Positions 1-54,346 of a stretch of DNA of 54,346 nucleotides are shown one piece after another. The DNA is from Asaia bogorensis (GTDB lineage: Bacteria > Pseudomonadota > Alphaproteobacteria > Acetobacterales > Acetobacteraceae): NCBI GenBank assembly GCA_945873195.1, contig CAMCDA010000008.1:1-54346 (forward strand), read 5' to 3'. A program made the translations under genes and the position numbers. Positions within the stretch are counted from its first letter, which is position 1, and each line of letters opens with the position of its first letter. A model generated the notes under the pieces. It saw only the letters and a program-made list of their open reading frames with translations, did no database searches and was not told the DNA's origin.

Positions 1-246
1 CCGCCACCTGCAACGGGAAGCTGGGCCAGCTGACCGGGTCACACCCCGAGTCACGTAACCCAGCCTGATACAAAAAGCGGTGTCCAGGAGAGTCGCGGCC
101 TGCATGGACATAGTAATGCGGGAATCAAAAATGAGGGGAGTCATGAGCACGCCGGCCTCATTCCTCTTGGTGAAATCTTTCATGTCCAGAGGACCGGTAT
201 TTCCCTCACAGGGAGTGCCGAGTACTCCCGGATCATCGATGGACTG

Positions 247-627
247 TTGAATGTCAGCAACCGCGCTTCCGCCGAAGGGATCGTCTATGTCGACGCCTTT
301 CTGGAAGACGCATTCTCGAAACCCAATAACCATGGCCTTACCGGCATCCTTGCCGAACGCCTTTTCGCCAAGGCCGCCTGGCCAGACGGAATCCTCTACC
401 CCAGTGTGAAGCAGAAGGGCGGCCGCAACGTTGCAATAAGGCCGGCGGCCTTCGGCGAGCGCTGGGACACGGTATCGTGCTCTGTCGTCAGGGTTAAAAA
501 GGCCCTAGGCTTGGGGATGTTCGACACCGAATACTTGGCGCACGCGGACGGCATCTTCACAGATCGCCGCCTGAAGTGGGCAGCGGGGCCTCCTTCTCAA
601 GTCGCGCATATCGAATGGCGATATTAA
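247..627 (+). CDS. Hypothetical protein, 5' end unresolved
   Basis: Reads to a TAA at 625-627. The frame is open from base 34 but holds no ATG, GTG or TTG before the TTG at 247. The upstream in-frame translation (for example GLIPLGEIFHVQRTG) looks protein-like, so the true 5' part may be lost, frameshifted or start at a non-standard codon. The segment WPDGILYPSVKQKGGRNVAI around residue 50 faintly resembles the tail of RES-domain proteins, which is a weak resemblance only. Base composition is visibly less GC-rich than the following genes, hinting at separate origin. Function unknown. Confidence 0.35.
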   Translation: MNVSNRASAEGIVYVDAFLEDAFSKPNNHGLTGILAERLFAKAAWPDGILYPSVKQKGGRNVAIRPAAFGERWDTVSCSVVRVKKALGLGMFDTEYLAHADGIFTDRRLKWAAGPPSQVAHIEWRY

Positions 628-685
628 CCTGCGGTTCTCTCGTTACTCTCGTGCAGACACCTTGCTTTAGCCTATGGCCCTCCAA

Positions 686-705
686 GGCGGGGGACTCCCC
701 CCGCC
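686..705. terminator. GC-rich hairpin between convergent genes
   Basis: GGCGGGGG (686-693) pairs with CCCCCGCC (698-705) around a short loop, between the hypothetical gene on + and the dehydrogenase on -. There is no clear T tract on either side, so it may only slow polymerase or block exonucleases. Confidence 0.3.
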
Positions 706-718
706 CCAGCACCAACCC

Positions 719-1771
719 TCAGTTCAGCCCAAGCTTATCCCCCAACCCATACTCGCCCGCCAGCTTCTTCAACACGTTCCACGTCGCATCCTCAACCGGA
801 ACCCCATTCGCCCGACGGTCCTTCTCCTTCAGGAACTCCACCTCACCGGGGTAGTAGATCGCCGAAGACCCCTGGGCCAGCGGCGTGTCCTTCAGGTATT
901 GCGCGAACTCGGTCACTTCCTGCTTGAACGTGTTCAGGTCGCGGAACGCCTGCACGTTGAACACCGCCATGAAGCACCCGTCATTGTGTCGCCCGGTCGG
1001 ATCAACGCCGAAGCCCAACCCGGTCAGCAGCCCCGCCAGGATCTCCACGATCACCGCCAGGCCCGTGCCCTTGTAGCCCTCGGCGCCGCCTAAGGGCAGC
1101 AGCGCGCCGCCCGCCTTCAGCACCTTGGGATCGGTCGACGGCTTGCCCTCGGCGTCGATCAGCCAGCCCTGCGGCACCTGCTCCCCACGCGCGGTCGCGA
1201 CGTTGATCTTCCCGGCGGCGGCGGCGGAGGTCGCCATGTCGAACACCAGCGGCCCTTCCAGATTGGACGGGATCGCCCAGGCCAGCGGGTTCGTGCCAAG
1301 CCGAGCCTTGGCGCCGCCAAAGGGGGCGACGGCCTTGGCGGAGCGGCCGCTATCGGCGGTGATCATCGCGATCATGCCCTCGGCCGCGGCCATCAGCGGA
1401 TAGGACGCGAGGCGTCCGATATGGCTCTGGCGGAACACCGTGGCGGCGGCGACGGAAGACTTCTTCGCCTTCTCGATCGTGTATTTCATCGCGCGATCGG
1501 TGGCAGCGTAGCCAAAGCCCCAATGGGCATCGACAACCGTCGTCGTCGGCGTTTCCTGCGTAATGACCCAGGGCGCCTGCGGCACGATGTGGCCGGCCTT
1601 CACGCGGTCGATATAGGTCGGGATCAGGATGATCCCATGCGAGTCATGGCCGACCAGATTGGCGCCGATATTATACTTGGCGACGGTCGCGGCTTCCTCG
1701 GCCGAGGCGCCAGCGGCCACCAGCAGCCCCTTGGCGATTTCCATCAATTGTTCGGCTGATACATTCGGCAT
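719..1771 (-). CDS. Ldh2-type malate/lactate dehydrogenase family oxidoreductase
   Basis: A 350-residue protein of the NAD(P)-dependent Ldh2 family (malate, L-sulfolactate, ureidoglycolate and related 2-hydroxyacid dehydrogenases), which is unrelated to the Rossmann-fold LDHs. Family marks seen: GHDSHGI at residues 41-47, RQSHIGR near 114-120 with the family's conserved His, RLGTNPLAWAIPS near 165-177, and a C-terminal AEGYKGTGLAVIVEIL segment. Length is normal for the family. It is transcribed alone and faces away from the BNR-repeat gene. The substrate cannot be told from sequence; a 2-hydroxyacid is the family expectation. Confidence 0.85.
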   Translation of the reverse strand: MPNVSAEQLMEIAKGLLVAAGASAEEAATVAKYNIGANLVGHDSHGIILIPTYIDRVKAGHIVPQAPWVITQETPTTTVVDAHWGFGYAATDRAMKYTIEKAKKSSVAAATVFRQSHIGRLASYPLMAAAEGMIAMITADSGRSAKAVAPFGGAKARLGTNPLAWAIPSNLEGPLVFDMATSAAAAGKINVATARGEQVPQGWLIDAEGKPSTDPKVLKAGGALLPLGGAEGYKGTGLAVIVEILAGLLTGLGFGVDPTGRHNDGCFMAVFNVQAFRDLNTFKQEVTEFAQYLKDTPLAQGSSAIYYPGEVEFLKEKDRRANGVPVEDATWNVLKKLAGEYGLGDKLGLN

Positions 1772-1888
1772 GGGTCATCTCCCCCTTCATTCTGACGGAC
1801 GATCAGGCTAGCCCAGGGATGCCCGCTTGGCCAGAAGCCCGGGATTGGCGTATCGTGCGAGTTGGAGCGAGACCCAAGGGAGGTCCTT

Positions 1889-2941
1889 ATGGCAAGTCAG
1901 TCGAATCTTTATGCCGGCATCGCCGGTTATGTCGGACGCGCGGGGCAGCAGGGCACGGTCGGCGTGTTCAGCCGTCTGGCTGGCGCGGAAAGCTGGAGCC
2001 ACGTGATCAAGGATCACGAGTGCTGGTCCGTGCACATCCACCCGACCGACCCGAGCGTCGTGTTCGCCGGCACGTCGGACGGTGTGTATCGCAGCACGGA
2101 CGCGGGCAAGACCTTCGCGCGCACCGATTTCCCCAAGGACGGCGTCCATATCTGGTCGTTCCTGGTGGATCATTCCAACCCGAAGCGCATCTTCGCCGGT
2201 GGGTCTCCCATTACGATGTACCGCAGCGAAGACTGTGGGGAGACGTGGGCCAAGCTGGCGAATCCCGGCATGCCGGACCGCGCCGTGATGCCCTTCGCCT
2301 GCCGCGTGATGCGGATGGCGCAGCACCCGACCAAGCCCGAGACGATCTACGGCGCGCTGGAAGTGAACGGCGTGATGCGCAGCGACGATGGCGGCGATAG
2401 CTGGACCGATATCAGCACCGACCTGATCCGCCTGGCGCAGCAGCCGCATCTGAAGAGCAAGATCGTCAGCAACACCTACAACGAAGGCATGCTCGACAGC
2501 CACGCGATCGCGATCAGCCCGAACGATCCCGATGGCGTGATCCTGGCCGTGCGCATGGGCCTGTTCCACACCGCCGACCGTGGTGAGACGTGGCAGGACA
2601 TGGAAGTTGGCCGCTTCTCCCCCAACACCTACGGGCGCGACATCAAGGTCTCGCCGCAGGATGGGAACACGATGTATGCCGCGCTCAGCGTTGCCGCGGC
2701 CAGTCATGACGGCGGATTGTTCCGCAGCCAGGATGGCGGGCAAAGCTGGAAGCGGTTCGACAAGGTGAAGGTCCACGGCACGATCATGTCCGTTGCCCTG
2801 CACAACAAGAACCCGAACGCGGTCTATCTCGGCGCGCGTTATGACGGCGAAGTCTATGGCACGGAAGACGGCGGGGACACCTGGCAGTCCATGCCGCTGC
2901 CGGCCGGCGTGAAGGACATCTACAGCCTCGCGGTCGGCTGA
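1889..2941 (+). CDS. BNR/Ycf48-like beta-propeller protein
   Basis: A 350-residue protein with repeated Asp-box style motifs (DGVYRSTDAGKTF, TMYRSEDCGETW, VMRSDDGGDSW, LFHTADRGETW, LFRSQDGGQSW, VYGTEDGGDTW), typical of BNR/sialidase or Ycf48-like propellers. Six or seven blades are expected. No signal peptide or membrane segment is seen, so it is probably cytoplasmic. The ATG at 1889 is chosen because AAGGGAGG lies just upstream. A longer in-frame TTG start at 1862 has no such site. The catalytic residues of true sialidases are not evident, so no enzyme activity is claimed. Confidence 0.75.
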   Translation: MASQSNLYAGIAGYVGRAGQQGTVGVFSRLAGAESWSHVIKDHECWSVHIHPTDPSVVFAGTSDGVYRSTDAGKTFARTDFPKDGVHIWSFLVDHSNPKRIFAGGSPITMYRSEDCGETWAKLANPGMPDRAVMPFACRVMRMAQHPTKPETIYGALEVNGVMRSDDGGDSWTDISTDLIRLAQQPHLKSKIVSNTYNEGMLDSHAIAISPNDPDGVILAVRMGLFHTADRGETWQDMEVGRFSPNTYGRDIKVSPQDGNTMYAALSVAAASHDGGLFRSQDGGQSWKRFDKVKVHGTIMSVALHNKNPNAVYLGARYDGEVYGTEDGGDTWQSMPLPAGVKDIYSLAVG

Positions 2942-2954
2942 TCACGAGGGGGTT

Positions 2955-2980
2955 GTCCCCGGGGTTCGCGCCCCGGGGAC
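2955..2980. terminator. Strong GC hairpin between convergent genes
   Basis: A perfect 10-bp stem, GTCCCCGGGG (2955-2964) with CCCCGGGGAC (2971-2980) and a 6-nt loop. It sits between the end of the BNR gene (+) and the end of a luciferase-like gene (-). No T run follows on either strand, so bidirectional termination is an inference from position. Confidence 0.4.
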
Positions 2981-2986
2981 GGTCCG

Positions 2987-3979
2987 TTACAGAGTCGCGG
3001 CGATGCGGCCGAGGCGCTTGATGCTCGCCACCACTTCTTCTTGCGGCAGCCCGGGCCAAGCCATCCGGAAGCGGAACTCGGTTGCGCCCAGCGTATCGCG
3101 GTAGCGCTGTAGTTCGTCCCGCACATAGGCTTCGTCGCCGATCACGAAACGATCCTGCGCGAACTGGCGGAATCCGTCATCACTGTCGCCGCCGAACCCG
3201 CCGAACCCGTGGCCGGCATAGCGGGTGTATTTGGCCGAGATCGGGCCGCGCGCCAGGTCGATCGCCCCTTGCATCGATGGGCCGCAGAAGCATTCGCGCG
3301 ACACCTGCCGGTCGTAGTTCAGCGGCTTGCCGTAGTCGACGCGGGCCTGATGGAAAACGCTCCACCAGCGCTGCATCTCATCCATCGACATCGCGCCGGC
3401 GCCTTGCCAGGAGTCGCCCAGTTCGGCGGCGCGCTTGACCGCGTCCTCCACCGTGCCGCCGATCCAGAGCGGCATTTTCGACGGGTTCTTCGGGCGGATG
3501 GCGAGGCTGACGTCGTCCAGATGGACGTATTTGCCGTGGAAGGTGACGTGGTCGTTCTCCCACAGCAGGCGGATGGCCTGACAGTATTCGCGGAAGCGGC
3601 CGACGCGGGATTTGCGTTCGATGCCCAGGGCGGCGAACTCGGAATCGCGGTAGCCCAGCCCGACGCCGAGAACGAAGCCGCCATCGGCGAGGTGGTCCAG
3701 CGTGGCGGCTTCCTCGGCCAGCAGCACGGGGTTGAGCATCGGCAGCAGCAGCACCGCAGTGCCCAGCCGCATCCCCTGCCCCAGATGCGCCAGATAGCCC
3801 AGCATCGGCGATGACGCGGTCTGGCGCATCGCCGGGCCGGTCACGAAATGCTGCGGCAGCCAGAGCGAATCAAACCCGGCATCCCGTGCGGTGGAGACCT
3901 GTTCACGGATTTCCCGCAGGTGGGTGCTCATGTCCTGATGGCCCTCGATTTCGAGGGTGACGAACATTCCGACCTTCAT
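2987..3979 (-). CDS. LLM class flavin-dependent oxidoreductase (luciferase-like)
   Basis: A 330-residue TIM-barrel protein of the bacterial luciferase/F420-dependent family. It begins MKVGMFVTLEIEG and carries GFDSLWLPQHF, LGTAVLLLPMLNPVLLAEEAATLDHLADG and GVGLGYRDSEF. The start at 3979 is preceded by AGGAGGAAACACC, which is better than the in-frame start 22 codons upstream. It follows the Nudix gene by 22 bp on the same strand, so the two are probably co-transcribed. FMN or F420 use cannot be settled from sequence and the substrate is unknown. Two further members of this superfamily lie in the window (6779-7633 and 35713-36753). Confidence 0.8.
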   Translation of the reverse strand: MKVGMFVTLEIEGHQDMSTHLREIREQVSTARDAGFDSLWLPQHFVTGPAMRQTASSPMLGYLAHLGQGMRLGTAVLLLPMLNPVLLAEEAATLDHLADGGFVLGVGLGYRDSEFAALGIERKSRVGRFREYCQAIRLLWENDHVTFHGKYVHLDDVSLAIRPKNPSKMPLWIGGTVEDAVKRAAELGDSWQGAGAMSMDEMQRWWSVFHQARVDYGKPLNYDRQVSRECFCGPSMQGAIDLARGPISAKYTRYAGHGFGGFGGDSDDGFRQFAQDRFVIGDEAYVRDELQRYRDTLGATEFRFRMAWPGLPQEEVVASIKRLGRIAATL

Positions 3980-4001
3980 GGTGTTTCCTCCTGTTTGGTT
4001 G

Positions 4002-4793
4002 TTACGATGCCGGCGGGATGTCGACGATGAATTCCGGCCCGCCATAACCGGCCTCGACCGGAATGATCAGCTTGCGGCGTACGTCGTCGATCTTTGCCGA
4101 TTTCGGCTGCACGGTGACCACCATGGACGACCGCGCGGTTGCCATCGCATCGGCGACGCAGCTCCGCCGCGACAGTTTCTCCAGGTTCTTCAGGGTAGCG
4201 AAGACGAGTTTGTATCGGCCGGCTTCGGTTTCGGCTAAAGCCTCGGCCGGACGGATCCAGATGGAGTCGACCGACTCATGTCCGTCATGCACGGCGACAT
4301 GTTCCGGCGGCGCTTCCACCAGATAGAACTGCGTATCGTAACGCTTGGGCTGGTGCGCGGGCGTGATCCAATGGGCGTAGTGCTCCAGCATATCGGTTGC
4401 CGGCAGCAGTTCATGCTCGCCCAGTACGACGTCGAAGCCGATCTCTCCGGCGGCCAATGGCGCGCGGTGCTTCTGCTCGATCTTCAGCAGTTCGTCGGCG
4501 GTCACCAGGCGATCGTTGCCGCGCGGACGGGCGAGCAGGACGCCGCATTCCTCGAACGTTTCGCGGATGGCGGCGATGCGGAACGGCATGTCGCGGGTTT
4601 GATTCCGTACGAAGGCGTCGTTCGCCGCCACCGTGTGATCACCCTTGTCGACCCGCCCGCCCGGAAAGACCAGCGCGCCCGAGGCGAAGTCGATCTGGTG
4701 GTGGCGCACCACCATGAAGACCTCCAGCCCCATTTTTCCGTCTCGGATCAGCAGGATCGTTGCGGCAGGCCGAGCGATTGCTTCAGTTGTCAT
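4002..4793 (-). CDS. Nudix hydrolase with an extended Nudix box
   Basis: A 263-residue protein with a Nudix signature: LVFPGGRVDKGDH (residues 41-53), then an insertion, then RETFEECGVLL (77-87), which supplies the REx2EExG metal-binding core. The stretch between the GG and the RE is longer than the canonical box, as in NUDT7/NUDT19-like enzymes that act on CoA derivatives. That substrate class is only a suggestion. AAGG lies about 7 nt before the ATG. It is the first gene of a two-gene unit with the luciferase-like gene and is divergent from pobA. Confidence 0.8.
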   Translation of the reverse strand: MTTEAIARPAATILLIRDGKMGLEVFMVVRHHQIDFASGALVFPGGRVDKGDHTVAANDAFVRNQTRDMPFRIAAIRETFEECGVLLARPRGNDRLVTADELLKIEQKHRAPLAAGEIGFDVVLGEHELLPATDMLEHYAHWITPAHQPKRYDTQFYLVEAPPEHVAVHDGHESVDSIWIRPAEALAETEAGRYKLVFATLKNLEKLSRRSCVADAMATARSSMVVTVQPKSAKIDDVRRKLIIPVEAGYGGPEFIVDIPPAS

Positions 4794-4866
4794 CGTGTTG
4801 CCTTATGAACCATGTGTGTCGTCCTGACCGGGACGGCGGTGAATGTGTTTCCCGCTCCGATCCTAG

Positions 4867-6102
<1,236 letters not shown>

Positions 6103-6103
6103 A

Positions 6104-6709
6104 CTATTCCCGCATCGCGCGGGCCTTCTTGGCGGCCGGGCGCGCCCAGCAGCGTTCCAGCCATTCCTTCACCGCGGGCCATTGGCCCAGGTCGATCGAC
6201 AGCCCGCGATACAGCGCGCTCGCGACGTTCAGATCGGCCACGGAAAAGGCGGGCCCCGCAAGCCATTGCGTCTTGGCCAGCACGCCGTTCAGCGTGGTCA
6301 TGGCCGGAACAATCTCGGCCCAACATGCGTCGGCAACGGCCTTGCTGCGCTGCGCTTCGGGCAAAACAGAGCTGTGATTAACGTAGTTCACGAGCGCGCG
6401 ATCGAGGCGATCCGTCTCCCACAACGACCACTGCCATACCAGGGCTTCGCTTTTCGGATCCGACGGATACAGCCCGCCGCCATGCTTCTTGGCGAGGTAC
6501 ATATTGATCGCCATCGATTCCGACAGCACGAACCCGTCATCGTCGATCACCGGCACGCTGCCATTGGGGTTCAGCGCAAGAAATTCCGGCGTGCGGGTTT
6601 CCGGTGAGCGTGGGTTGTAGTCCAGATGCTCATACGGAATGTTCAATTCCATCGCCATCCACAGCGTGCGAACGGCGCGCGACCGGGCCGAACCGTACAT
6701 CTTAAGCAT
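6104..6709 (-). CDS. Glutathione S-transferase family protein
   Basis: A 201-residue GST with an N-terminal thioredoxin-like domain (MLKMYGSARSRAVRTLWMA; PNGSVPVIDDDGFVLSESMAI, containing the cis-Pro and the ES gamma-glutamyl-binding motif) and an all-helical C-terminal domain ending near WPAVKEWLERCWARP. GGAGGATTTG precedes the ATG at 6709. The gene converges on pobA, with stop codons one base apart. A role in conjugating electrophiles is the family expectation; the substrate is unknown. Confidence 0.85.
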   Translation of the reverse strand: MLKMYGSARSRAVRTLWMAMELNIPYEHLDYNPRSPETRTPEFLALNPNGSVPVIDDDGFVLSESMAINMYLAKKHGGGLYPSDPKSEALVWQWSLWETDRLDRALVNYVNHSSVLPEAQRSKAVADACWAEIVPAMTTLNGVLAKTQWLAGPAFSVADLNVASALYRGLSIDLGQWPAVKEWLERCWARPAAKKARAMRE

Positions 6710-6778
6710 GCAAATCCTCCATATTCCGTTCGACGCGGGAGTGTGCCCAGGCTCCGCCGGAACGTCCACCCCGCCTGT

Positions 6779-7633
6779 TCATCCAACCTGGCGCATCAAC
6801 CCCGCCCAGCGATCCAGGATCGGCAGAATCACATCCTCCTTCGCGGCGGGCAGGCTGACCGCGCTGCGCACGATGCCGAGGTCGCGATACCGCTTCAGGG
6901 TGTCCAAATCATCGACCGAGGAGAACAGCGACACCGGGAAGGTCGTGGGATCGCGGCCGGCTTCCTTCAGCATCTCACGGAATTTCGGCACATAGTCGAA
7001 GACATCGCCGTATTGCGCCGGCCGGCCGGCCAGCGGCATCCAGCCGTCACCGTAACGGACGGCGCGCCTCGCGGCATAAGGAAAGACGCCGCCGATGATG
7101 ACCGGCGGATGCGGCTTCTGCACCGGCTTCGGCCAGGTCATCATGGGATCGAAGTTGACGAACTCCCCATGATATTCAGCCTTCGACTTCGTCCAGATCT
7201 CGCGCATGGCCTCGATGCGCTCGCGTACCAGCTTATGACGGGTGGAGAAAACCGTGCCGTGGTTCTCCATCTCATCCTGGTTCCAACCGTTGCCGACCCC
7301 GAAAAGGAAACGGCCGGCGGACACCTGATCGATCGACGCCACCAGCTTGGCCAATTGGATCGGATCGCGCTGGTTGACCAGGCAAACGCCGGTTCCAACA
7401 TTCAGCGTCTTGGTCGCGCAGGCCGCCGCCGTCAGGCTCACGAACGGGTCCATCACATCATAATAATGCTTGGGCAGGTCCCCGCCGCCGCCCCACGGTG
7501 ATTTGCGGGATAGCGGAATATGCGAATGCTCCGCCGCCCACAGCGACTCAAATCCTCGCTCCTCCAGCGCTCTGCCGAGCGCCGCGGGCGTCATGGAATA
7601 GTCGGTGAAGAAGATTGAGGCCCCGAAATGCAT
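6779..7633 (-). CDS. LLM class F420-type oxidoreductase
   Basis: A 284-residue luciferase-like protein beginning MHFGASIFFTDYSMTPAALGRALEERGFESLWAAEHSHIP. This N-terminus, with LTAAACATKTLNVGTGVCLV and FLFGVGNGWNQDEMENHG, matches the TIGR03619-like group often annotated as F420-dependent. GGAGGATATC lies just before the ATG at 7633. It is in the same direction as the GST gene 69 bp downstream, possibly one transcript, and divergent from the methyltransferase. Cofactor and substrate are not proven. Confidence 0.82.
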   Translation of the reverse strand: MHFGASIFFTDYSMTPAALGRALEERGFESLWAAEHSHIPLSRKSPWGGGGDLPKHYYDVMDPFVSLTAAACATKTLNVGTGVCLVNQRDPIQLAKLVASIDQVSAGRFLFGVGNGWNQDEMENHGTVFSTRHKLVRERIEAMREIWTKSKAEYHGEFVNFDPMMTWPKPVQKPHPPVIIGGVFPYAARRAVRYGDGWMPLAGRPAQYGDVFDYVPKFREMLKEAGRDPTTFPVSLFSSVDDLDTLKRYRDLGIVRSAVSLPAAKEDVILPILDRWAGLMRQVG

Positions 7634-7767
7634 GATATCCTCCGCTTTTTTTGTACCCGTCCAGGATCGCCAGCATAGCCCGCCGGCGTGAAAACGACCA
7701 CCGGTGCTTAACGGTTTGTTTACCCCTGCCGGGTATGGTCCCCGCACCGTTCGTGCCGGAGACTGAC

Positions 7768-8547
7768 ATGCCTGATGGTATCGTGCCGCCGTCCCTGCGT
7801 ATCCCGCAGATATTCTTTGGACTTGCCCAGACCGAGGGGCTGGTCAAGACGCTCAATCAACTGATCCACCAGATCGGTGATGTGGCGGACCCGCGATCCC
7901 AATGGTTCATGGCCGACAACCTGATCACCTACGGCCACACGGCGGGGTTCCGGCACGATCCGCGCTTTGTCTCGGCGGTGCAGGCGGCACAACCGACACC
8001 GATGGAACTGGCGATCGCCTGGCGCACGCACACGCTGTGCTGGGCCGCGCAAAGCTGCCTGGCGCTGGAAGGGGACTATGTCGAGTGCGGCACCTACCAG
8101 GGCTACTCAATGGATGTCGTGTTGCGGTATCTCGACGGGCTGCCCGGCCGGCGATGCTGGCTTTATGATCTGTTCGACCCCAGCGGCGATCAAGGCGAAG
8201 GCAAGCGGCTGCCGGAGCATTCCCCCGCTCTGTATCAAAAGGTCATGCGGCGTTTTGTTTCGAGGCCGAATGTGACCGTCACCCGTGGGAAGGTGCCCGA
8301 TATCCTGCATGACATCGCGCCGGAACGCATTGCGTTCCTGCATATCGACATGAATAACGCCGATGCGGAACGGGGGGCTGTGGAATTGCTCTACAACCGA
8401 CTTTCGGTTGGAGGAATGGTCATCTTTGATGACTACGGCTGGACCGGTTATCAGGACCAAAAGCGCGGCGCGGATCAATTCGCCGCCGAACAAGGCCTGT
8501 CGGTGCTGGAACTGCCGACCGGCCAGGGCCTGCTTGTGAAGCGTTAG
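7768..8547 (+). CDS. TylF/MycF-like SAM-dependent O-methyltransferase
   Basis: A 259-residue class I methyltransferase of the TylF (macrocin O-methyltransferase) family. It shows VECGTYQGYSMD near residue 110 (SAM-binding), a WLYDLFDPSG segment, and FLHIDMNNADAERGAVELLY then GGMVIFDDYGWTGY, which in this family bind the divalent metal and catechol-like hydroxyls. Start set at 7768 after GGAG. An ATG at 7735 would also be in frame. No biosynthetic cluster surrounds it, so the acceptor is unknown. Its TAG overlaps the stop codon of the convergent XRE gene. Confidence 0.8.
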   Translation: MPDGIVPPSLRIPQIFFGLAQTEGLVKTLNQLIHQIGDVADPRSQWFMADNLITYGHTAGFRHDPRFVSAVQAAQPTPMELAIAWRTHTLCWAAQSCLALEGDYVECGTYQGYSMDVVLRYLDGLPGRRCWLYDLFDPSGDQGEGKRLPEHSPALYQKVMRRFVSRPNVTVTRGKVPDILHDIAPERIAFLHIDMNNADAERGAVELLYNRLSVGGMVIFDDYGWTGYQDQKRGADQFAAEQGLSVLELPTGQGLLVKR

Positions 8548-8759
8548 CGTCCGGTCATCGCCATGGTTTCGCGGACCGGGAGGCGCAGGACCTTGCAGAG
8601 GATCGATAGGTTTCGATCCCTCGGCCGGACCCGGCCGCTTTCCCAGTAGTAGATGGAGACCGGGGAAACACCAACGTTTTCAGCAACTTCGGCGACGCTC
8701 AATCCAGATGTCGCGCGGGCGAGGCGTATCTGACGGCTCAGGCTCTTGGTGCGGGCCAT
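8544..8759 (-). CDS. Small XRE-family HTH regulator
   Basis: A 71-residue protein that is almost entirely one helix-turn-helix: SLSRQIRLARATSGLSVAEVAENVGVSPVSIYYWESGRVRPRDRN, with IYYWESG forming the recognition helix. The ATG at 8759 has AAAGGA 8 nt upstream; a second in-frame ATG at 8780 has none. It is divergent from the TauD-type dioxygenase across about 235 bp with two dyad sequences, so regulating itself or that enzyme is plausible (inference). No effector domain is seen. Confidence 0.8.
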   Translation of the reverse strand: MARTKSLSRQIRLARATSGLSVAEVAENVGVSPVSIYYWESGRVRPRDRNLSILCKVLRLPVRETMAMTGR

Positions 8760-8802
8760 ATTGGTATTCCTTTCGGCCATGTTACCAGGTTTGCCTCCGT
8801 CG

Positions 8803-8818
8803 CGTTTGGTACGAAACG
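8803..8818. promoter_or_regulatory. Near-palindrome upstream of the XRE gene
   Basis: CGTTTGGTACGAAACG is a 16-bp near-perfect dyad (one mismatched pair flanking the GTAC core), 44 bp before the XRE start codon. Autoregulatory operator by position; inferred. Confidence 0.4.
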
Positions 8819-8866
8819 GAAAACGCGGTAGTATCCACATGCATCGAGTCGTCACTAAACTGCTTT

Positions 8867-8888
8867 CAGAAAAAAATCAAATTTTCTG
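8867..8888. promoter_or_regulatory. Inverted repeat in the divergent XRE/TauD promoter region
   Basis: CAGAAAA (8867-8873) and TTTTCTG (8882-8888) form perfect 7-bp arms across 8 nt in an AT-rich patch, midway between the XRE regulator and the dioxygenase. Candidate operator. Confidence 0.35.
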
Positions 8889-8995
8889 CCTTGCGTTCCG
8901 GCGATGGGAGCAATGCTTTCGCGCGCGCGGATGATCCCGTAAGGTCTGGGACGAAACCAACAACCAACCTGTCAATCAGGCACGCGGAGTGGGAT

Positions 8996-9838
8996 ATGTC
9001 CGAGATCACGATCACGCGTTTGACATCGCATACGGGCGCGGAGGCACGGGGCGTCGATCTGTCCCGCCCTGTCGATGCGGCGACACAGGACGCCTTGAAC
9101 GCCGCGTTCTCGCGGCATGGCGTACTGGTCATTCGGGACCAGGCCCTGTCACCATCGCAACTTCTGACCGCGGTGCAATTATTCGGGGAGGTTTTCCCGC
9201 AGCATAATTCCCGCTTCGCCCTGCCGGAGTGCCCTGAGATTCATTATATCTCCAACCACGATAAATTCCCGGACGGGCGCCGCTATATCCCGGGGGAAGG
9301 CTGGCACACTGATCATTCGAACGACACCAGGCCGCCCAAGGCGACGGTGCTGCACGCGGTGCAATTGCCCGATCGGGGCGGCGATACGCAGTTCCTGAAC
9401 ATGGCCGCGGCGCATGACGCGTTGCCGGAAAAGACCAGGGATCGGCTGGACGGATTGATGGCCATCCATGTCTATCAGAGCAGTCACAGCGAACGAAAAC
9501 TCATGGGCCTGACCGACGCCCAGAAGGAGCGCGTACCGAATGCCGTCCTGCATCCGCTGGCGCGGACACATCCGGAAACCGGACGGAAATCAATTTATGT
9601 CAACCCGATCCGAATTGAAGGCATCGTCGGGCTGGACCACAAGGAAGCGCTGCCCTTGCTGGAGGAATTGCTGGCCCATGCCTGCCAGCCCGCCTTCGAG
9701 TATCGGCATCAATGGCAGCCGGGCGATGTCGTGATGTGGGACAACCGCTGCATGTTGCACAAGGCAAACGGTGATTATGACATGGAGCAGACCCGGTATC
9801 TCTACCGGGTCATGCTGAACGGCAGCGTTCCCGTCTGA
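8996..9838 (+). CDS. TauD/TfdA-family Fe(II)/2-oxoglutarate dioxygenase
   Basis: A 280-residue non-haem iron dioxygenase. Iron ligands are H104 and D106 in GWHTDHSND and H255 in WDNRCMLHKANGDYD. The 2-oxoglutarate-binding Arg lies just after (EQTRYLYR). Length is normal for TauD. Family substrates include taurine, alkyl sulfates and 2,4-D, and nothing in the context chooses between them. Start at 8996 follows GGAG; longer in-frame extension upstream is not conserved. A palindromic repeat follows the stop. Confidence 0.85.
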   Translation: MSEITITRLTSHTGAEARGVDLSRPVDAATQDALNAAFSRHGVLVIRDQALSPSQLLTAVQLFGEVFPQHNSRFALPECPEIHYISNHDKFPDGRRYIPGEGWHTDHSNDTRPPKATVLHAVQLPDRGGDTQFLNMAAAHDALPEKTRDRLDGLMAIHVYQSSHSERKLMGLTDAQKERVPNAVLHPLARTHPETGRKSIYVNPIRIEGIVGLDHKEALPLLEELLAHACQPAFEYRHQWQPGDVVMWDNRCMLHKANGDYDMEQTRYLYRVMLNGSVPV

Positions 9839-9846
9839 CGGGCTGG

Positions 9847-9953
9847 CTAGAGCGCGTTCAGCCTGACCAGAAAGGAAGAACGCGCTCTAGCTCTTTGTTT
9901 GATCGCATGATTCATGGCCTGTGACGTTTACGCTCAGGCCGATCATGCTCTAG
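9847..9953. repeat. CTAGAGC-bounded palindromic intergenic element
   Basis: A 107-bp element that begins CTAGAGC and ends GCTCTAG. Its left half is a perfect 13-bp hairpin, CTAGAGCGCGTTC (9847-9859) with GAACGCGCTCTAG (9878-9890). The right half carries GCATGAT (9905) and GATCATGCTCTAG (9941-9953). The latter is the same core as widespread rhizobial/alphaproteobacterial palindromes. It sits between convergent genes and may also end transcripts. The terminal CTAG supplies the TAG stop codon of the biotin carboxylase gene on the minus strand. Confidence 0.6.
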
Positions 9954-11938
9954 GGTTCATCCGATACGAAACTGATCAGCACCTGGCCGTCCTGCACCAT
10001 GTCGCCCACGGCGCAGGACACCGCCTTGACCACGCCGTCGGCCGGGGCTGGCAGGCGGAAGACGGTCTTCATCGCCTCCAGCACCACCAGTATCTGGCCG
10101 CGTGTCACGGCTTGGCCGGGTTCGGCCATGACCTGAGTTACCTGCCCGGGGATCGGCGCCAACAGGCGGTCCCCGCCACCGGTGTCGGCGTCGTCGAAGG
10201 TGGTCGGATCGGGCAGACGCAGCCGCCAGGTCTCGCCATCCCGCCGAACGATCCGATCCTCGTTATGGCGAACGATGCTGATCCGTTGGCGCGTGTCGTT
10301 GAGAATGATGTGGCCGTCAGGGGCGCAGCGGCCGAGGAAGGTTTCATCGCCAACCATCACGCGCCAGGCATCGCCCTCGGCCAGCACATGCACGGTGTGC
10401 GGTTCGTCGCCCGCCTGGAACGGCAGTTCGCGCGCGGGGCGGCTGTTCACCCACCAGCCGTCGCGGGCGTGCCACGGCGCGTGCGGATCGAAGCTGGCCG
10501 CCGCCTGGCTGGCCGCCTGATCGGCTTCGGCGCGCATCTCATCCAGGGCGGCCGCTGCCAGGATATCGGCCGGAGGCGCGATCTGCGGGGCGAGCAGCGT
10601 CGCGCCCTCCCGCGCGATGAACCCCGTGTCGATGCCACCAGCCTCGAACGCCGGATGGCGGGCGATGCGGCCCAGCAGGTCAAGATTGGCGATCAGACCA
10701 ACAACCTGGCAGGCATCCAGCGCGCGCCGCAGGGTCCTCAGCGCCTGGGCGCGGTCCGGGCCATAGCAGATCACCTTGGCCAGCATGGCGTCGTAGTGGA
10801 TGGAAACGCTGTCGCCCGTCGCGAAACCGGTGTCGATACGAATACCGGCCTCGGCCGCGGGTGTCTGGAACAGGGCCAACCGCCCGATGGAGGGGGCGAA
10901 ATCCCGCGCGGGGTCCTCGGCGTAGATACGCGCCTCGAACGCATGTCCCTGGATGGCGATCCCGCTTTGGTCCGCCGGCAAGGGTTCGCCCGCGGCGACG
11001 CGCAACTGCCATTCGACCAGGTCGGTGCCGGTGATCATTTCGGTGACCGGGTGTTCGACCTGAAGCCGTGTGTTCATCTCCAGAAACGCGAAGCCGCGGT
11101 CGTCGGCGATGAACTCCACCGTTCCGGCACCGACATAGCCGACGGCCTTCGCGGCGGCGACGGCGGCGCTGCCCATGGCTTCGCGATCCGCGGCGGACAG
11201 GCCGGGGGCCGGCGCTTCCTCCATCACCTTCTGGTGGCGGCGCTGTGCGGAGCAGTCGCGTTCGAAAAGATGCACCGCGTTGCCGAACGTATCGGCGAAG
11301 ACCTGGACCTCGATGTGGCGCGGGCGGGAGAGGTAGCGTTCGATCAGCACGCGGTCATCGCCGAAGGATGACGCGCCCTCCTGCCGGCAGGAGTCCAGAG
11401 ACGAAACGAAATCAGCGGGATCGGTCGCGACGCGCAACCCGCGCCCGCCGCCCCCGGCGACGGCCTTGATTGCCACCGGATAGCCGATCCGTTCCGCCTG
11501 GGCGGCGAGGAAGCCCGGGTCCTGGTTGTCACCGTGATAGCCAGGCAGCACCGGCACACCATGCGATTCCATCAGCGCCTTGGCCGCGGATTTGGATCCC
11601 ATGGCGCGCATCGCTGACGCGGGGGGGCCGACGAAGATGATCGCGGCCTCGGCGCAGGCATCGGCGAAGGCCGGGTTTTCCGACAGGAAGCCATAGCCGG
11701 GATGAATCGCCTGGGCGCCGGTCGCGCGCGCCGCGTCGATGATCCGCGCGATGTTCAGATAGCTGTCACGCGGCGCGGACCCACCGATGGCGACCGCGCG
11801 ATCGGCGGCCTGGACATGCATCGCGTTCGCGTCGGCCTCGGAATAGACGGCGACCGTCTGGATCCCCATGCGGCGCGCGGTGCGGACAACGCGGCAGGCG
11901 ATCTCGCCCCGGTTGGCGATCAGGAGTGTGTTGAACAT
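9950..11938 (-). CDS. mccA: Methylcrotonyl-CoA carboxylase, biotin carboxylase/biotin carrier subunit
   Basis: A 662-residue alpha subunit (also called LiuD). It holds a biotin carboxylase domain (MFNTLLIANRGEIACR; ATP-grasp loop AVAGGGGRGLRV; EEAPAPGL; EMNTRLQVEHPVTE) and a C-terminal biotinyl domain with EAMKTVFR, K624 being the biotinylated lysine. It makes carboxybiotin for MccB in the carboxylation of 3-methylcrotonyl-CoA. Two ATGs stand side by side (11941, 11938); the second has better spacing from AGGGA and the usual family N-terminus. Starts 9 bp after mccB. Neighbours favour methylcrotonyl- over propionyl- or geranyl-CoA. Confidence 0.9.
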   Translation of the reverse strand: MFNTLLIANRGEIACRVVRTARRMGIQTVAVYSEADANAMHVQAADRAVAIGGSAPRDSYLNIARIIDAARATGAQAIHPGYGFLSENPAFADACAEAAIIFVGPPASAMRAMGSKSAAKALMESHGVPVLPGYHGDNQDPGFLAAQAERIGYPVAIKAVAGGGGRGLRVATDPADFVSSLDSCRQEGASSFGDDRVLIERYLSRPRHIEVQVFADTFGNAVHLFERDCSAQRRHQKVMEEAPAPGLSAADREAMGSAAVAAAKAVGYVGAGTVEFIADDRGFAFLEMNTRLQVEHPVTEMITGTDLVEWQLRVAAGEPLPADQSGIAIQGHAFEARIYAEDPARDFAPSIGRLALFQTPAAEAGIRIDTGFATGDSVSIHYDAMLAKVICYGPDRAQALRTLRRALDACQVVGLIANLDLLGRIARHPAFEAGGIDTGFIAREGATLLAPQIAPPADILAAAALDEMRAEADQAASQAAASFDPHAPWHARDGWWVNSRPARELPFQAGDEPHTVHVLAEGDAWRVMVGDETFLGRCAPDGHIILNDTRQRISIVRHNEDRIVRRDGETWRLRLPDPTTFDDADTGGGDRLLAPIPGQVTQVMAEPGQAVTRGQILVVLEAMKTVFRLPAPADGVVKAVSCAVGDMVQDGQVLISFVSDEP

Positions 11939-11947
11939 CATCTGTCC

Positions 11948-13537
11948 CTACATCCGGAACACGCCGAAGCGCGTAGGTTCGATCGGGGCGTTCAAGGCGG
12001 CGGACAGCGAAAGCCCAAGTACACGGCGGGAATCGCCGGGATCGATGATGCCATCGTCCCAAAGCCTCGCGGTTGCGTAGTAGGGATGGCCCTGGGTTTC
12101 GTATTGGGACCGGATCGGTGCCTTGAAGGCCTCGGTCTGTTCGGGAGTCCACTTCGCGGCGTCGCGATGGACGGTTGCCAATACGCTCGCGGCCTGTTCG
12201 CCGCCCATGACGGAAATCCGCGCGTTCGGCCACATGAACAGGAAGCGCGGATCATAGGCTCGCCCGCACATGCCGTAGTTACCGGCACCGAAGCTGCCGC
12301 CGATCACCATGGTCAGCTTCGGCACACCGACGGTGGACACGGCGGTCACCAGCTTGGCGCCATCCTTGGCGATGCCACCGGATTCGTATTTGCGGCCCAC
12401 CATAAAGCCGGTGATGTTCTGCAGAAAGATCAGCGGTATGCCGCGCTGGCCGCAGAGTTCGATGAAATGCGCGCCCTTCAGCGATGACTCGCTGAACAGG
12501 ATGCCATTGTTGGCAACGATCCCGACCGGGTAGCCGTAGAGATGCGCGAAGCCGCAGACCAGCGTCGTGCCATACAGCTTCTTGAATTCATCGAACTCGC
12601 TGCCGTCGACGATGCGGGCGATCACTTCGCGCACATCATAGGGCGTGCGGATATCGGCCGGGATGACGCCATACAGTTCGGATGGATCGTATCGCGGCGG
12701 CACCGGTTCACGGATGGCCAGGCCGACGCGCTTGGTGGTATTCAGGCCGGCCACGATCCGGCGGCAGATCGCCAAAGCATGGCGGTCGTTCTGCGCGTAA
12801 TGATCGACAACGCCCGATGTGCGGGCATGGACATCGGCGCCGCCGAGGTCCTCGGCCGAGACGATTTCCCCTGTTGCCGCCTGCACCAAGGGCGGGCCGC
12901 CGAGGAAGATGGTGCCTTGCTTGCGGACGATGATGCTCTCATCGCTCATGGCCGGGACATAGGCGCCGCCGGCGGTGCAACTGCCCATGACCACCGCGAT
13001 CTGCGGAATGCCGGCCGCCGACATGTTGGCCTGGTTATAGAAGATGCGGCCGAAATGATCGCGGTCGGGGAAGATCTCGTCCTGCAAGGGCAGGAACGCG
13101 CCGCCGGAGTCCACCAGATACAGGCAGGGCAGCCGATTCTTCAGCGCGATCTCCTGCGCCCTCAGATGCTTCTTGACGGTGACGGGGAAATACGTGCCGC
13201 CCTTCACGGTCGCATCATTGGCAACGATCACGCATTCCCGGCCGGACACGCGGCCGATGCCGGTGACGATGCCGGCGGATGGCACGTCCCCGCCATACAG
13301 CCCATAGGCCGCCAGTTGCGAGAATTCCAGGAACGGCGTGCCGGGATCGATAAGCCCGGCGACACGCTGGCGCGCCAGCAGCTTGCCGCGCGAGACATGG
13401 CGATCACGCGCGACCGTGCCGCCGCCCAGTTCGGCCTCGGCGACCCTGGCGCGCAGGTCGTCCACCGTCGCGCGCAAGGCAGCGGCGTTGACGGCGAAGT
13501 CCTCGCCCCGTGTGTCGAGTGTGGAACGAATGGTCAT
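11948..13537 (-). CDS. mccB: Methylcrotonyl-CoA carboxylase, carboxyltransferase subunit
   Basis: A 529-residue beta subunit (LiuB) that moves CO2 from carboxybiotin to 3-methylcrotonyl-CoA, giving 3-methylglutaconyl-CoA. Carboxyltransferase marks: [22 protein letters not shown] near residue 50, [46 protein letters not shown], and [15 protein letters not shown], which are typical of MccB rather than PccB. It overlaps the end of ivd by 4 bp and is followed closely by mccA, so translation is probably coupled along the operon. Confidence 0.92.
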
Positions 13538-14712
13538 GCCGTCTCCGCGAACAGTTCACGCCCGATCAGCATCCGGCGGATTTCCGACGTCCCCGCCCCG
13601 ATCTCATACAGCTTGGCATCGCGCAGCAGGCGGCCGGTCGGATAGTCGTTGATGTAACCATTGCCGCCCAGCGCCTGGATCGCCTCCAGCGCCATCCAGG
13701 TGGCTTTCTCGGCGGCGTACAGGATCGCGCCGGCGGCATCCTTGCGCGTTGTCTCGCCCCGGTCGCACGCCTTGGCGACCGCGTAGACATAGGCCCTGCA
13801 CGCATTCATCGTCGTGTACATGTCGGCGAGCTTGCCCTGCATCAGCTGGAACTCTCCGATCGCCTGGCCGAACTGCTTTCGTTCGTGAACATAGGGCACA
13901 ACGATATCCATGCAGGCCTGCATGATGCCGATCGGCCCCGCCGCCAGCACCGCCCGTTCATAGTCGAGGCCGCTCATCAATACATTCACGCCGCGGCCGA
14001 CCTGCGCCAGCACGTTCTCCTCGGGCACCTCGCAATCCTGGAAGACCAGCTCACAGGTATTCGATCCGCGCATCCCGAGCTTGTCGAGCTTCTGGGCGGT
14101 GGAAAATCCCTTGAACCCCTTCTCCACGAGGAACGCGGTCATGCCACGCGATCCGGCGTCGGGATCGGTCTTGGCATAGATCACCAGCACGTCCGCATCC
14201 GGCCCGTTGGTGATCCACATCTTGCTGCCGTTGAGGATGTAACGATCGCCCTTCTTCTCGGCCCGCGTCCGCATCCCGACCACGTCGGACCCCGCGCCAG
14301 GCTCGCTCATGGCCAACGCGCCCACGAAGGTGCCGGCGATCAGGCCAGGCAGATAGCGGCGCTTCTGATCCTCGGTGCCGTTCCGCCGGATCTGGTTGAC
14401 GCACAAATTCGAGTGCGCCCCATACGACAACCCCACGCTCGCCGAGGCCCTGCTGATCTCCTCCATCGCCACGACATGTTCCAGATAGCCCATGCCGGCG
14501 CCGCCATACTCCTCCTCCACCGTCACGCCGAGGACCCCCAGCGCGCCCATCTTGGGCCAGAGGTCCATCGGAAAGGCGTTGTCACGGTCGATATCGGCGG
14601 CCCGCGGCGCGATCTCGGCGGCCGAGAACGCCTCGACCTGGGATCGCAGCATGTCGGCGGTCTCACCCAGGTCGAAGTTGAGGCTGGGGAGGCGGTTGGG
14701 GATGGTGGCCAT
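13534..14712 (-). CDS. ivd: Isovaleryl-CoA dehydrogenase
   Basis: A 392-residue FAD acyl-CoA dehydrogenase (LiuA) oxidising isovaleryl-CoA to 3-methylcrotonyl-CoA in leucine breakdown and passing electrons to ETF. Seen: [11 protein letters not shown] near 134-144, KMWITNG near 164, and [13 protein letters not shown] with E252 at the place used as catalytic base in isovaleryl-CoA dehydrogenases. The C-terminus has [17 protein letters not shown]. It is first in ivd-mccB-mccA. The hydratase and HMG-CoA lyase that complete the pathway are not in the window. Confidence 0.92.
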
Positions 14713-14731
14713 CCTGGGTCCTGCGCTGAGG

Positions 14732-14747
14732 TTTACGTTTCCGGAAA
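14732..14747. promoter_or_regulatory. Dyad upstream of ivd, possible LiuR-type operator
   Basis: TTTACGTTTCCGGAAA has mirrored TTTnCG...CGnAAA halves and lies 20 bp before the ivd start. Liu operons are commonly controlled by the MerR-family LiuR at dyads of similar build. The match is by form and position only and no liuR is visible here. Confidence 0.35.
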
Positions 14748-14774
14748 ATGCCCCAGCTTGGCCCGCGACGCGAG

Positions 14775-14789
14775 GGGGAACCGTTCCCC
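14775..14789. terminator. Palindrome after higA
   Basis: GGGGAAC (14775-14781) and GTTCCCC (14783-14789) flank a single base, just past the higA stop. A hairpin with such a tight turn needs some pairs to open. No long T run is seen, so termination is uncertain. Confidence 0.25.
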
Positions 14790-14797
14790 GGTAAAAC

Positions 14798-15100
14798 TCA
14801 GGCCGCTCGGCGGGATCGGATCAGATCGGCTGTCTCCGATGGCAGCCCGTTCCGCGCCATTTTCAGGTCATGGTTGGACTGAAGGTTCATCCAGAACTCA
14901 GCGCTGTTGCCGAAATAGAGCGACAGGCGCACCGCCGTGTCCGCCGTGATCGCTCGGCGGTTATTCACGATCTCCGCGATCCGGTTAGGCGACACGCCGA
15001 TCGCGCGGGCCAACCGCGCCTGCGACAGGCCGTACCCGGCCAGGAATTCCTCCTTGAGGACCTCGCCGGGCGTCACGGGCGCAAATTCATCCTCGGCCAT
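14798..15100 (-). CDS. higA: HigA antitoxin (XRE/VapI-like HTH)
   Basis: A 100-residue antitoxin of the HigA family: [62 protein letters not shown]. It binds HigB and represses the operon. The ATG at 15100 follows GAAGGAGGGCAGG closely; an in-frame TTG 5 codons earlier lacks a site. It lies 11 bp after higB, in the toxin-first order usual for hig modules. Confidence 0.9.
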
Positions 15101-15111
15101 CCTGCCCTCCT

Positions 15112-15390
15112 TCAATGATAATCGACGATGCGCACGTCATGCGCGTGACCATCGACCCAACGGAATATGACCCGCCACTGGTCATTGACGCGGATCGAGT
15201 GAAAATCCTTCAGGTCGCCCCGTAACCGTTCCAGCCTGTTGGCCGGCGGGACAGCCATGTCCTCCAACCGCCCCACCGCATGCAACATGTCCAGTTTCCG
15301 CTTGGCTCGCCGAGCGATGCCCTGGAAATCGGGGACGAAAAGGTCGTGAAACAGGGCGTCGGTCCGGCTGTCGCCGCAGGACTGGATCAT
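15112..15390 (-). CDS. higB: HigB toxin (RelE/ParE superfamily mRNA interferase)
   Basis: A 92-residue toxin with the HigB pattern [17 protein letters not shown], [16 protein letters not shown] and the C-terminal [17 protein letters not shown] ... VRIVDYH. HigB toxins cut mRNA on the ribosome. Start set at the ATG at 15390; no Shine-Dalgarno sequence precedes it, and the best promoter places transcription start almost on that ATG. The key residues are present, so it should be active unless held by HigA. Confidence 0.9.
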
Positions 15391-15397
15391 GGCTGAT

Positions 15398-15425
15398 GCT
15401 ATACCGCATACCGGTATTCGGTCAA
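15398..15425 (-). promoter_or_regulatory. higBA promoter with palindromic operator
   Basis: On the minus strand TTGACC (15425-15420), a 16-nt spacer and TATAGC (15403-15398) form a good sigma-70-type promoter. A perfect palindrome ATACCGGTAT (15408-15417) fills the spacer, the place a HigA dimer would block polymerase. Only 7 nt separate the -10 from the higB ATG. Confidence 0.6.
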
Positions 15426-15503
15426 CGAACACGAACCGGATTGCCCGAAGGCCGCGCGCCCAGCAATATCACCGCAATGCGACCCGGAAGGAGGCAACGT
15501 CCG

Positions 15504-17195
15504 ATGACCAACCCAGCCCTCAGCTACGACCACGGCGGCAGCGCCATACCGCTGATCGGGGAAACCATCGGCGTCCATTTCGATCGCACCGTCGCGCGCT
15601 GGGGCGACTCCCTCGGCCTGATTTCCCCCCAGCAGGGCGTGCGCTGGACCTGGAGCGACCTCGGCGCCAAGGTCGATGCCTTCGCCGCCGGCCTGCTGTC
15701 CCTCGGCCTGAAGCCCGGGGACCGCGTTGGCATCTGGTCGCCCAACAACGCCGAGTGGGTCGTCACCCAGTTCGCCACCGCCAAGGCCGGGCTGATCCTG
15801 GTCAACATCAACCCCGCCTATCGCCTGTCGGAACTTGAGTACGCCCTGAACAAGGTCGGCTGCAAAGCCCTGGTGACCGCCACCGCCTTCAAGACCAGCG
15901 ACTATATCGGCATGGTCAACACCCTGGCGCCGGAGCTTGCCCGATCACGCCCCGGCCATCTGGACTCGGCCAAACTGTCGCATCTGAAGACCGTGATCCA
16001 GATCGGCGCCTCCGCCCCCGGAACGATCCCCTTCGATACCGTCTACACGATGGGCGGAGAGACCGAACGGGCGCATCTGGCCGAACTGGCCACCACGCTG
16101 CAATTCGACGACCCGATCAACATCCAGTTCACCTCAGGCACCACCGGCCTGCCCAAGGGTGCCACGCTGACGCACCACAACATCCTGAACAACGGCTTCT
16201 TCATCGGCGAGATCATGCACTACACGCAGGAGGACAAAGTCTGCCTGCCCGTGCCCCTGTATCACTGCTTCGGCATGGTCATCGGCTGCATGGCCTGCCT
16301 GACGCACGGATCAGCCATCGTCCTGCCGGGCGAGGGCTTCGATCCCCTGGTCGCCCTGCAAACCGTCCACAACGAACGCTGCACGTCTCTGTATGGCGTG
16401 CCGACCATGTTCATCGCCGAACTCGACCACCCGGAGTTCAAATCCTTCGACCTGTCCAGCCTGCGCACCGGCATGATGGCCGGCGCCCCCTGCCCCATCG
16501 AGGTCATGCGCCGCTGCATCCGCGACATGAACCTGACCGAACTCACCATCGGCTACGGCATGACCGAAACCAGCCCGGTCAGCACCCAGACCCTGATCGG
16601 CGACACGATCGACAAGCAGACCTCCACCGTCGGGCGCGTGCATCCCCATGTCGAGGTCAAGATCATCGACGCCGAGGGCCGCATCGTCCCCCGCAACACC
16701 GCCGGTGAATTCTGCACCCGCGGCTATTCCGTCATGCTCGGCTATTGGGATGATGAGGACCGGACCGCCCAGGCGATCGACCGCAACGGCTGGATGCACA
16801 CCGGCGACCTCGCGACCATGGACGACGACGGCTACTGCAACATCGTCGGCCGCATCAAGGACATGGTAATTCGCGGCGGAGAGAACATCTATCCAAGAGA
16901 GATCGAGGAATACCTGTATCGCCACCCCGCCATCCAGGACGTCCAGGTCTTCGGCGTGCCCGACCAGCGCTTTGGGGAGGAACTCTGCGCCTGGATCAAG
17001 CTCCGCGCCGGCCAGGCCGCGACGCCGGATGAGATCAAGGCGTTCTGCAAGGACCAGATCGCGCACTACAAGGTGCCGCGCTACATCAAATTCGTGGATG
17101 AATTTCCGATGACCGTCACAGGCAAGATGCAGAAATTCATCATGCGGGAAACAATGACCCAGGAACTCGGCCTGACGGCGGCAAAGACCGCATGA
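15504..17195 (+). CDS. AMP-binding acyl-CoA synthetase
   Basis: A 563-residue ANL-superfamily ligase: [18 protein letters not shown] near residue 209 (ATP/phosphate loop), [51 protein letters not shown], and the C-terminal catalytic Lys region [12 protein letters not shown]. It activates a fatty or branched acid to acyl-CoA via acyl-AMP. Closest in look to the medium-chain/FadD3-like acyl-CoA synthetases often found beside liu genes, so feeding ivd is plausible. GGAAGGAGG lies 9 nt before the ATG. Divergent from higBA. Confidence 0.87.
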
Positions 17196-17557
17196 TCCGC
17201 TCCATAAGCGCCTTGACGCTGTTCACCGCCGATATGGCGCGGTCGGTGACATTCTACGAGAAAATGGGGTTCCGCCTGCATTACGGCGGACCCGAGGCCG
17301 CGTTCACCAGCTTCTTCGTCGGCACGAGCTATCTGAACCTGACCACCAACGGCCCCGCCAGGCCGGAAACCGGGTGGGGCCGCGCGATCTTCCATGTCGA
17401 TGACGTGGATGCCTGCCACGCGCGGGCCGTCGCCGCCGGCTACAAGCCCGAGGCCGCCCCCCGCGACGCCCCCTGGGGCGAACGCTTCTTCCACATCCGC
17501 GACCCCGACGGCCACGAACTCAGCTTCGCCCGGCCGCTGCAAACCGGGCCGGCATAA
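17192..17557 (+). CDS. VOC-family (glyoxalase/bleomycin resistance-like) protein
   Basis: A 121-residue single VOC module pair: [26 protein letters not shown], then [23 protein letters not shown] and [20 protein letters not shown]. The H and E metal-ligand positions of the second half are visible (FHVDDV, DGHELSF). Its ATG overlaps the stop of the acyl-CoA synthetase by 4 bp, so the pair is translationally coupled. The reaction is not known; VOC proteins include lyases, epimerases and dioxygenases. Confidence 0.8.
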
Positions 17558-17608
17558 CGGTTTGGTGGGCTTGCCCCGGTCGCGCTCTCGACCGGTGCAC
17601 GGCTGCGA

Positions 17609-17950
17609 TCATGCCTCGCGCGCGGTCGGCAACATGACCGTCACGCCCGGCTCCAACAGGGGTACCCACGCATCGGCGATGCGGGCACGAAAGGTTACGT
17701 CGATCAGCGTGGTGTCCAACAGATCAACCTTGAACGGCAGGTCGGACTCCGACAGCGCCTCGGCCAGCGCCGCCATGGTATCCAGGTCCAACGGCCGGTC
17801 CTAGACCAACGCAACATCCAGGTCGGAGTAGCGGCGCGCCGAACCGTCCACCCGGGATCCGAATGCGAAGGCCCTCGCACCCGCCGGCAGATGCAACCGC
17901 AGGCAGGAACGCAGGACGGCCAGATGCTCGTCTTGCAGGTCCAACATCAT
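17609..17950 (-). pseudogene. mntA: MntA-type nucleotidyltransferase antitoxin, interrupted by amber codon
   Basis: Read from the ATG at 17950 (ATGA overlap with the hepT stop), 113 codons encode a minimal nucleotidyltransferase. The active motif GSRVDGSARRYSDLD fits GSx10DxD exactly. Codon 50 (17803-17801) is TAG, seven codons after the motif begins its DLD. Reading resumes in frame as DRPLDLDTMAALAEALSESD and FKVDLLDTT, which holds the likely third catalytic Asp. The rest is undamaged, so the stop is recent, suppressed, or a base-call error. In intact systems MntA adds AMP to HepT. A restart at a TTG (17791) could give a separate C-terminal piece. Confidence 0.75.
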
Positions 17951-18345
17951 CCGAGACGCGCCCGCAACTGGTCGCGCAGGAACACGGCATCAGCCAGGAA
18001 ATCAGGAATCCCCGCCACCACCTGCGTGGCGACCGCCACCGCGTAGGCATGACTCGTGCGCGCGCGCATGTCGCGAAAGCGCCGCCACGCGGGCCAGTCG
18101 ATCAACAGCAGCCCTTGCTGATTACCCGTGCGGATCAGGTCCTGAAACGGCATCTGGTCGAACTGGTCGGGCGAGCCAGAGACCGACCGAAGATACCGCC
18201 GCAGCATGCGGTGGCTGAGTTCGTAGGTTTGCGAGAACCGTTGGATCAGCCCGTCGCGAACCTGGTCATCGTCCGGCTCGTCCAGATGACGGGCGAGTCC
18301 TTCCGTCAGACGGTCGATGGCGTTCACCAAGGGGGTGATATCCAC
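17947..18345 (-). CDS. hepT: HepT-type HEPN toxin
   Basis: A 132-residue HEPN protein of the HI0074 (nucleotidyltransferase substrate-binding) group. RARTSHAY near residue 94-101 matches the Rx4HxY motif: R and H are the RNase residues and Y is the residue AMPylated by MntA in characterised pairs. The rest is helical, as expected. It is upstream of and overlaps mntA by 4 bp. The toxin motif is intact although the partner gene carries a stop codon. Confidence 0.8.
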   Translation of the reverse strand: MDITPLVNAIDRLTEGLARHLDEPDDDQVRDGLIQRFSQTYELSHRMLRRYLRSVSGSPDQFDQMPFQDLIRTGNQQGLLLIDWPAWRRFRDMRARTSHAYAVAVATQVVAGIPDFLADAVFLRDQLRARLG

Positions 18346-18376
18346 CGCCGCCGCCTTCGGGGCTGGTCGCCGCGGA

Positions 18377-19504
18377 CTACTCCGCCGCCAGCTTCTCGGC
18401 CTCGGCCGCGGCCTTCAGTTCGGCGGCCTTCTTCTCGACCAGTTCCACGATGTGGTCGACCATCGTCGCGCCCTCGATCGTGTGGTCGGTCTTGCCGGCC
18501 GCATAGACCATGTGGCGCCCGTTGCCGCCGCCGGTGACGCCGATATCGGTCATCAGAGCCTCACCCGGTCCGTTCACCACGCAGCCGATGATCGACAGGG
18601 TCAGCGGTGTCTCGATATGCGCCAACCGGTCCTCCAGCGTCTGCACCGTCTGGATCACGTTGAACCCCTGGCGCGCGCAGGACGGGCAGGAGATCACCTT
18701 CACCCCGCGATGGCGAATGCCGAGCGTCTTGAGCAGGTCCCAGCCGACGCGGACCTCTTCCTCGGGTTCATCGGACAGGGACACGCGCACCGTGTCGCCG
18801 ATCCCGGCCCAGAGCAGGGCGCCGAGGCCGACCGAGGATTTGACGGTGCCCATGCGGCGGCCGCCGGCCTCGGTGATGCCGATATGCAGCGGATGGTCAC
18901 AAACCTCGGCCAGTTGCTGATAGGCGGCAACGGCCAGGAACACGTCGGAGGCCTTCACGCTGATCTTGAAGTCGTGGAAATCGTGCTGTTGCAGGATGTT
19001 GGCGTGATACAGCGCGCTCTCGACCAGGGCTTCCGGGTTGGGTTCGCCGTACTTCTCCAGCAGATGCTTTTCCAGTGACCCGGCGTTGACGCCGATCCGC
19101 ATGGAGCAGCCATGGTCGCGGGCGGCCTTCACGACCTCCCGCACCCGTTCATCGCTGCCGATATTGCCGGGGTTGATGCGCAGGCAGGCGGCGCCACTTT
19201 CGGCGGCCTCGATCGCGCGGCGGTAGTGGAAATGGATGTCGGCCACGATCGGCACATCGACCTGGCGGACGATGTCCTTCAACGCCAGGGCGCTTTCCTT
19301 GTCGGGGCAGGAGATGCGGACGATGTCGACGCCCGCCGCCTCGGCCCGCTTCACCTGCGCCACCGTGCCGGCGACGTCCGTCGTCAGGGTGTTGGTCATG
19401 GTCTGCACGGTGATCGGCGCGCCGTCCCCCACCGGCACCTTTCCCACATAGACGCGGCGCGACTTGCGGCGGTGGATTTCCTGGTAGGGGCGATAGCTGC
19501 TCAT
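18377..19504 (-). CDS. ispG: 4-hydroxy-3-methylbut-2-en-1-yl diphosphate synthase
   Basis: A 375-residue [4Fe-4S] enzyme (GcpE) of the MEP isoprenoid pathway, turning MEcPP into HMBPP. The cluster ligands C273 and C276 (SCPSCARQG), C308 (GCVVNGPGE) and Glu315 are all present. [12 protein letters not shown] and LRINPGNIG are family blocks. Start at 19504 (AGGACCAAC before it); an in-frame ATG at 19522 lacks a binding site. Downstream of rodZ in the same direction, separated by a 24-bp triple repeat. Confidence 0.95.
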
Positions 19505-19564
19505 GTTGGTCCTGCTCTCCATGGCCCGGGCCCCACGAAAAGGGCACCCCGCCGCCTAGACTTA

Positions 19565-19636
19565 GGTCGTTCGGCGCTGACCGCTATGGGTCGTTCAGCG
19601 CGAACCGCTACGGGTCGTTCGGCGCGTGCCGTTATG
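19565..19636. repeat. Three tandem 24-bp repeats between rodZ and ispG
   Basis: Copies at 19565-19588, 19589-19612 and 19613-19636 each begin GGTCGTTC and end ACCGCTATG or a close variant, with 3-6 differences between pairs. The last copy contains the rodZ TAA (19634-19632). No flanking unique spacers, so not CRISPR. Possible variable-number tandem repeat. Confidence 0.7.
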
Positions 19637-20624
19637 GAGCCGGACGCGTCGCCGCGACCGGAACCACCGGCTGTGGCGCCAGCTTGCCGTCTTTCAGCAT
19701 CTCCGGGTCAAGCGGCAGGTCTCGGCGCACGGCGCCGGAGCCACCAAGGCCGGGCACCACGGCGCCGTCCAGCACCACCTCGGTCCCGCCGGCATTGCCG
19801 GTCGTGAAGGTCAGGCCCTGCCGGTTCGGCACCGGCCAGCTCTCGCCGGGCTTCAGCACGCGATTGACCAGGATGGCGCCGCCACGCTCACGCACCTGGA
19901 TCCAGGCATCGGCGCTGGCGCGGATGATGACGCGGGTCTGCTCGCCCTGCGGATCGGCTGGCGCCGGGGTCGTCGCCGTCGGTTGGCCCGATGGATTGGC
20001 TGCCGCCAGATTGCCCGCCAGCGGGTTGACCGGCGCGGCCGCGGCGGAACTCGGGGAAATCATCGGGGCCGGCATGGCGGGTTCCCCGCTCGCGGTCGGC
20101 GGGACGGGTTCGGCATGCGGCACGGGGCGGGCGGCCATGATCGGCGGGATGGCCTGTTCGGCCAACGGCGCCAGGCGCTCGGGGATCGGCGCGACCGTTT
20201 CAGCCGGCAGGCGGCCTTCCCCCGACAGGCGATACCAGCCGGCGTACACGCCGCCCAGCAGCACGATGCCCAGCAGCATGATGGCACCGGCGGGCAGGCC
20301 GCGCTCGGGCACCGGGGCGGGGAAGGCAAGTTCGGTTTTCTGGCCAACCGCCACGGCCTCGGCACGGAAGCGGCGGACCATCTCCTCCGGGTCCAGGCCC
20401 AGGGCGGAGGCGTAGCTGCGCAGGAAGCCCAATGCATAGGCCGAGGCCGGAAGGGCGCTCAGGCGGCCTTCCTCCAGGGCGTGCAGATAGGTCACGCTGA
20501 TTCGTAGTTGCCCCGCCGCTTCAGGCAGCTCCACACCAAGCCGTTCCCGCGCGGCGCGCAGGTCCGCCCCGGCATTCGGGGCCTCGGCTGGGGCTTCGGC
20601 GGCCGGCCTCGCAGTCGTCATCAT
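19632..20624 (-). CDS. rodZ: RodZ-like cytoskeletal/HTH membrane protein
   Basis: A 330-residue protein with a Cro/CI-like HTH at 21-80 (LRAARERLGVELPEAAGQLRISVTYLHALEEG), one membrane segment at about 112-131, a long Pro/Ala linker (about 145-230), and a C-terminal beta domain of the DUF4115/RodZ type (TRVIIRASADAWIQVRERGG...FTTGNAGGTEVVLDG). RodZ links MreB filaments to the rod-shape machinery. Position before ispG is common for rodZ. ATG at 20624 has GAGGAG 10 nt upstream; a neighbouring ATG at 20621 is possible. Confidence 0.82.
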   Translation of the reverse strand: MMTTARPAAEAPAEAPNAGADLRAARERLGVELPEAAGQLRISVTYLHALEEGRLSALPASAYALGFLRSYASALGLDPEEMVRRFRAEAVAVGQKTELAFPAPVPERGLPAGAIMLLGIVLLGGVYAGWYRLSGEGRLPAETVAPIPERLAPLAEQAIPPIMAARPVPHAEPVPPTASGEPAMPAPMISPSSAAAAPVNPLAGNLAAANPSGQPTATTPAPADPQGEQTRVIIRASADAWIQVRERGGAILVNRVLKPGESWPVPNRQGLTFTTGNAGGTEVVLDGAVVPGLGGSGAVRRDLPLDPEMLKDGKLAPQPVVPVAATRPAP

Positions 20625-21046
20625 CTTGCGGCTGCTCCTCAGCCTCAACCCGCGAACATGCAGCACGGCCGCCCCGTTATCCGAAATCCGATCATGATGC
20701 AGAAACCGCCGGTCCGGGTTTTACCCCCCAGGCGCGGCCGGCTTCTAGACCACGTGATCCCCACTTGCCAAGGCCCAGAGTGACTCGGATCGTCCCTGTC
20801 GTCGACTCTTCACACGCGTTGTTCCGACTTCGTAATACATTGTTCATGATGGTCATGATGATAGCATGTCCGGGCTGGGGATGGGACGGGGAGGATCGCC
20901 CCCCAGGCACGCCGGGGCGGCGCGCGCGGCGGGAGCGGGCGGGCCCGCGCCGCGAGGGTTTTGCGCGCGGGGGCAGGACCGCGGCCGCCCCGCCCGGACA
21001 TGGGGATGGCCTGTTGTAGCAGGCTATCGCAAAGCGGCTCGGGATA

Positions 21047-21079
21047 ATGCACAAATATAATCCATATATGCACACATAT
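21047..21079 (+). promoter_or_regulatory. Paired direct repeats, candidate activator site for nirB
   Basis: ATGCACAAATAT (21047-21058) and ATGCACACATAT (21068-21079) differ at one base and are spaced 21 bp apart, two helical turns, in an AT-rich island 56-88 bp before the -24 element. That is where an enhancer-binding protein site such as NtrC's is expected; the sequence (GCAC halves) is only partly NtrC-like. Confidence 0.45.
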
Positions 21080-21134
21080 TGGACATAGCCCGCGCACGCA
21101 TCTGCCGAAAATCCAGCCAGGGGCCCAATCTCAC

Positions 21135-21151
21135 TTGGCACGCGTCTTGCT
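21135..21151 (+). promoter_or_regulatory. Sigma-54 promoter of the nirB operon
   Basis: TTGGCACGCGTCTTGCT fits the RpoN consensus YTGGCACG-N4-TTGCW at every defined base, with correct GG-GC spacing. Transcription should start near 21163. This places nitrate/nitrite assimilation under nitrogen-status control through an NtrC-type activator. Confidence 0.8.
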
Positions 21152-21164
21152 GCATTAGCGAACA

Positions 21165-21234
21165 GGGCGAGCATCGCCCAGCACGACAGCTCAACGATGG
21201 GCTGATCGTCCGTTCGGAGCCTCACGCAGGCTCC
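21165..21234 (+). promoter_or_regulatory. Structured nirB leader with three hairpins
   Basis: GGGCGA/TCGCCC (21165-21179), then AGCTC (21189-21193) with GGGCT (21200-21204) around hexaloop AACGAT, then GGAGCCT/AGGCTCC (21216-21234, perfect 7-bp stem). The middle hexaloop has A at position 1 and G at position 4, as in ANTAR-protein (NasR/NasT) targets. No T run follows the last hairpin, so attenuation is only suggested. Confidence 0.4.
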
Positions 21235-21335
21235 CGAGATCGATCCGCGGGGCAATGGCGACCCGCGCACGGACTGATCCCCATGCACAGCACCCTCGCC
21301 CACACGCCTTGCCCGCGCAGCGCGGAACCCCGGGC

Positions 21336-23780
21336 ATGAACATGATCGCGGCCCCGCGCCGCCGCCTGGTCCTGGTCGGCAATGGCATGGCTGGCATCCG
21401 CGCGCTGGAGGAAATCCTCGACCGCGCGCCCCAGGCCTTCACCGTGACCGTCTTCGGCGCCGAACCGCATGGCGCCTATAACCGCATCCTGCTGTCCCCC
21501 GTCCTGGCCGGCGAGAAGACCTTCGAGTCGATCGTCACCAACGACCACGCCTGGTACGAACGGCAAGGGATCGAGCTGATTACCAACGAGGCGGTCACCG
21601 CCATCGACCGGGAAAACCGGATCGTCACCGGCGCCAATGGCACGATGCGGCCCTATGACGTGCTGCTGCTCGCCACCGGGTCCAACCCCGTGATCATCCC
21701 CCTGCCCGGCCATAAGCTTCCGGGCGTGATCGGGTTCCGCGACTTCGCCGACGTGGAAACCATGCTGGCCGCCAGCCAGGCCGGCGCCAACGCCGTCGTC
21801 ATCGGCGGCGGGCTGCTGGGGCTGGAGGCCGCCAATGGCCTGGCCCGCAACGGCATGGCCACGACCGTGCTGCACATCATGCCCACGCTGATGGAACGCC
21901 AGCTCGATCCGGTATCGGCGGGGCTGCTGAAGGACGATCTCACCCGCCGCGGTCTGACCATCCTGACCGAGGCGAACACCAAAATCATCCACGGCACCGA
22001 ACGCGTCGAGTCCGTGGAACTCGCCGACGGCACCATCCTGCCGGCCGATATCGTGGTGATGGCCGCCGGCATCCGCCCCAATATCGCGCTCGCCAAGGAA
22101 GCCGGCCTCGCCTGCGGGCGGGGGCTGCTGGTCGATGACGGGATGCTGACCTCCGACCCCGCGATCTTCGCCGTGGGGGAATGCGTGGAGCATCGCGGCA
22201 CCGTCCACGGGCTGGTGGCACCTTTGTATGAGATGGCGAAGATCGTCGCCGACCGCGTCACCGGCGTGGCCGAGAGCGATTACGTCCCCTCGGTCAGCGG
22301 CACGCGGCTGAAGGTCACGGGCATCGACATGTCTTCGGCCGGAGATTTCACCGGCGACGAGACGACCGAGGAAATCGTGTTCCGCGACGCCGCCCGCGGA
22401 GTCCACAAGCGGCTGGTGCTGCGGGACGATCGGTTGATCGGCGCGGTGCTGTATGGCGATGCGCGCGACGCGGCCTGGTACCTGGACATGATCCGCGACG
22501 GCGCCGATGTCTCCGCGCTGCGCGACACGCTGGTCTTCGGGCCGGCGCTGGCGGGCGGGGCGGACACGGCCGGGCCGGAAACCCTGCCCGACACGGCGGA
22601 AATCTGCGGCTGCAACGGGGTGTCGAAGGGCCGCATCCTGACGGCCATCGCCGAACACAAGCTGACCACGCTGGACGGCGTACGCGGGCGGACCAAGGCG
22701 TCCTCGTCCTGCGGCAGTTGCACCTGCCAGGTGGAGGCGCTGCTCGCCTTCGCCGCCGGCGCCGACTACAGCGCCGCCCCCAAGGTCAGGCCGGTCTGCA
22801 AATGCACCAGCCACGGCCATGACGCCGTGCGGGCCGCGATCCGCGACCGTTCGCTGAAATCGATCCCGGCGGTGATGCGGGCGCTCGACTGGACCACCCC
22901 GGATGGCTGCGCGAGCTGCCGGCCCGCGCTCAACTACTACCTGCTGTGCGCCTGGCCGGGGGAGTACCGCGACGACAGCCGCTCCCGCTTCGTGAATGAG
23001 CGGATGCACGCCAATATCCAGAAGGACGGCACCTACTCGGTCGTGCCGCGGATGTGGGGCGGCACGACGACCTCGGCCGAATTGCGGGCGATCGCGGATG
23101 TGGTGGACAAGTTCGCGATCCCCACGGTGAAGGTGACCGGCGGGCAGCGGATCGACCTGTTCGGCGTGCGGAAGGAGCAGTTGCCGGCGGTCTGGGCCGA
23201 TCTGAACGCGGCGGGGATGGTCTCGGGTCACGCCTATGGCAAGGCGTTGCGGACCGTGAAGACCTGCGTCGGCTCGGAATGGTGCCGCTTTGGCACCCAG
23301 GATTCCACCGGCATGGGCATTGCGCTGGAGCGGATGACCTGGGGCACCTGGACCCCGCACAAGACCAAGCTCGCGGTGTCGGGCTGCCCGCGCAACTGCG
23401 CCGAGGTGACGATCAAGGATTTCGGCGCGATCGCGACCGAGGCCGGGTGGGACCTGTATGTCGGCGGCAATGGCGGGATCAAGGTGCGGGTGACCGACCT
23501 GCTGGCCAAGGTCACGACGGACGCCGAGGTGCTGGAATACTGCGCCGCCTTCCTACAGATGTACCGGGAGGATGCGCACTACCTGGAACGCACCGCGCCC
23601 TGGGTGGAACGGGTGGGCATCGAGCCGATCCGCGCCCGTCTGTCGGATGCCGCCGATCGTGCCGCCTTGGCGGAACGGTTCCATGAGAGCCAGCGCTTCT
23701 CCCAGCGCGACCCCTGGTCCGACCGCGCCGCCGGCGGGGTGGACAGGCACGAGTTCACGCCCCTCGCGACGGTGGAGTGA
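21336..23780 (+). CDS. nirB: Assimilatory nitrite reductase, large subunit
   Basis: An 814-residue NAD(P)H nitrite reductase reducing nitrite to ammonium in six-electron steps. Order: FAD/NAD-binding region (LVLVGNGMAGIRALEEIL; VIGGGLLGLEAANGLARNG), BFD-like [2Fe-2S] (EICGCNGVSKGRI ... SSCGSCTCQVEALL), then ferredoxin-like half-domains and the sirohaem/[4Fe-4S] site with C644, C650 (CVGSEWCRF) and C684, C688 (SGCPRNCAE). Start at 21336; ATG at 21342 is an alternative and neither has a strong binding site. First gene of nirB-nirD-nasA-SUMT. Confidence 0.95.
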   Translation: MNMIAAPRRRLVLVGNGMAGIRALEEILDRAPQAFTVTVFGAEPHGAYNRILLSPVLAGEKTFESIVTNDHAWYERQGIELITNEAVTAIDRENRIVTGANGTMRPYDVLLLATGSNPVIIPLPGHKLPGVIGFRDFADVETMLAASQAGANAVVIGGGLLGLEAANGLARNGMATTVLHIMPTLMERQLDPVSAGLLKDDLTRRGLTILTEANTKIIHGTERVESVELADGTILPADIVVMAAGIRPNIALAKEAGLACGRGLLVDDGMLTSDPAIFAVGECVEHRGTVHGLVAPLYEMAKIVADRVTGVAESDYVPSVSGTRLKVTGIDMSSAGDFTGDETTEEIVFRDAARGVHKRLVLRDDRLIGAVLYGDARDAAWYLDMIRDGADVSALRDTLVFGPALAGGADTAGPETLPDTAEICGCNGVSKGRILTAIAEHKLTTLDGVRGRTKASSSCGSCTCQVEALLAFAAGADYSAAPKVRPVCKCTSHGHDAVRAAIRDRSLKSIPAVMRALDWTTPDGCASCRPALNYYLLCAWPGEYRDDSRSRFVNERMHANIQKDGTYSVVPRMWGGTTTSAELRAIADVVDKFAIPTVKVTGGQRIDLFGVRKEQLPAVWADLNAAGMVSGHAYGKALRTVKTCVGSEWCRFGTQDSTGMGIALERMTWGTWTPHKTKLAVSGCPRNCAEVTIKDFGAIATEAGWDLYVGGNGGIKVRVTDLLAKVTTDAEVLEYCAAFLQMYREDAHYLERTAPWVERVGIEPIRARLSDAADRAALAERFHESQRFSQRDPWSDRAAGGVDRHEFTPLATVE

Positions 23781-23791
23781 GGGAGATGGAC

Positions 23792-24118
23792 ATGGTTGCC
23801 GCCGTTTCCTGGCGCGATGTCGGCGCGGTCGACGACGTGCCCCGGCTCGGGTCCCGCGTGGTGGAGACCCCGTCCGGCGACATCGCGGTCTTCCGCGCCG
23901 CCGATGACACGGTGTTCGCGCTGCGGGACTCCTGCCCGCACAAGCAGGGGAAGCTCTCGCAGGGGATCGTGCATGGGCATCGCGTCACCTGCCCGCTGCA
24001 TAACTGGGTGATCGAACTGGCCGATGGCCAGGCGGTGGAGCCGGACGAAGGCTGCGCCGGGGTGATCCCCGTGCGGGTCGAGGCTGGCCGGATCCTGCTG
24101 TCGGTCCCGGTGCGATGA
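23792..24118 (+). CDS. nirD: Nitrite reductase, small subunit (Rieske-type)
   Basis: A 108-residue Rieske-fold protein with CPHKQGKLS and CPLHNWVIEL supplying the C-x-H/C-x2-H pattern. Small subunit of NirBD. The ATG at 23792 has AGGGAG 6 nt upstream; an ATG at 23786 and a GTG overlapping the nirB stop (23777) are alternatives. Lies 11 bp after nirB. Confidence 0.9.
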   Translation: MVAAVSWRDVGAVDDVPRLGSRVVETPSGDIAVFRAADDTVFALRDSCPHKQGKLSQGIVHGHRVTCPLHNWVIELADGQAVEPDEGCAGVIPVRVEAGRILLSVPVR

Positions 24119-24135
24119 AGGGCGAAATGCCAACG

Positions 24136-24160
24136 CCCCCTCCCCCCTTGAGGGGGAGGG
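24136..24160. repeat. Palindromic repeat A, copy 1
   Basis: A 25-bp dyad with CCCCCTCCCCCC on the left, TTGA core and GGGGGAGGG on the right, between nirD and nasA. The same unit recurs at 28268 and 50815 and, as a variant, at 48018. Confidence 0.7.
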
Positions 24161-24199
24161 AAAAGGGAGGCGACAGCCACCCCGGGCGGCGGAGGCAAG

Positions 24200-26872
24200 G
24201 TGATCCGCACCGCCTGCCCCTATTGCGGCGTCGGCTGCGGCGTCGTCTCCCGCCCGGACGGGACCATCATCGCCGACCCGGCCCATCCGGCGAACCGGGG
24301 CCGCCTCTGCTCCAAGGGCGCGGCGCTCGCCCAGACGCTGGACGACTCCGGCCGCCTGACCACCCCGCTGATCGGCAACGCCCCCACCGAATGGGACACC
24401 GCCCTCACCCTCGTCTCCGACCGCTTCCGGCAGACCATCGCCGAACACGGCCCGGACAGCGTCGCCTTCTACGTCTCCGGCCAGTGCCTGACCGAGGACT
24501 ACTACGTCGCCAACAAGCTGATGAAAGGCTTCATCGGCAGCGCCAACATCGACACCAACTCCCGCCTCTGCATGGCGTCCTCGGTCGCCGGCCATGTCCG
24601 CGCGTTCGGAGAGGACGTCGTCCCCGGCACCTATGAGGACTGGGAGGAAGCCGACCTGGTCGTCCTGGTCGGCAGCAACGCCGCCTGGTGCCATCCCGTG
24701 CTGCATCAGCGCCTGCTCGCCGCCCGCGCCGCGCATGGCACGCGGATCATCGTCATCGACCCCCGCCGCTCCGCCACGGCCGAGGGCGCGGATATGCACC
24801 TCCCCATCGCCTCGGGCACGGATGTCGCGCTGTTCACCGGGCTGCTCTTACACCTTGAGCAGGCGGGCCGGATCGACCACGCCTGGGTCGGGCGGCACGC
24901 CGCCGGCCTCGATGCCGCACTCGCCACCGCCCGGGCCGCCTTCCCCTCCACCATCCCCTCCCCCGCCGCCGACCCCGAGGACCTGACCGACGCCGTCGCC
25001 GTCGCCTGCGGGATCGACCCAGAGCTGCTGGAAGCCTTCTTCCAGGCATTCGCCGGCAATGAGCGCGTGCTGACCGTCTGGTCGCAGGGTGTGAACCAGG
25101 CCGCGGATGGCACCGACCGGGTCAACGCGATCATAAATTGCCACCTCGCCACCGGACGGATCGGGCGGCCGGGGATGGGACCGTTCTCGGTCACCGGACA
25201 GCCCAATGCGATGGGCGGGCGGGAGGTCGGCGGCCTCGCCAACCAGTTGGCCGCGCATATGCGCTTCGACGATCCGGACGACCAGGCGACGCTGCGCCGG
25301 TTCTGGAACGCGCCGGCCCTGGCCGAGAAGCCGGGCCTCAAGGCCGTGGACCTGTTCGACGCCGTGCGCGACGGGCGGGTGAAGGCACTGTGGATCGTCG
25401 CCACCAACCCCGCCGCCAGCATGCCGAACGCCGGCCTGGTGCGGGAAGCACTCGCCGCCTGCCCGTTCGTGGTCGTCTCCGACTGCTGGAACACGGACAC
25501 GAGCGCGCAGGCCCACGTCGTGCTGCCCGCCGCCGCATGGGGGGAGAAGGACGGGACCGTCACCAACTCCGAGCGCCGCATTTCCCGCCAGCGCCCCTTC
25601 CGCGCCGCGCCCGGAGATGCCCGCCCCGACTGGTGGCAGTTCGCCGAGGTCGGGCGCCGGATGGGCTGGGAAGACGCCTTCGCCTGGCAAACCCCTGCCG
25701 CCATTTTCCGGGAGCACGCGGCGCTGTCCGCCGCCGGCAACCACGGTCGGCGGCTGTTCGATATCGGGGCGCTCGCCGACCTGGATGACGCGGGCTACGA
25801 GGCGCTCGCTGCCGTTCGCTGGCCTTTGCCCGCCGGCGCGACCGGCGAGGGCGGGCGGTTGTTCGCCCAGGGCGGCTTCTCCACCGCCGACCATCGCGCG
25901 CGCTTGGTGCCGACACCCTGGGTGGCCTCGTCGCTCGACGACCGCCTGGTGCTGAACACCGGCCGGGTGCGCGACCAGTGGCATACGATGACCCGCACCG
26001 GCCTCGCGCCCTCGCTGATCGCCCACACCGATGAGCCCCTGCTGGCGATCCACCCCGCCGATGCGGCCGAACGTGACATTGCGCCGTTTGGCCTGCTGCG
26101 GCTGACGACGGACGCCGGTGAGATGCTGTTGCGCGCCGACCCGCGCCACACGCAGCGCCGGGGCGAGGTGTTCGCGCCGATGCACTGGACCGACCAGTTC
26201 GCCTCGTGCGGGCCGGTCGGGCGGGTGATCGGGGCGGCGCGCGATCCCGTCTCCGGCCAGCCGGCGCTGAAGGGGGCGCGGGCGCGCGTGTCTCCGGTCG
26301 AGACGTTCTTCCACGGCCTGTTGCTGCGCCGGACCGGCGGGGCGCTGCCGGATACGCTCCATTGGATCCGCATCCCGGTCGACAACGGGCAATTGTTCCG
26401 CCTGCGCGGCCTGCGCGCCGCGCCGTCCGGCGCCGATCTGTCCCGGCTGGCCGCTGCGTTGCTGGACGCACCCGAGGGGGCCGAGTGGCTGGAAGCCTCC
26501 GATCCCAGGCGCGGCGTGCTGCGGGTCGCCAGTGTCGTCGACGGCGTGCTGGATGCCTGTCTGTTCCTGGCGCGGGACGCCACCGGCCTACCGTCGGAGG
26601 CCGCGATCGCCCCGATGATCGGCCGGCCGGTGCCCGATGCGGCGCGTGCGCGCCTGCTGGCGGGCCGGCCGCTCGATCCCGCCGCGCTGGAGGGGCCGAG
26701 CGTCTGCGCCTGCTTCGGCGTGTCCCGCGATGCGGTGCGGCACGCGATCGTTACCCACGGCCTGCGCGACGCGGCCGCCGTCGGCGCCCATCTGCGCGCC
26801 GGCACCAATTGCGGGTCCTGCATTCCCGAACTTGAGGAGATACTGCGTGATGTCCGAGTTCCGGCGGAATAA
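24200..26872 (+). CDS. nasA: Assimilatory nitrate reductase, molybdopterin catalytic subunit
   Basis: An 890-residue Mo-bis-MGD enzyme reducing nitrate to nitrite in the cytoplasm. N-terminal [4Fe-4S] ligands C6, C9, C13 and C37 (TACPYCGVGCG ... GRLCSKG). Probable Mo-ligand Cys124 in NSRLCMASS. MopB dinucleotide-binding domain toward 580-700. A C-terminal BFD-like [2Fe-2S] domain is fused on, with C836, C838, C871 and C874. This fused form is typical of NasA. Start is GTG at 24200, four bases after GGAGGC. No nitrate transporter or NasT/NasS genes are in the window. Confidence 0.93.
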   Translation: MIRTACPYCGVGCGVVSRPDGTIIADPAHPANRGRLCSKGAALAQTLDDSGRLTTPLIGNAPTEWDTALTLVSDRFRQTIAEHGPDSVAFYVSGQCLTEDYYVANKLMKGFIGSANIDTNSRLCMASSVAGHVRAFGEDVVPGTYEDWEEADLVVLVGSNAAWCHPVLHQRLLAARAAHGTRIIVIDPRRSATAEGADMHLPIASGTDVALFTGLLLHLEQAGRIDHAWVGRHAAGLDAALATARAAFPSTIPSPAADPEDLTDAVAVACGIDPELLEAFFQAFAGNERVLTVWSQGVNQAADGTDRVNAIINCHLATGRIGRPGMGPFSVTGQPNAMGGREVGGLANQLAAHMRFDDPDDQATLRRFWNAPALAEKPGLKAVDLFDAVRDGRVKALWIVATNPAASMPNAGLVREALAACPFVVVSDCWNTDTSAQAHVVLPAAAWGEKDGTVTNSERRISRQRPFRAAPGDARPDWWQFAEVGRRMGWEDAFAWQTPAAIFREHAALSAAGNHGRRLFDIGALADLDDAGYEALAAVRWPLPAGATGEGGRLFAQGGFSTADHRARLVPTPWVASSLDDRLVLNTGRVRDQWHTMTRTGLAPSLIAHTDEPLLAIHPADAAERDIAPFGLLRLTTDAGEMLLRADPRHTQRRGEVFAPMHWTDQFASCGPVGRVIGAARDPVSGQPALKGARARVSPVETFFHGLLLRRTGGALPDTLHWIRIPVDNGQLFRLRGLRAAPSGADLSRLAAALLDAPEGAEWLEASDPRRGVLRVASVVDGVLDACLFLARDATGLPSEAAIAPMIGRPVPDAARARLLAGRPLDPAALEGPSVCACFGVSRDAVRHAIVTHGLRDAAAVGAHLRAGTNCGSCIPELEEILRDVRVPAE

Positions 26873-27776
26873 CGGCGTGCTCGGCCTTCCCACCGTTATC
26901 GGCGGCCACAGCGCCATTGCACCCGGCCGTACCACCGTGATCCCCGGCCTTGTGCCGGGGACCAACCCCCGCACCGGTGCCGCGAGTGGTCCCCGGCACA
27001 AGGCCGGGGATGACGGAATAGGGGGGCGAGCGACCCTGGTCGGCGCGGGGCCGGGGAGTCCGGACCTGCTGACACTGCGAGCCGCGCGGGCCATCGGGTC
27101 GGCCGATGTCGTGCTGTTCGATGCGCTGATCGACCTGTCGATCCTGGACCTCGCCCCGCCCTCGGCCCGCCGGATCGATGTTGGCAAGCGCTGCGGGCGG
27201 CATGCGATGGCACAGACCGCGATCAACGCCCTGATCCTCCGTCATGCCCGGGCCGGCGCGCATGTCGTGCGGCTGAAGGGCGGCGACCCCTTCGTCTTCG
27301 GGCGTGGCGGCGAGGAACTGGACTCGCTCCGCGCCGCAGGCATCCCGGTGGAGGTCGTCCCCGGCGTCACCGCCGCCTGTGCCGCCGCGGCCAGCCTGCA
27401 AATCCCGCTGACCCATCGCGACATCGCGCGATCACTGCATTTCGTCACGGGCCATGGCAGCGACGGGAGCGTACCGGGGCATGACTGGACGGCCCTGGCC
27501 ACGGCTGGCGGGACGATCTGCGCCTATATGGCCAGCCGGACGCTGCCAACCGTCTCGGCCCGGTTGATCGATGCCGGGATGGCCGCCTCGACCCCGGCCG
27601 TCGCGGTCGAAAATGCCTCCCGCGCCGATGAACGCCAGGTGGTTGGGACGCTCGGGACACTGCCGGCCCTGCTGGCCGCGGCGGGGATGGAGGGACCGAC
27701 GATCGTGGTGATTGGCGCCGTCGTGGCTCTGGGCGCGCGGGTGGCGCTTGAGGACGTTCAGAGGGCGGCGGCCTAG
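26850..27776 (+). CDS. cobA: Uroporphyrinogen-III C-methyltransferase (sirohaem synthesis)
   Basis: A 308-residue SUMT: VGAGPGSPDLLTLRAARAIGSADVVLFDALID, VRLKGGDPFVFGRGGEE, VPGVTAACAAAASLQIPLTHRD, HFVTGHG, and a YMA/MAS loop (CAYMASRTLP). It methylates uroporphyrinogen III to precorrin-2, the precursor of NirB's sirohaem. The N-terminal ~60 residues before GRATLVGAG are not part of the family: residues 29-55 are encoded by a palindromic repeat. No ATG or strong start lies after that element except a GTG inside it, so translation apparently runs through. The start overlaps nasA. Confidence 0.88.
   Translation: MSEFRRNNGVLGLPTVIGGHSAIAPGRTTVIPGLVPGTNPRTGAASGPRHKAGDDGIGGRATLVGAGPGSPDLLTLRAARAIGSADVVLFDALIDLSILDLAPPSARRIDVGKRCGRHAMAQTAINALILRHARAGAHVVRLKGGDPFVFGRGGEELDSLRAAGIPVEVVPGVTAACAAAASLQIPLTHRDIARSLHFVTGHGSDGSVPGHDWTALATAGGTICAYMASRTLPTVSARLIDAGMAASTPAVAVENASRADERQVVGTLGTLPALLAAAGMEGPTIVVIGAVVALGARVALEDVQRAAA
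26935..27015. repeat. Large palindromic element inside the SUMT coding region
   Basis: The arms 26935-26964 and 26986-27015 are near-perfect inverted copies (two mismatches over 30 bp), both built on ATCCCCGGCCTTGTGCCGGG. Each arm can also fold alone. Translated in frame it gives VIPGLVPGTNP...GPRHKAGDDG, a peptide pattern seen wherever this kind of alphaproteobacterial repeat is read as protein. Confidence 0.7.
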
Positions 27777-28213
27777 CCCAAGGCCAGGCGAGCCCCGTAG
27801 AGCACCAGCGCCGCGAGGGCGCCGGCGATGATATCGTCCGCCATGATCCCGAATATGCCATGCCGGCGGTCGGCCCAGCCGACGGGGCCTGGCTTGAGAA
27901 TGTCGAAGGCGCGAAACAGGACGAAGGCGGCCGCGATCTCCAGCGGCGCGATGGTGCCGACGCCGAACAGGGCGATCCACTGGCCGGCGAACTCATCGAT
28001 CACGACCCAGCCAGGATCATCCGGCACGGGCTCCCGTCGCAGCGCCCAGACTCCCGCGATGGTGGCGAGGATCGTGGCGGCGGCCAGCACCAGCGGGGAG
28101 ATCAGCAGCAGCCCCGTCCCAATCAGCACGGCGACCAGGGACGCGACGGTGCCGGGCGCGAAGGGCGCGAGGCCGGTGCCGCCGCCGGAGGCGATCAGGC
28201 GGGCGAGGGTCAT
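27773..28213 (-). CDS. pgpA: Phosphatidylglycerophosphatase A
   Basis: A 146-residue membrane phosphatase that dephosphorylates phosphatidylglycerophosphate. Seen: GTGLAPFAPGTVASL (residues 12-26), EPVPDDPGWVVIDEFAGQWIAL near 61-82 with the acidic catalytic cluster, FRAFDILKPGPVGWADRR and GIMADDIIAG. Three to four hydrophobic spans. Its TAG and that of the convergent SUMT gene share the four bases CTAG (27773-27776). Confidence 0.9.
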   Translation of the reverse strand: MTLARLIASGGGTGLAPFAPGTVASLVAVLIGTGLLLISPLVLAAATILATIAGVWALRREPVPDDPGWVVIDEFAGQWIALFGVGTIAPLEIAAAFVLFRAFDILKPGPVGWADRRHGIFGIMADDIIAGALAALVLYGARLALG

Positions 28214-28267
28214 GGACGGGGCGTGGGTGAGGGGCTGGGCGGCCGCCCATGCGTGGCAGCGCGATCG

Positions 28268-28482
28268 CCCCCTCCCCCCTTGAGGGGGAGGGCCGGGGTG
28301 GGGGGTATCGCGGCACCGGCCGGGGGGTTCGACCCCTCACCCCAACCCTCTCCCGCAAGGGGAGAGGGGGATCGTTGGCCGCATGGGTGCCGATGCGCTG
28401 TGCGCCGCTCGCCCCGGCATAGCGGCACGGACTGGGGGATTGGGCCCCTCACCCCAACCCTCTCCCGCAAGGGGAGAGGGGG
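28268..28482. repeat. Block of palindromic repeats A-B-B
   Basis: The 303-bp gap between pgpA and pncB carries no gene. Repeat A with its GGGGTGGGGGG tail is at 28268-28306. Two copies of repeat B, a 38-bp unit starting CCCCTCACCCCAACC and ending AAGGGGAGAGGGGG, are at 28333-28370 and 28445-28482. The two B copies are identical. Confidence 0.75.
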
Positions 28483-28516
28483 AAGAGGCGTGCGTGCCGC
28501 GTTCGAGGACGCCGCC

Positions 28517-29713
28517 TCAGCCACCCGGCTTCCGCCGGGAACCGTTGCGGCGGAGGAGAAACTCGCGGCCAACCTTCACCATCGGAGTGCCATCGTACTC
28601 AACGATATCCGCCGTCGCGTAGGTCTCATGCCAGGAGTCCGGAATGAAACTCCCGGTCCCGATCAGGTCGATCGGCGCCCTGGCATCCGCCATCACCCGG
28701 CATTTATCGACCCCGAAGCCCGACGACGCGACAATCCGGGCATGGGGGAAGCCGGCCTCATTCAGCGCCTCCCGCGTGAACCAGATCGCGGCGGCGGACA
28801 CGCCAGTGCCGACCAGATAGCGCAGTTCGGTCTCGCTGCGATGGCGGCGGATGGCGCCGGGGACGTTGCGTTCCAGCACGGCGTAGCTCTCGGCGGGGTC
28901 CAGCCCCTCCAGGAACCGCCCGCCATGGGTATCGAGGCGAAACGACAGCTTCCCGGCCGCGGCGAGGTCAGGGAAGCGGCGGCAGACCGCGATGGCGTCG
29001 GTGATCTCCTGGCCAAAATAATCGACCAGGACGGTCATGGCCTCCTCCGGGAACGTCTCCCGGAACATCTCGGCCGCGCGGACGGTCGAGCCCGCATAGC
29101 CAATCAGCGAATGGGGCATGGTGCCGAACCCGCGTTCGGCGCCGAACCAATGGGCGGTGCCGTCATTGGCATTGCCGACGAAGCCGCGCGCGCCTTCCTT
29201 CTGCGCCGCCTGGCTGCCGACCGCGGCGGCATAGGCCATCATGTCCTGCATCTCGGCCCCCGCGCAGTGGCGGGCGTCCATCGCCAGGAAGGCGACCGAC
29301 GGCAACGACATGGCCATCTGATAGGCGTTGTGGGCCGCCACGCAGGCCGGCCCGATCTTTTGCAGCAGCAGGGTTTCCAGGTCGGACAACGCGACCATGC
29401 CGCCGGAGAGATAGGCCATCGGCTCACCGGCGCCGACCCAGTCGCCTTCCTTGTAGACAAGATCAATGTCGATGGACACGCCCCGGTCGGCGGCGGCGGC
29501 GCGCAGCCAGTCGACCATCAGGCGGGGCGCGCAGACCACGGGCCTGCGCATGAAGACGGCATAGACCACCGGCTTGTCGCCGAACCGCGCGACGATCCGC
29601 TTGGTCCGGTTGAAGTAGCTGTCGGTCCGCGCGGCGATATCCGCCGCGAGTTCCGATACAACCGGGGTCTTTGCCCCTTCGGCGTTTGCGCCGTTTCCTC
29701 CCGCGTCGGCCAT
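28517..29713 (-). CDS. pncB: Nicotinate phosphoribosyltransferase
   Basis: A 398-residue NAPRTase-family enzyme that makes nicotinate mononucleotide from nicotinate and PRPP in NAD salvage. Seen: LAADIAARTDSYFNRTKRIV at the N-terminus, PVVYAVFMRRP, a GFVGNANDGTAHWFG segment, GTMPHSLIGYAG (family GTxxH block), and VASSGFGVDKCRVM. It starts 4 nt after the DAHP synthase stop, so it shares that transcript and its attenuation control. Confidence 0.85.
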   Translation of the reverse strand: MADAGGNGANAEGAKTPVVSELAADIAARTDSYFNRTKRIVARFGDKPVVYAVFMRRPVVCAPRLMVDWLRAAAADRGVSIDIDLVYKEGDWVGAGEPMAYLSGGMVALSDLETLLLQKIGPACVAAHNAYQMAMSLPSVAFLAMDARHCAGAEMQDMMAYAAAVGSQAAQKEGARGFVGNANDGTAHWFGAERGFGTMPHSLIGYAGSTVRAAEMFRETFPEEAMTVLVDYFGQEITDAIAVCRRFPDLAAAGKLSFRLDTHGGRFLEGLDPAESYAVLERNVPGAIRRHRSETELRYLVGTGVSAAAIWFTREALNEAGFPHARIVASSGFGVDKCRVMADARAPIDLIGTGSFIPDSWHETYATADIVEYDGTPMVKVGREFLLRRNGSRRKPGG

Positions 29714-29717
29714 GCCG

Positions 29718-31112
29718 CTACTGCGCGGCGAGAGCGGGCATCGCCGCCGGGGACCGGCGCCGCTTGAGCATCTCGGCCACGAGGAACGAGAGTTCCAGCG
29801 ACTGTTCGGCGTTCAGCCTGGGGTCGCAGAAGGTCTCATACCGTTCCGAGAGATTGGCCTCGGTCAGGCGGCGGGCGCCGCCGGTGCACTCGGTCACGTT
29901 CTGGCCGGTCATCTCCACATGGACGCCGCCGGCCCAGGTGCCCTCGGCTTCATGGGTGTCAAAGAAGCCGCTGACCTCGCCCAGGATCGCATCGAAGTTA
30001 CGGGTCTTGAGCTTGTTCGACGCCGTCGTTGTGTTGCCGTGCATCGGGTCGCAGATCCAGACGACCTTGTGGCCGGCGTTGCGCACCGCGCGGACCAAGG
30101 GCGGCAGCTTGGCGGCGACCTTGTCGGCCCCCATGCGGCTGATCAGGGTGATCCGCCCCGCCTCATTCGCCGGGTTCAAGGTATCGAGGATCCGCAGCAG
30201 GTCGTCGGGTTCCTGGGTCGGCCCGACCTTCATGCCCAGCGGGTTCTTCACCCCGCGGAGGAATTCGACATGCGCGCCATTGGCCTGACGCGTGCGGTCG
30301 CCGATCCAGAGGAAGTGCGACGAACAGGCATACCAGTCGCCGGTCGTGGAATCGACGCGGGTCAGCGCCTGCTCATACGGCAGCAGAAGGGCTTCGTGGC
30401 TGACGTAGAAATCGGTCTCCCGCAGGTCCCGCGTGGTGGCGCTGGTCATGCCGCAGGCAGTCATGAAGTTCAGCGTCTCGTCGATGCGGGCGGCGAGGCC
30501 CTGGTACTGGGCGATCAGCGGGGACTGGCCGACGAAGTCCAGGTTCCACTGATGCACCTGGTGCAGGTCGGCATAGCCGCCGGATGCGAAGGCGCGCAGC
30601 AGGTTCAGGGTCGAGGCCGACTGGAAGTAACCGAACTCCATCCGCGCCGGGTCGGGGATGCGGGCTTCGGGGGTGAATTCCGGTCCGTTCACGATGTCGC
30701 CGCGATAGCTGGGCAGTTCCACGTCGCCCTGCTTCTCCACGTCCGACGAACGCGGCTTGGCGAACTGGCCAGCCATGCGGCCCATCTTCACGACGGGGAC
30801 TGACGCGCCGAAGGTCAGCACGACGGCCATCTGGAGCAGCACGCGGAAGGTGTCGCGGATGACGTTGGCCGTGAAGTCCGAGAAGCTCTCGGCGCAATCA
30901 CCACCCTGCAGGACGAAGGCCTTGCCCTCGGCCGCCTGGCCCAGCGCTTCCTTGAGGCGGCGCGCCTCTCCGGCAAAAACCAGCGGCGGGAAGCGGCCAA
31001 TACGGGCTTCCATCGCGGCGAGCTTGTCGAGGTCCGGATAGGTCGGGACCTGGCGGATCGGGCAGGCGCGCCAGGAATCAGGCGTCCAGGGCGCTTGGGA
31101 TGCGGTCGTCAT
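29718..31112 (-). CDS. Class II 3-deoxy-7-phosphoheptulonate (DAHP) synthase
   Basis: A 464-residue class II (plant/AroH-II type) enzyme, first step of the shikimate pathway: PEP plus erythrose 4-phosphate to DAHP. Seen: the N-terminal [31 protein letters not shown] with the metal-binding Cys near 74, [14 protein letters not shown], and [13 protein letters not shown]. Length is typical. AAGGAG sits 7 nt before the ATG, which overlaps the stop of a 36-codon upstream frame. Class II enzymes supply Phe, Tyr and Trp pathways, consistent with the aromatic-codon leader upstream. pncB follows in the operon. Confidence 0.93.
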
Positions 31113-31219
31113 GATGTCACTCCTTGGGCGCCGTTATGTCGGGAAATGCGCGGGCTGGCTACTGGCCCCCCTGTGGGGTGGGCGGTCCGGGCTGGGGCGT
31201 CGACGTTGGAACGTCGCAT
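31109..31219 (-). CDS. 36-codon upstream frame coupled to DAHP synthase
   Basis: ATG at 31219 behind a strong AACAGGAGG site, ending with a TGA that overlaps the DAHP synthase ATG. The peptide ([18 protein letters not shown]...) is basic and polar with no known domain. Its strong start and 4-bp overlap suggest a coupling cistron rather than a functional protein. It lies after the attenuator terminator. Confidence 0.5.
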
Positions 31220-31286
31220 GGGAACCTCCTGTTCAGTTGCGGGAGGCCGGTCCACCGGGACGGAATTTTGCTGAGCAAAGCCTGGG

Positions 31287-31316
31287 CAAAACAAAAGCCG
31301 CCTCGGGGGGCGGCTT
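31287..31316 (-). terminator. Attenuator terminator of the DAHP synthase leader
   Basis: On the minus strand AAGCCGCC (31316-31309), a 6-nt loop and GGCGGCTT (31302-31295) form a perfect 8-bp stem, followed by TTTTGTTTTG (31296-31287). A standard intrinsic terminator between the leader peptide and the structural genes. Confidence 0.85.
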
Positions 31317-31342
31317 CGGTATCTTGCTATGGGTGCACGAAC

Positions 31343-31411
31343 CTAGACCGCCGGGGTGTAATACCAGCGGTACCAAAATCGTGAGGTCGGAAGGGCGATC
31401 AGCGTGTCCAT
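31343..31411 (-). CDS. Aromatic-rich leader peptide controlling DAHP synthase
   Basis: A 22-codon frame from ATG 31411 to TAG 31345-31343, too short for ordinary gene finding. Codons 12-18 read F-W-Y-R-W-Y-Y (TTT TGG TAC CGC TGG TAT TAC). RNA arm 1, ACCGCTGG (31371-31364), pairs with arm 2, CCGGCGGT (31354-31347), over 8 bp. Arm 2 can instead pair with GCCGCC of the terminator (31314-31309). A ribosome paused on the Trp/Tyr codons would cover arm 1, free arm 2 and prevent termination. No Shine-Dalgarno sequence; the promoter places transcription start almost at the ATG, as known for the leaderless trpL of Sinorhizobium. Confidence 0.85.
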   Translation of the reverse strand: MDTLIALPTSRFWYRWYYTPAV

Positions 31412-31418
31412 GATCGGC

Positions 31419-31447
31419 TATCTAACATCGGCCCCGGGTCGGCGCAA
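31419..31447 (-). promoter_or_regulatory. Promoter for the DAHP synthase leader transcript
   Basis: TTGCGC (31447-31442), 17-bp spacer, TAGATA (31424-31419). The -10 is imperfect (3 of 6) but its position, 7 nt before the leader ATG, is what a leaderless leader-peptide mRNA requires. Confidence 0.5.
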
Positions 31448-31524
31448 GATCGTCATACGGCCGCCCATGGCGTTCCCCTTGCCTGTCCTGGTAACATGGA
31501 TCATCCACCAGGAAGGAACCACCC

Positions 31525-32106
31525 ATGTCCGCGGCAGACCCCAACCGAGTCGTCCTGACCGGCGAGAACCCGTTCATCCGGCTCAGCGAAACCGATGGCG
31601 GCCCGATCACCACCAATGCCAGCTTCTGGCGGATCATCACCTCGGGCGCCGGCCCGGGCCATGTGCTGTATCTGAAAAGCGAGCTGACCGACGATGAGTG
31701 GCGCATCTACTCCGACAACATGGCGATGGCGCGCTGGCTGCAGAACACCGTGCAGGGCATGCTGAACGCCGAGTTGAAGGACACCTCGATCCCGATCATC
31801 GAGGCGAGCTTCGCCAAGTCGGGCGACGCGCGCGACTTCTGGACGGAAACCGTCGACACCTTCGACGAAACGATCGCGCTGACCTGGCACGACATCGGCG
31901 ATCCGTTGCTGATCCACACCTACCCGAACCAGGGTCCCGAGGGTCGTCCCTATGGCGTCTGCACGGTCCTGATCCCCTGCCTGTCCACCCGGCTGACGGT
32001 GAACGGCATCCAGGCCAAGGGCCAATCCTTCCCGCGCGTGCGCGAAGCCCGGCCGTTCAGCACCAGTGCCCTGGCGTTCTGCGAGAGCTGGACCGAAGCG
32101 CGCTGA
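31525..32106 (+). CDS. Conserved hypothetical protein
   Basis: A 193-residue acidic, soluble protein with no signal peptide or membrane segment and no domain I recognise. It holds short notable stretches such as NPFIRLSETDGGPITTNASFWR near the N-terminus and LTWHDIGDPLLIHTYPNQGPEGRPYGV toward the middle. GGAAGGA precedes the ATG and an intrinsic terminator follows the stop, so it is a single-gene transcript. It is divergent from the DAHP synthase leader. Codon use matches its neighbours, so it is a genuine gene of unknown role. Confidence 0.8.
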   Translation: MSAADPNRVVLTGENPFIRLSETDGGPITTNASFWRIITSGAGPGHVLYLKSELTDDEWRIYSDNMAMARWLQNTVQGMLNAELKDTSIPIIEASFAKSGDARDFWTETVDTFDETIALTWHDIGDPLLIHTYPNQGPEGRPYGVCTVLIPCLSTRLTVNGIQAKGQSFPRVREARPFSTSALAFCESWTEAR

Positions 32107-32115
32107 GCCGATACA

Positions 32116-32148
32116 CGCCACCCCGTTCCGGAAACGGGGTGGCGTTTC
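32116..32148 (+). terminator. Intrinsic terminator
   Basis: CGCCACCCCGTT (32116-32127) pairs perfectly with AACGGGGTGGCG (32133-32144), 12 bp with a short loop, then TTTCAT. It ends the transcript of the 193-residue protein. Confidence 0.8.
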
Positions 32149-32207
32149 ATTGCCGATAGGGCGATGCCAAACCGTTGCGGTCTGGCTTGCCCCACCGACC
32201 GCCTATT

Positions 32208-33011
32208 TCAATCGACCGCGTTCCTGGCCCCCAGGACAACCTGACCCAACCGCGACCGCTCCCACGAGAACCGCGGCCCATCCGGCGTCCGGCCGGCGAT
32301 CTCCAGCACCAGCTTGCGGGTCATCGCCTCTCCGAACCGAGCGAAATCCCGGACTTCCAGCGCGAAGGCGCCAGGACCGCCGACCACGTTCTCCCGAAAG
32401 TAGTTCAGCAGCCCACCGGGCGGGTTCACATGCGCCTGCGCCCAGGGGAATGGGTTTTCGTTGATGATGGCCAGCGCGTTGATGATGATGCCCTGCCCCA
32501 CCGCCCCATCCCGCGCCTCCGTCACATCACGTCCCGAGTTGCTGGTGCCATCCCCGCAGACATCGATCACCCGCCGGGTGGGATTGACGCCGCTTTCGGC
32601 CAGCAACTGCACGCCACGCTCAATCCCCTCACCGATTGCTGTGCGGCCCCAATAGGATCGCGGTTCCCCGGCCAGGCGGGCGGCAAAGGCCTCGGCCGAG
32701 GAGCGATCGCGGATCACACTCCAATCCAGGACCGTCTTGACCTCCCCCGCGCCGGCGAACTCGACATAGGCGACCGCGATCACGCCCAGCGCGCCACCGC
32801 GGATTGCGTTGATGACCTGCTGGCTGGTGAAGGCCGCGACGTAACCTTCCTTCTGCAACTTGTATTCACCGTCATTCACACTGCGCGAAACGTCCGACAC
32901 CAGCACGATGGCGACATCCACGTCCTCGGCCGAACGGGCCGGCCCCGCGGCGAACGGACCCGCGGCAAACAGCATGATCGCGCAGACAACCAGCCAGGCG
33001 CTCCGAGCCAT
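32208..33011 (-). CDS. DUF1194 von Willebrand-like secreted protein
   Basis: A 267-residue protein with a signal peptide (MARSAWLVVCAIMLFAAGPFA, cleavage near ARSAED). A vWA-like domain follows: AIVLVSDVSRSVNDGEYKLQ carries the MIDAS D-x-S-x-S metal motif, and RVIDVCGDGTSNSGRDVTEARDGAV is the DUF1194 signature. Probably periplasmic. Start set at ATG 33011; a GTG at 33020 is in frame. No partner genes adjoin it, so its ligand is unknown. Confidence 0.85.
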   Translation of the reverse strand: MARSAWLVVCAIMLFAAGPFAAGPARSAEDVDVAIVLVSDVSRSVNDGEYKLQKEGYVAAFTSQQVINAIRGGALGVIAVAYVEFAGAGEVKTVLDWSVIRDRSSAEAFAARLAGEPRSYWGRTAIGEGIERGVQLLAESGVNPTRRVIDVCGDGTSNSGRDVTEARDGAVGQGIIINALAIINENPFPWAQAHVNPPGGLLNYFRENVVGGPGAFALEVRDFARFGEAMTRKLVLEIAGRTPDGPRFSWERSRLGQVVLGARNAVD

Positions 33012-33098
33012 CGACCCCACCCCCTGCCTTATTGAGCAAGCCGTCCATCATGACGCGCCGGGCTGGCCTTTCAGCAAGAAAAATCCGCCGGACGGGGC

Positions 33099-33749
33099 CT
33101 ACTGGCTGACCCAGATGATCCGATGCACCCAGGCCACCTCGCTCAGGTCGAAGCCCCGGTGCGGATGCTGCGGGTTCAGGCTGAGAAGTTCGATCCGGCG
33201 CGCCGACCGCCGAGCGAGTTCCTTGGCCATCACCTCCCCCTGCAGGGTCCGCACCACGACGCGGTCGCCCCGGCGGGTGGGCGCGTTGGGGGACACGATG
33301 ACCTGATCGCCGTCGCGAAACACCGGCTCCATCGAGTCACCGCTGATTTCCAGGGCATAGGCGTTCAGGTCGCCAATTTCAGGCAGGCTGACTTCATCCC
33401 AGCCACCGCCGACCGGATAGCCGCCATCGTCGAAGAACCCGTCGCCGCCGGCCTGGGCGAGGCCGATCAGCGGAATCCGCCGCACGGTGGCGCGGGAGGT
33501 GGTGTTGGACGCGAGGGCGCGGGCGCCGGAGACCAGGGCGGTGAACTGTTCCAGCGTGGCGCCGGTCGCGTCCAGCACCTTGGACACGCTTTCCGTGCCC
33601 GGCCAGCGCGCCCGCCCATCCGGCATCCGGCGCTTGGATGGGTTGAAGGTGGTGGGATCCAGCCCGGCACGCTTGGCCAGGCCCGAGGCGGACATCCCGT
33701 GTTCCGCCGCCAGCGTATCAAGCGCGCGCCAGATATCCTCATGCTTCAT
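33099..33749 (-). CDS. S24-family self-cleaving transcriptional repressor
   Basis: A 216-residue LexA/CI-like regulator. N-terminal XRE-type HTH (about 1-75; MSASGLAKRAGLDPTTFNPSKR). C-terminal S24 domain with cleavage-type Ala100-Gly101, nucleophile S139 (SGDSMEPVF) and general base K176 (EVMAKEL). Regulators of this type lose DNA binding when they cleave themselves after a stress signal. It is divergent from the 33916 gene, and TTTCCTA/TAGGAAA half-sites lie in the shared promoter. Start set at 33749; a longer in-frame start is less likely. Confidence 0.87.
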   Translation of the reverse strand: MKHEDIWRALDTLAAEHGMSASGLAKRAGLDPTTFNPSKRRMPDGRARWPGTESVSKVLDATGATLEQFTALVSGARALASNTTSRATVRRIPLIGLAQAGGDGFFDDGGYPVGGGWDEVSLPEIGDLNAYALEISGDSMEPVFRDGDQVIVSPNAPTRRGDRVVVRTLQGEVMAKELARRSARRIELLSLNPQHPHRGFDLSEVAWVHRIIWVSQ

Positions 33750-33787
33750 GACGCCATTCCCCGTGCCCAGAATCCGAATGGGCACAG

Positions 33788-33821
33788 TTTCCTAGGTTTC
33801 GCGGCAAATTGAAATAGGAAA
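33788..33821. promoter_or_regulatory. Inverted TTTCCTA/TAGGAAA half-sites in the S24 repressor promoter
   Basis: TTTCCTA (33788-33794) and TAGGAAA (33815-33821) are mirror copies in the 166-bp divergent region. A -35-like TTGAAA (33809-33814) for the forward gene abuts the right half-site. The half-site recurs as a tight palindrome at 34317. Confidence 0.5.
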
Positions 33822-33915
33822 AACGCCCTTTCGTACTTGCCATGATATGCAATCCATGGTTGAATTTTGCCATCAAGCGCCACAACCCGGCCAAAAGGCC
33901 GGCAGGGAGTATCCC

Positions 33916-34614
33916 ATGCCGCAGCTCGCCCACAAGATCGCCGACGCCCCCCCAGCCCGCACCCCGGCCGACTTCGCCCAATCGGGGCCGGTCACACAAC
34001 CTTTCCGCGACGCCGCCGAGGCCTGGCTCTGGACCATGGCCGCCCTCACCGCTCGCCGGGACGGCGCGCGCTACACCGCCAACAAGGGCCGGACATCCCG
34101 CCCGTGCGAGCCAGACGATGTCGTGCGTTGCCTGGACAGCCTGTATCGCCAGCGCAGGATCGACCTGACGCACGCGCGTATCCTGCGGATTTGGGGCGAA
34201 CGCCAGGCCACACCCAATCCGGCTTATCCGACGGAACGTAATGACTGGCGGTTGTGGCAGGAAGCGTTGGAACGCCTGGAGTGGCCGCTGCGCATGAAAG
34301 GCATCGTGGCGTTATTTTCCTATTTTTATAGGAATATTATCGTTGACAGGAGCCCCATCCCACCGTTAAGGTCAATCTTGTCAACGGGACAGGTGCGAAC
34401 ACCCTCCCAGACCCGAATTGCCCGCCGCTGCTCCCGCCCAGGAGCAGCGGCTTTTTTTTGCCCGAAAGGACCCAACCCATGGTTTTCGCAGTCCGCAACC
34501 TTTCCGTGCTGGCCTATGCCAACGGCTTCACCCTTTGGCACTACAAGGCGGGCAAGGAACGGCTGGAGGCGGTGTCCCGCGCGAATTTCTTCGGCGATGC
34601 CGCGGATATGCTGA
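33916..34614 (+). CDS. Conserved hypothetical protein with anomalous C-terminus
   Basis: The first ~135 codons encode a well-formed protein: PFRDAAEAWLWTMAALTARRDGARY, RPCEPDDVVRCLDSLYRQRRIDLTHARILRIWGERQATPNP, WRLWQEALERLEWPLRMKGIVA. I take this as a conserved alphaproteobacterial family of unknown role. After about 34315 the frame passes through an AT-rich operator, a promoter and an intrinsic terminator and into the next gene in another frame, so residues after ~135 are probably not native. A lost stop codon or small deletion is likely. Start at 33916 behind GGGAG. Confidence 0.6.
   Translation: MPQLAHKIADAPPARTPADFAQSGPVTQPFRDAAEAWLWTMAALTARRDGARYTANKGRTSRPCEPDDVVRCLDSLYRQRRIDLTHARILRIWGERQATPNPAYPTERNDWRLWQEALERLEWPLRMKGIVALFSYFYRNIIVDRSPIPPLRSILSTGQVRTPSQTRIARRCSRPGAAAFFCPKGPNPWFSQSATFPCWPMPTASPFGTTRRARNGWRRCPARISSAMPRIC
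34317..34334. promoter_or_regulatory. Palindromic operator TTCCTAT-TTTT-ATAGGAA
   Basis: Perfect 7-bp arms around TTTT, directly before a TTGACA -35 box. With flanks it shares 11 identical bases (TTTTCCTATTT) with the reverse strand of the S24 repressor promoter, so the same protein probably binds both. Confidence 0.55.
34343..34372 (+). promoter_or_regulatory. Promoter with consensus -35
   Basis: TTGACA (34343-34348), 18-bp spacer, TAAGGT (34367-34372). GTTGACA (34342) and TGTCAAC (34380) also form inverted copies across the presumed start point. Confidence 0.45.
34379..34459 (+). ncRNA. Candidate ~80-nt small RNA
   Basis: Starts just after the 34343-34372 promoter and ends at the U8 terminator at 34459. 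It contains no convincing start codon with a ribosome site. It may equally be an attenuated 5' leader of the 78-residue gene that begins at 34479. Expression is unproven. Confidence 0.35.
34424..34459 (+). terminator. Strong intrinsic terminator
   Basis: GCCGCTGCTCC (34424-34434) and GGAGCAGCGGC (34441-34451) make a perfect 11-bp stem with a 6-nt loop, followed by eight T. It lies only 20 bp before the next gene's ATG. Confidence 0.9.
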
Positions 34615-34715
34615 TGGTGGGCGATCTGGTGATGGTTTCGGCCGCGGACGGCGCCCGGATCGTCTGCGTGACGCTCTCCGATATCGAGACGGTGACCACC
34701 GCGCCGCTGGCCTGA
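34479..34715 (+). CDS. Small conserved hypothetical protein
   Basis: A 78-residue protein, MVFAVRNLSVLAYANGFTLWHYKAG...FFGDAADMLMVGDLVMVSA, resembling short proteins encoded in prophage or structural-gene clusters of Acetobacteraceae, where it may be a virion or surface component (weak recollection, not proven). AAAGGA lies about 8 nt before the ATG, directly after the terminator, so expression probably requires read-through or a start close to the hairpin. Confidence 0.65.
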   Translation: MVFAVRNLSVLAYANGFTLWHYKAGKERLEAVSRANFFGDAADMLMVGDLVMVSAADGARIVCVTLSDIETVTTAPLA

Positions 34716-34718
34716 CGT

Positions 34719-34928
34719 CTACCGTCCCATCAGGGCGCCATGCCGTTCCCGCCCCGCCTCGGTCAGGTGGAACCGCCCGTCGGCCCGGGGTTCAGCCAGG
34801 CCCTTGTTCTCCAACCGACGCAGGCAGCCCGCGTCCTTCAGGTCGGCCGGACGCCCCGCCCCACCCGCCAGCAACAGGCGATGCAAGGCGGAACGGCAGC
34901 AGGTTTCGAGGTAGGGCTGGTCCCACAT
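34719..34928 (-). CDS. Small winged-helix-like hypothetical protein
   Basis: A 69-residue protein, MWDQPYLETCCRSALHRLLLAGG...LRRLENKGLAEPRADGRFHLTEAGRERHG. The C-terminal pattern (LxxKGLxxxxxDGRFxLTEAGRxRH) resembles the wing and final helix of small winged-helix proteins. Convergent with the 78-residue gene; 26 bp downstream of the binding-protein gene on the same strand. Confidence 0.55.
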   Translation of the reverse strand: MWDQPYLETCCRSALHRLLLAGGAGRPADLKDAGCLRRLENKGLAEPRADGRFHLTEAGRERHGALMGR

Positions 34929-34954
34929 TGCCTATGGCCGGACGCGACGACGGT

Positions 34955-35716
34955 TCATCCGTTCGGCGGTTCCATGCCACGCTTGCGCAGCACGGACGCG
35001 CCCTCGGGGCCCGCCAGCATCGCCAGCATCGCCAGCAGACGCCGAGCGGCCTCGGCCTGGGGGGCTTGGGTGGCGATCGCACCGGCATAGACGGTGTGGT
35101 TCTGGATCTCCGCCGGCAGCACACCGACGATGGTCACACCCGGCACAACCAGAAGTTCGCTCATTTGATGCAGGGCAACCGATGCACGTCCATCGGCCAC
35201 CCGGGTCGCAACCAGGCCGCCCGGGACCAGAACCGCCTTGGCCTTGATGGCATCGGCGATGCCCAGGCGTTCAAACAGGCCGGCGAGGTAGATGCCGCTC
35301 GACCCGCCAGCGGCGGGATCGATATAGGCGACAGAAAGGGCGGCCAGCAGCATGGCGCGGAAGGCTGCCACGCTGGAGATATCGGGCTTCGGCGCGCCTT
35401 CCTTCACCGCGACGCCGATAGCGACCCGCGCCAAGGGAACCGCTCCGGTGACGCGGCCCTGCTGCGCCAACCGTTCCAGTCCATCACGCGGCAGCACCAG
35501 CAGATCGAAGGCCTCGCCGGCCTCGATCCGCCGCAGCAGCGCGCCGGCCGTGTCGTTCTGAATGACCAGCCGATCCCCCGCCGCCTCGAACGCGGGGGCG
35601 AGGTCCTGCACGACCGGCTTGAACGCGCCGGCCGTCAGGACCTTGACCTCGGCGGCCTGCACCATGGCGCCGGAGGCGGCCAGTAGCCCGACCAACGCCA
35701 GCGCCAGCCGCCTCAT
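34955..35716 (-). CDS. ModA-like periplasmic substrate-binding protein
   Basis: A 253-residue type 2 periplasmic binding protein: signal peptide (MRRLALALVGLLAASGAMVQA), then VKVLTAGAFKPVVQDLAPAFEAAG, DLLVLPRDGLERLAQQG, ARVAIGVAVKEGAPKPD, and YIDPAAGGSSGIYLAGLFERLG, as in molybdate/tungstate-binding ModA proteins. No ABC permease or ATPase is beside it. ATG overlaps the stop of the luciferase-like gene by 4 bp, so the two are co-translated. Ligand unproven. Confidence 0.82.
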   Translation of the reverse strand: MRRLALALVGLLAASGAMVQAAEVKVLTAGAFKPVVQDLAPAFEAAGDRLVIQNDTAGALLRRIEAGEAFDLLVLPRDGLERLAQQGRVTGAVPLARVAIGVAVKEGAPKPDISSVAAFRAMLLAALSVAYIDPAAGGSSGIYLAGLFERLGIADAIKAKAVLVPGGLVATRVADGRASVALHQMSELLVVPGVTIVGVLPAEIQNHTVYAGAIATQAPQAEAARRLLAMLAMLAGPEGASVLRKRGMEPPNG

Positions 35717-36753
35717 GCCGCGAAGCCGCGGAAGGTGGACGGGATCTTCTTGATCGCCTCGATCGTGTTCCGGCGCACGGCGGCTTCGGTGCCGGCCGCG
35801 AAGTCGATCGTGACGCTGTCGACGATGCCGCCGAAGCGCTTCTCGATCGCCTCGGGCAGGCCTTCATAGGTCGAGCGGGCGACGAACAGGTCCAGCACGT
35901 CGTCCGACACCTGGGCGGCCATCTCACCCCATTTCCCCTGCTTGGACATCTCGGTCAGCTTCAGGCCCAGATCGGTCAGCCCGTGCATGTCGAAGACGCC
36001 GCGATAGGCGGGGGTGGAGCCGTAGAACGCCACGCGATACCGGACCTTCTCGGCCGCGGCCTTCACCGTGGCTTCGTCCGGACCGGTGGCGATGAAGCCG
36101 CCGCCCGTGATCTCGAAATTATCGAACGCCTTACCGGCGGCGGCGCGTTCGGCGGCGAGTTGCGGGCGGACCACTTCCTCCAGATATTTCCGCGTCGCAA
36201 AGCTGTGCAGGCGCACGCTGTCGGACAGGCGGGCGGCGGTTTTCAGCATCAGCGGACCGACGGCGGCCATCGCGATCGGAGGCAGCGGCAGGCCCTGCGC
36301 GGGGGGCGAGAACTCGGGCGTCATCAGGGTGAAATTGTAGTACTTGCCCTTGTAGTTGAGCTTTTCCCCGTGTTCCCAGCAGTTGAAGATCGCGCGCAGG
36401 GATTCGACATACTCGCCCATCCGCGCGGCGGGGGCGATCCAGGGCACGCTGAAGCGGCGTTCGTTATGCGCCTTCACCTGGCTGCCAAGGCCCAGCACGA
36501 AGCGGCCCTTGGAATGCTTGTGCAGGTCCCAGGTCTGGTTCGCGGTGATCATCGGGCTGCGCGGAAAGCTGATCGCGACCGAGGTCACCAGCCGCACACG
36601 CTCGGTCGCTAGGGCGGCAAAGGCGAGGGGGGCGAAGGGGTCATGCTTCAGCTCATGGCTTTGGACCACATCGCAGCCATCGTCTTCGGCCTGACGCGCA
36701 ATGGGGCCGCAGGCGGCCCAGTCGTTGTCGGGGAGGCTTCTGGATACGTACAT
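35713..36753 (-). CDS. LLM class F420-type oxidoreductase (TIGR03617-like)
   Basis: A 346-residue luciferase-like protein: MYVSRSLPDNDWAACGPIARQAEDDGCD, LVTSVAISFPRSPMITANQTWDL, GRFVLGLGSQVKAHNERRF, LPLPPIAMAAVGPLMLKTAAR. The AHNERRFS block is characteristic of the TIGR03617 F420-associated group. Start at 36753; an upstream in-frame start would add 37 unconserved residues. Coupled to the ModA-like gene. F420 dependence is inferred from family. Confidence 0.82.
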   Translation of the reverse strand: MYVSRSLPDNDWAACGPIARQAEDDGCDVVQSHELKHDPFAPLAFAALATERVRLVTSVAISFPRSPMITANQTWDLHKHSKGRFVLGLGSQVKAHNERRFSVPWIAPAARMGEYVESLRAIFNCWEHGEKLNYKGKYYNFTLMTPEFSPPAQGLPLPPIAMAAVGPLMLKTAARLSDSVRLHSFATRKYLEEVVRPQLAAERAAAGKAFDNFEITGGGFIATGPDEATVKAAAEKVRYRVAFYGSTPAYRGVFDMHGLTDLGLKLTEMSKQGKWGEMAAQVSDDVLDLFVARSTYEGLPEAIEKRFGGIVDSVTIDFAAGTEAAVRRNTIEAIKKIPSTFRGFAA

Positions 36754-36866
36754 GCGTCTTCGTTCCCTCGGGGTGGTTTGATGGCTACCCCACGACAGGT
36801 TGGGCGCGGAAGCAAGCCCGGTGAATCCGTCATGGCAGTCACATTTGGCCCGCGTACAGGTCAAAC

Positions 36867-36978
36867 CGTCTTGGCCGGGCCTGACCCGGCCATCGCCAGG
36901 GACGCCGATGGTCGGCCTTTCGGGAAATCGTAACCGCCAGCGTCCCCGGCGATGGGCGGGTCAAGCCCGCCCAGGACG
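36867..36978. repeat. Large inverted repeat in a 330-bp intergenic region
   Basis: Arms 36867-36905 and 36940-36978 match as inverted copies at 34 of 39 positions, each built on a GGCCGGGCxTGACCCGGCC core with GACGC at the inner end. This is a common alphaproteobacterial palindromic repeat; half of it recurs at 47339. The rest of 36754-37083 has no gene and contains the SDR promoter region. Confidence 0.65.
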
Positions 36979-37083
36979 AAAAACGGCCAGGTGCGATTGC
37001 CCTGGGGCCCCGCCCACCGGTTTGCCCTTCCCCGCCGGCTCCCGTAAAGCGAAGGGAGCGTTCGCAGAGGGAGGATCGCCGCA

Positions 37084-37851
37084 ATGAGCAGTCTGGCTGG
37101 CAAGGTCATCATCGTTACCGGCGCGAGCCGCGGCATCGGCGCCGCCGCCGCCCTGGCCCTGGGCAAGGCGGGGGCCACCCTGATGCTGACCGCGCGGGAC
37201 GGAAAGCTGGCCGGCGATGTCGCACAGGCCGTGGTGGAAGCCGGCGGACGGGCCACGGCGCGGTCCTGCGATGTCTCCGACTACGCGGCGGCGGAAGCCC
37301 TGGTCGCGGAAACCGCCGGCCGCTACGGCCGCGTCGACGCGCTGGTCAACAATGCCGGCGTGATCGAGCCGATCGCCCGCATCGAGGACAGCGACCCGGC
37401 CGCCTGGGCGCGCAACATCGAGATCAACCTGATCGGCGCCTACAACGCCGTTCGCGCGGTCCTGCCCGGCATGATCGCCCAGGACGGGGGGACGATCGTC
37501 AATGTGTCCTCGGGCGCCGCGATCCGGCCGCTGGAAGGCTGGAGCGCCTACTGCACCGGCAAGGCCGGGATGCACATGATGACCCGCGCCATCCACCTGG
37601 AACTGGCGGAAAAGGGCATCCGCGTCTTCGGCTTCCAGCCAGGCACGACGGACACCGACATGCAGGTGCTGATCCGCGCCTCCGGCATTAACCAGATCAG
37701 CCAGATCCCCCGCGGCAACCTGACCCCGGTGGCGCATCCCGCCGCCGCGATCGTCTATCTGTGCACCCCGGCGGCCGATGACCTCAACGGGCAGGAATTC
37801 AGCCTGCGCGATGATGCGTTCCGCGTCCGCCTCAACCTGGAGACCGTATGA
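37084..37851 (+). CDS. SDR family oxidoreductase
   Basis: A 255-residue classical short-chain dehydrogenase: cofactor motif TGASRGIG at 12-19, NNAG at 89-92, catalytic S142/S143 with Y156 and K160 (YCTGK). The D63 of CDVSD and the R after TGAS do not settle NAD versus NADP. AGGGAGG lies 10 nt before the ATG. Its stop overlaps the CoA-transferase start by 4 bp, suggesting both act on one CoA- or acid-linked catabolic substrate (inference). Confidence 0.88.
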   Translation: MSSLAGKVIIVTGASRGIGAAAALALGKAGATLMLTARDGKLAGDVAQAVVEAGGRATARSCDVSDYAAAEALVAETAGRYGRVDALVNNAGVIEPIARIEDSDPAAWARNIEINLIGAYNAVRAVLPGMIAQDGGTIVNVSSGAAIRPLEGWSAYCTGKAGMHMMTRAIHLELAEKGIRVFGFQPGTTDTDMQVLIRASGINQISQIPRGNLTPVAHPAAAIVYLCTPAADDLNGQEFSLRDDAFRVRLNLETV

Positions 37852-38981
37852 TGTCGGGACCACTCGCTGGCGTGAAGGTGATCGAGGTCGGGCAGGCCCT
37901 GGCCGGCCCCCTGGCCGGGGTCATCATGGCCGATATGGGCGCCGAGGTGATCAAGGTCGAGAAACCCGATGGCGGCGATGACGCGCGCCTGTGGGGGCCT
38001 CCGTTCGTCGGGCCGGATTCGGTCAGCTTCCACACCAACAACCGCGGCAAGAAGTCGATCACGCTGGATATCAAAAGCGCGGCCGACGTCGCGGCGTTGA
38101 AGGAGTTGGTGAAGGACGCCGATATCCTGATCCAGAACCTGCGGCCGGGCATTGTCGATGATTTCGGCATCGGGCCGGATGCGCTGATGGCGGTGAACCC
38201 ACGGCTGATCTACTGCTCGATCTGGGCGTTCGGTTATACCGGGCCGCTGAAGCTGGCGCCGGGGTTCGATCCGCTGCTGCAATGCTATGGCGCGGTGGTG
38301 ACCCTGACCGGCCGGCCCGATGATCCGCCGACCTTCTGCGCGCCGGCGATCAACGACACCGCGACCGGCATGTGGTGCGTGATCGGGGCCCTGGCGGCCC
38401 TGAGGCAGCGGGACACCACGGGCAAGGGCTGCGTCGTCGATGCGTCCCTGTTCGAGAGCGCGGTCGCCTGGGTGCAAGGCCCGCTGAACAACTACCACGT
38501 CACCGGCAAGATGCAGCAGCGCCACGGCGCGGCCAGCGCCACCCTGTCGCCGTATCAGATCTTCGAGACGGCCGACCGCCCGATCTGCATCGCGGCTGGC
38601 AATGACCGGCTGTTCGTGAAGCTCGCCCGCGCCATGGGCCACCCGGAGTGGTGCGACGACCCGCGTTTGTCCGATGGCCGCAAGCGCGCGGCCAATCGGG
38701 ACCACGTGGTCGCCTCCATGCAGCCGGTCCTGTCCACGAAGACCCGGCAGGAATGGATGGGGATCATCGGGGAGGCCGGCGTGCCCTGCGCCCCGGTCAA
38801 CAACCTGGCGGAACTGTCGGAAACCGAGCAGTTGCAGTCGATGGACATGCTGCGGACCCTGCCAGGCAGCGACCTGAAGATCGTCGGGCTGCCGATCAGC
38901 TTCGACCGGCAGCGGCCGCATCCGCGTTCCGACTCCCCCAAACTCGGTGAGCATAACCGGGAGCTTCTCGGCCGCGACTAA
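37848..38981 (+). CDS. CaiB/BaiF-type CoA transferase (class III)
   Basis: A 377-residue family III CoA transferase. Seen: LAGVKVIEVGQALAGPLAGVIMADMGAEVIKVEKP, TNNRGKKSITLDIKS, the catalytic Asp170 in PAINDTATG, KGCVVDASLFESAVAW, and GVPCAPVNNLAE. It moves CoA between acyl-CoA and a carboxylic acid through aspartyl intermediates. Coupled to the upstream SDR. The exact acids are unknown. Confidence 0.9.
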   Translation: MMSGPLAGVKVIEVGQALAGPLAGVIMADMGAEVIKVEKPDGGDDARLWGPPFVGPDSVSFHTNNRGKKSITLDIKSAADVAALKELVKDADILIQNLRPGIVDDFGIGPDALMAVNPRLIYCSIWAFGYTGPLKLAPGFDPLLQCYGAVVTLTGRPDDPPTFCAPAINDTATGMWCVIGALAALRQRDTTGKGCVVDASLFESAVAWVQGPLNNYHVTGKMQQRHGAASATLSPYQIFETADRPICIAAGNDRLFVKLARAMGHPEWCDDPRLSDGRKRAANRDHVVASMQPVLSTKTRQEWMGIIGEAGVPCAPVNNLAELSETEQLQSMDMLRTLPGSDLKIVGLPISFDRQRPHPRSDSPKLGEHNRELLGRD

Positions 38982-39035
38982 CGGTCGTTTCGGCGGGTGG
39001 CGCCGCCGGAATGAGGCTCATCGGGCATTTCCAGG

Positions 39036-39067
39036 CAGACATTCATGGTTCTCACCATGGATGTCTG
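39036..39067 (+). terminator. 14-bp hairpin after the CoA-transferase gene
   Basis: CAGACATTCATGGT (39036-39049) and ACCATGGATGTCTG (39054-39067), one U-G pair, 4-nt loop, followed by TTTAGG. It ends 13 bp before the YdcF ATG, so it may end the upstream transcript or shape the YdcF leader. Confidence 0.5.
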
Positions 39068-39080
39068 TTTAGGATAGGGA

Positions 39081-39818
39081 ATGATCAAGGCCCTCCTGGA
39101 ACTGCTCCTGCTGCCGCCCACGAACCTTATTGTGTTCGCGCTGGCCGGGCTGTTGATCGCATTGGTGTGGCCCCGCATCGGGCGCGCGGTGACCGCCGTG
39201 TCGGTCATCGGCCTTTTGCTGCTGTCGTTGCACGCCGTCACCACGCCGATGTTGGCGGCGCTGGAGCTGAACCTGCCGACAACCCCACCCGCCGGCGCGC
39301 CGCCCGGGGCGATCATCATCCTGAGCGGGGATTCCCTCAGCAGCCCCAGCGTCCCCAATGGCTACACCGTGGGCTCGATGACGCTGACGCGGCTGCGCAC
39401 CGGCGCCCAGTTGCATCGGCGGACCAGCCTGCCGATCCTGGTCTCGGGCGGTCCGGTACCGCGCCACGCCCCGCCCTTGGCCGACCTGATGACCCAGAGC
39501 CTGAAGGACGATTTCCGCGTCGACGTCAAATGGCAGGAGCAGAAGTCGCGGGACACGTGGGAGAATGCGCGGTTTAGCGCGGCGATCCTGCTGCCGGAGG
39601 GGATCACCTCGGTCTATGTCGTGACGCACGCTTGGCACATGCGTCGAGCGTTGCAGGCGTTCGAGGGCACGGGGCTGACGGTGACGGCCGCGCCAACGCC
39701 CGTGCTGCGCATGATGAACCTCTATTTGTCCGACTTCGTGCCCACCGTCGGCAGTTGGATGACCGCCTATTTAGCCGCGCATGAATGGCTCGGCGCCATC
39801 TGGTACGCGTGGCGATAG
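39081..39818 (+). CDS. YdcF/DUF218-family membrane protein
   Basis: A 245-residue protein with two N-terminal membrane segments (about 12-29 and 33-52) and a DUF218 domain. The domain has IIILSGDS near 79, LVSGGP, a KSRDTWENARFS block (conserved Glu/Asn/Ala) and VTHAWHMRRALQAF. Relatives (ElyC, SanA, YdcF) act in envelope or peptidoglycan-lipid carrier homeostasis. Convergent with the DUF2235 gene 13 bp away. Confidence 0.82.
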   Translation: MIKALLELLLLPPTNLIVFALAGLLIALVWPRIGRAVTAVSVIGLLLLSLHAVTTPMLAALELNLPTTPPAGAPPGAIIILSGDSLSSPSVPNGYTVGSMTLTRLRTGAQLHRRTSLPILVSGGPVPRHAPPLADLMTQSLKDDFRVDVKWQEQKSRDTWENARFSAAILLPEGITSVYVVTHAWHMRRALQAFEGTGLTVTAAPTPVLRMMNLYLSDFVPTVGSWMTAYLAAHEWLGAIWYAWR

Positions 39819-39831
39819 GCACACGCCCCGA

Positions 39832-42123
39832 TCACAGTGGCGTGATGGAGACCCTGGCAGACCCTTTCACGTTGTTCCGGTAATATGCCCCCGTCAGCCC
39901 GGTGGGGCCGATCACCGCGTCGTTCACCCATAGCAGCATCCTGCCATTGATCGGCGCCTCGAACCGCGCTTCGTAGGTTCCATCCGACATTGCTTTCATC
40001 TCCAACGGCAGCGACACGCGGTTCGTGTTGTCCGCGTTGACCAGCGTGACGAAGGGCTGGAACCACTTGCCCTCATAGGAACGCTTCGCCAGCAGCGTGA
40101 TCGGCCGCAGGAAGAAGTTGAATTCGCTGGTGTTGAAGCCGAGCGGCGATGCGGCGATGCGGCTGTCATCAAGCCAGGGAGCGGTCACCTGCATGACCAC
40201 CCGGTACTCGCGGCCCGCCTTGAGCGTCAGGCCCGTATCCCAGCAAGGCGCGTTCGGTGTGAACAGCGCGCTGTCCGACAGGTCCTTGTCCTTCACCGGT
40301 TGAGCACCCGTGTCGAGCTTGCAAATCTCCCCCGACGCCTCGGCCGTTGCGAGTTGCGTCCGGTAATACACCCAGACCGGCGTGGTGATCGCGGTCGCCA
40401 GCAGTGCATAGCCGAACACCAGCGGCAGGATGCGCCACTTCAGGGTCCGCAACGTGCCCTGATACAGGCTCGACATCCTGATCCGCTCGATCAAGCCGTC
40501 GGTCATCCCGGCCGCATCGCGCGGTGGCGGAGGCTTCCCGCTGCCTCCATCCTGCCAGATCCACCCCATGCGATCCTGAATCCGCGCACGCAGGATGGCG
40601 CTGCGCCACATCAGCAATGCAATCGCGACGACGGATACCGTGAACAGGTCGGGGTTGCGGGCAAAGGCCTCAATCCAGGTATCCAGGAAACCCGGCAGGA
40701 AACTTCCGGCCGCCGTGATCATCCAGGCCAAGGAACACAGCCAGTCATCGCAGGTGCCGTCGGTGTAGGACGCCGGCAGCAGCGGAAACGCCGCCAGGAA
40801 GGCCGAGACCGCGACCATCGCATAGTAATTGACCCGCTTGCGCCAGACATCGTTCCAGATGTGCTCCTGCGCCTCCATGTCGCGTTCCGCCGAACGGTTG
40901 ACGGCGGTCAAATCCGCATCGGCCGGCGCGTCCACCACCTCGATCCGAGCCGGCAGCACGATCGGCGCGTAGTGATCGGCGCCATCGTCGATGCGCGCGA
41001 TAACGCTGTGATGCACCTTTACGGCCGTCAGGCTTGCCCGCATGTTCGGCCGAGGATCACGCATCAGCAGGCTGGCGGTCGCCGGTGCCTCGGTCCAGGC
41101 ATCGATGCGGCGCGGCTGGTAGCGGTAGTAGCCCGACACGCCCCGGCGCGAATCATGCATCGGCGCGCACAGGCTCTGCTGCGCGGCATACCGATCCAGC
41201 TCCGGCTGGATGAAGCGCAGACCGGCGGCCTTTGCCTCACCCACCATCCACAGCAGCGGCACCATCGCGATCCCGTCATCGGGATAGCCGCCACCCACAT
41301 CGGCGTGCATCCCTGCAAACCAGACCTGGCGCAGACGATCCGGCTTCACCTCTCCCGCCTGGATCATTTCGCGTTCGGCGACTTCATCCCACAGCAGCGG
41401 ATGAAACGAATCCCGCTCATCATCCAGGGCCAGCGCGTGACGCGCCTGATCGACATTCGGCGACAACCGGTAATTGGGCATCGACAGCGGCCATACCACC
41501 TGATCAAACCCCGCCGTCAGCTCCGCGCTCGGCAGGCCATAGGCGGCGACGGTGTCCCAGGCGCCAAGGAATGCAATCCGCGTTTCCTTCGGCTGGGTCA
41601 GCATCGGCGGCGCGCTGGCATGCGGCCAGGGCCTCGCGCGCCAAAGATCGAGCGTCCGATCCCGTACCCACCGCACCAGCGGGATCAGCGGCGACATCGT
41701 CTGGTTGCCGAGACGCTTTCGATAATTACGATAACACTGGCGCGCAGCGCTCCGAAACGCCGCATCCGTCGTGTATTCCACCAGTCCCTGGGAAATCACC
41801 AGCGCCACCAGGACGCGCACGGTGAAGGCGCCGCGGCTGAACCCGAACGCAAAGATGCGATCACCCGGCCTGTAGTTTCGGCACAGGAACCCATAAAGCT
41901 CCAAAACGTTGCGCTTGAGGCCCCAGCCGAACGCCCCGCCCAACAGCGCCAGCGGACGAAAGCCCGACGTCCCGACCCCATCATCATACATGGCGATCTG
42001 CGTCGTGCCGTCCGGCCCGGCCGTCTTCAGGTCGAGCGCCTGATAGAGCCGCCAGACATTCGTCTTGGTCAGGGCGGAGGCACTGTTTCCGGTTCCGTCG
42101 GACAGTAGAATGATGTTTTTCAT
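39832..42123 (-). CDS. DUF2235 alpha/beta-hydrolase-like membrane protein
   Basis: A 763-residue protein. The N-terminal DUF2235 domain starts MKNIILLSDGTGNS, with the nucleophile elbow GFSRG (S96) in RIFAFGFSRGAFTVR, and includes FLGAWDTVAAYGLP and WFAGMHADVGGGYPDDG. Hydrophobic spans follow near 440-460, 475-510 and 570-595. The C-terminal ~150 residues look like a beta-rich extracytoplasmic domain. DUF2235 includes Tle1-type phospholipase effectors; no type VI secretion genes are near, and the membrane spans argue for a resident membrane enzyme. Confidence 0.82.
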   Translation of the reverse strand: MKNIILLSDGTGNSASALTKTNVWRLYQALDLKTAGPDGTTQIAMYDDGVGTSGFRPLALLGGAFGWGLKRNVLELYGFLCRNYRPGDRIFAFGFSRGAFTVRVLVALVISQGLVEYTTDAAFRSAARQCYRNYRKRLGNQTMSPLIPLVRWVRDRTLDLWRARPWPHASAPPMLTQPKETRIAFLGAWDTVAAYGLPSAELTAGFDQVVWPLSMPNYRLSPNVDQARHALALDDERDSFHPLLWDEVAEREMIQAGEVKPDRLRQVWFAGMHADVGGGYPDDGIAMVPLLWMVGEAKAAGLRFIQPELDRYAAQQSLCAPMHDSRRGVSGYYRYQPRRIDAWTEAPATASLLMRDPRPNMRASLTAVKVHHSVIARIDDGADHYAPIVLPARIEVVDAPADADLTAVNRSAERDMEAQEHIWNDVWRKRVNYYAMVAVSAFLAAFPLLPASYTDGTCDDWLCSLAWMITAAGSFLPGFLDTWIEAFARNPDLFTVSVVAIALLMWRSAILRARIQDRMGWIWQDGGSGKPPPPRDAAGMTDGLIERIRMSSLYQGTLRTLKWRILPLVFGYALLATAITTPVWVYYRTQLATAEASGEICKLDTGAQPVKDKDLSDSALFTPNAPCWDTGLTLKAGREYRVVMQVTAPWLDDSRIAASPLGFNTSEFNFFLRPITLLAKRSYEGKWFQPFVTLVNADNTNRVSLPLEMKAMSDGTYEARFEAPINGRMLLWVNDAVIGPTGLTGAYYRNNVKGSARVSITPL

Positions 42124-42149
42124 TCCGGCGCCCTTTCATCCCACGCGGG

Positions 42150-42163
42150 GTTATATTTATAAC
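42150..42163. promoter_or_regulatory. AT-rich palindrome between divergent genes
   Basis: GTTATA-TT-TATAAC, a perfect dyad 27 bp before the DUF2235 start and 141 bp before the M20 gene, in the only AT-rich patch of that gap. It may be a -10 region or an operator. Confidence 0.35.
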
Positions 42164-42304
42164 TCTTGCATATCAATCTGCGCACGCTTCGCCATTCCGC
42201 GCAACAAGCACGCCCCGAGGGATGGAAATCACCCCTACGCAAGCCTTGGTCGCCATGGCAGAATATCGGCTCTGTCTCACCCGGCTCCCAGCAAGGATCC
42301 CATC

Positions 42305-43483
42305 ATGCCCGACACCGCGCTCGACCGCGCCCGCCGGTTTCAGGACGAACTGACCGCCATCCGCCGCGACATCCACGCCCATCCGGAGCTGGGGCTGGAA
42401 GAGTATCGGACCGCGGAAATCGTCGCCCGGAAGCTGGAGGAATGGGGGATCGAGGTGCATCGCGGCGTGGGCAAGACCGGGGTCGTGGGCGTGTTGCGCT
42501 CCGGCAACGGCCAGGGCGCGGTGGGGCTGCGGGCGGACATGGACGCGCTGCCGATCCTGGAGGCGACCAATCTGGCGCATGCCAGCCAGAACCCCGGCCG
42601 CATGCATGCCTGCGGGCATGACGGGCACACGACCATGCTGCTGGGGGCGGCGAAGTATCTGTCGGAAAACCGGGAATTCAACGGCACCGTCAACTTCATC
42701 TTCCAGCCGGCCGAGGAAGGCGTCGGCGGCGCCCTGGCCATGCTGGAAGACAAATTGTTCGAACGCTTCCCCTGCGATTTCGTCTACGGCATGCACAACC
42801 GACCGGGCCTGCCGCTTGGCAAGTTCATCACCGGCTTCGGCGCGCGGGCGGCCGGCGGCGCGTTCTTCGATATCCGCATCACCGGCAAGGGCGCGCACGG
42901 TGCCCACCCGCAGCAAAGCATCGATCCCGTCGTCGTCGCCTGCCATCTGGGGACGGCGCTGCAATCGATCGTGTCACGCAACATCGCCGCGCAGGACACC
43001 GCGGTGCTCTCGATCACGCGCATCCAGGCCGGCGACGCCTACAACGTCATCCCGCAACACGCCGTCCTGGCCGGCACCGTGCGCACGATGAAGCGGGAGG
43101 TGATGGAGAAGATCGAACAGAACATGCGTCGGTTGGCGAGGTCCCTCGCCGAGGGATTCGGGGCCGAGGCCGAGGTCGATTTCCGCATCATCTTCGCGCC
43201 CATGGTGAACAACAACGACGAAGCCCAGGCCTATGGCGACGCCGCCGCCGAACTGGTGGGAGAGGAAAACGTCAACCGCCACGGCAATCCCGGCATGGGG
43301 TCGGAGGATTTCAGCTTCATGATGGAGCGGGTGCCCGGCGCGCATATCAACCTCGGCAACGGGGACAGCGCCGCGCTGCACAATCATCTGTATGACTTCA
43401 ATGATGAGGCGATCCCCTATGGGGTCGCGCTGTACGCGAAGATTGTTGAGAAGAAACTGCCGAAGACCGATCCGAATTTGTAG
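42305..43483 (+). CDS. M20-family amidohydrolase (hippurate hydrolase-like)
   Basis: A 392-residue M20D metallopeptidase/aminoacylase: IRRDIHAHPELGLEEYRTAEIV, GLRADMDALPI, GRMHACGHDGHTTMLLGAA (first metal site with Cys), FIFQPAEEGVGGALAM (catalytic Glu pair), ARAAGGAFFDIRITGKGAHGAHP in the dimerisation domain, and NPGMGSEDFSFM. It removes acyl groups from N-acyl amino acids or hippurate-like amides. Start at 42305 behind AAGGA. Transcribed alone. Confidence 0.9.
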   Translation: MPDTALDRARRFQDELTAIRRDIHAHPELGLEEYRTAEIVARKLEEWGIEVHRGVGKTGVVGVLRSGNGQGAVGLRADMDALPILEATNLAHASQNPGRMHACGHDGHTTMLLGAAKYLSENREFNGTVNFIFQPAEEGVGGALAMLEDKLFERFPCDFVYGMHNRPGLPLGKFITGFGARAAGGAFFDIRITGKGAHGAHPQQSIDPVVVACHLGTALQSIVSRNIAAQDTAVLSITRIQAGDAYNVIPQHAVLAGTVRTMKREVMEKIEQNMRRLARSLAEGFGAEAEVDFRIIFAPMVNNNDEAQAYGDAAAELVGEENVNRHGNPGMGSEDFSFMMERVPGAHINLGNGDSAALHNHLYDFNDEAIPYGVALYAKIVEKKLPKTDPNL

Positions 43484-43540
43484 GGACAGGCTGGCGTCCC
43501 GACAGACGTCATCCCAGGTTCGGCTTGGGACCCGCCACGG

Positions 43541-43574
43541 TCAGTCCAGACCCCCCTGGGGGCACCTGGACTGA
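43541..43574. terminator. Hairpin between convergent genes
   Basis: TCAGTCCAG (43541-43549) pairs with CTGGACTGA (43566-43574); the interior CCCCC/GGGGG can extend the structure. It follows a CGTCATCCCAGGTTCGGCTTGGGA repeat-like stretch at 43507. No T run. Confidence 0.4.
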
Positions 43575-43585
43575 ACGTGCCCCCT

Positions 43586-44599
43586 TCAGTAACTATCAGG
43601 CGAAATCACGTTCTGCGCCTTCGGACCCAGCAGCGCCGAGCGCATCGTCTCGGCCGATTTCGACCGGATGTCGTCCCACGCCTGCGGCGTATAGAACGCC
43701 GAGTGCGGCGTGATGATCAGCCGCCCGATCGTCCATGGCTCCCGCGCCCGGAACGCCCGCATCAGTTCCGGCACCGACTCGACCGGAGGCTCCACCGGCA
43801 CCACATCAATCCCCACGCCCGACAGATGCCCCGACTTCAAGGCATCCCCCAACGCGTCGATATCGACGATCGGCCCGCGCGCGGTGTTCACCACCACCGC
43901 CCCCTTGGGCAGCCGAGCGAGGGCGGCCGCGTTGATGAGACCGCGGGTCTCGGGGGTCAGGGGCACATGCACCGAAAGCGTATCGGTCTGTTCCAGCAAA
44001 GCCTCCAATGTCGGCGCCCGCTCCACCCCCAGGCCGAGTTCCACCCCGTTCGGCAGGTACGGATCGAAGAACACCACCCGGAACCCGAACGCCTTGGCCC
44101 GCAGCGCAACGGCGGTCGCGATCCGCCCCATGCCGACAATGCCGAATGTCTGCACGCCCGAGCGCTTGAGCAGCGGATCGTCGATATACTTCCAGGGTGC
44201 CGGCGGATCGGCCCGCTGCGCCTCCAGATGGATGAACAGCCCCCGCCGCAGCGCGAGCGCGAGGGACATCGCATGGTCCGCGACCTCGGTCGTGCCATAG
44301 TCGGGGACGTTCAGGATCATGATCTGCCGCTTGGCGGCGGCGACGCGGTCGAGGTTGTCGTAGCCCACGCCCATCCGGCAAATCGCGCGCAGCTTGGGGA
44401 AGCGCGCCAGGTCCACCTCGGTCACTTTGTAGCGCAGGATCATCAGCCCCTCGGCCGCCGCGCAATCCTCATCGGACAGGTCGGCCAGGCCCGTGGTCGG
44501 TTCCTTGGGGAAGATGACTCGGACGTCCGGGCCGTAGATCCGGCGCTCGACGCTATCATCCGGGTAGGATTTTTCCGTGTAGAGCACCGTTGTGGGCAT
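43586..44599 (-). CDS. D-2-hydroxyacid dehydrogenase (CtBP/phosphoglycerate dehydrogenase-like)
   Basis: A 337-residue NAD-dependent enzyme of the D-isomer-specific family: CRMGVGYDNLDRVAAAKR, FGIVGMGRIATAVALRAKAFG (Rossmann), LSVHVPLTPETRGLINA, VVVNTARGPIVD (catalytic Arg), GIDVVPVEPP (Glu) and IITPHSAFYT (His). The YGTTEVADHAMSLALALRR segment and PHSAFYT ending resemble the C-terminal-binding-protein group. Start at 44599 after AAGGAAACG. It is divergent from nagZ and its longer in-frame starts would overlap the nagZ leader. Confidence 0.88.
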   Translation of the reverse strand: MPTTVLYTEKSYPDDSVERRIYGPDVRVIFPKEPTTGLADLSDEDCAAAEGLMILRYKVTEVDLARFPKLRAICRMGVGYDNLDRVAAAKRQIMILNVPDYGTTEVADHAMSLALALRRGLFIHLEAQRADPPAPWKYIDDPLLKRSGVQTFGIVGMGRIATAVALRAKAFGFRVVFFDPYLPNGVELGLGVERAPTLEALLEQTDTLSVHVPLTPETRGLINAAALARLPKGAVVVNTARGPIVDIDALGDALKSGHLSGVGIDVVPVEPPVESVPELMRAFRAREPWTIGRLIITPHSAFYTPQAWDDIRSKSAETMRSALLGPKAQNVISPDSY

Positions 44600-44741
44600 G
44601 GGACGTTTCCTTTTTTCCTCCCTGGCGTCGTATCGCCGGATCGGGGCGTTGTCCATCGCAGCGGACGGACCGCCGGCGCCGCCCACCCTTCCACCACCCC
44701 GCCATCATCGTCATGATGGCGCAATGCCCGTTGAACCACCC

Positions 44742-45734
44742 ATGAAGGCCGCGATCGTCGGCATCGCGGGGCCCGCCCTCGCGCCCGAGGAAGCGGCCTT
44801 GTTCCGCGCCCATCCCCCCGCCGGCGTGATCCTGTTCGCCCGCAACATCCAGGACCCGGCGGGCGTCTCCGCCCTGATCCGCGACCTCCGCCGCGTCCTG
44901 CCGGCGGGCGCGGTGATCATGGTGGACCAGGAGGGTGGCCGCGTCGCCCGACTCCGCCCACCGCATTGGCGCGCCCATCCGCCGGCCGGCGCGATCGGCG
45001 CCCTGTTCACCCGAGACCCGCGCGCCGGCCTGCGCGCCGCCTGGCTGACCGGCGCCCTGATCGGGATGGACTGCGCCGCCGCCGGCTTCGACCTGGTAGC
45101 CGCCCCGGTGCTCGATCTGTCCGTTCCCGGCGCGCATGACGTGATCGGCGACCGGGCCTATGCCACCGACCCCGCCGGCGTCGCCCGCCTCGCCCGCACG
45201 GTGGCCGAGGGGTTGATGGCCGGCGGCGTCATCCCCATCGGCAAGCACGCCCCCGGCCACGGACGTGCCCGCGTCGACAGCCACCTCAGCCTGCCAAGGG
45301 TGGACGCAAACGATCTGGACGCCGACCTGCTGCCCTTTGCCGCCAACACCAATCTCCCCTGGTTCATGACGGCCCATATCGTTTATGCCGCTCTTGATCC
45401 CATATCCCCCGCCACGCTGTCCGGGCCGGTGATCGAACGGGTCATTCGCGGACGCATGGGATTCAGGGGAGTGCTGGTGACAGACGATCTGGCGATGAAG
45501 GCGCTCAGCGGCGCGCCGGCCGACCTCGCGGTCCGGGCACTGGCCGCCGGCTGCGACGTGGCGCTGTACTGCCCCGGGGATTTCGAGGGCACGCAAGACG
45601 TGCTGGCCGCCTGCCCCGCGATCACCCCGGATACCCATGCGCGAATGGCGACGGCGCGGGCGATGGTCCGGCATCGGGTCCTGGACCTGGACGCACCGGC
45701 GCTGGCGGCTGAACGGGATGGCCTGCTCACATGA
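44742..45734 (+). CDS. nagZ: Beta-N-acetylhexosaminidase
   Basis: A 330-residue glycoside hydrolase family 3 enzyme releasing GlcNAc from anhydromuropeptides in cell-wall recycling. Seen: AGVILFARNIQDP, VDQEGGRVARLRPP, the loop KHAPGHGRARVDSHLSLP holding the catalytic His, and the nucleophile Asp in FRGVLVTDDLAMKAL. Cytoplasmic: no signal peptide. Start at 44742 (MKAAIVGIAG); an ATG at 44724 is possible and neither has a strong binding site. First gene of the operon running to serS. Confidence 0.9.
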   Translation: MKAAIVGIAGPALAPEEAALFRAHPPAGVILFARNIQDPAGVSALIRDLRRVLPAGAVIMVDQEGGRVARLRPPHWRAHPPAGAIGALFTRDPRAGLRAAWLTGALIGMDCAAAGFDLVAAPVLDLSVPGAHDVIGDRAYATDPAGVARLARTVAEGLMAGGVIPIGKHAPGHGRARVDSHLSLPRVDANDLDADLLPFAANTNLPWFMTAHIVYAALDPISPATLSGPVIERVIRGRMGFRGVLVTDDLAMKALSGAPADLAVRALAAGCDVALYCPGDFEGTQDVLAACPAITPDTHARMATARAMVRHRVLDLDAPALAAERDGLLT

Positions 45735-46438
45735 TCGAATTCGTCATCCAACTGGCGCTGGCGGTCATCCCGACCATCTTCGCCATCACATTGCATGAGG
45801 CCGCGCACGGCTACGCCGCCATGGCCCTGGGCGACAACACCGCGCGCGATGCCGGGCGGCTGTCGCTGAACCCGCTGCGGCATGTGGACCGGGTGGGCAC
45901 GATCATCCTGCCAGGCATCCTGTTGATCTCGCAGCTGATCCTGGTGGGCAAGGTGCAGTTCATGTTCGGCTGGGCCAAGCCGGTGCCGGTTGCGCCCTGG
46001 GTGTTCCGGGACCCTCGCCGCGGCATGGCGCTGGTCGCCGCCGCCGGCCCGGCGATGAATTTCGTACTGGCGTGGCTGGGCGCGCTGGCGATGTTCGCCT
46101 TTCAGGGCGCCGGCACGTTCAACCACTACGCCTTGCAGGGGCTGTTCTACTTCATCCTGTCCAACCTGGTGCTGGGACTGTTCAACCTGCTGCCGATCCC
46201 GCCCTTGGACGGTGGCCGCATCGCCGTCGGCATCCTCCCCCTCTCCCTCGCCGAAGCCTGGGCTCGGCTGGAGCGCGCGGGGATCTTCATCGTCCTGTTC
46301 ATGGTCTTCGTGCTGCCCTTCGCGACCGGCATCGATCCGGTCGGCGCGGCGCTGGACGACATCCTGCCCTGGGCGTTTCGTACCGTGTTCTGGCTGGCGG
46401 GTCACGATGTGGGCGGGGGCGCCGCCAGGGGATTGTAG
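45731..46438 (+). CDS. Site-2 protease family (M50) membrane metalloprotease
   Basis: A 235-residue membrane zinc protease of the Rv2869c/YwhC-like S2P group: HEAAH at 22-26 inside the first membrane span, NPLRHVDRVGTIILPGIL, and NLLPIPPLDGGRI near 157-169 with the third zinc-ligand Asp. Four to six hydrophobic spans. Overlaps nagZ by 4 bp and sits 3 bp from scpA, so all are co-transcribed. Substrate unknown. Confidence 0.9.
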   Translation: MIEFVIQLALAVIPTIFAITLHEAAHGYAAMALGDNTARDAGRLSLNPLRHVDRVGTIILPGILLISQLILVGKVQFMFGWAKPVPVAPWVFRDPRRGMALVAAAGPAMNFVLAWLGALAMFAFQGAGTFNHYALQGLFYFILSNLVLGLFNLLPIPPLDGGRIAVGILPLSLAEAWARLERAGIFIVLFMVFVLPFATGIDPVGAALDDILPWAFRTVFWLAGHDVGGGAARGL

Positions 46439-46441
46439 CAT

Positions 46442-47275
46442 TTGCCGAACGAGGTCGTAGCGCTTCCCCCGCCCGAAACCCTCCTGCTGCGGCTGGACGG
46501 GTTCGAGGGGCCGCTCGACCTGCTTCTGGAACTCGCCCGAGCGCAGAAGGTCGATCTGGCGAAAATCTCGATCCTGGCCCTGGTGGAGCAGTTCCTGGCG
46601 GTGATCGAGGGCGCGCGCCGCGTCCGCCTGGAACTGGCGGCGGACTGGCTGGTGATGGCGGCGTGGCTGGCCTGGCTGAAGTCCCGGCTGCTGGTCCCGT
46701 CCGACCCCGAGGAACTGGAAGCCGGCGAAGAAGCGGCCGAGGACCTGGCCGAACGGCTGCGCGCCCTGCAGGCGATTCGCACCGCCGCGGCCTGGCTGGG
46801 GAAGCGGCCGGTGCTGGGGCATGACATTTTCGCGCGGGGGGCGCCCGAGGATCACACGGAAATCGACCGCTCCCGCCTGGCGGTCGACATCAACGCGCTG
46901 ATGCGGGCCTATCTGACGGCGATCCGGCGCGGCACAAAGACGATCCCCTACCGGCCCCGGGCACTGACGCTATGGACGATGCAGGATGCGTTGAAGCGGC
47001 TGTCCTCGATGATCAAGGGTATCCCGGAGTGGGCGGAGCTGGAGCGATTCCTCCCAGCCCACCTCGCCAACCCCACGGAACGACGCGCCGCCCTGACCAG
47101 CACCTTGCTGGCGAGTCTGGAGATGGCACGGGACGGGCATGTGCGCCTGCACCAGGACCGTGACTTCGGCCCGATCCTGGTCCGTCGCGGTGGGGACCTG
47201 TTCAGCGCGGGGGATGAACCGCCGGGCGGACGTTCCGAGGACGAAGCCGGGGACGGAGCCGGGGAACCGGCATGA
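46442..47275 (+). CDS. scpA: Segregation and condensation protein A
   Basis: A 277-residue kleisin that bridges SMC heads together with ScpB. Seen: LLLRLDGFEGPLDLLLELARAQKVDLAKISILALVEQFL at the N-terminus, WLAWLKSRLLVP, and the winged-helix-like C-terminal part (about 200-255). Start is TTG at 46442, 3 bp after the protease stop; no ATG or GTG fits the conserved N-terminus. The last ~25 residues are acidic and variable. Confidence 0.92.
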   Translation: MPNEVVALPPPETLLLRLDGFEGPLDLLLELARAQKVDLAKISILALVEQFLAVIEGARRVRLELAADWLVMAAWLAWLKSRLLVPSDPEELEAGEEAAEDLAERLRALQAIRTAAAWLGKRPVLGHDIFARGAPEDHTEIDRSRLAVDINALMRAYLTAIRRGTKTIPYRPRALTLWTMQDALKRLSSMIKGIPEWAELERFLPAHLANPTERRAALTSTLLASLEMARDGHVRLHQDRDFGPILVRRGGDLFSAGDEPPGGRSEDEAGDGAGEPA

Positions 47276-47338
47276 CAGCCCCGGTCGCCTGTCATGCGTC
47301 ATTGGGGCTGACTCACCCGCCACGCGTCCCCCTTTTTT

Positions 47339-47366
47339 CGTCATGGCCGGGCTTGACCCGGCCACC
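47339..47366. repeat. Half-copy of the GGCCGGGCTTGACCCGGCC repeat
   Basis: Positions 47339-47366, between scpA and scpB, follow the pattern CGTCATGG + CCGGGCTTGACCCGG + CCACC. Same unit as each arm at 36867 and 36940. It encodes MAGLDPAT in the scpB frame and can mislead start-codon choice. Confidence 0.55.
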
Positions 47367-47402
47367 CGTCTCCGGCCGGCGCCACCATCCCGCATGGCCC
47401 TC

Positions 47403-48113
47403 ATGACGGACACCCCCGACCCGCCCACCGCGCCAGACGACGAAGTCATCCTGCGGCTTGCCGAGGCCATGGTCTTCTCCAGCGCCGCCCCGGTCACCCC
47501 CCGCGCCCTGTCCCGTATCCTGCCGGAAGGCGTGGACCCGGACGCCGTGATCGAGTCCCTCCGCGCCCGCTATGCCAACCGCGGCGTCGAACTCGCCGAG
47601 GTCGCGGGCGGGGTGCAGTTCCGCACCGCCCTCGACCTGGCCCCGGCGCTGCGCAAGGTGATCGAGGTCCCCCGCCGCCTGACCCGCGTGGCGATGGAGA
47701 CCCTGGCCATCGTCGCCTACCACCAGCCGGTCACCCGCCCGGAGATCGAGCACATGCGCGGCACCAGCCTGTCACAGCAGACGCTGGAGGCGCTGCTGGA
47801 GTGGAAACTGATCGCTCCCGCCGGCCGCAAGGACACCCCCGGCCGCCCGACGCTCTGGGTCACGACACCGGAGTTCCTGACAGCCTTCGGCCTGCCGGAT
47901 ATCCGCGCCTTGCCCCGGCGGGAGGACTTGTTCGTGGAACCACCCCGCCCGATGGGCGCCATGGCCGCAAACGATGCCAGGCCCGTGGGGGAGGGAGACG
48001 AGGCCGGCACCCCCATGCCCCCCCTCCCCTTAAGGGAGGGGGGGCGAGGGATCACCGACCCAGACGCCCCACACCCCGAAGCACCTGTTCCCCCTGGGCC
48101 GGCTTCCTGCTAG
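47403..48113 (+). CDS. scpB: Segregation and condensation protein B
   Basis: A 236-residue SMC-complex partner with two winged-helix domains: VILRLAEAMVFSSAAPVTPRALSRILPEG, then LTRVAMETLAIVAYHQPVTRPEIEHMRG and LLEWKLIAPAGRKDTPGRPTLWVTTPEFLTAFGL. Start at 47403 or an ATG 9 bp upstream; the frame is open further up through a repeat. The C-terminal ~40 residues (TPMPPLPLREGGRGITDP...) come from a palindromic repeat and are probably not functional. Confidence 0.9.
   Translation: MTDTPDPPTAPDDEVILRLAEAMVFSSAAPVTPRALSRILPEGVDPDAVIESLRARYANRGVELAEVAGGVQFRTALDLAPALRKVIEVPRRLTRVAMETLAIVAYHQPVTRPEIEHMRGTSLSQQTLEALLEWKLIAPAGRKDTPGRPTLWVTTPEFLTAFGLPDIRALPRREDLFVEPPRPMGAMAANDARPVGEGDEAGTPMPPLPLREGGRGITDPDAPHPEAPVPPGPASC
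48018..48044. repeat. Palindromic repeat A variant inside scpB
   Basis: CCCCCTCCCCTTAAGGGAGGGG with G-rich ends forms a perfect dyad centred on TTAA within the 3' end of scpB. It is a shorter variant of repeat A (24136, 28268, 50815). Confidence 0.6.
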
Positions 48114-48141
48114 CAAGCCCGCCGGAGGCCCATTCCAACCC

Positions 48142-48690
48142 ATGTTCGATTTTTCCTGGTCCCAGATCATGCTGATCGGCGTGGTCGCGCTGATCCTGAT
48201 CGGCCCGAAAGACCTGCCGATCGCCCTGCGCGCCATCAGCAACCTGGTCAAGAAGGCCCGCGCGATGGCGGCTGAGTTCCATACCCATGTCGACGACCTG
48301 ATGAAGGACGCCGACCTCAAGGGCGTGCGGGACCAGTTCAAGGGCATCCGCAACTTCGACATCCGGTCGGAAATCGAGAAAGCCGTCGACCCTGACCGCT
48401 CGATCCGCGATACCTTCAATTCCAATCCGCTCGACCCGACCACGGGCACCGCGACATCCTCGGTCGCCGATACGACCCTGGAGTCGGTGCTGAACGCGGA
48501 GTCGACCACCCCGGTCACCCCGCCGCCCGACCCGACCCGCGCCCACGCGCCCGCCTTCATCCCGCCGGCGCTGGTCACGCCGATCGTGCCCCCGGGTGAG
48601 CCTCTGGACGAACCCGCCGAACCACCGGCCTTCATCCCGCCGGCGCTGGTCCGGCAGGCCGCCGAACGCGCCGCCGCCCATCCCACCTGA
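48142..48690 (+). CDS. tatB: Twin-arginine translocase subunit TatB
   Basis: A 182-residue TatB: one N-terminal membrane helix (MFDFSWSQIMLIGVVALILIGP, about 6-22) with the family Glu replaced by GPKDLP, then an amphipathic helix (LRAISNLVKKARAMAAEFHTHVDDLM) and a Pro/Ala-rich tail with two AFIPPALV repeats near residues 140 and 165. TatB and TatC receive folded twin-arginine substrates. tatA is not between scpB and tatB as in many relatives. Confidence 0.9.
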   Translation: MFDFSWSQIMLIGVVALILIGPKDLPIALRAISNLVKKARAMAAEFHTHVDDLMKDADLKGVRDQFKGIRNFDIRSEIEKAVDPDRSIRDTFNSNPLDPTTGTATSSVADTTLESVLNAESTTPVTPPPDPTRAHAPAFIPPALVTPIVPPGEPLDEPAEPPAFIPPALVRQAAERAAAHPT

Positions 48691-48706
48691 ACGCAGAAGG
48701 CCGCCC

Positions 48707-49540
48707 GTGGCAAAACCCGCCGAAGAAGACCAAATCGACGACAAGCCCATGCCGCTCATGGAGCACCTGGTCGAGCTGCGCACGCGGCTGATCTGGTCGG
48801 CCGCCGCCTTCGCCGTCTGCTTCGGCGTCTCCTACTATTTCGCCGACGACATCTATTATTTCCTCGCCCGCCCGCTGGCCGAAATCCTGCGCAACCAGGG
48901 TCATGGCGAGCCGCAACTGATCTACACCCAGCTCTATGAAGCCTTCTTCACGCGCATCAAGGTCGCCTTCTTCGGCGGGATGTTCCTGGGCTTCCCGGTG
49001 ATAGCGGCCCAACTCTGGCTGTTCATCGCGCCCGGGCTGTACCGCAGCGAGAAGAACGCCTTCCTACCCTTCCTGCTGGCCACGCCCGTGCTGTTCTTCA
49101 CCGGCGCCGCGCTGGCCTATTATTTCGTGTTCCCCCTGGCGTGGGAATTCTTCGCGAGCTTCCAGTCATCGACCGGCGGCGGCGGCGTGCCGATCGCCCT
49201 GCTCCCCAAGGTCAGCGAATATCTCGACCTGGTCATGAAGATGATCTTCGCCTTCGGCCTGACGTTTGAGCTTCCGGTCGCCCTGACCCTGATGGCCAAG
49301 GTCGGGATCGTCAGCTCCGCCGCGCTGAAGCGCGTCCGCCGCTATGCCTATGTCGGCATGTTCGTCGTGGCGGCCATCATGGCCCCACCCGACGTGATCA
49401 GTCAGATCGCCCTCGCCGTGCCACTGATCGGGCTGTACGAAATCTCGATCATCGCCGCGGGCTTCGTGGAGCCGAAGCCGGTGGTCGAGGAAGACGACAA
49501 AGACGACGAACCCGAGGGGGAGAAGAAGTCCGATGCATGA
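48707..49540 (+). CDS. tatC: Twin-arginine translocase subunit TatC
   Basis: A 277-residue, six-span protein: [22 protein letters not shown] (first helix and the LxExR signal-recognition region), [54 protein letters not shown], and [24 protein letters not shown]. It binds the twin-arginine signal. Start is GTG at 48707 after AGAAGG; longer ATG starts overlap tatB in a shadow frame. The C-terminus is acidic ([14 protein letters not shown]). Confidence 0.92.
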
Positions 49541-50807
49541 CATCCGTGCCATCCGCGCCGACGCCGCCGCTTTCGACGCGGCCCTGATCCGTCGCGGGAT
49601 GCAGCCGGTGTCATCGGACATCCTGGCCCGTGACACCGAACGCCGCTCCGCCCAGACCGCGCTGCAGGAAAAGCAGGCCCGCCGCAACGCGCTGGCCCGC
49701 GAAATCGGCCAGGGCAAGCGCACCGGCGCCGACACTGCCGCTCTGGAAGCCGAAGCCACCACCCTGCGCGGGGACATGGAGGGGCTGGAGAAGCGCGCCG
49801 CCGAACTCGACGCCGCGATCAAGGGGGTGCTCGAATCCCTGCCCAACATCCTGGACCCGGACGTGCCGGACGGCCCGGACGAGACCGCCAACAGGGTCCT
49901 GTCCCAGTTCAGCCAACCACGCGACCTGAACTTCATGCCCCGCCAGCATTTCGAGCTCGGCGAAACGCTCGGCATGATGGACTTCGCCGCCGCCGCCAAG
50001 CTGGCCGGCGCCCGCTTCACCGTCCTGCGCGGCCCCCTCGCCCGCCTGGAACGCGCGCTCGGCCAGTTCATGCTGGACATCCATACCCAGCACCACGGCT
50101 ATACCGAGATGGTGGTCCCATCCCTGGTCAACGACGCCACCGTCTACGGCACCGGCCAGTTGCCCAAGTTCGCGGACGACCTGTTCCGCACCACCGACGG
50201 CCGCTGGCTCATCCCCACCGCCGAGGTGCCCCTGACCAACACCGTCGCCGGTGAAATCCTGGCCGAAAAGCAACTGCCGCTGCGGATGACCGCCCTGACC
50301 GACTGCTACCGGTCCGAGGCCGGATCGGCCGGCCGCGACACCCGCGGCATGCTGCGCCAGCACCAGTTTCGCAAGGTCGAGCTTGTCTCCATCGTCCATC
50401 CCGACGCATCGGCCGCCGAACTCGAACGCATGACCCGCTCCGCCGAGACCATCCTCGAAATGCTCGGCCTGCCCTATCGCCGCATGCTGCTGTCCTCGGG
50501 TGATACCGGCTTCGGCGCCGTGCGGACCCATGACCTGGAGGTCTGGCTGCCCGGCCAGCAGGCTTGGCGGGAAATCTCATCCTGCTCCAACTGCCGCGAC
50601 TTCCAGGCGAGGCGGATGAACGCCCGGTTCCGCGGCGGGGTGGACGGCAAGACCGTGGCGCATGTCCATACGCTGAACGGATCCGGCGTCGCGGTCGGAC
50701 GGGCGATGATCGCGGTGATGGAGAACCACCAGCAGGCCGACGGCTCGATCCTGCTGCCCGAGGTGCTGTGGCCGTATATGGGCGGGATGGATCGGATCGG
50801 GGTGTAA
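49533..50807 (+). CDS. serS: Seryl-tRNA synthetase
   Basis: A 424-residue class II synthetase. N-terminal coiled-coil arm (about 25-105; [32 protein letters not shown]) and catalytic core with [34 protein letters not shown] (motif 2), and [37 protein letters not shown] (motif 3). It charges tRNA-Ser and tRNA-Sec. Overlaps tatC by 8 bp. Followed by repeats A and B. Confidence 0.97.
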
Positions 50808-50814
50808 CTTCTCG

Positions 50815-50961
50815 CCCCCTCCCCCCTTGAGGGGGAGGGCTGGGGTGGGGGGTAAATACTCCACCGACCAAGGGACATACCCACCACTTTCCGTCCCCCG
50901 GTCCCAGGCCGGTGCCGCAATCACCCCTCACCCCAACCCTCTCCCGCAAGGGGAGAGGGGG
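50815..50961. repeat. Palindromic repeats A-B
   Basis: Repeat A with GGGGTGGGGGG tail at 50815-50853, then repeat B at 50924-50961, identical to those at 28333 and 28445. The A-then-B order is the same as in the 28268 block. The serS-to-dehydrogenase gap contains no gene. Confidence 0.7.
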
Positions 50962-51019
50962 CGTCTTCGCAGTCAAACCCCTTGTCCGGTGACCCATCCC
51001 ACCCAACCAGAGGTGACCC

Positions 51020-52084
51020 ATGAACCTCCTGATCCTCCCCGGCGACGGCATCGGCCCCGAGATCATCGCCGCCACCCTGACCGTCCTGCGCCGGGTCGAT
51101 GACCTTTTCGGCCTCAATCTCGCCTACCAGACCCGCGACATCGGCCTGAAGACGCTGGCCAGTCAGGGCACCACCCTGCCGCAAGCCGTCATCGACGCGG
51201 TCGGGCAGGCGGATGGGGTGATCCTCGGCCCGGTCTCCCACCTCGACTACCCGCCCGCCGACCAAGGCGGCGTCAACCCGTCCGGTATCCTGCGCACCCA
51301 TTTCAACCTGTACGCCAACATCCGGCCGGCGAAATCGCGCGATGGCATGACCATCCTGCGCCAGCCCATGGACCTGGTCATCGTGCGGGAGAACACGGAA
51401 GGCTTCTACGCCGACCGTAACATGCACCAGGGACTCGGGGAGTTCATGCCCACCCCGGACCTGGCGCTCGCGGTCCGCAAGGTCACCGCCGAGGCCAGCC
51501 GCCGCATCGCCCGCGTCGCCTTCGACCTGGCCCGCACCCGCCGGAAAAAGGTCACCGCCATCCACAAGCAGAACGTGCTGCGCGTGTCCGACGCGCTGTT
51601 CCTGCGAGAGGTCCGGGCCGTGGCCGCCGACTACCCGGATGTGGAACTGGATGACGTGCTGGTGGACGCGGCGACCGCCCTGCTGATCCGTACGCCGGGG
51701 CGCTTCGACGTCATGGTCGCGACCAACATGTTCGGCGACATCCTGTCCGATGAGGCCTCGGAACTCGCCGGCAGCCTGGGCCTCGGCGCGAGCCTGAACG
51801 CGGGCGACGACCGCGCCGTGGCCCAGGCCCAGCACGGATCGGCGCCCGATATCGCCGACCAGGACAAGGCCAACCCGACCGCGCTGCTGCTGTCCGCTGC
51901 CATGCTGCTGCGCTGGCTCGGCGGGCGACGGCGGGACGCCAACGCGCTGCTGGCCGCGGCAGATGCCGTGGAAACGGCGGTCGAGGCCGCCCTCGCCACC
52001 CCGGCCGAACGCACCGCCGACCTGGGTGGCCCGCTCGGGACCCAGGCCTTCGCGGCGGCCGTGGCGGGGCGGCTGACGCGCTGA
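51020..52084 (+). CDS. Isocitrate/isopropylmalate dehydrogenase family protein
   Basis: A 354-residue beta-decarboxylating dehydrogenase: LLILPGDGIGPEII at the N-terminus, NLYANIRPAKS, VIVRENTEGFYADRNM, KKVTAIHKQNVLRVSD (catalytic Lys), ATNMFGDILSDEASELAGSLGLG (metal Asp residues), and GSAPDIADQDKANPTALLLSAAMLLRWLG. Resembles LeuB and tartrate dehydrogenases; with no leu genes nearby a catabolic role such as tartrate or methylmalate oxidation is possible. GAGG lies 7-8 nt upstream of the ATG. Confidence 0.88.
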   Translation: MNLLILPGDGIGPEIIAATLTVLRRVDDLFGLNLAYQTRDIGLKTLASQGTTLPQAVIDAVGQADGVILGPVSHLDYPPADQGGVNPSGILRTHFNLYANIRPAKSRDGMTILRQPMDLVIVRENTEGFYADRNMHQGLGEFMPTPDLALAVRKVTAEASRRIARVAFDLARTRRKKVTAIHKQNVLRVSDALFLREVRAVAADYPDVELDDVLVDAATALLIRTPGRFDVMVATNMFGDILSDEASELAGSLGLGASLNAGDDRAVAQAQHGSAPDIADQDKANPTALLLSAAMLLRWLGGRRRDANALLAAADAVETAVEAALATPAERTADLGGPLGTQAFAAAVAGRLTR

Positions 52085-52088
52085 CCCG

Positions 52089-52556
52089 TCAGATCTTGGG
52101 GCGGAGCCAGTGCATCTCGTCTCCGCTCCAACCGACCGCATTGGGCACGGTGTAGAACAACTCGGCGATCATGGCCTTGAACTTCCAGACCCCGTTCACG
52201 CGGACGTATTCGTCGTCATAGCGGCCGGAGACCACCCAGCTGACCCCGAATCGGCCATAGCGGGCTTCGAGGTAGGATCGGCCGGTGCCGGTGTCGCCGG
52301 TCACGTCGACGTCGTGCCCATGGATGAACTGCTTGATGAAGAAGCGCTCGCGCTCGCCCATCGCCTTGAAGCCCTGGTCGATGGCCTCGATCCCCTCATA
52401 CCGGGCGAGGTAGCCCAGCTCGACAACCGCATCGTCGGTGAAGATGTCCCGGGTTTCGGCCCAGCGGCCCTCATTCAGGCAATAATGGTAGCGGTTCCGC
52501 AGCCGGCGGATTTCCTCGATGTCTTCCAGGCGCTGGATGCGCTGTTCCAGGGTCAT
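52089..52556 (-). CDS. SnoaL-like (NTF2-fold) protein
   Basis: A 155-residue NTF2-like protein: QRLEDIEEIRRLRNRYHYCLNEGRWAETRDIFTDDAVVELG and YDDEYVRVNGVWKFKAM, typical of the SnoaL_4 group that includes scytalone-dehydratase-like and ring-hydroxylating small-subunit relatives. A catalytic H/D pair cannot be assigned with certainty. AAGGA precedes the ATG. Convergent with the dehydrogenase gene 4 bp away. Function unknown. Confidence 0.82.
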   Translation of the reverse strand: MTLEQRIQRLEDIEEIRRLRNRYHYCLNEGRWAETRDIFTDDAVVELGYLARYEGIEAIDQGFKAMGERERFFIKQFIHGHDVDVTGDTGTGRSYLEARYGRFGVSWVVSGRYDDEYVRVNGVWKFKAMIAELFYTVPNAVGWSGDEMHWLRPKI

Positions 52557-52726
52557 GCGTACGGTCCTTATCGGTGGTCGGGCCGCGATGCTGGCACCGA
52601 AAATGGCGGTGTCAAATCACGCCGATGCGCCAAGGGACTTGACCAGGCGCCCCCGGATGGGCCATTTCCCCGCCTTCACGTGGCTGCCCTACCGTCCGGA
52701 CCGCCCACGTCTTTGAGGATGATGCC

Positions 52727-52894
52727 ATGGCAAAAAGCAACACCGTTCAGATCAAGCTCGTGTCGAGCGCCGACACCGGCTTTTTCTATGTCACGAAAAA
52801 GAATGCCCGCTCGCAGACCGGCAAGCTGGAACTGAAGAAGTATGACCCCGTCGCGCGGAAGCACGTCGTGTTCAAGGAATCCAAGATCAAGTAG
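52727..52894 (+). CDS. rpmG: 50S ribosomal protein L33
   Basis: 55 residues: [20 protein letters not shown], then [20 protein letters not shown] and ...[10 protein letters not shown], a complete bacterial L33 of the Cys-free type (no zinc-ribbon cysteines). TTGAGGATGATGCC precedes the ATG at 52727. It is too short for a 60-codon cutoff. Its TAG overlaps the end of the convergent pleD homologue by 8 bp. Confidence 0.95.
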
Positions 52895-54203
52895 TCGCGG
52901 CGGTTCCCGCGGCCCGGACCCGGTTGCGCCCGCCGTTCTTCGCCTCATACAGGGCGAGATCGGCGGCATGCAGCAGCGCGTTCGCCGTGAACGGCACGCC
53001 GTCCCAGCAGGCCACGCCCAGGCTGATCGTCAGCGGGACCCGCCCAATGCTGGCGACGGTGAAGACCAGGGCCTCCGCCGCCTCCCGCAGGCGCTCAGCG
53101 GCCGCCATGGCATCGTCCATCCCACTGCCCGGCATGACCACCACGAACTCCTCTCCGCCATAGCGGGCGACGGAGTCGAAGACGCGCGTGTTGGCCCGTA
53201 GCGTCCCCGCGAGCAACCGCAGCGCCTGGTCGCCGGCCGCGTGGCCGAACCGGTCGTTGACGGATTTGAAGTGGTCGATGTCGACCATGATGACCGCGAG
53301 GTCCCGCCCTTGGGTGCCGCTGGTCAGCCCGTCCAGATGCCGCCGCAGATAGCGCTGGTTGTACAGCCCCGTCAGCGGATCGATCAGCGCCATTTCCAGC
53401 GCCGTGCCCAGATCGGCGCGCAGCCGATCCTGATACAGCTTGCGCCGGATCTGGTTGCGGGCACGGGCGCGGAGTTCATGTTCGTCGACCGGCATGGTCA
53501 GCCAGTCATTGGCGCCGAGTTCGAAGCCGCGCAGGATGCGGTCGTGGTCCCGGGCCTCCCCTACCACCAGAAGCGGAGTTTCGTGCGTGCCATCGGCGGC
53601 GCGCAGAGCAGCGACCAGCTTCAGAGGGTCTTCCTCGACCAGGGCCAGGCTCACGATGATCAAGTCGTAGGCGGAAGACCGCGTGGCGGCCAAGGCCTCC
53701 GCCTCGACCGAGACCGCGTCGGACGCGATCCCTTCCCGCTCCAGCGCTTCCCGGATCAGGCGGGACCCGAGGTCCCAGTCATCCACGACCAGCGCCCTGG
53801 TGCCGACCACGGTCGGGATCTGCGGCAGTTCCCCGCAGGCGCCGAGCGCGCGGGCCGTTTCGCCGCGGGCGCGCCATTCGTCGAGCAGGCGCTTGAGCCG
53901 CACGAGGCTGCGGACGCGGGCCATGAGCGTGTCATACTCAACCGGCTTCGTCAGGAAATCATCGGCCCCCGCCTCCAACCCCCGCAGCCGTTCGCTCGGC
54001 TCTCCGAGGGCGGTGACCATGACGACGGGGATGTGCAAGGTCGCGGGATCGGTCTTGAGCTGGCGGCAGCACTCGTAGCCGTCCATGCCGGGCATCATGA
54101 TATCGAGCAGGATCAGGTCGGGCTGCCAGGCCGCGGCTTCACGCAGCGCCTCGAACCCGTCCCGCGCGCTGGACACCTGAAAGTATTCCGCCGACAGCTT
54201 AGC
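52887..54203 (-). pseudogene. pleD: PleD-like response regulator/diguanylate cyclase, 5'-truncated
   Basis: Order REC-REC-GGDEF. The first REC keeps the phosphoacceptor region DLILLDIMMPGMDGYE. The second REC (RALVVDDWDLGSRLI) is degenerate. The cyclase has RYGGEEF and an inhibitory-site RVFD five residues before it, so it could make c-di-GMP. In PleD the protein begins about 20 residues before KLSAEYF with a DD pair; here AKLSAEYFQVSSARDGFEA continues upstream only to about 54203, then the sequence becomes unrelated and an in-frame TGA follows. A GTG at 54176 could start a shortened protein lacking the acidic pocket. Confidence 0.8.
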
Positions 54204-54346
54204 CCATCTTATTCATCGCATGCCAGGGATTCGCTGGCGGGCGTAGCGTAATCATCTGATTTGACGCAGAGATTTGGGTGTCGAAACCAATTCCTGCCGA
54301 ATCGGACGGTGCCACACCCGCCATGGTCGAAAATACTCCGCTGCCG
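54199..54346 (-). CDS. C-terminal end of an unrelated protein, running off the window
   Basis: The minus strand is open from the window edge to a TAA at 54201-54199. It encodes about 48 residues, GSGVFSTMAGVAPSDSAG...QMITLRPPANPWHAMNKMG. The stop lies exactly at the point where pleD homology begins. No family recognised; an insertion-sequence or plasmid protein is possible. Composition is less GC-rich than pleD. Confidence 0.4.
   Translation of the reverse strand, partial: GSGVFSTMAGVAPSDSAGIGFDTQISASNQMITLRPPANPWHAMNKMG

Follow-up and report, generated by a model that had tools for sequence, protein, structure and literature searches.

What controls aroG, the class II DAHP synthase gene on the minus strand of the window (the whole 54,346-nucleotide stretch of DNA analysed here)? 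A short open reading frame with clustered Phe, Trp and Tyr codons lies upstream of it, and three questions arise: whether the region acts as an attenuator of the trp type, which codons such an attenuator would read, and whether aroG is its defining target. An initial annotation had proposed a leader with F/W/Y codons, four pairing arms and an intrinsic terminator. All of these parts were found in their proposed places (Table 1), and minus-strand positions 31447-31288 are confirmed as a complete ribosome-mediated attenuator ahead of aroG, which, as we infer from the sequence, it regulates. As is typical of trp attenuators, end-product codons are clustered in a short leader ORF (FWYRWYY within 22 codons) and the target belongs to the sensed pathway, being aroG in the window and trpG(D) in other genera. 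The aroG product scores 711.7 bits against TIGR01358 (cut-off 614.7) and also matches PF01474. Mimicry of arm 4 (GGCGGC) by arm 2 (GGCGGU) is confirmed, and the terminator was also called independently, at 31317-31294, by a terminator scan.

Table 1 Positions of the attenuator parts and of the genes that follow them in the window
Feature	Position	Strand	Basis or remark
Promoter -35 box, TTGCGC	31447-31442	-	Part of promoter 31420..31447
Promoter -10 box, TTAGAT	31425-31420	-	16-nt spacer to -35 box
Leader ORF, 22 codons, MDTLIALPTSRFWYRWYYTPAV*	31343..31411	-	Translation
Control-codon cluster F12 W13 Y14 R15 W16 Y17 Y18			Within leader ORF; translation
Predicted sensing codons F12 W13 Y14 R15 W16	31364..31378	-	Overlap arm 1; stall folding
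Arm 1, ACCGCTGG	31364..31371	-	Pairs with arm 2 in minimum free energy fold
Arm 2, CCGGCGGT, mimic of arm 4	31347..31354	-	Near-invariant 1:2 and 2:3 pairings
Intrinsic terminator (arms 3 and 4, T-rich tail)	31288..31317	-	Terminator scan, fold, conservation
Arm 3, GCCGCC	31309..31314	-	Conservation of 2:3 and 3:4 pairing
Arm 4, GGCGGC	31302-31297	-	3' half of terminator stem
T-rich tail	31296-31288	-	End of intrinsic terminator
Shine-Dalgarno sequence of second small ORF, AGGAGG	31225..31230	-	Sequence
Second small ORF, 36 aa, decayed FDFDV homologue	31109..31219	-	SD/start context shared with intact relatives
aroG, class II DAHP synthase, putative regulated gene	29718..31112	-	TIGR01358 equivalog, PF01474
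pncB-like gene (nicotinate phosphoribosyltransferase family)	28517..29713	-	NCBIfam, best 107 bits

The minimum free energy fold of 31420-31287 comprises the 1:2 hairpin and the terminator at -50.3 kcal/mol (z = -4.0; 0 of 200 shuffled sequences folded equally low), and the ribosome-free leader RNA forms the 1:2 hairpin plus terminator. For stall folding, a ribosome was placed at each leader codon and the RNA was cut before arm 4 emerges. With the A site at F12, W13, Y14, R15 or W16 the 2:3 structure forms (5.8 of its 6 pairs; -19.1 kcal/mol, nested hairpin included), with the A site at Y17 only part of the 2:3 pairing forms, and at Y18 and every later codon as far as the stop, arm 2 is covered, the 2:3 pairing is lost and only the terminator is left. 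The behaviour is that of a trp-type attenuator: the pairings are mutually exclusive, arm 1 is masked by a stalled ribosome and arm 2 by one that translates on to the stop codon. In equilibrium folding 3:4 outcompetes 2:3 even with a stalled ribosome, and the switch must therefore work through co-transcriptional kinetics, like that of E. coli trp.

A strict WYRWYY codon pattern (TGGTAYMGNTGGTAYTAY), searched in 397 genomes of the same family, matched six of them; five of the sites, including that in the window, lie directly 5' of aroG, and the remaining one is cut off by a contig end 140 nt past the leader. The looser pattern FWYR[W/R]Y matched 69 of the 397 genomes, whereas its reverse matched 14. 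Three of these matches proved on inspection to be false positives in coding sequence and were removed, leaving true elements in about 66 genomes from about 20 genera. The leader core SRFWYRWY..PA is kept in about 66 family genomes, which also carry a CCGGCGG-like arm 2 and a AAGCCGCC...GGCGGCTTT terminator. A covariance model found a single element in 28 of 33 congeners (21 of the 23 good genomes) and detected diverged elements in other alphaproteobacterial families. In G235 and G409 the apparent double elements lie at contig ends and score identically, and a second element in G371 is a weak 32-bit match that looks like noise. A collection of plasmids held no match to the element or to the small protein described below.

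The initial annotation had looked to related genera for a conserved short frame and for compensatory changes in the arms. The first expectation was borne out, with the frame, the F/W/Y cluster, the three pairings and the terminator all kept across genera and families and the terminator present in every aligned homologue. Among 25 diverse homologues, 86% of the 1:2 cells are paired, 98.7% of the 2:3 cells and 99.1% of the 3:4 cells (the outermost A-U pair of the 1:2 stem forms in only 7 of the 25), but double changes occur at two pairs only, both in the outer 1:2 stem. The core arms are nearly invariant and so can show little covariation; the support comes from conserved pairing, not from compensatory change. 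In the sister species (L002) the stretch from the leader core through the small ORF that follows differs from the window at 2 positions in 267 nt, compared with 74 in 1395 nt (5.3%) for aroG and 15 in 85 nt (18%) for the upstream intergenic region. Since this stretch, which runs up to the start of aroG, is more nearly identical than either neighbour, it is either under selection or was recently exchanged.

Which codons sense? In the model, stalls at F12 to W16 free the antiterminator and those from Y18 onward do not, and we therefore place the predicted sensor in the conserved FWYRWY, with F12, W13, Y14 (R15) and W16 as the sensing codons, rather than in the YY repeat. The Y17-Y18 repeat, which had been counted as part of the sensor, does not survive: it is not conserved, and a stall at Y18 gives termination in folding. 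The residue after FWYRWY is free to vary among homologues (Y, T, S, N, A, K, E, R, I or P), which is what one would predict if a stall had to mask arm 1 to have any effect.

The control codons wholly overlap paired bases, and the Phe and Tyr codons could therefore be conserved for structure instead of sensing. The attenuator would then be specific for tryptophan, reading W13 and W16 alone, with the other aromatic codons demanded by the 1:2 stem. The UUU of F12 and the UAC of Y14 do lie within that stem, trpG(D), a tryptophan operon, is the target of a large group of elements, and W13 is kept in leaders in which Y14 or W16 change (FWYRRY in L126 and L184, FWRRRY in L304, FWRRWY in L323). Against this stand the leaders of other families, which are mixed but differ in order and bases. 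The clusters YFARYFTRWY and RFYDRWY precede class II aroG, where the diverged leaders are YFARYFTRWYGPAA, in three genomes of family f56, and RFYDRWYIPAA, in family f122. RYFGRWF and RFYGRWF (leaders RYFGRWFPPAA and RFYGRWFPPAA) sit 5' of the small ORF described below, and RFWYVFY (RFWYVFYPTP) lies 5' of a class I DAHP synthase gene. With four distinct mixed clusters, a stem constraint alone is hard to accept as the explanation, and we regard a purely Trp-specific element as unlikely. The same homologues support the proposal of the initial annotation that a mixed F/W/Y leader serves as an aromatic attenuator before aroG. In family f34, at L292:377-1642 (minus strand), a mixed leader, MNLTGHQNRFWYVFYPTPLAPVGTRSA, precedes a class I DAHP synthase gene (aroFGH, TIGR00034) and, judged by its sequence, is an independent aromatic attenuator at the other class of DAHP synthase.

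A scan of the window with an E. coli-type sigma-70 consensus gave no hit at the promoter TTGCGC-16-TTAGAT, which is weak by the standards of E. coli. Comparison of homologous elements shows the geometry TTGNNN, a 16-17 nt spacer and NTANNN in 73 of 85, and in 68 of those 73 the end of the -10 box lies 7-8 nt from the leader ATG; in the window it lies 8 nt 5' of the ATG. A -10 box at so fixed a distance implies a leaderless transcript, and the leader mRNA thus probably begins at or next to its AUG. The trpL transcript of Sinorhizobium meliloti has been reported to be leaderless (PMC7298713).

Downstream of aroG in the window is a pncB-like gene whose NCBIfam matches fall below the equivalog cut-offs; as it starts 4 nt past aroG, it is probably co-transcribed. 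That the element controls a DAHP synthase gene, as first proposed, is true of the arrangement in the window, where aroG does lie downstream, but not of the element in general, for which aroG is a facultative and not a defining target. Within the window's genus the element lies 5' of the main aroG in seven genomes and 5' of a second aroG paralog in nine (all those in which the region upstream of that paralog is available), and in 12 of the 28 element-bearing congeners it adjoins neither copy. Elements of other genera are followed by trpG and then trpD, or by no aromatic gene, and several of those without an aromatic target have a convergent gene as their next large neighbour. Of the leaves on the aroG tree, the 46 linked to a leader (a count slightly inflated, like those of the clades, by duplicate loci from the same genome) fall into one clade of 31, which is the second paralog and spans other families, and three small clades in the window's genus; linkage requires four changes, as against about 41 with shuffled labels. 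The attenuated second copy of aroG at L279 (G537:C11:3110-4415) is interrupted by a frameshift, so that it gives two overlapping matches, and is possibly a pseudogene.

The near-constant partner of the element is instead an unannotated small ORF, with aroG or trpG(D) present only in some lineages. It was found in 81 of 91 elements (L226, L242, L187, L281 and L163 are examples), encodes the motif [FY]DFDV[IVL][TS]GP and a proline-rich tail in 17-70 codons and lies downstream of the terminator, about 140-170 nt after the FWYRWY codons; an SD-like sequence precedes most copies. It is found also at stand-alone elements and at those of families f37, f51 and f145. Among 71 distinct DNA versions the DFDV codons differ at third positions only. 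The search itself, which used the motif, left no room for change at positions 1 and 2, but flanking residues that it did not require are also conserved (G in 57 of 71, P in 64 of 71). An independent search with the motif pattern matched 24 of 200 family genomes (reversed control, 0 of 200), and each of the 24 matches has an attenuator immediately before it, five of these being variants that had escaped the leader pattern. Four representatives searched against Pfam and NCBIfam gave nothing credible. All 17 hosts tested encode a class II DAHP synthase, which is weak evidence of a link since 57 of 60 family genomes have one.

From this we conclude that the near-constant target of the attenuator is probably a new small protein, with aroG and trpG as facultative extra targets. 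A broader proposal, which we offer tentatively and would not yet call probable, is that attenuator and FDFDV gene make up a portable module, in which a switch for aromatic starvation would mainly yield a new small protein regulating chorismate-pathway enzymes such as class II DAHP synthase or anthranilate synthase. Such a module would have been joined repeatedly to aroG or trpGD operons and would otherwise stand alone, and the lineage of the window would have lost the small protein and kept the switch for aroG. In genus g58 (L215, L216, L217 and L219) the FDFDV ORF shares its reading frame with a cytosolic SBP_bac_11 (molybdate-binding-like) domain, to which it seems to be fused. The window itself encodes an SBP_bac_11-like protein at 34955-35716, with a luciferase-like gene just upstream, and an orphan element elsewhere (L241) is followed by a luciferase-like gene.

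In the window the ORF in the corresponding place keeps its Shine-Dalgarno sequence AGGAGG and the start context of its intact relatives, AACAGGAGGTTCCCATGCG, but has lost the motif, with AACGTCGAC in place of GATTTCGAC, and lacks about 44 nt by comparison with L254. A motif pattern search of the window's own genome (G000) found no intact copy elsewhere. The locus is best read as aroG under an attenuator, its first cistron having decayed. The stop codon of the small ORF overlaps the aroG start (ATGA), and the remnant may serve translational coupling to aroG.

The FDFDV gene also bears on the possibility that the terminated leader RNA, its peptide or both act in trans, in the manner of rnTrpL/peTrpL, with cis control of aroG secondary. 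The core sequence is extremely conserved, the element is strictly single-copy, also in genomes where it lies away from aroG and trpG (the 12 of 28 congeners above), and the probably leaderless arrangement recalls trpL of S. meliloti, where both the attenuator RNA and the peptide do act in trans (PMC7298713, PMC7143759). Yet leader peptide N-termini and linker sequences diverge, and the apparently stand-alone elements carry a target in cis, the FDFDV ORF, which removes the main reason for invoking trans action; we think it improbable. That a stray terminator merely adjoins a chance short ORF is refuted by the comparative data and has practically nothing left to recommend it: terminator-like sites are as frequent in the window as in shuffled sequence (4 found, mean 3.5), but every part of the element is conserved across genera and families, and between the window and its sister species too.

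A ribosome-mediated attenuator of the trp type, reading charged tRNA-Phe, tRNA-Trp and tRNA-Tyr jointly, with the FDFDV gene as primary target in the family and aroG as target in the window, is in our judgement highly probable. Transcription would start at or next to the AUG of the 22-codon ORF, probably leaderless, the promoter being defined by comparison and the start site deduced from it. With ample aromatic amino acids the ribosome would reach the stop codon and cover arm 2, the 3:4 terminator would form and the RNA would end near 31288. Should any aromatic tRNA run short, the ribosome would pause on F12, W13, Y14 or W16 and mask arm 1, leaving arm 2 free to pair with arm 3 ahead of arm 4 synthesis and letting RNA polymerase read through; here the pairing is calculated and the kinetics are presumed. 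Read-through in the window would extend into the decayed small ORF, coupled through ATGA to aroG, and on into aroG and pncB. Across the family the attenuator would primarily control the FDFDV gene, with aroG or trpG(D) as a facultative second target, and in the lineage of the window, where the small-protein gene has decayed, aroG would be the target.

The class of mechanism is classical. In E. coli trpL (RF00513, Trp_leader), as here, the control codons lie in arm 1 and the stop codon in arm 2, with alternative 1:2, 2:3 and 3:4 pairing and an intrinsic terminator; trpL, however, has a Trp pair and targets trpEDCBA, whereas the present element is mixed, probably leaderless and linked to aroG or the small protein. 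E. coli pheA (RF01859, Phe_leader; 18.2 bits against a gathering score of 55) shares Phe codons and the shape of the terminator but is Phe-only with a different target. Among alphaproteobacteria, rhizobial trpL (PMC7298713, PMC7143759) comes closest in style: it too gives a single short attenuator RNA, and its leader ORF is leaderless, as is predicted here, although its leader is Trp-only and lies before trpE(G). The sRNA RcsR1 (RF02552), which arises from the rhizobial trpL position, matches the element at 15.6 bits against a gathering score of 60. An Rfam search gave no family at its gathering threshold, and Trp_leader was not among the matches listed. The match of window positions 31293-31380 (minus strand) to RF00624, 'Pseudomonas sRNA P9', reached 22.7 bits (E about 0.003; gathering score 43); the two are alike in layout, and the match is not accepted as homology. 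The P9 layout is itself attenuator-like (an AUU AUU AUU ACC run, a UACCGCC hairpin, UAG and a terminator), and P9 may be a mis-described leader RNA.

The aroF gene of Corynebacterium glutamicum encodes a class I DAHP synthase. Its control by the AroR leader, with Phe-Tyr-Phe, is the closest functional precedent (Neshat et al. 2014, via PMC11802643; PMC4046766), an attenuator before a DAHP synthase gene; it is actinobacterial, its reported motif has no Trp codon, we see no sequence relation and these texts mention no small-protein partner. The view that a mixed leader at a DAHP synthase gene was undescribed must thus yield to this precedent, which nevertheless concerns a different DAHP synthase gene. 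A literature search, largely of open-access papers, turned up no report of attenuation in the Acetobacteraceae, nor of any at a type II DAHP synthase. What is new is a mixed-aromatic, apparently leaderless alphaproteobacterial attenuator that associates now with aroG and now with trpG, and a small-protein family linked to it. If the reading is true, one switch would account for a possible control of entry to the shikimate pathway without TyrR or TrpR in many alphaproteobacteria and would show an attenuator hopping among pathway genes (aroG, trpG), and the FDFDV family gains a testable physiological role through its linkage to an aromatic-starvation switch.

In one stand-alone element (L321; G199:C37, ~115800) an in-frame TAA replaces the TAC of Y14 (FW*RWY); control there may be broken or constitutive, a sequencing error being another possibility. 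Very short leaders ending in WYFTPLT or similar, followed by a like terminator, occur in families f66 and f93 (L287, L288, L290 and L296) as weak matches to the model (E 1e-5 to 7e-4), and the gene after the L288 leader encodes a GNAT acetyltransferase.
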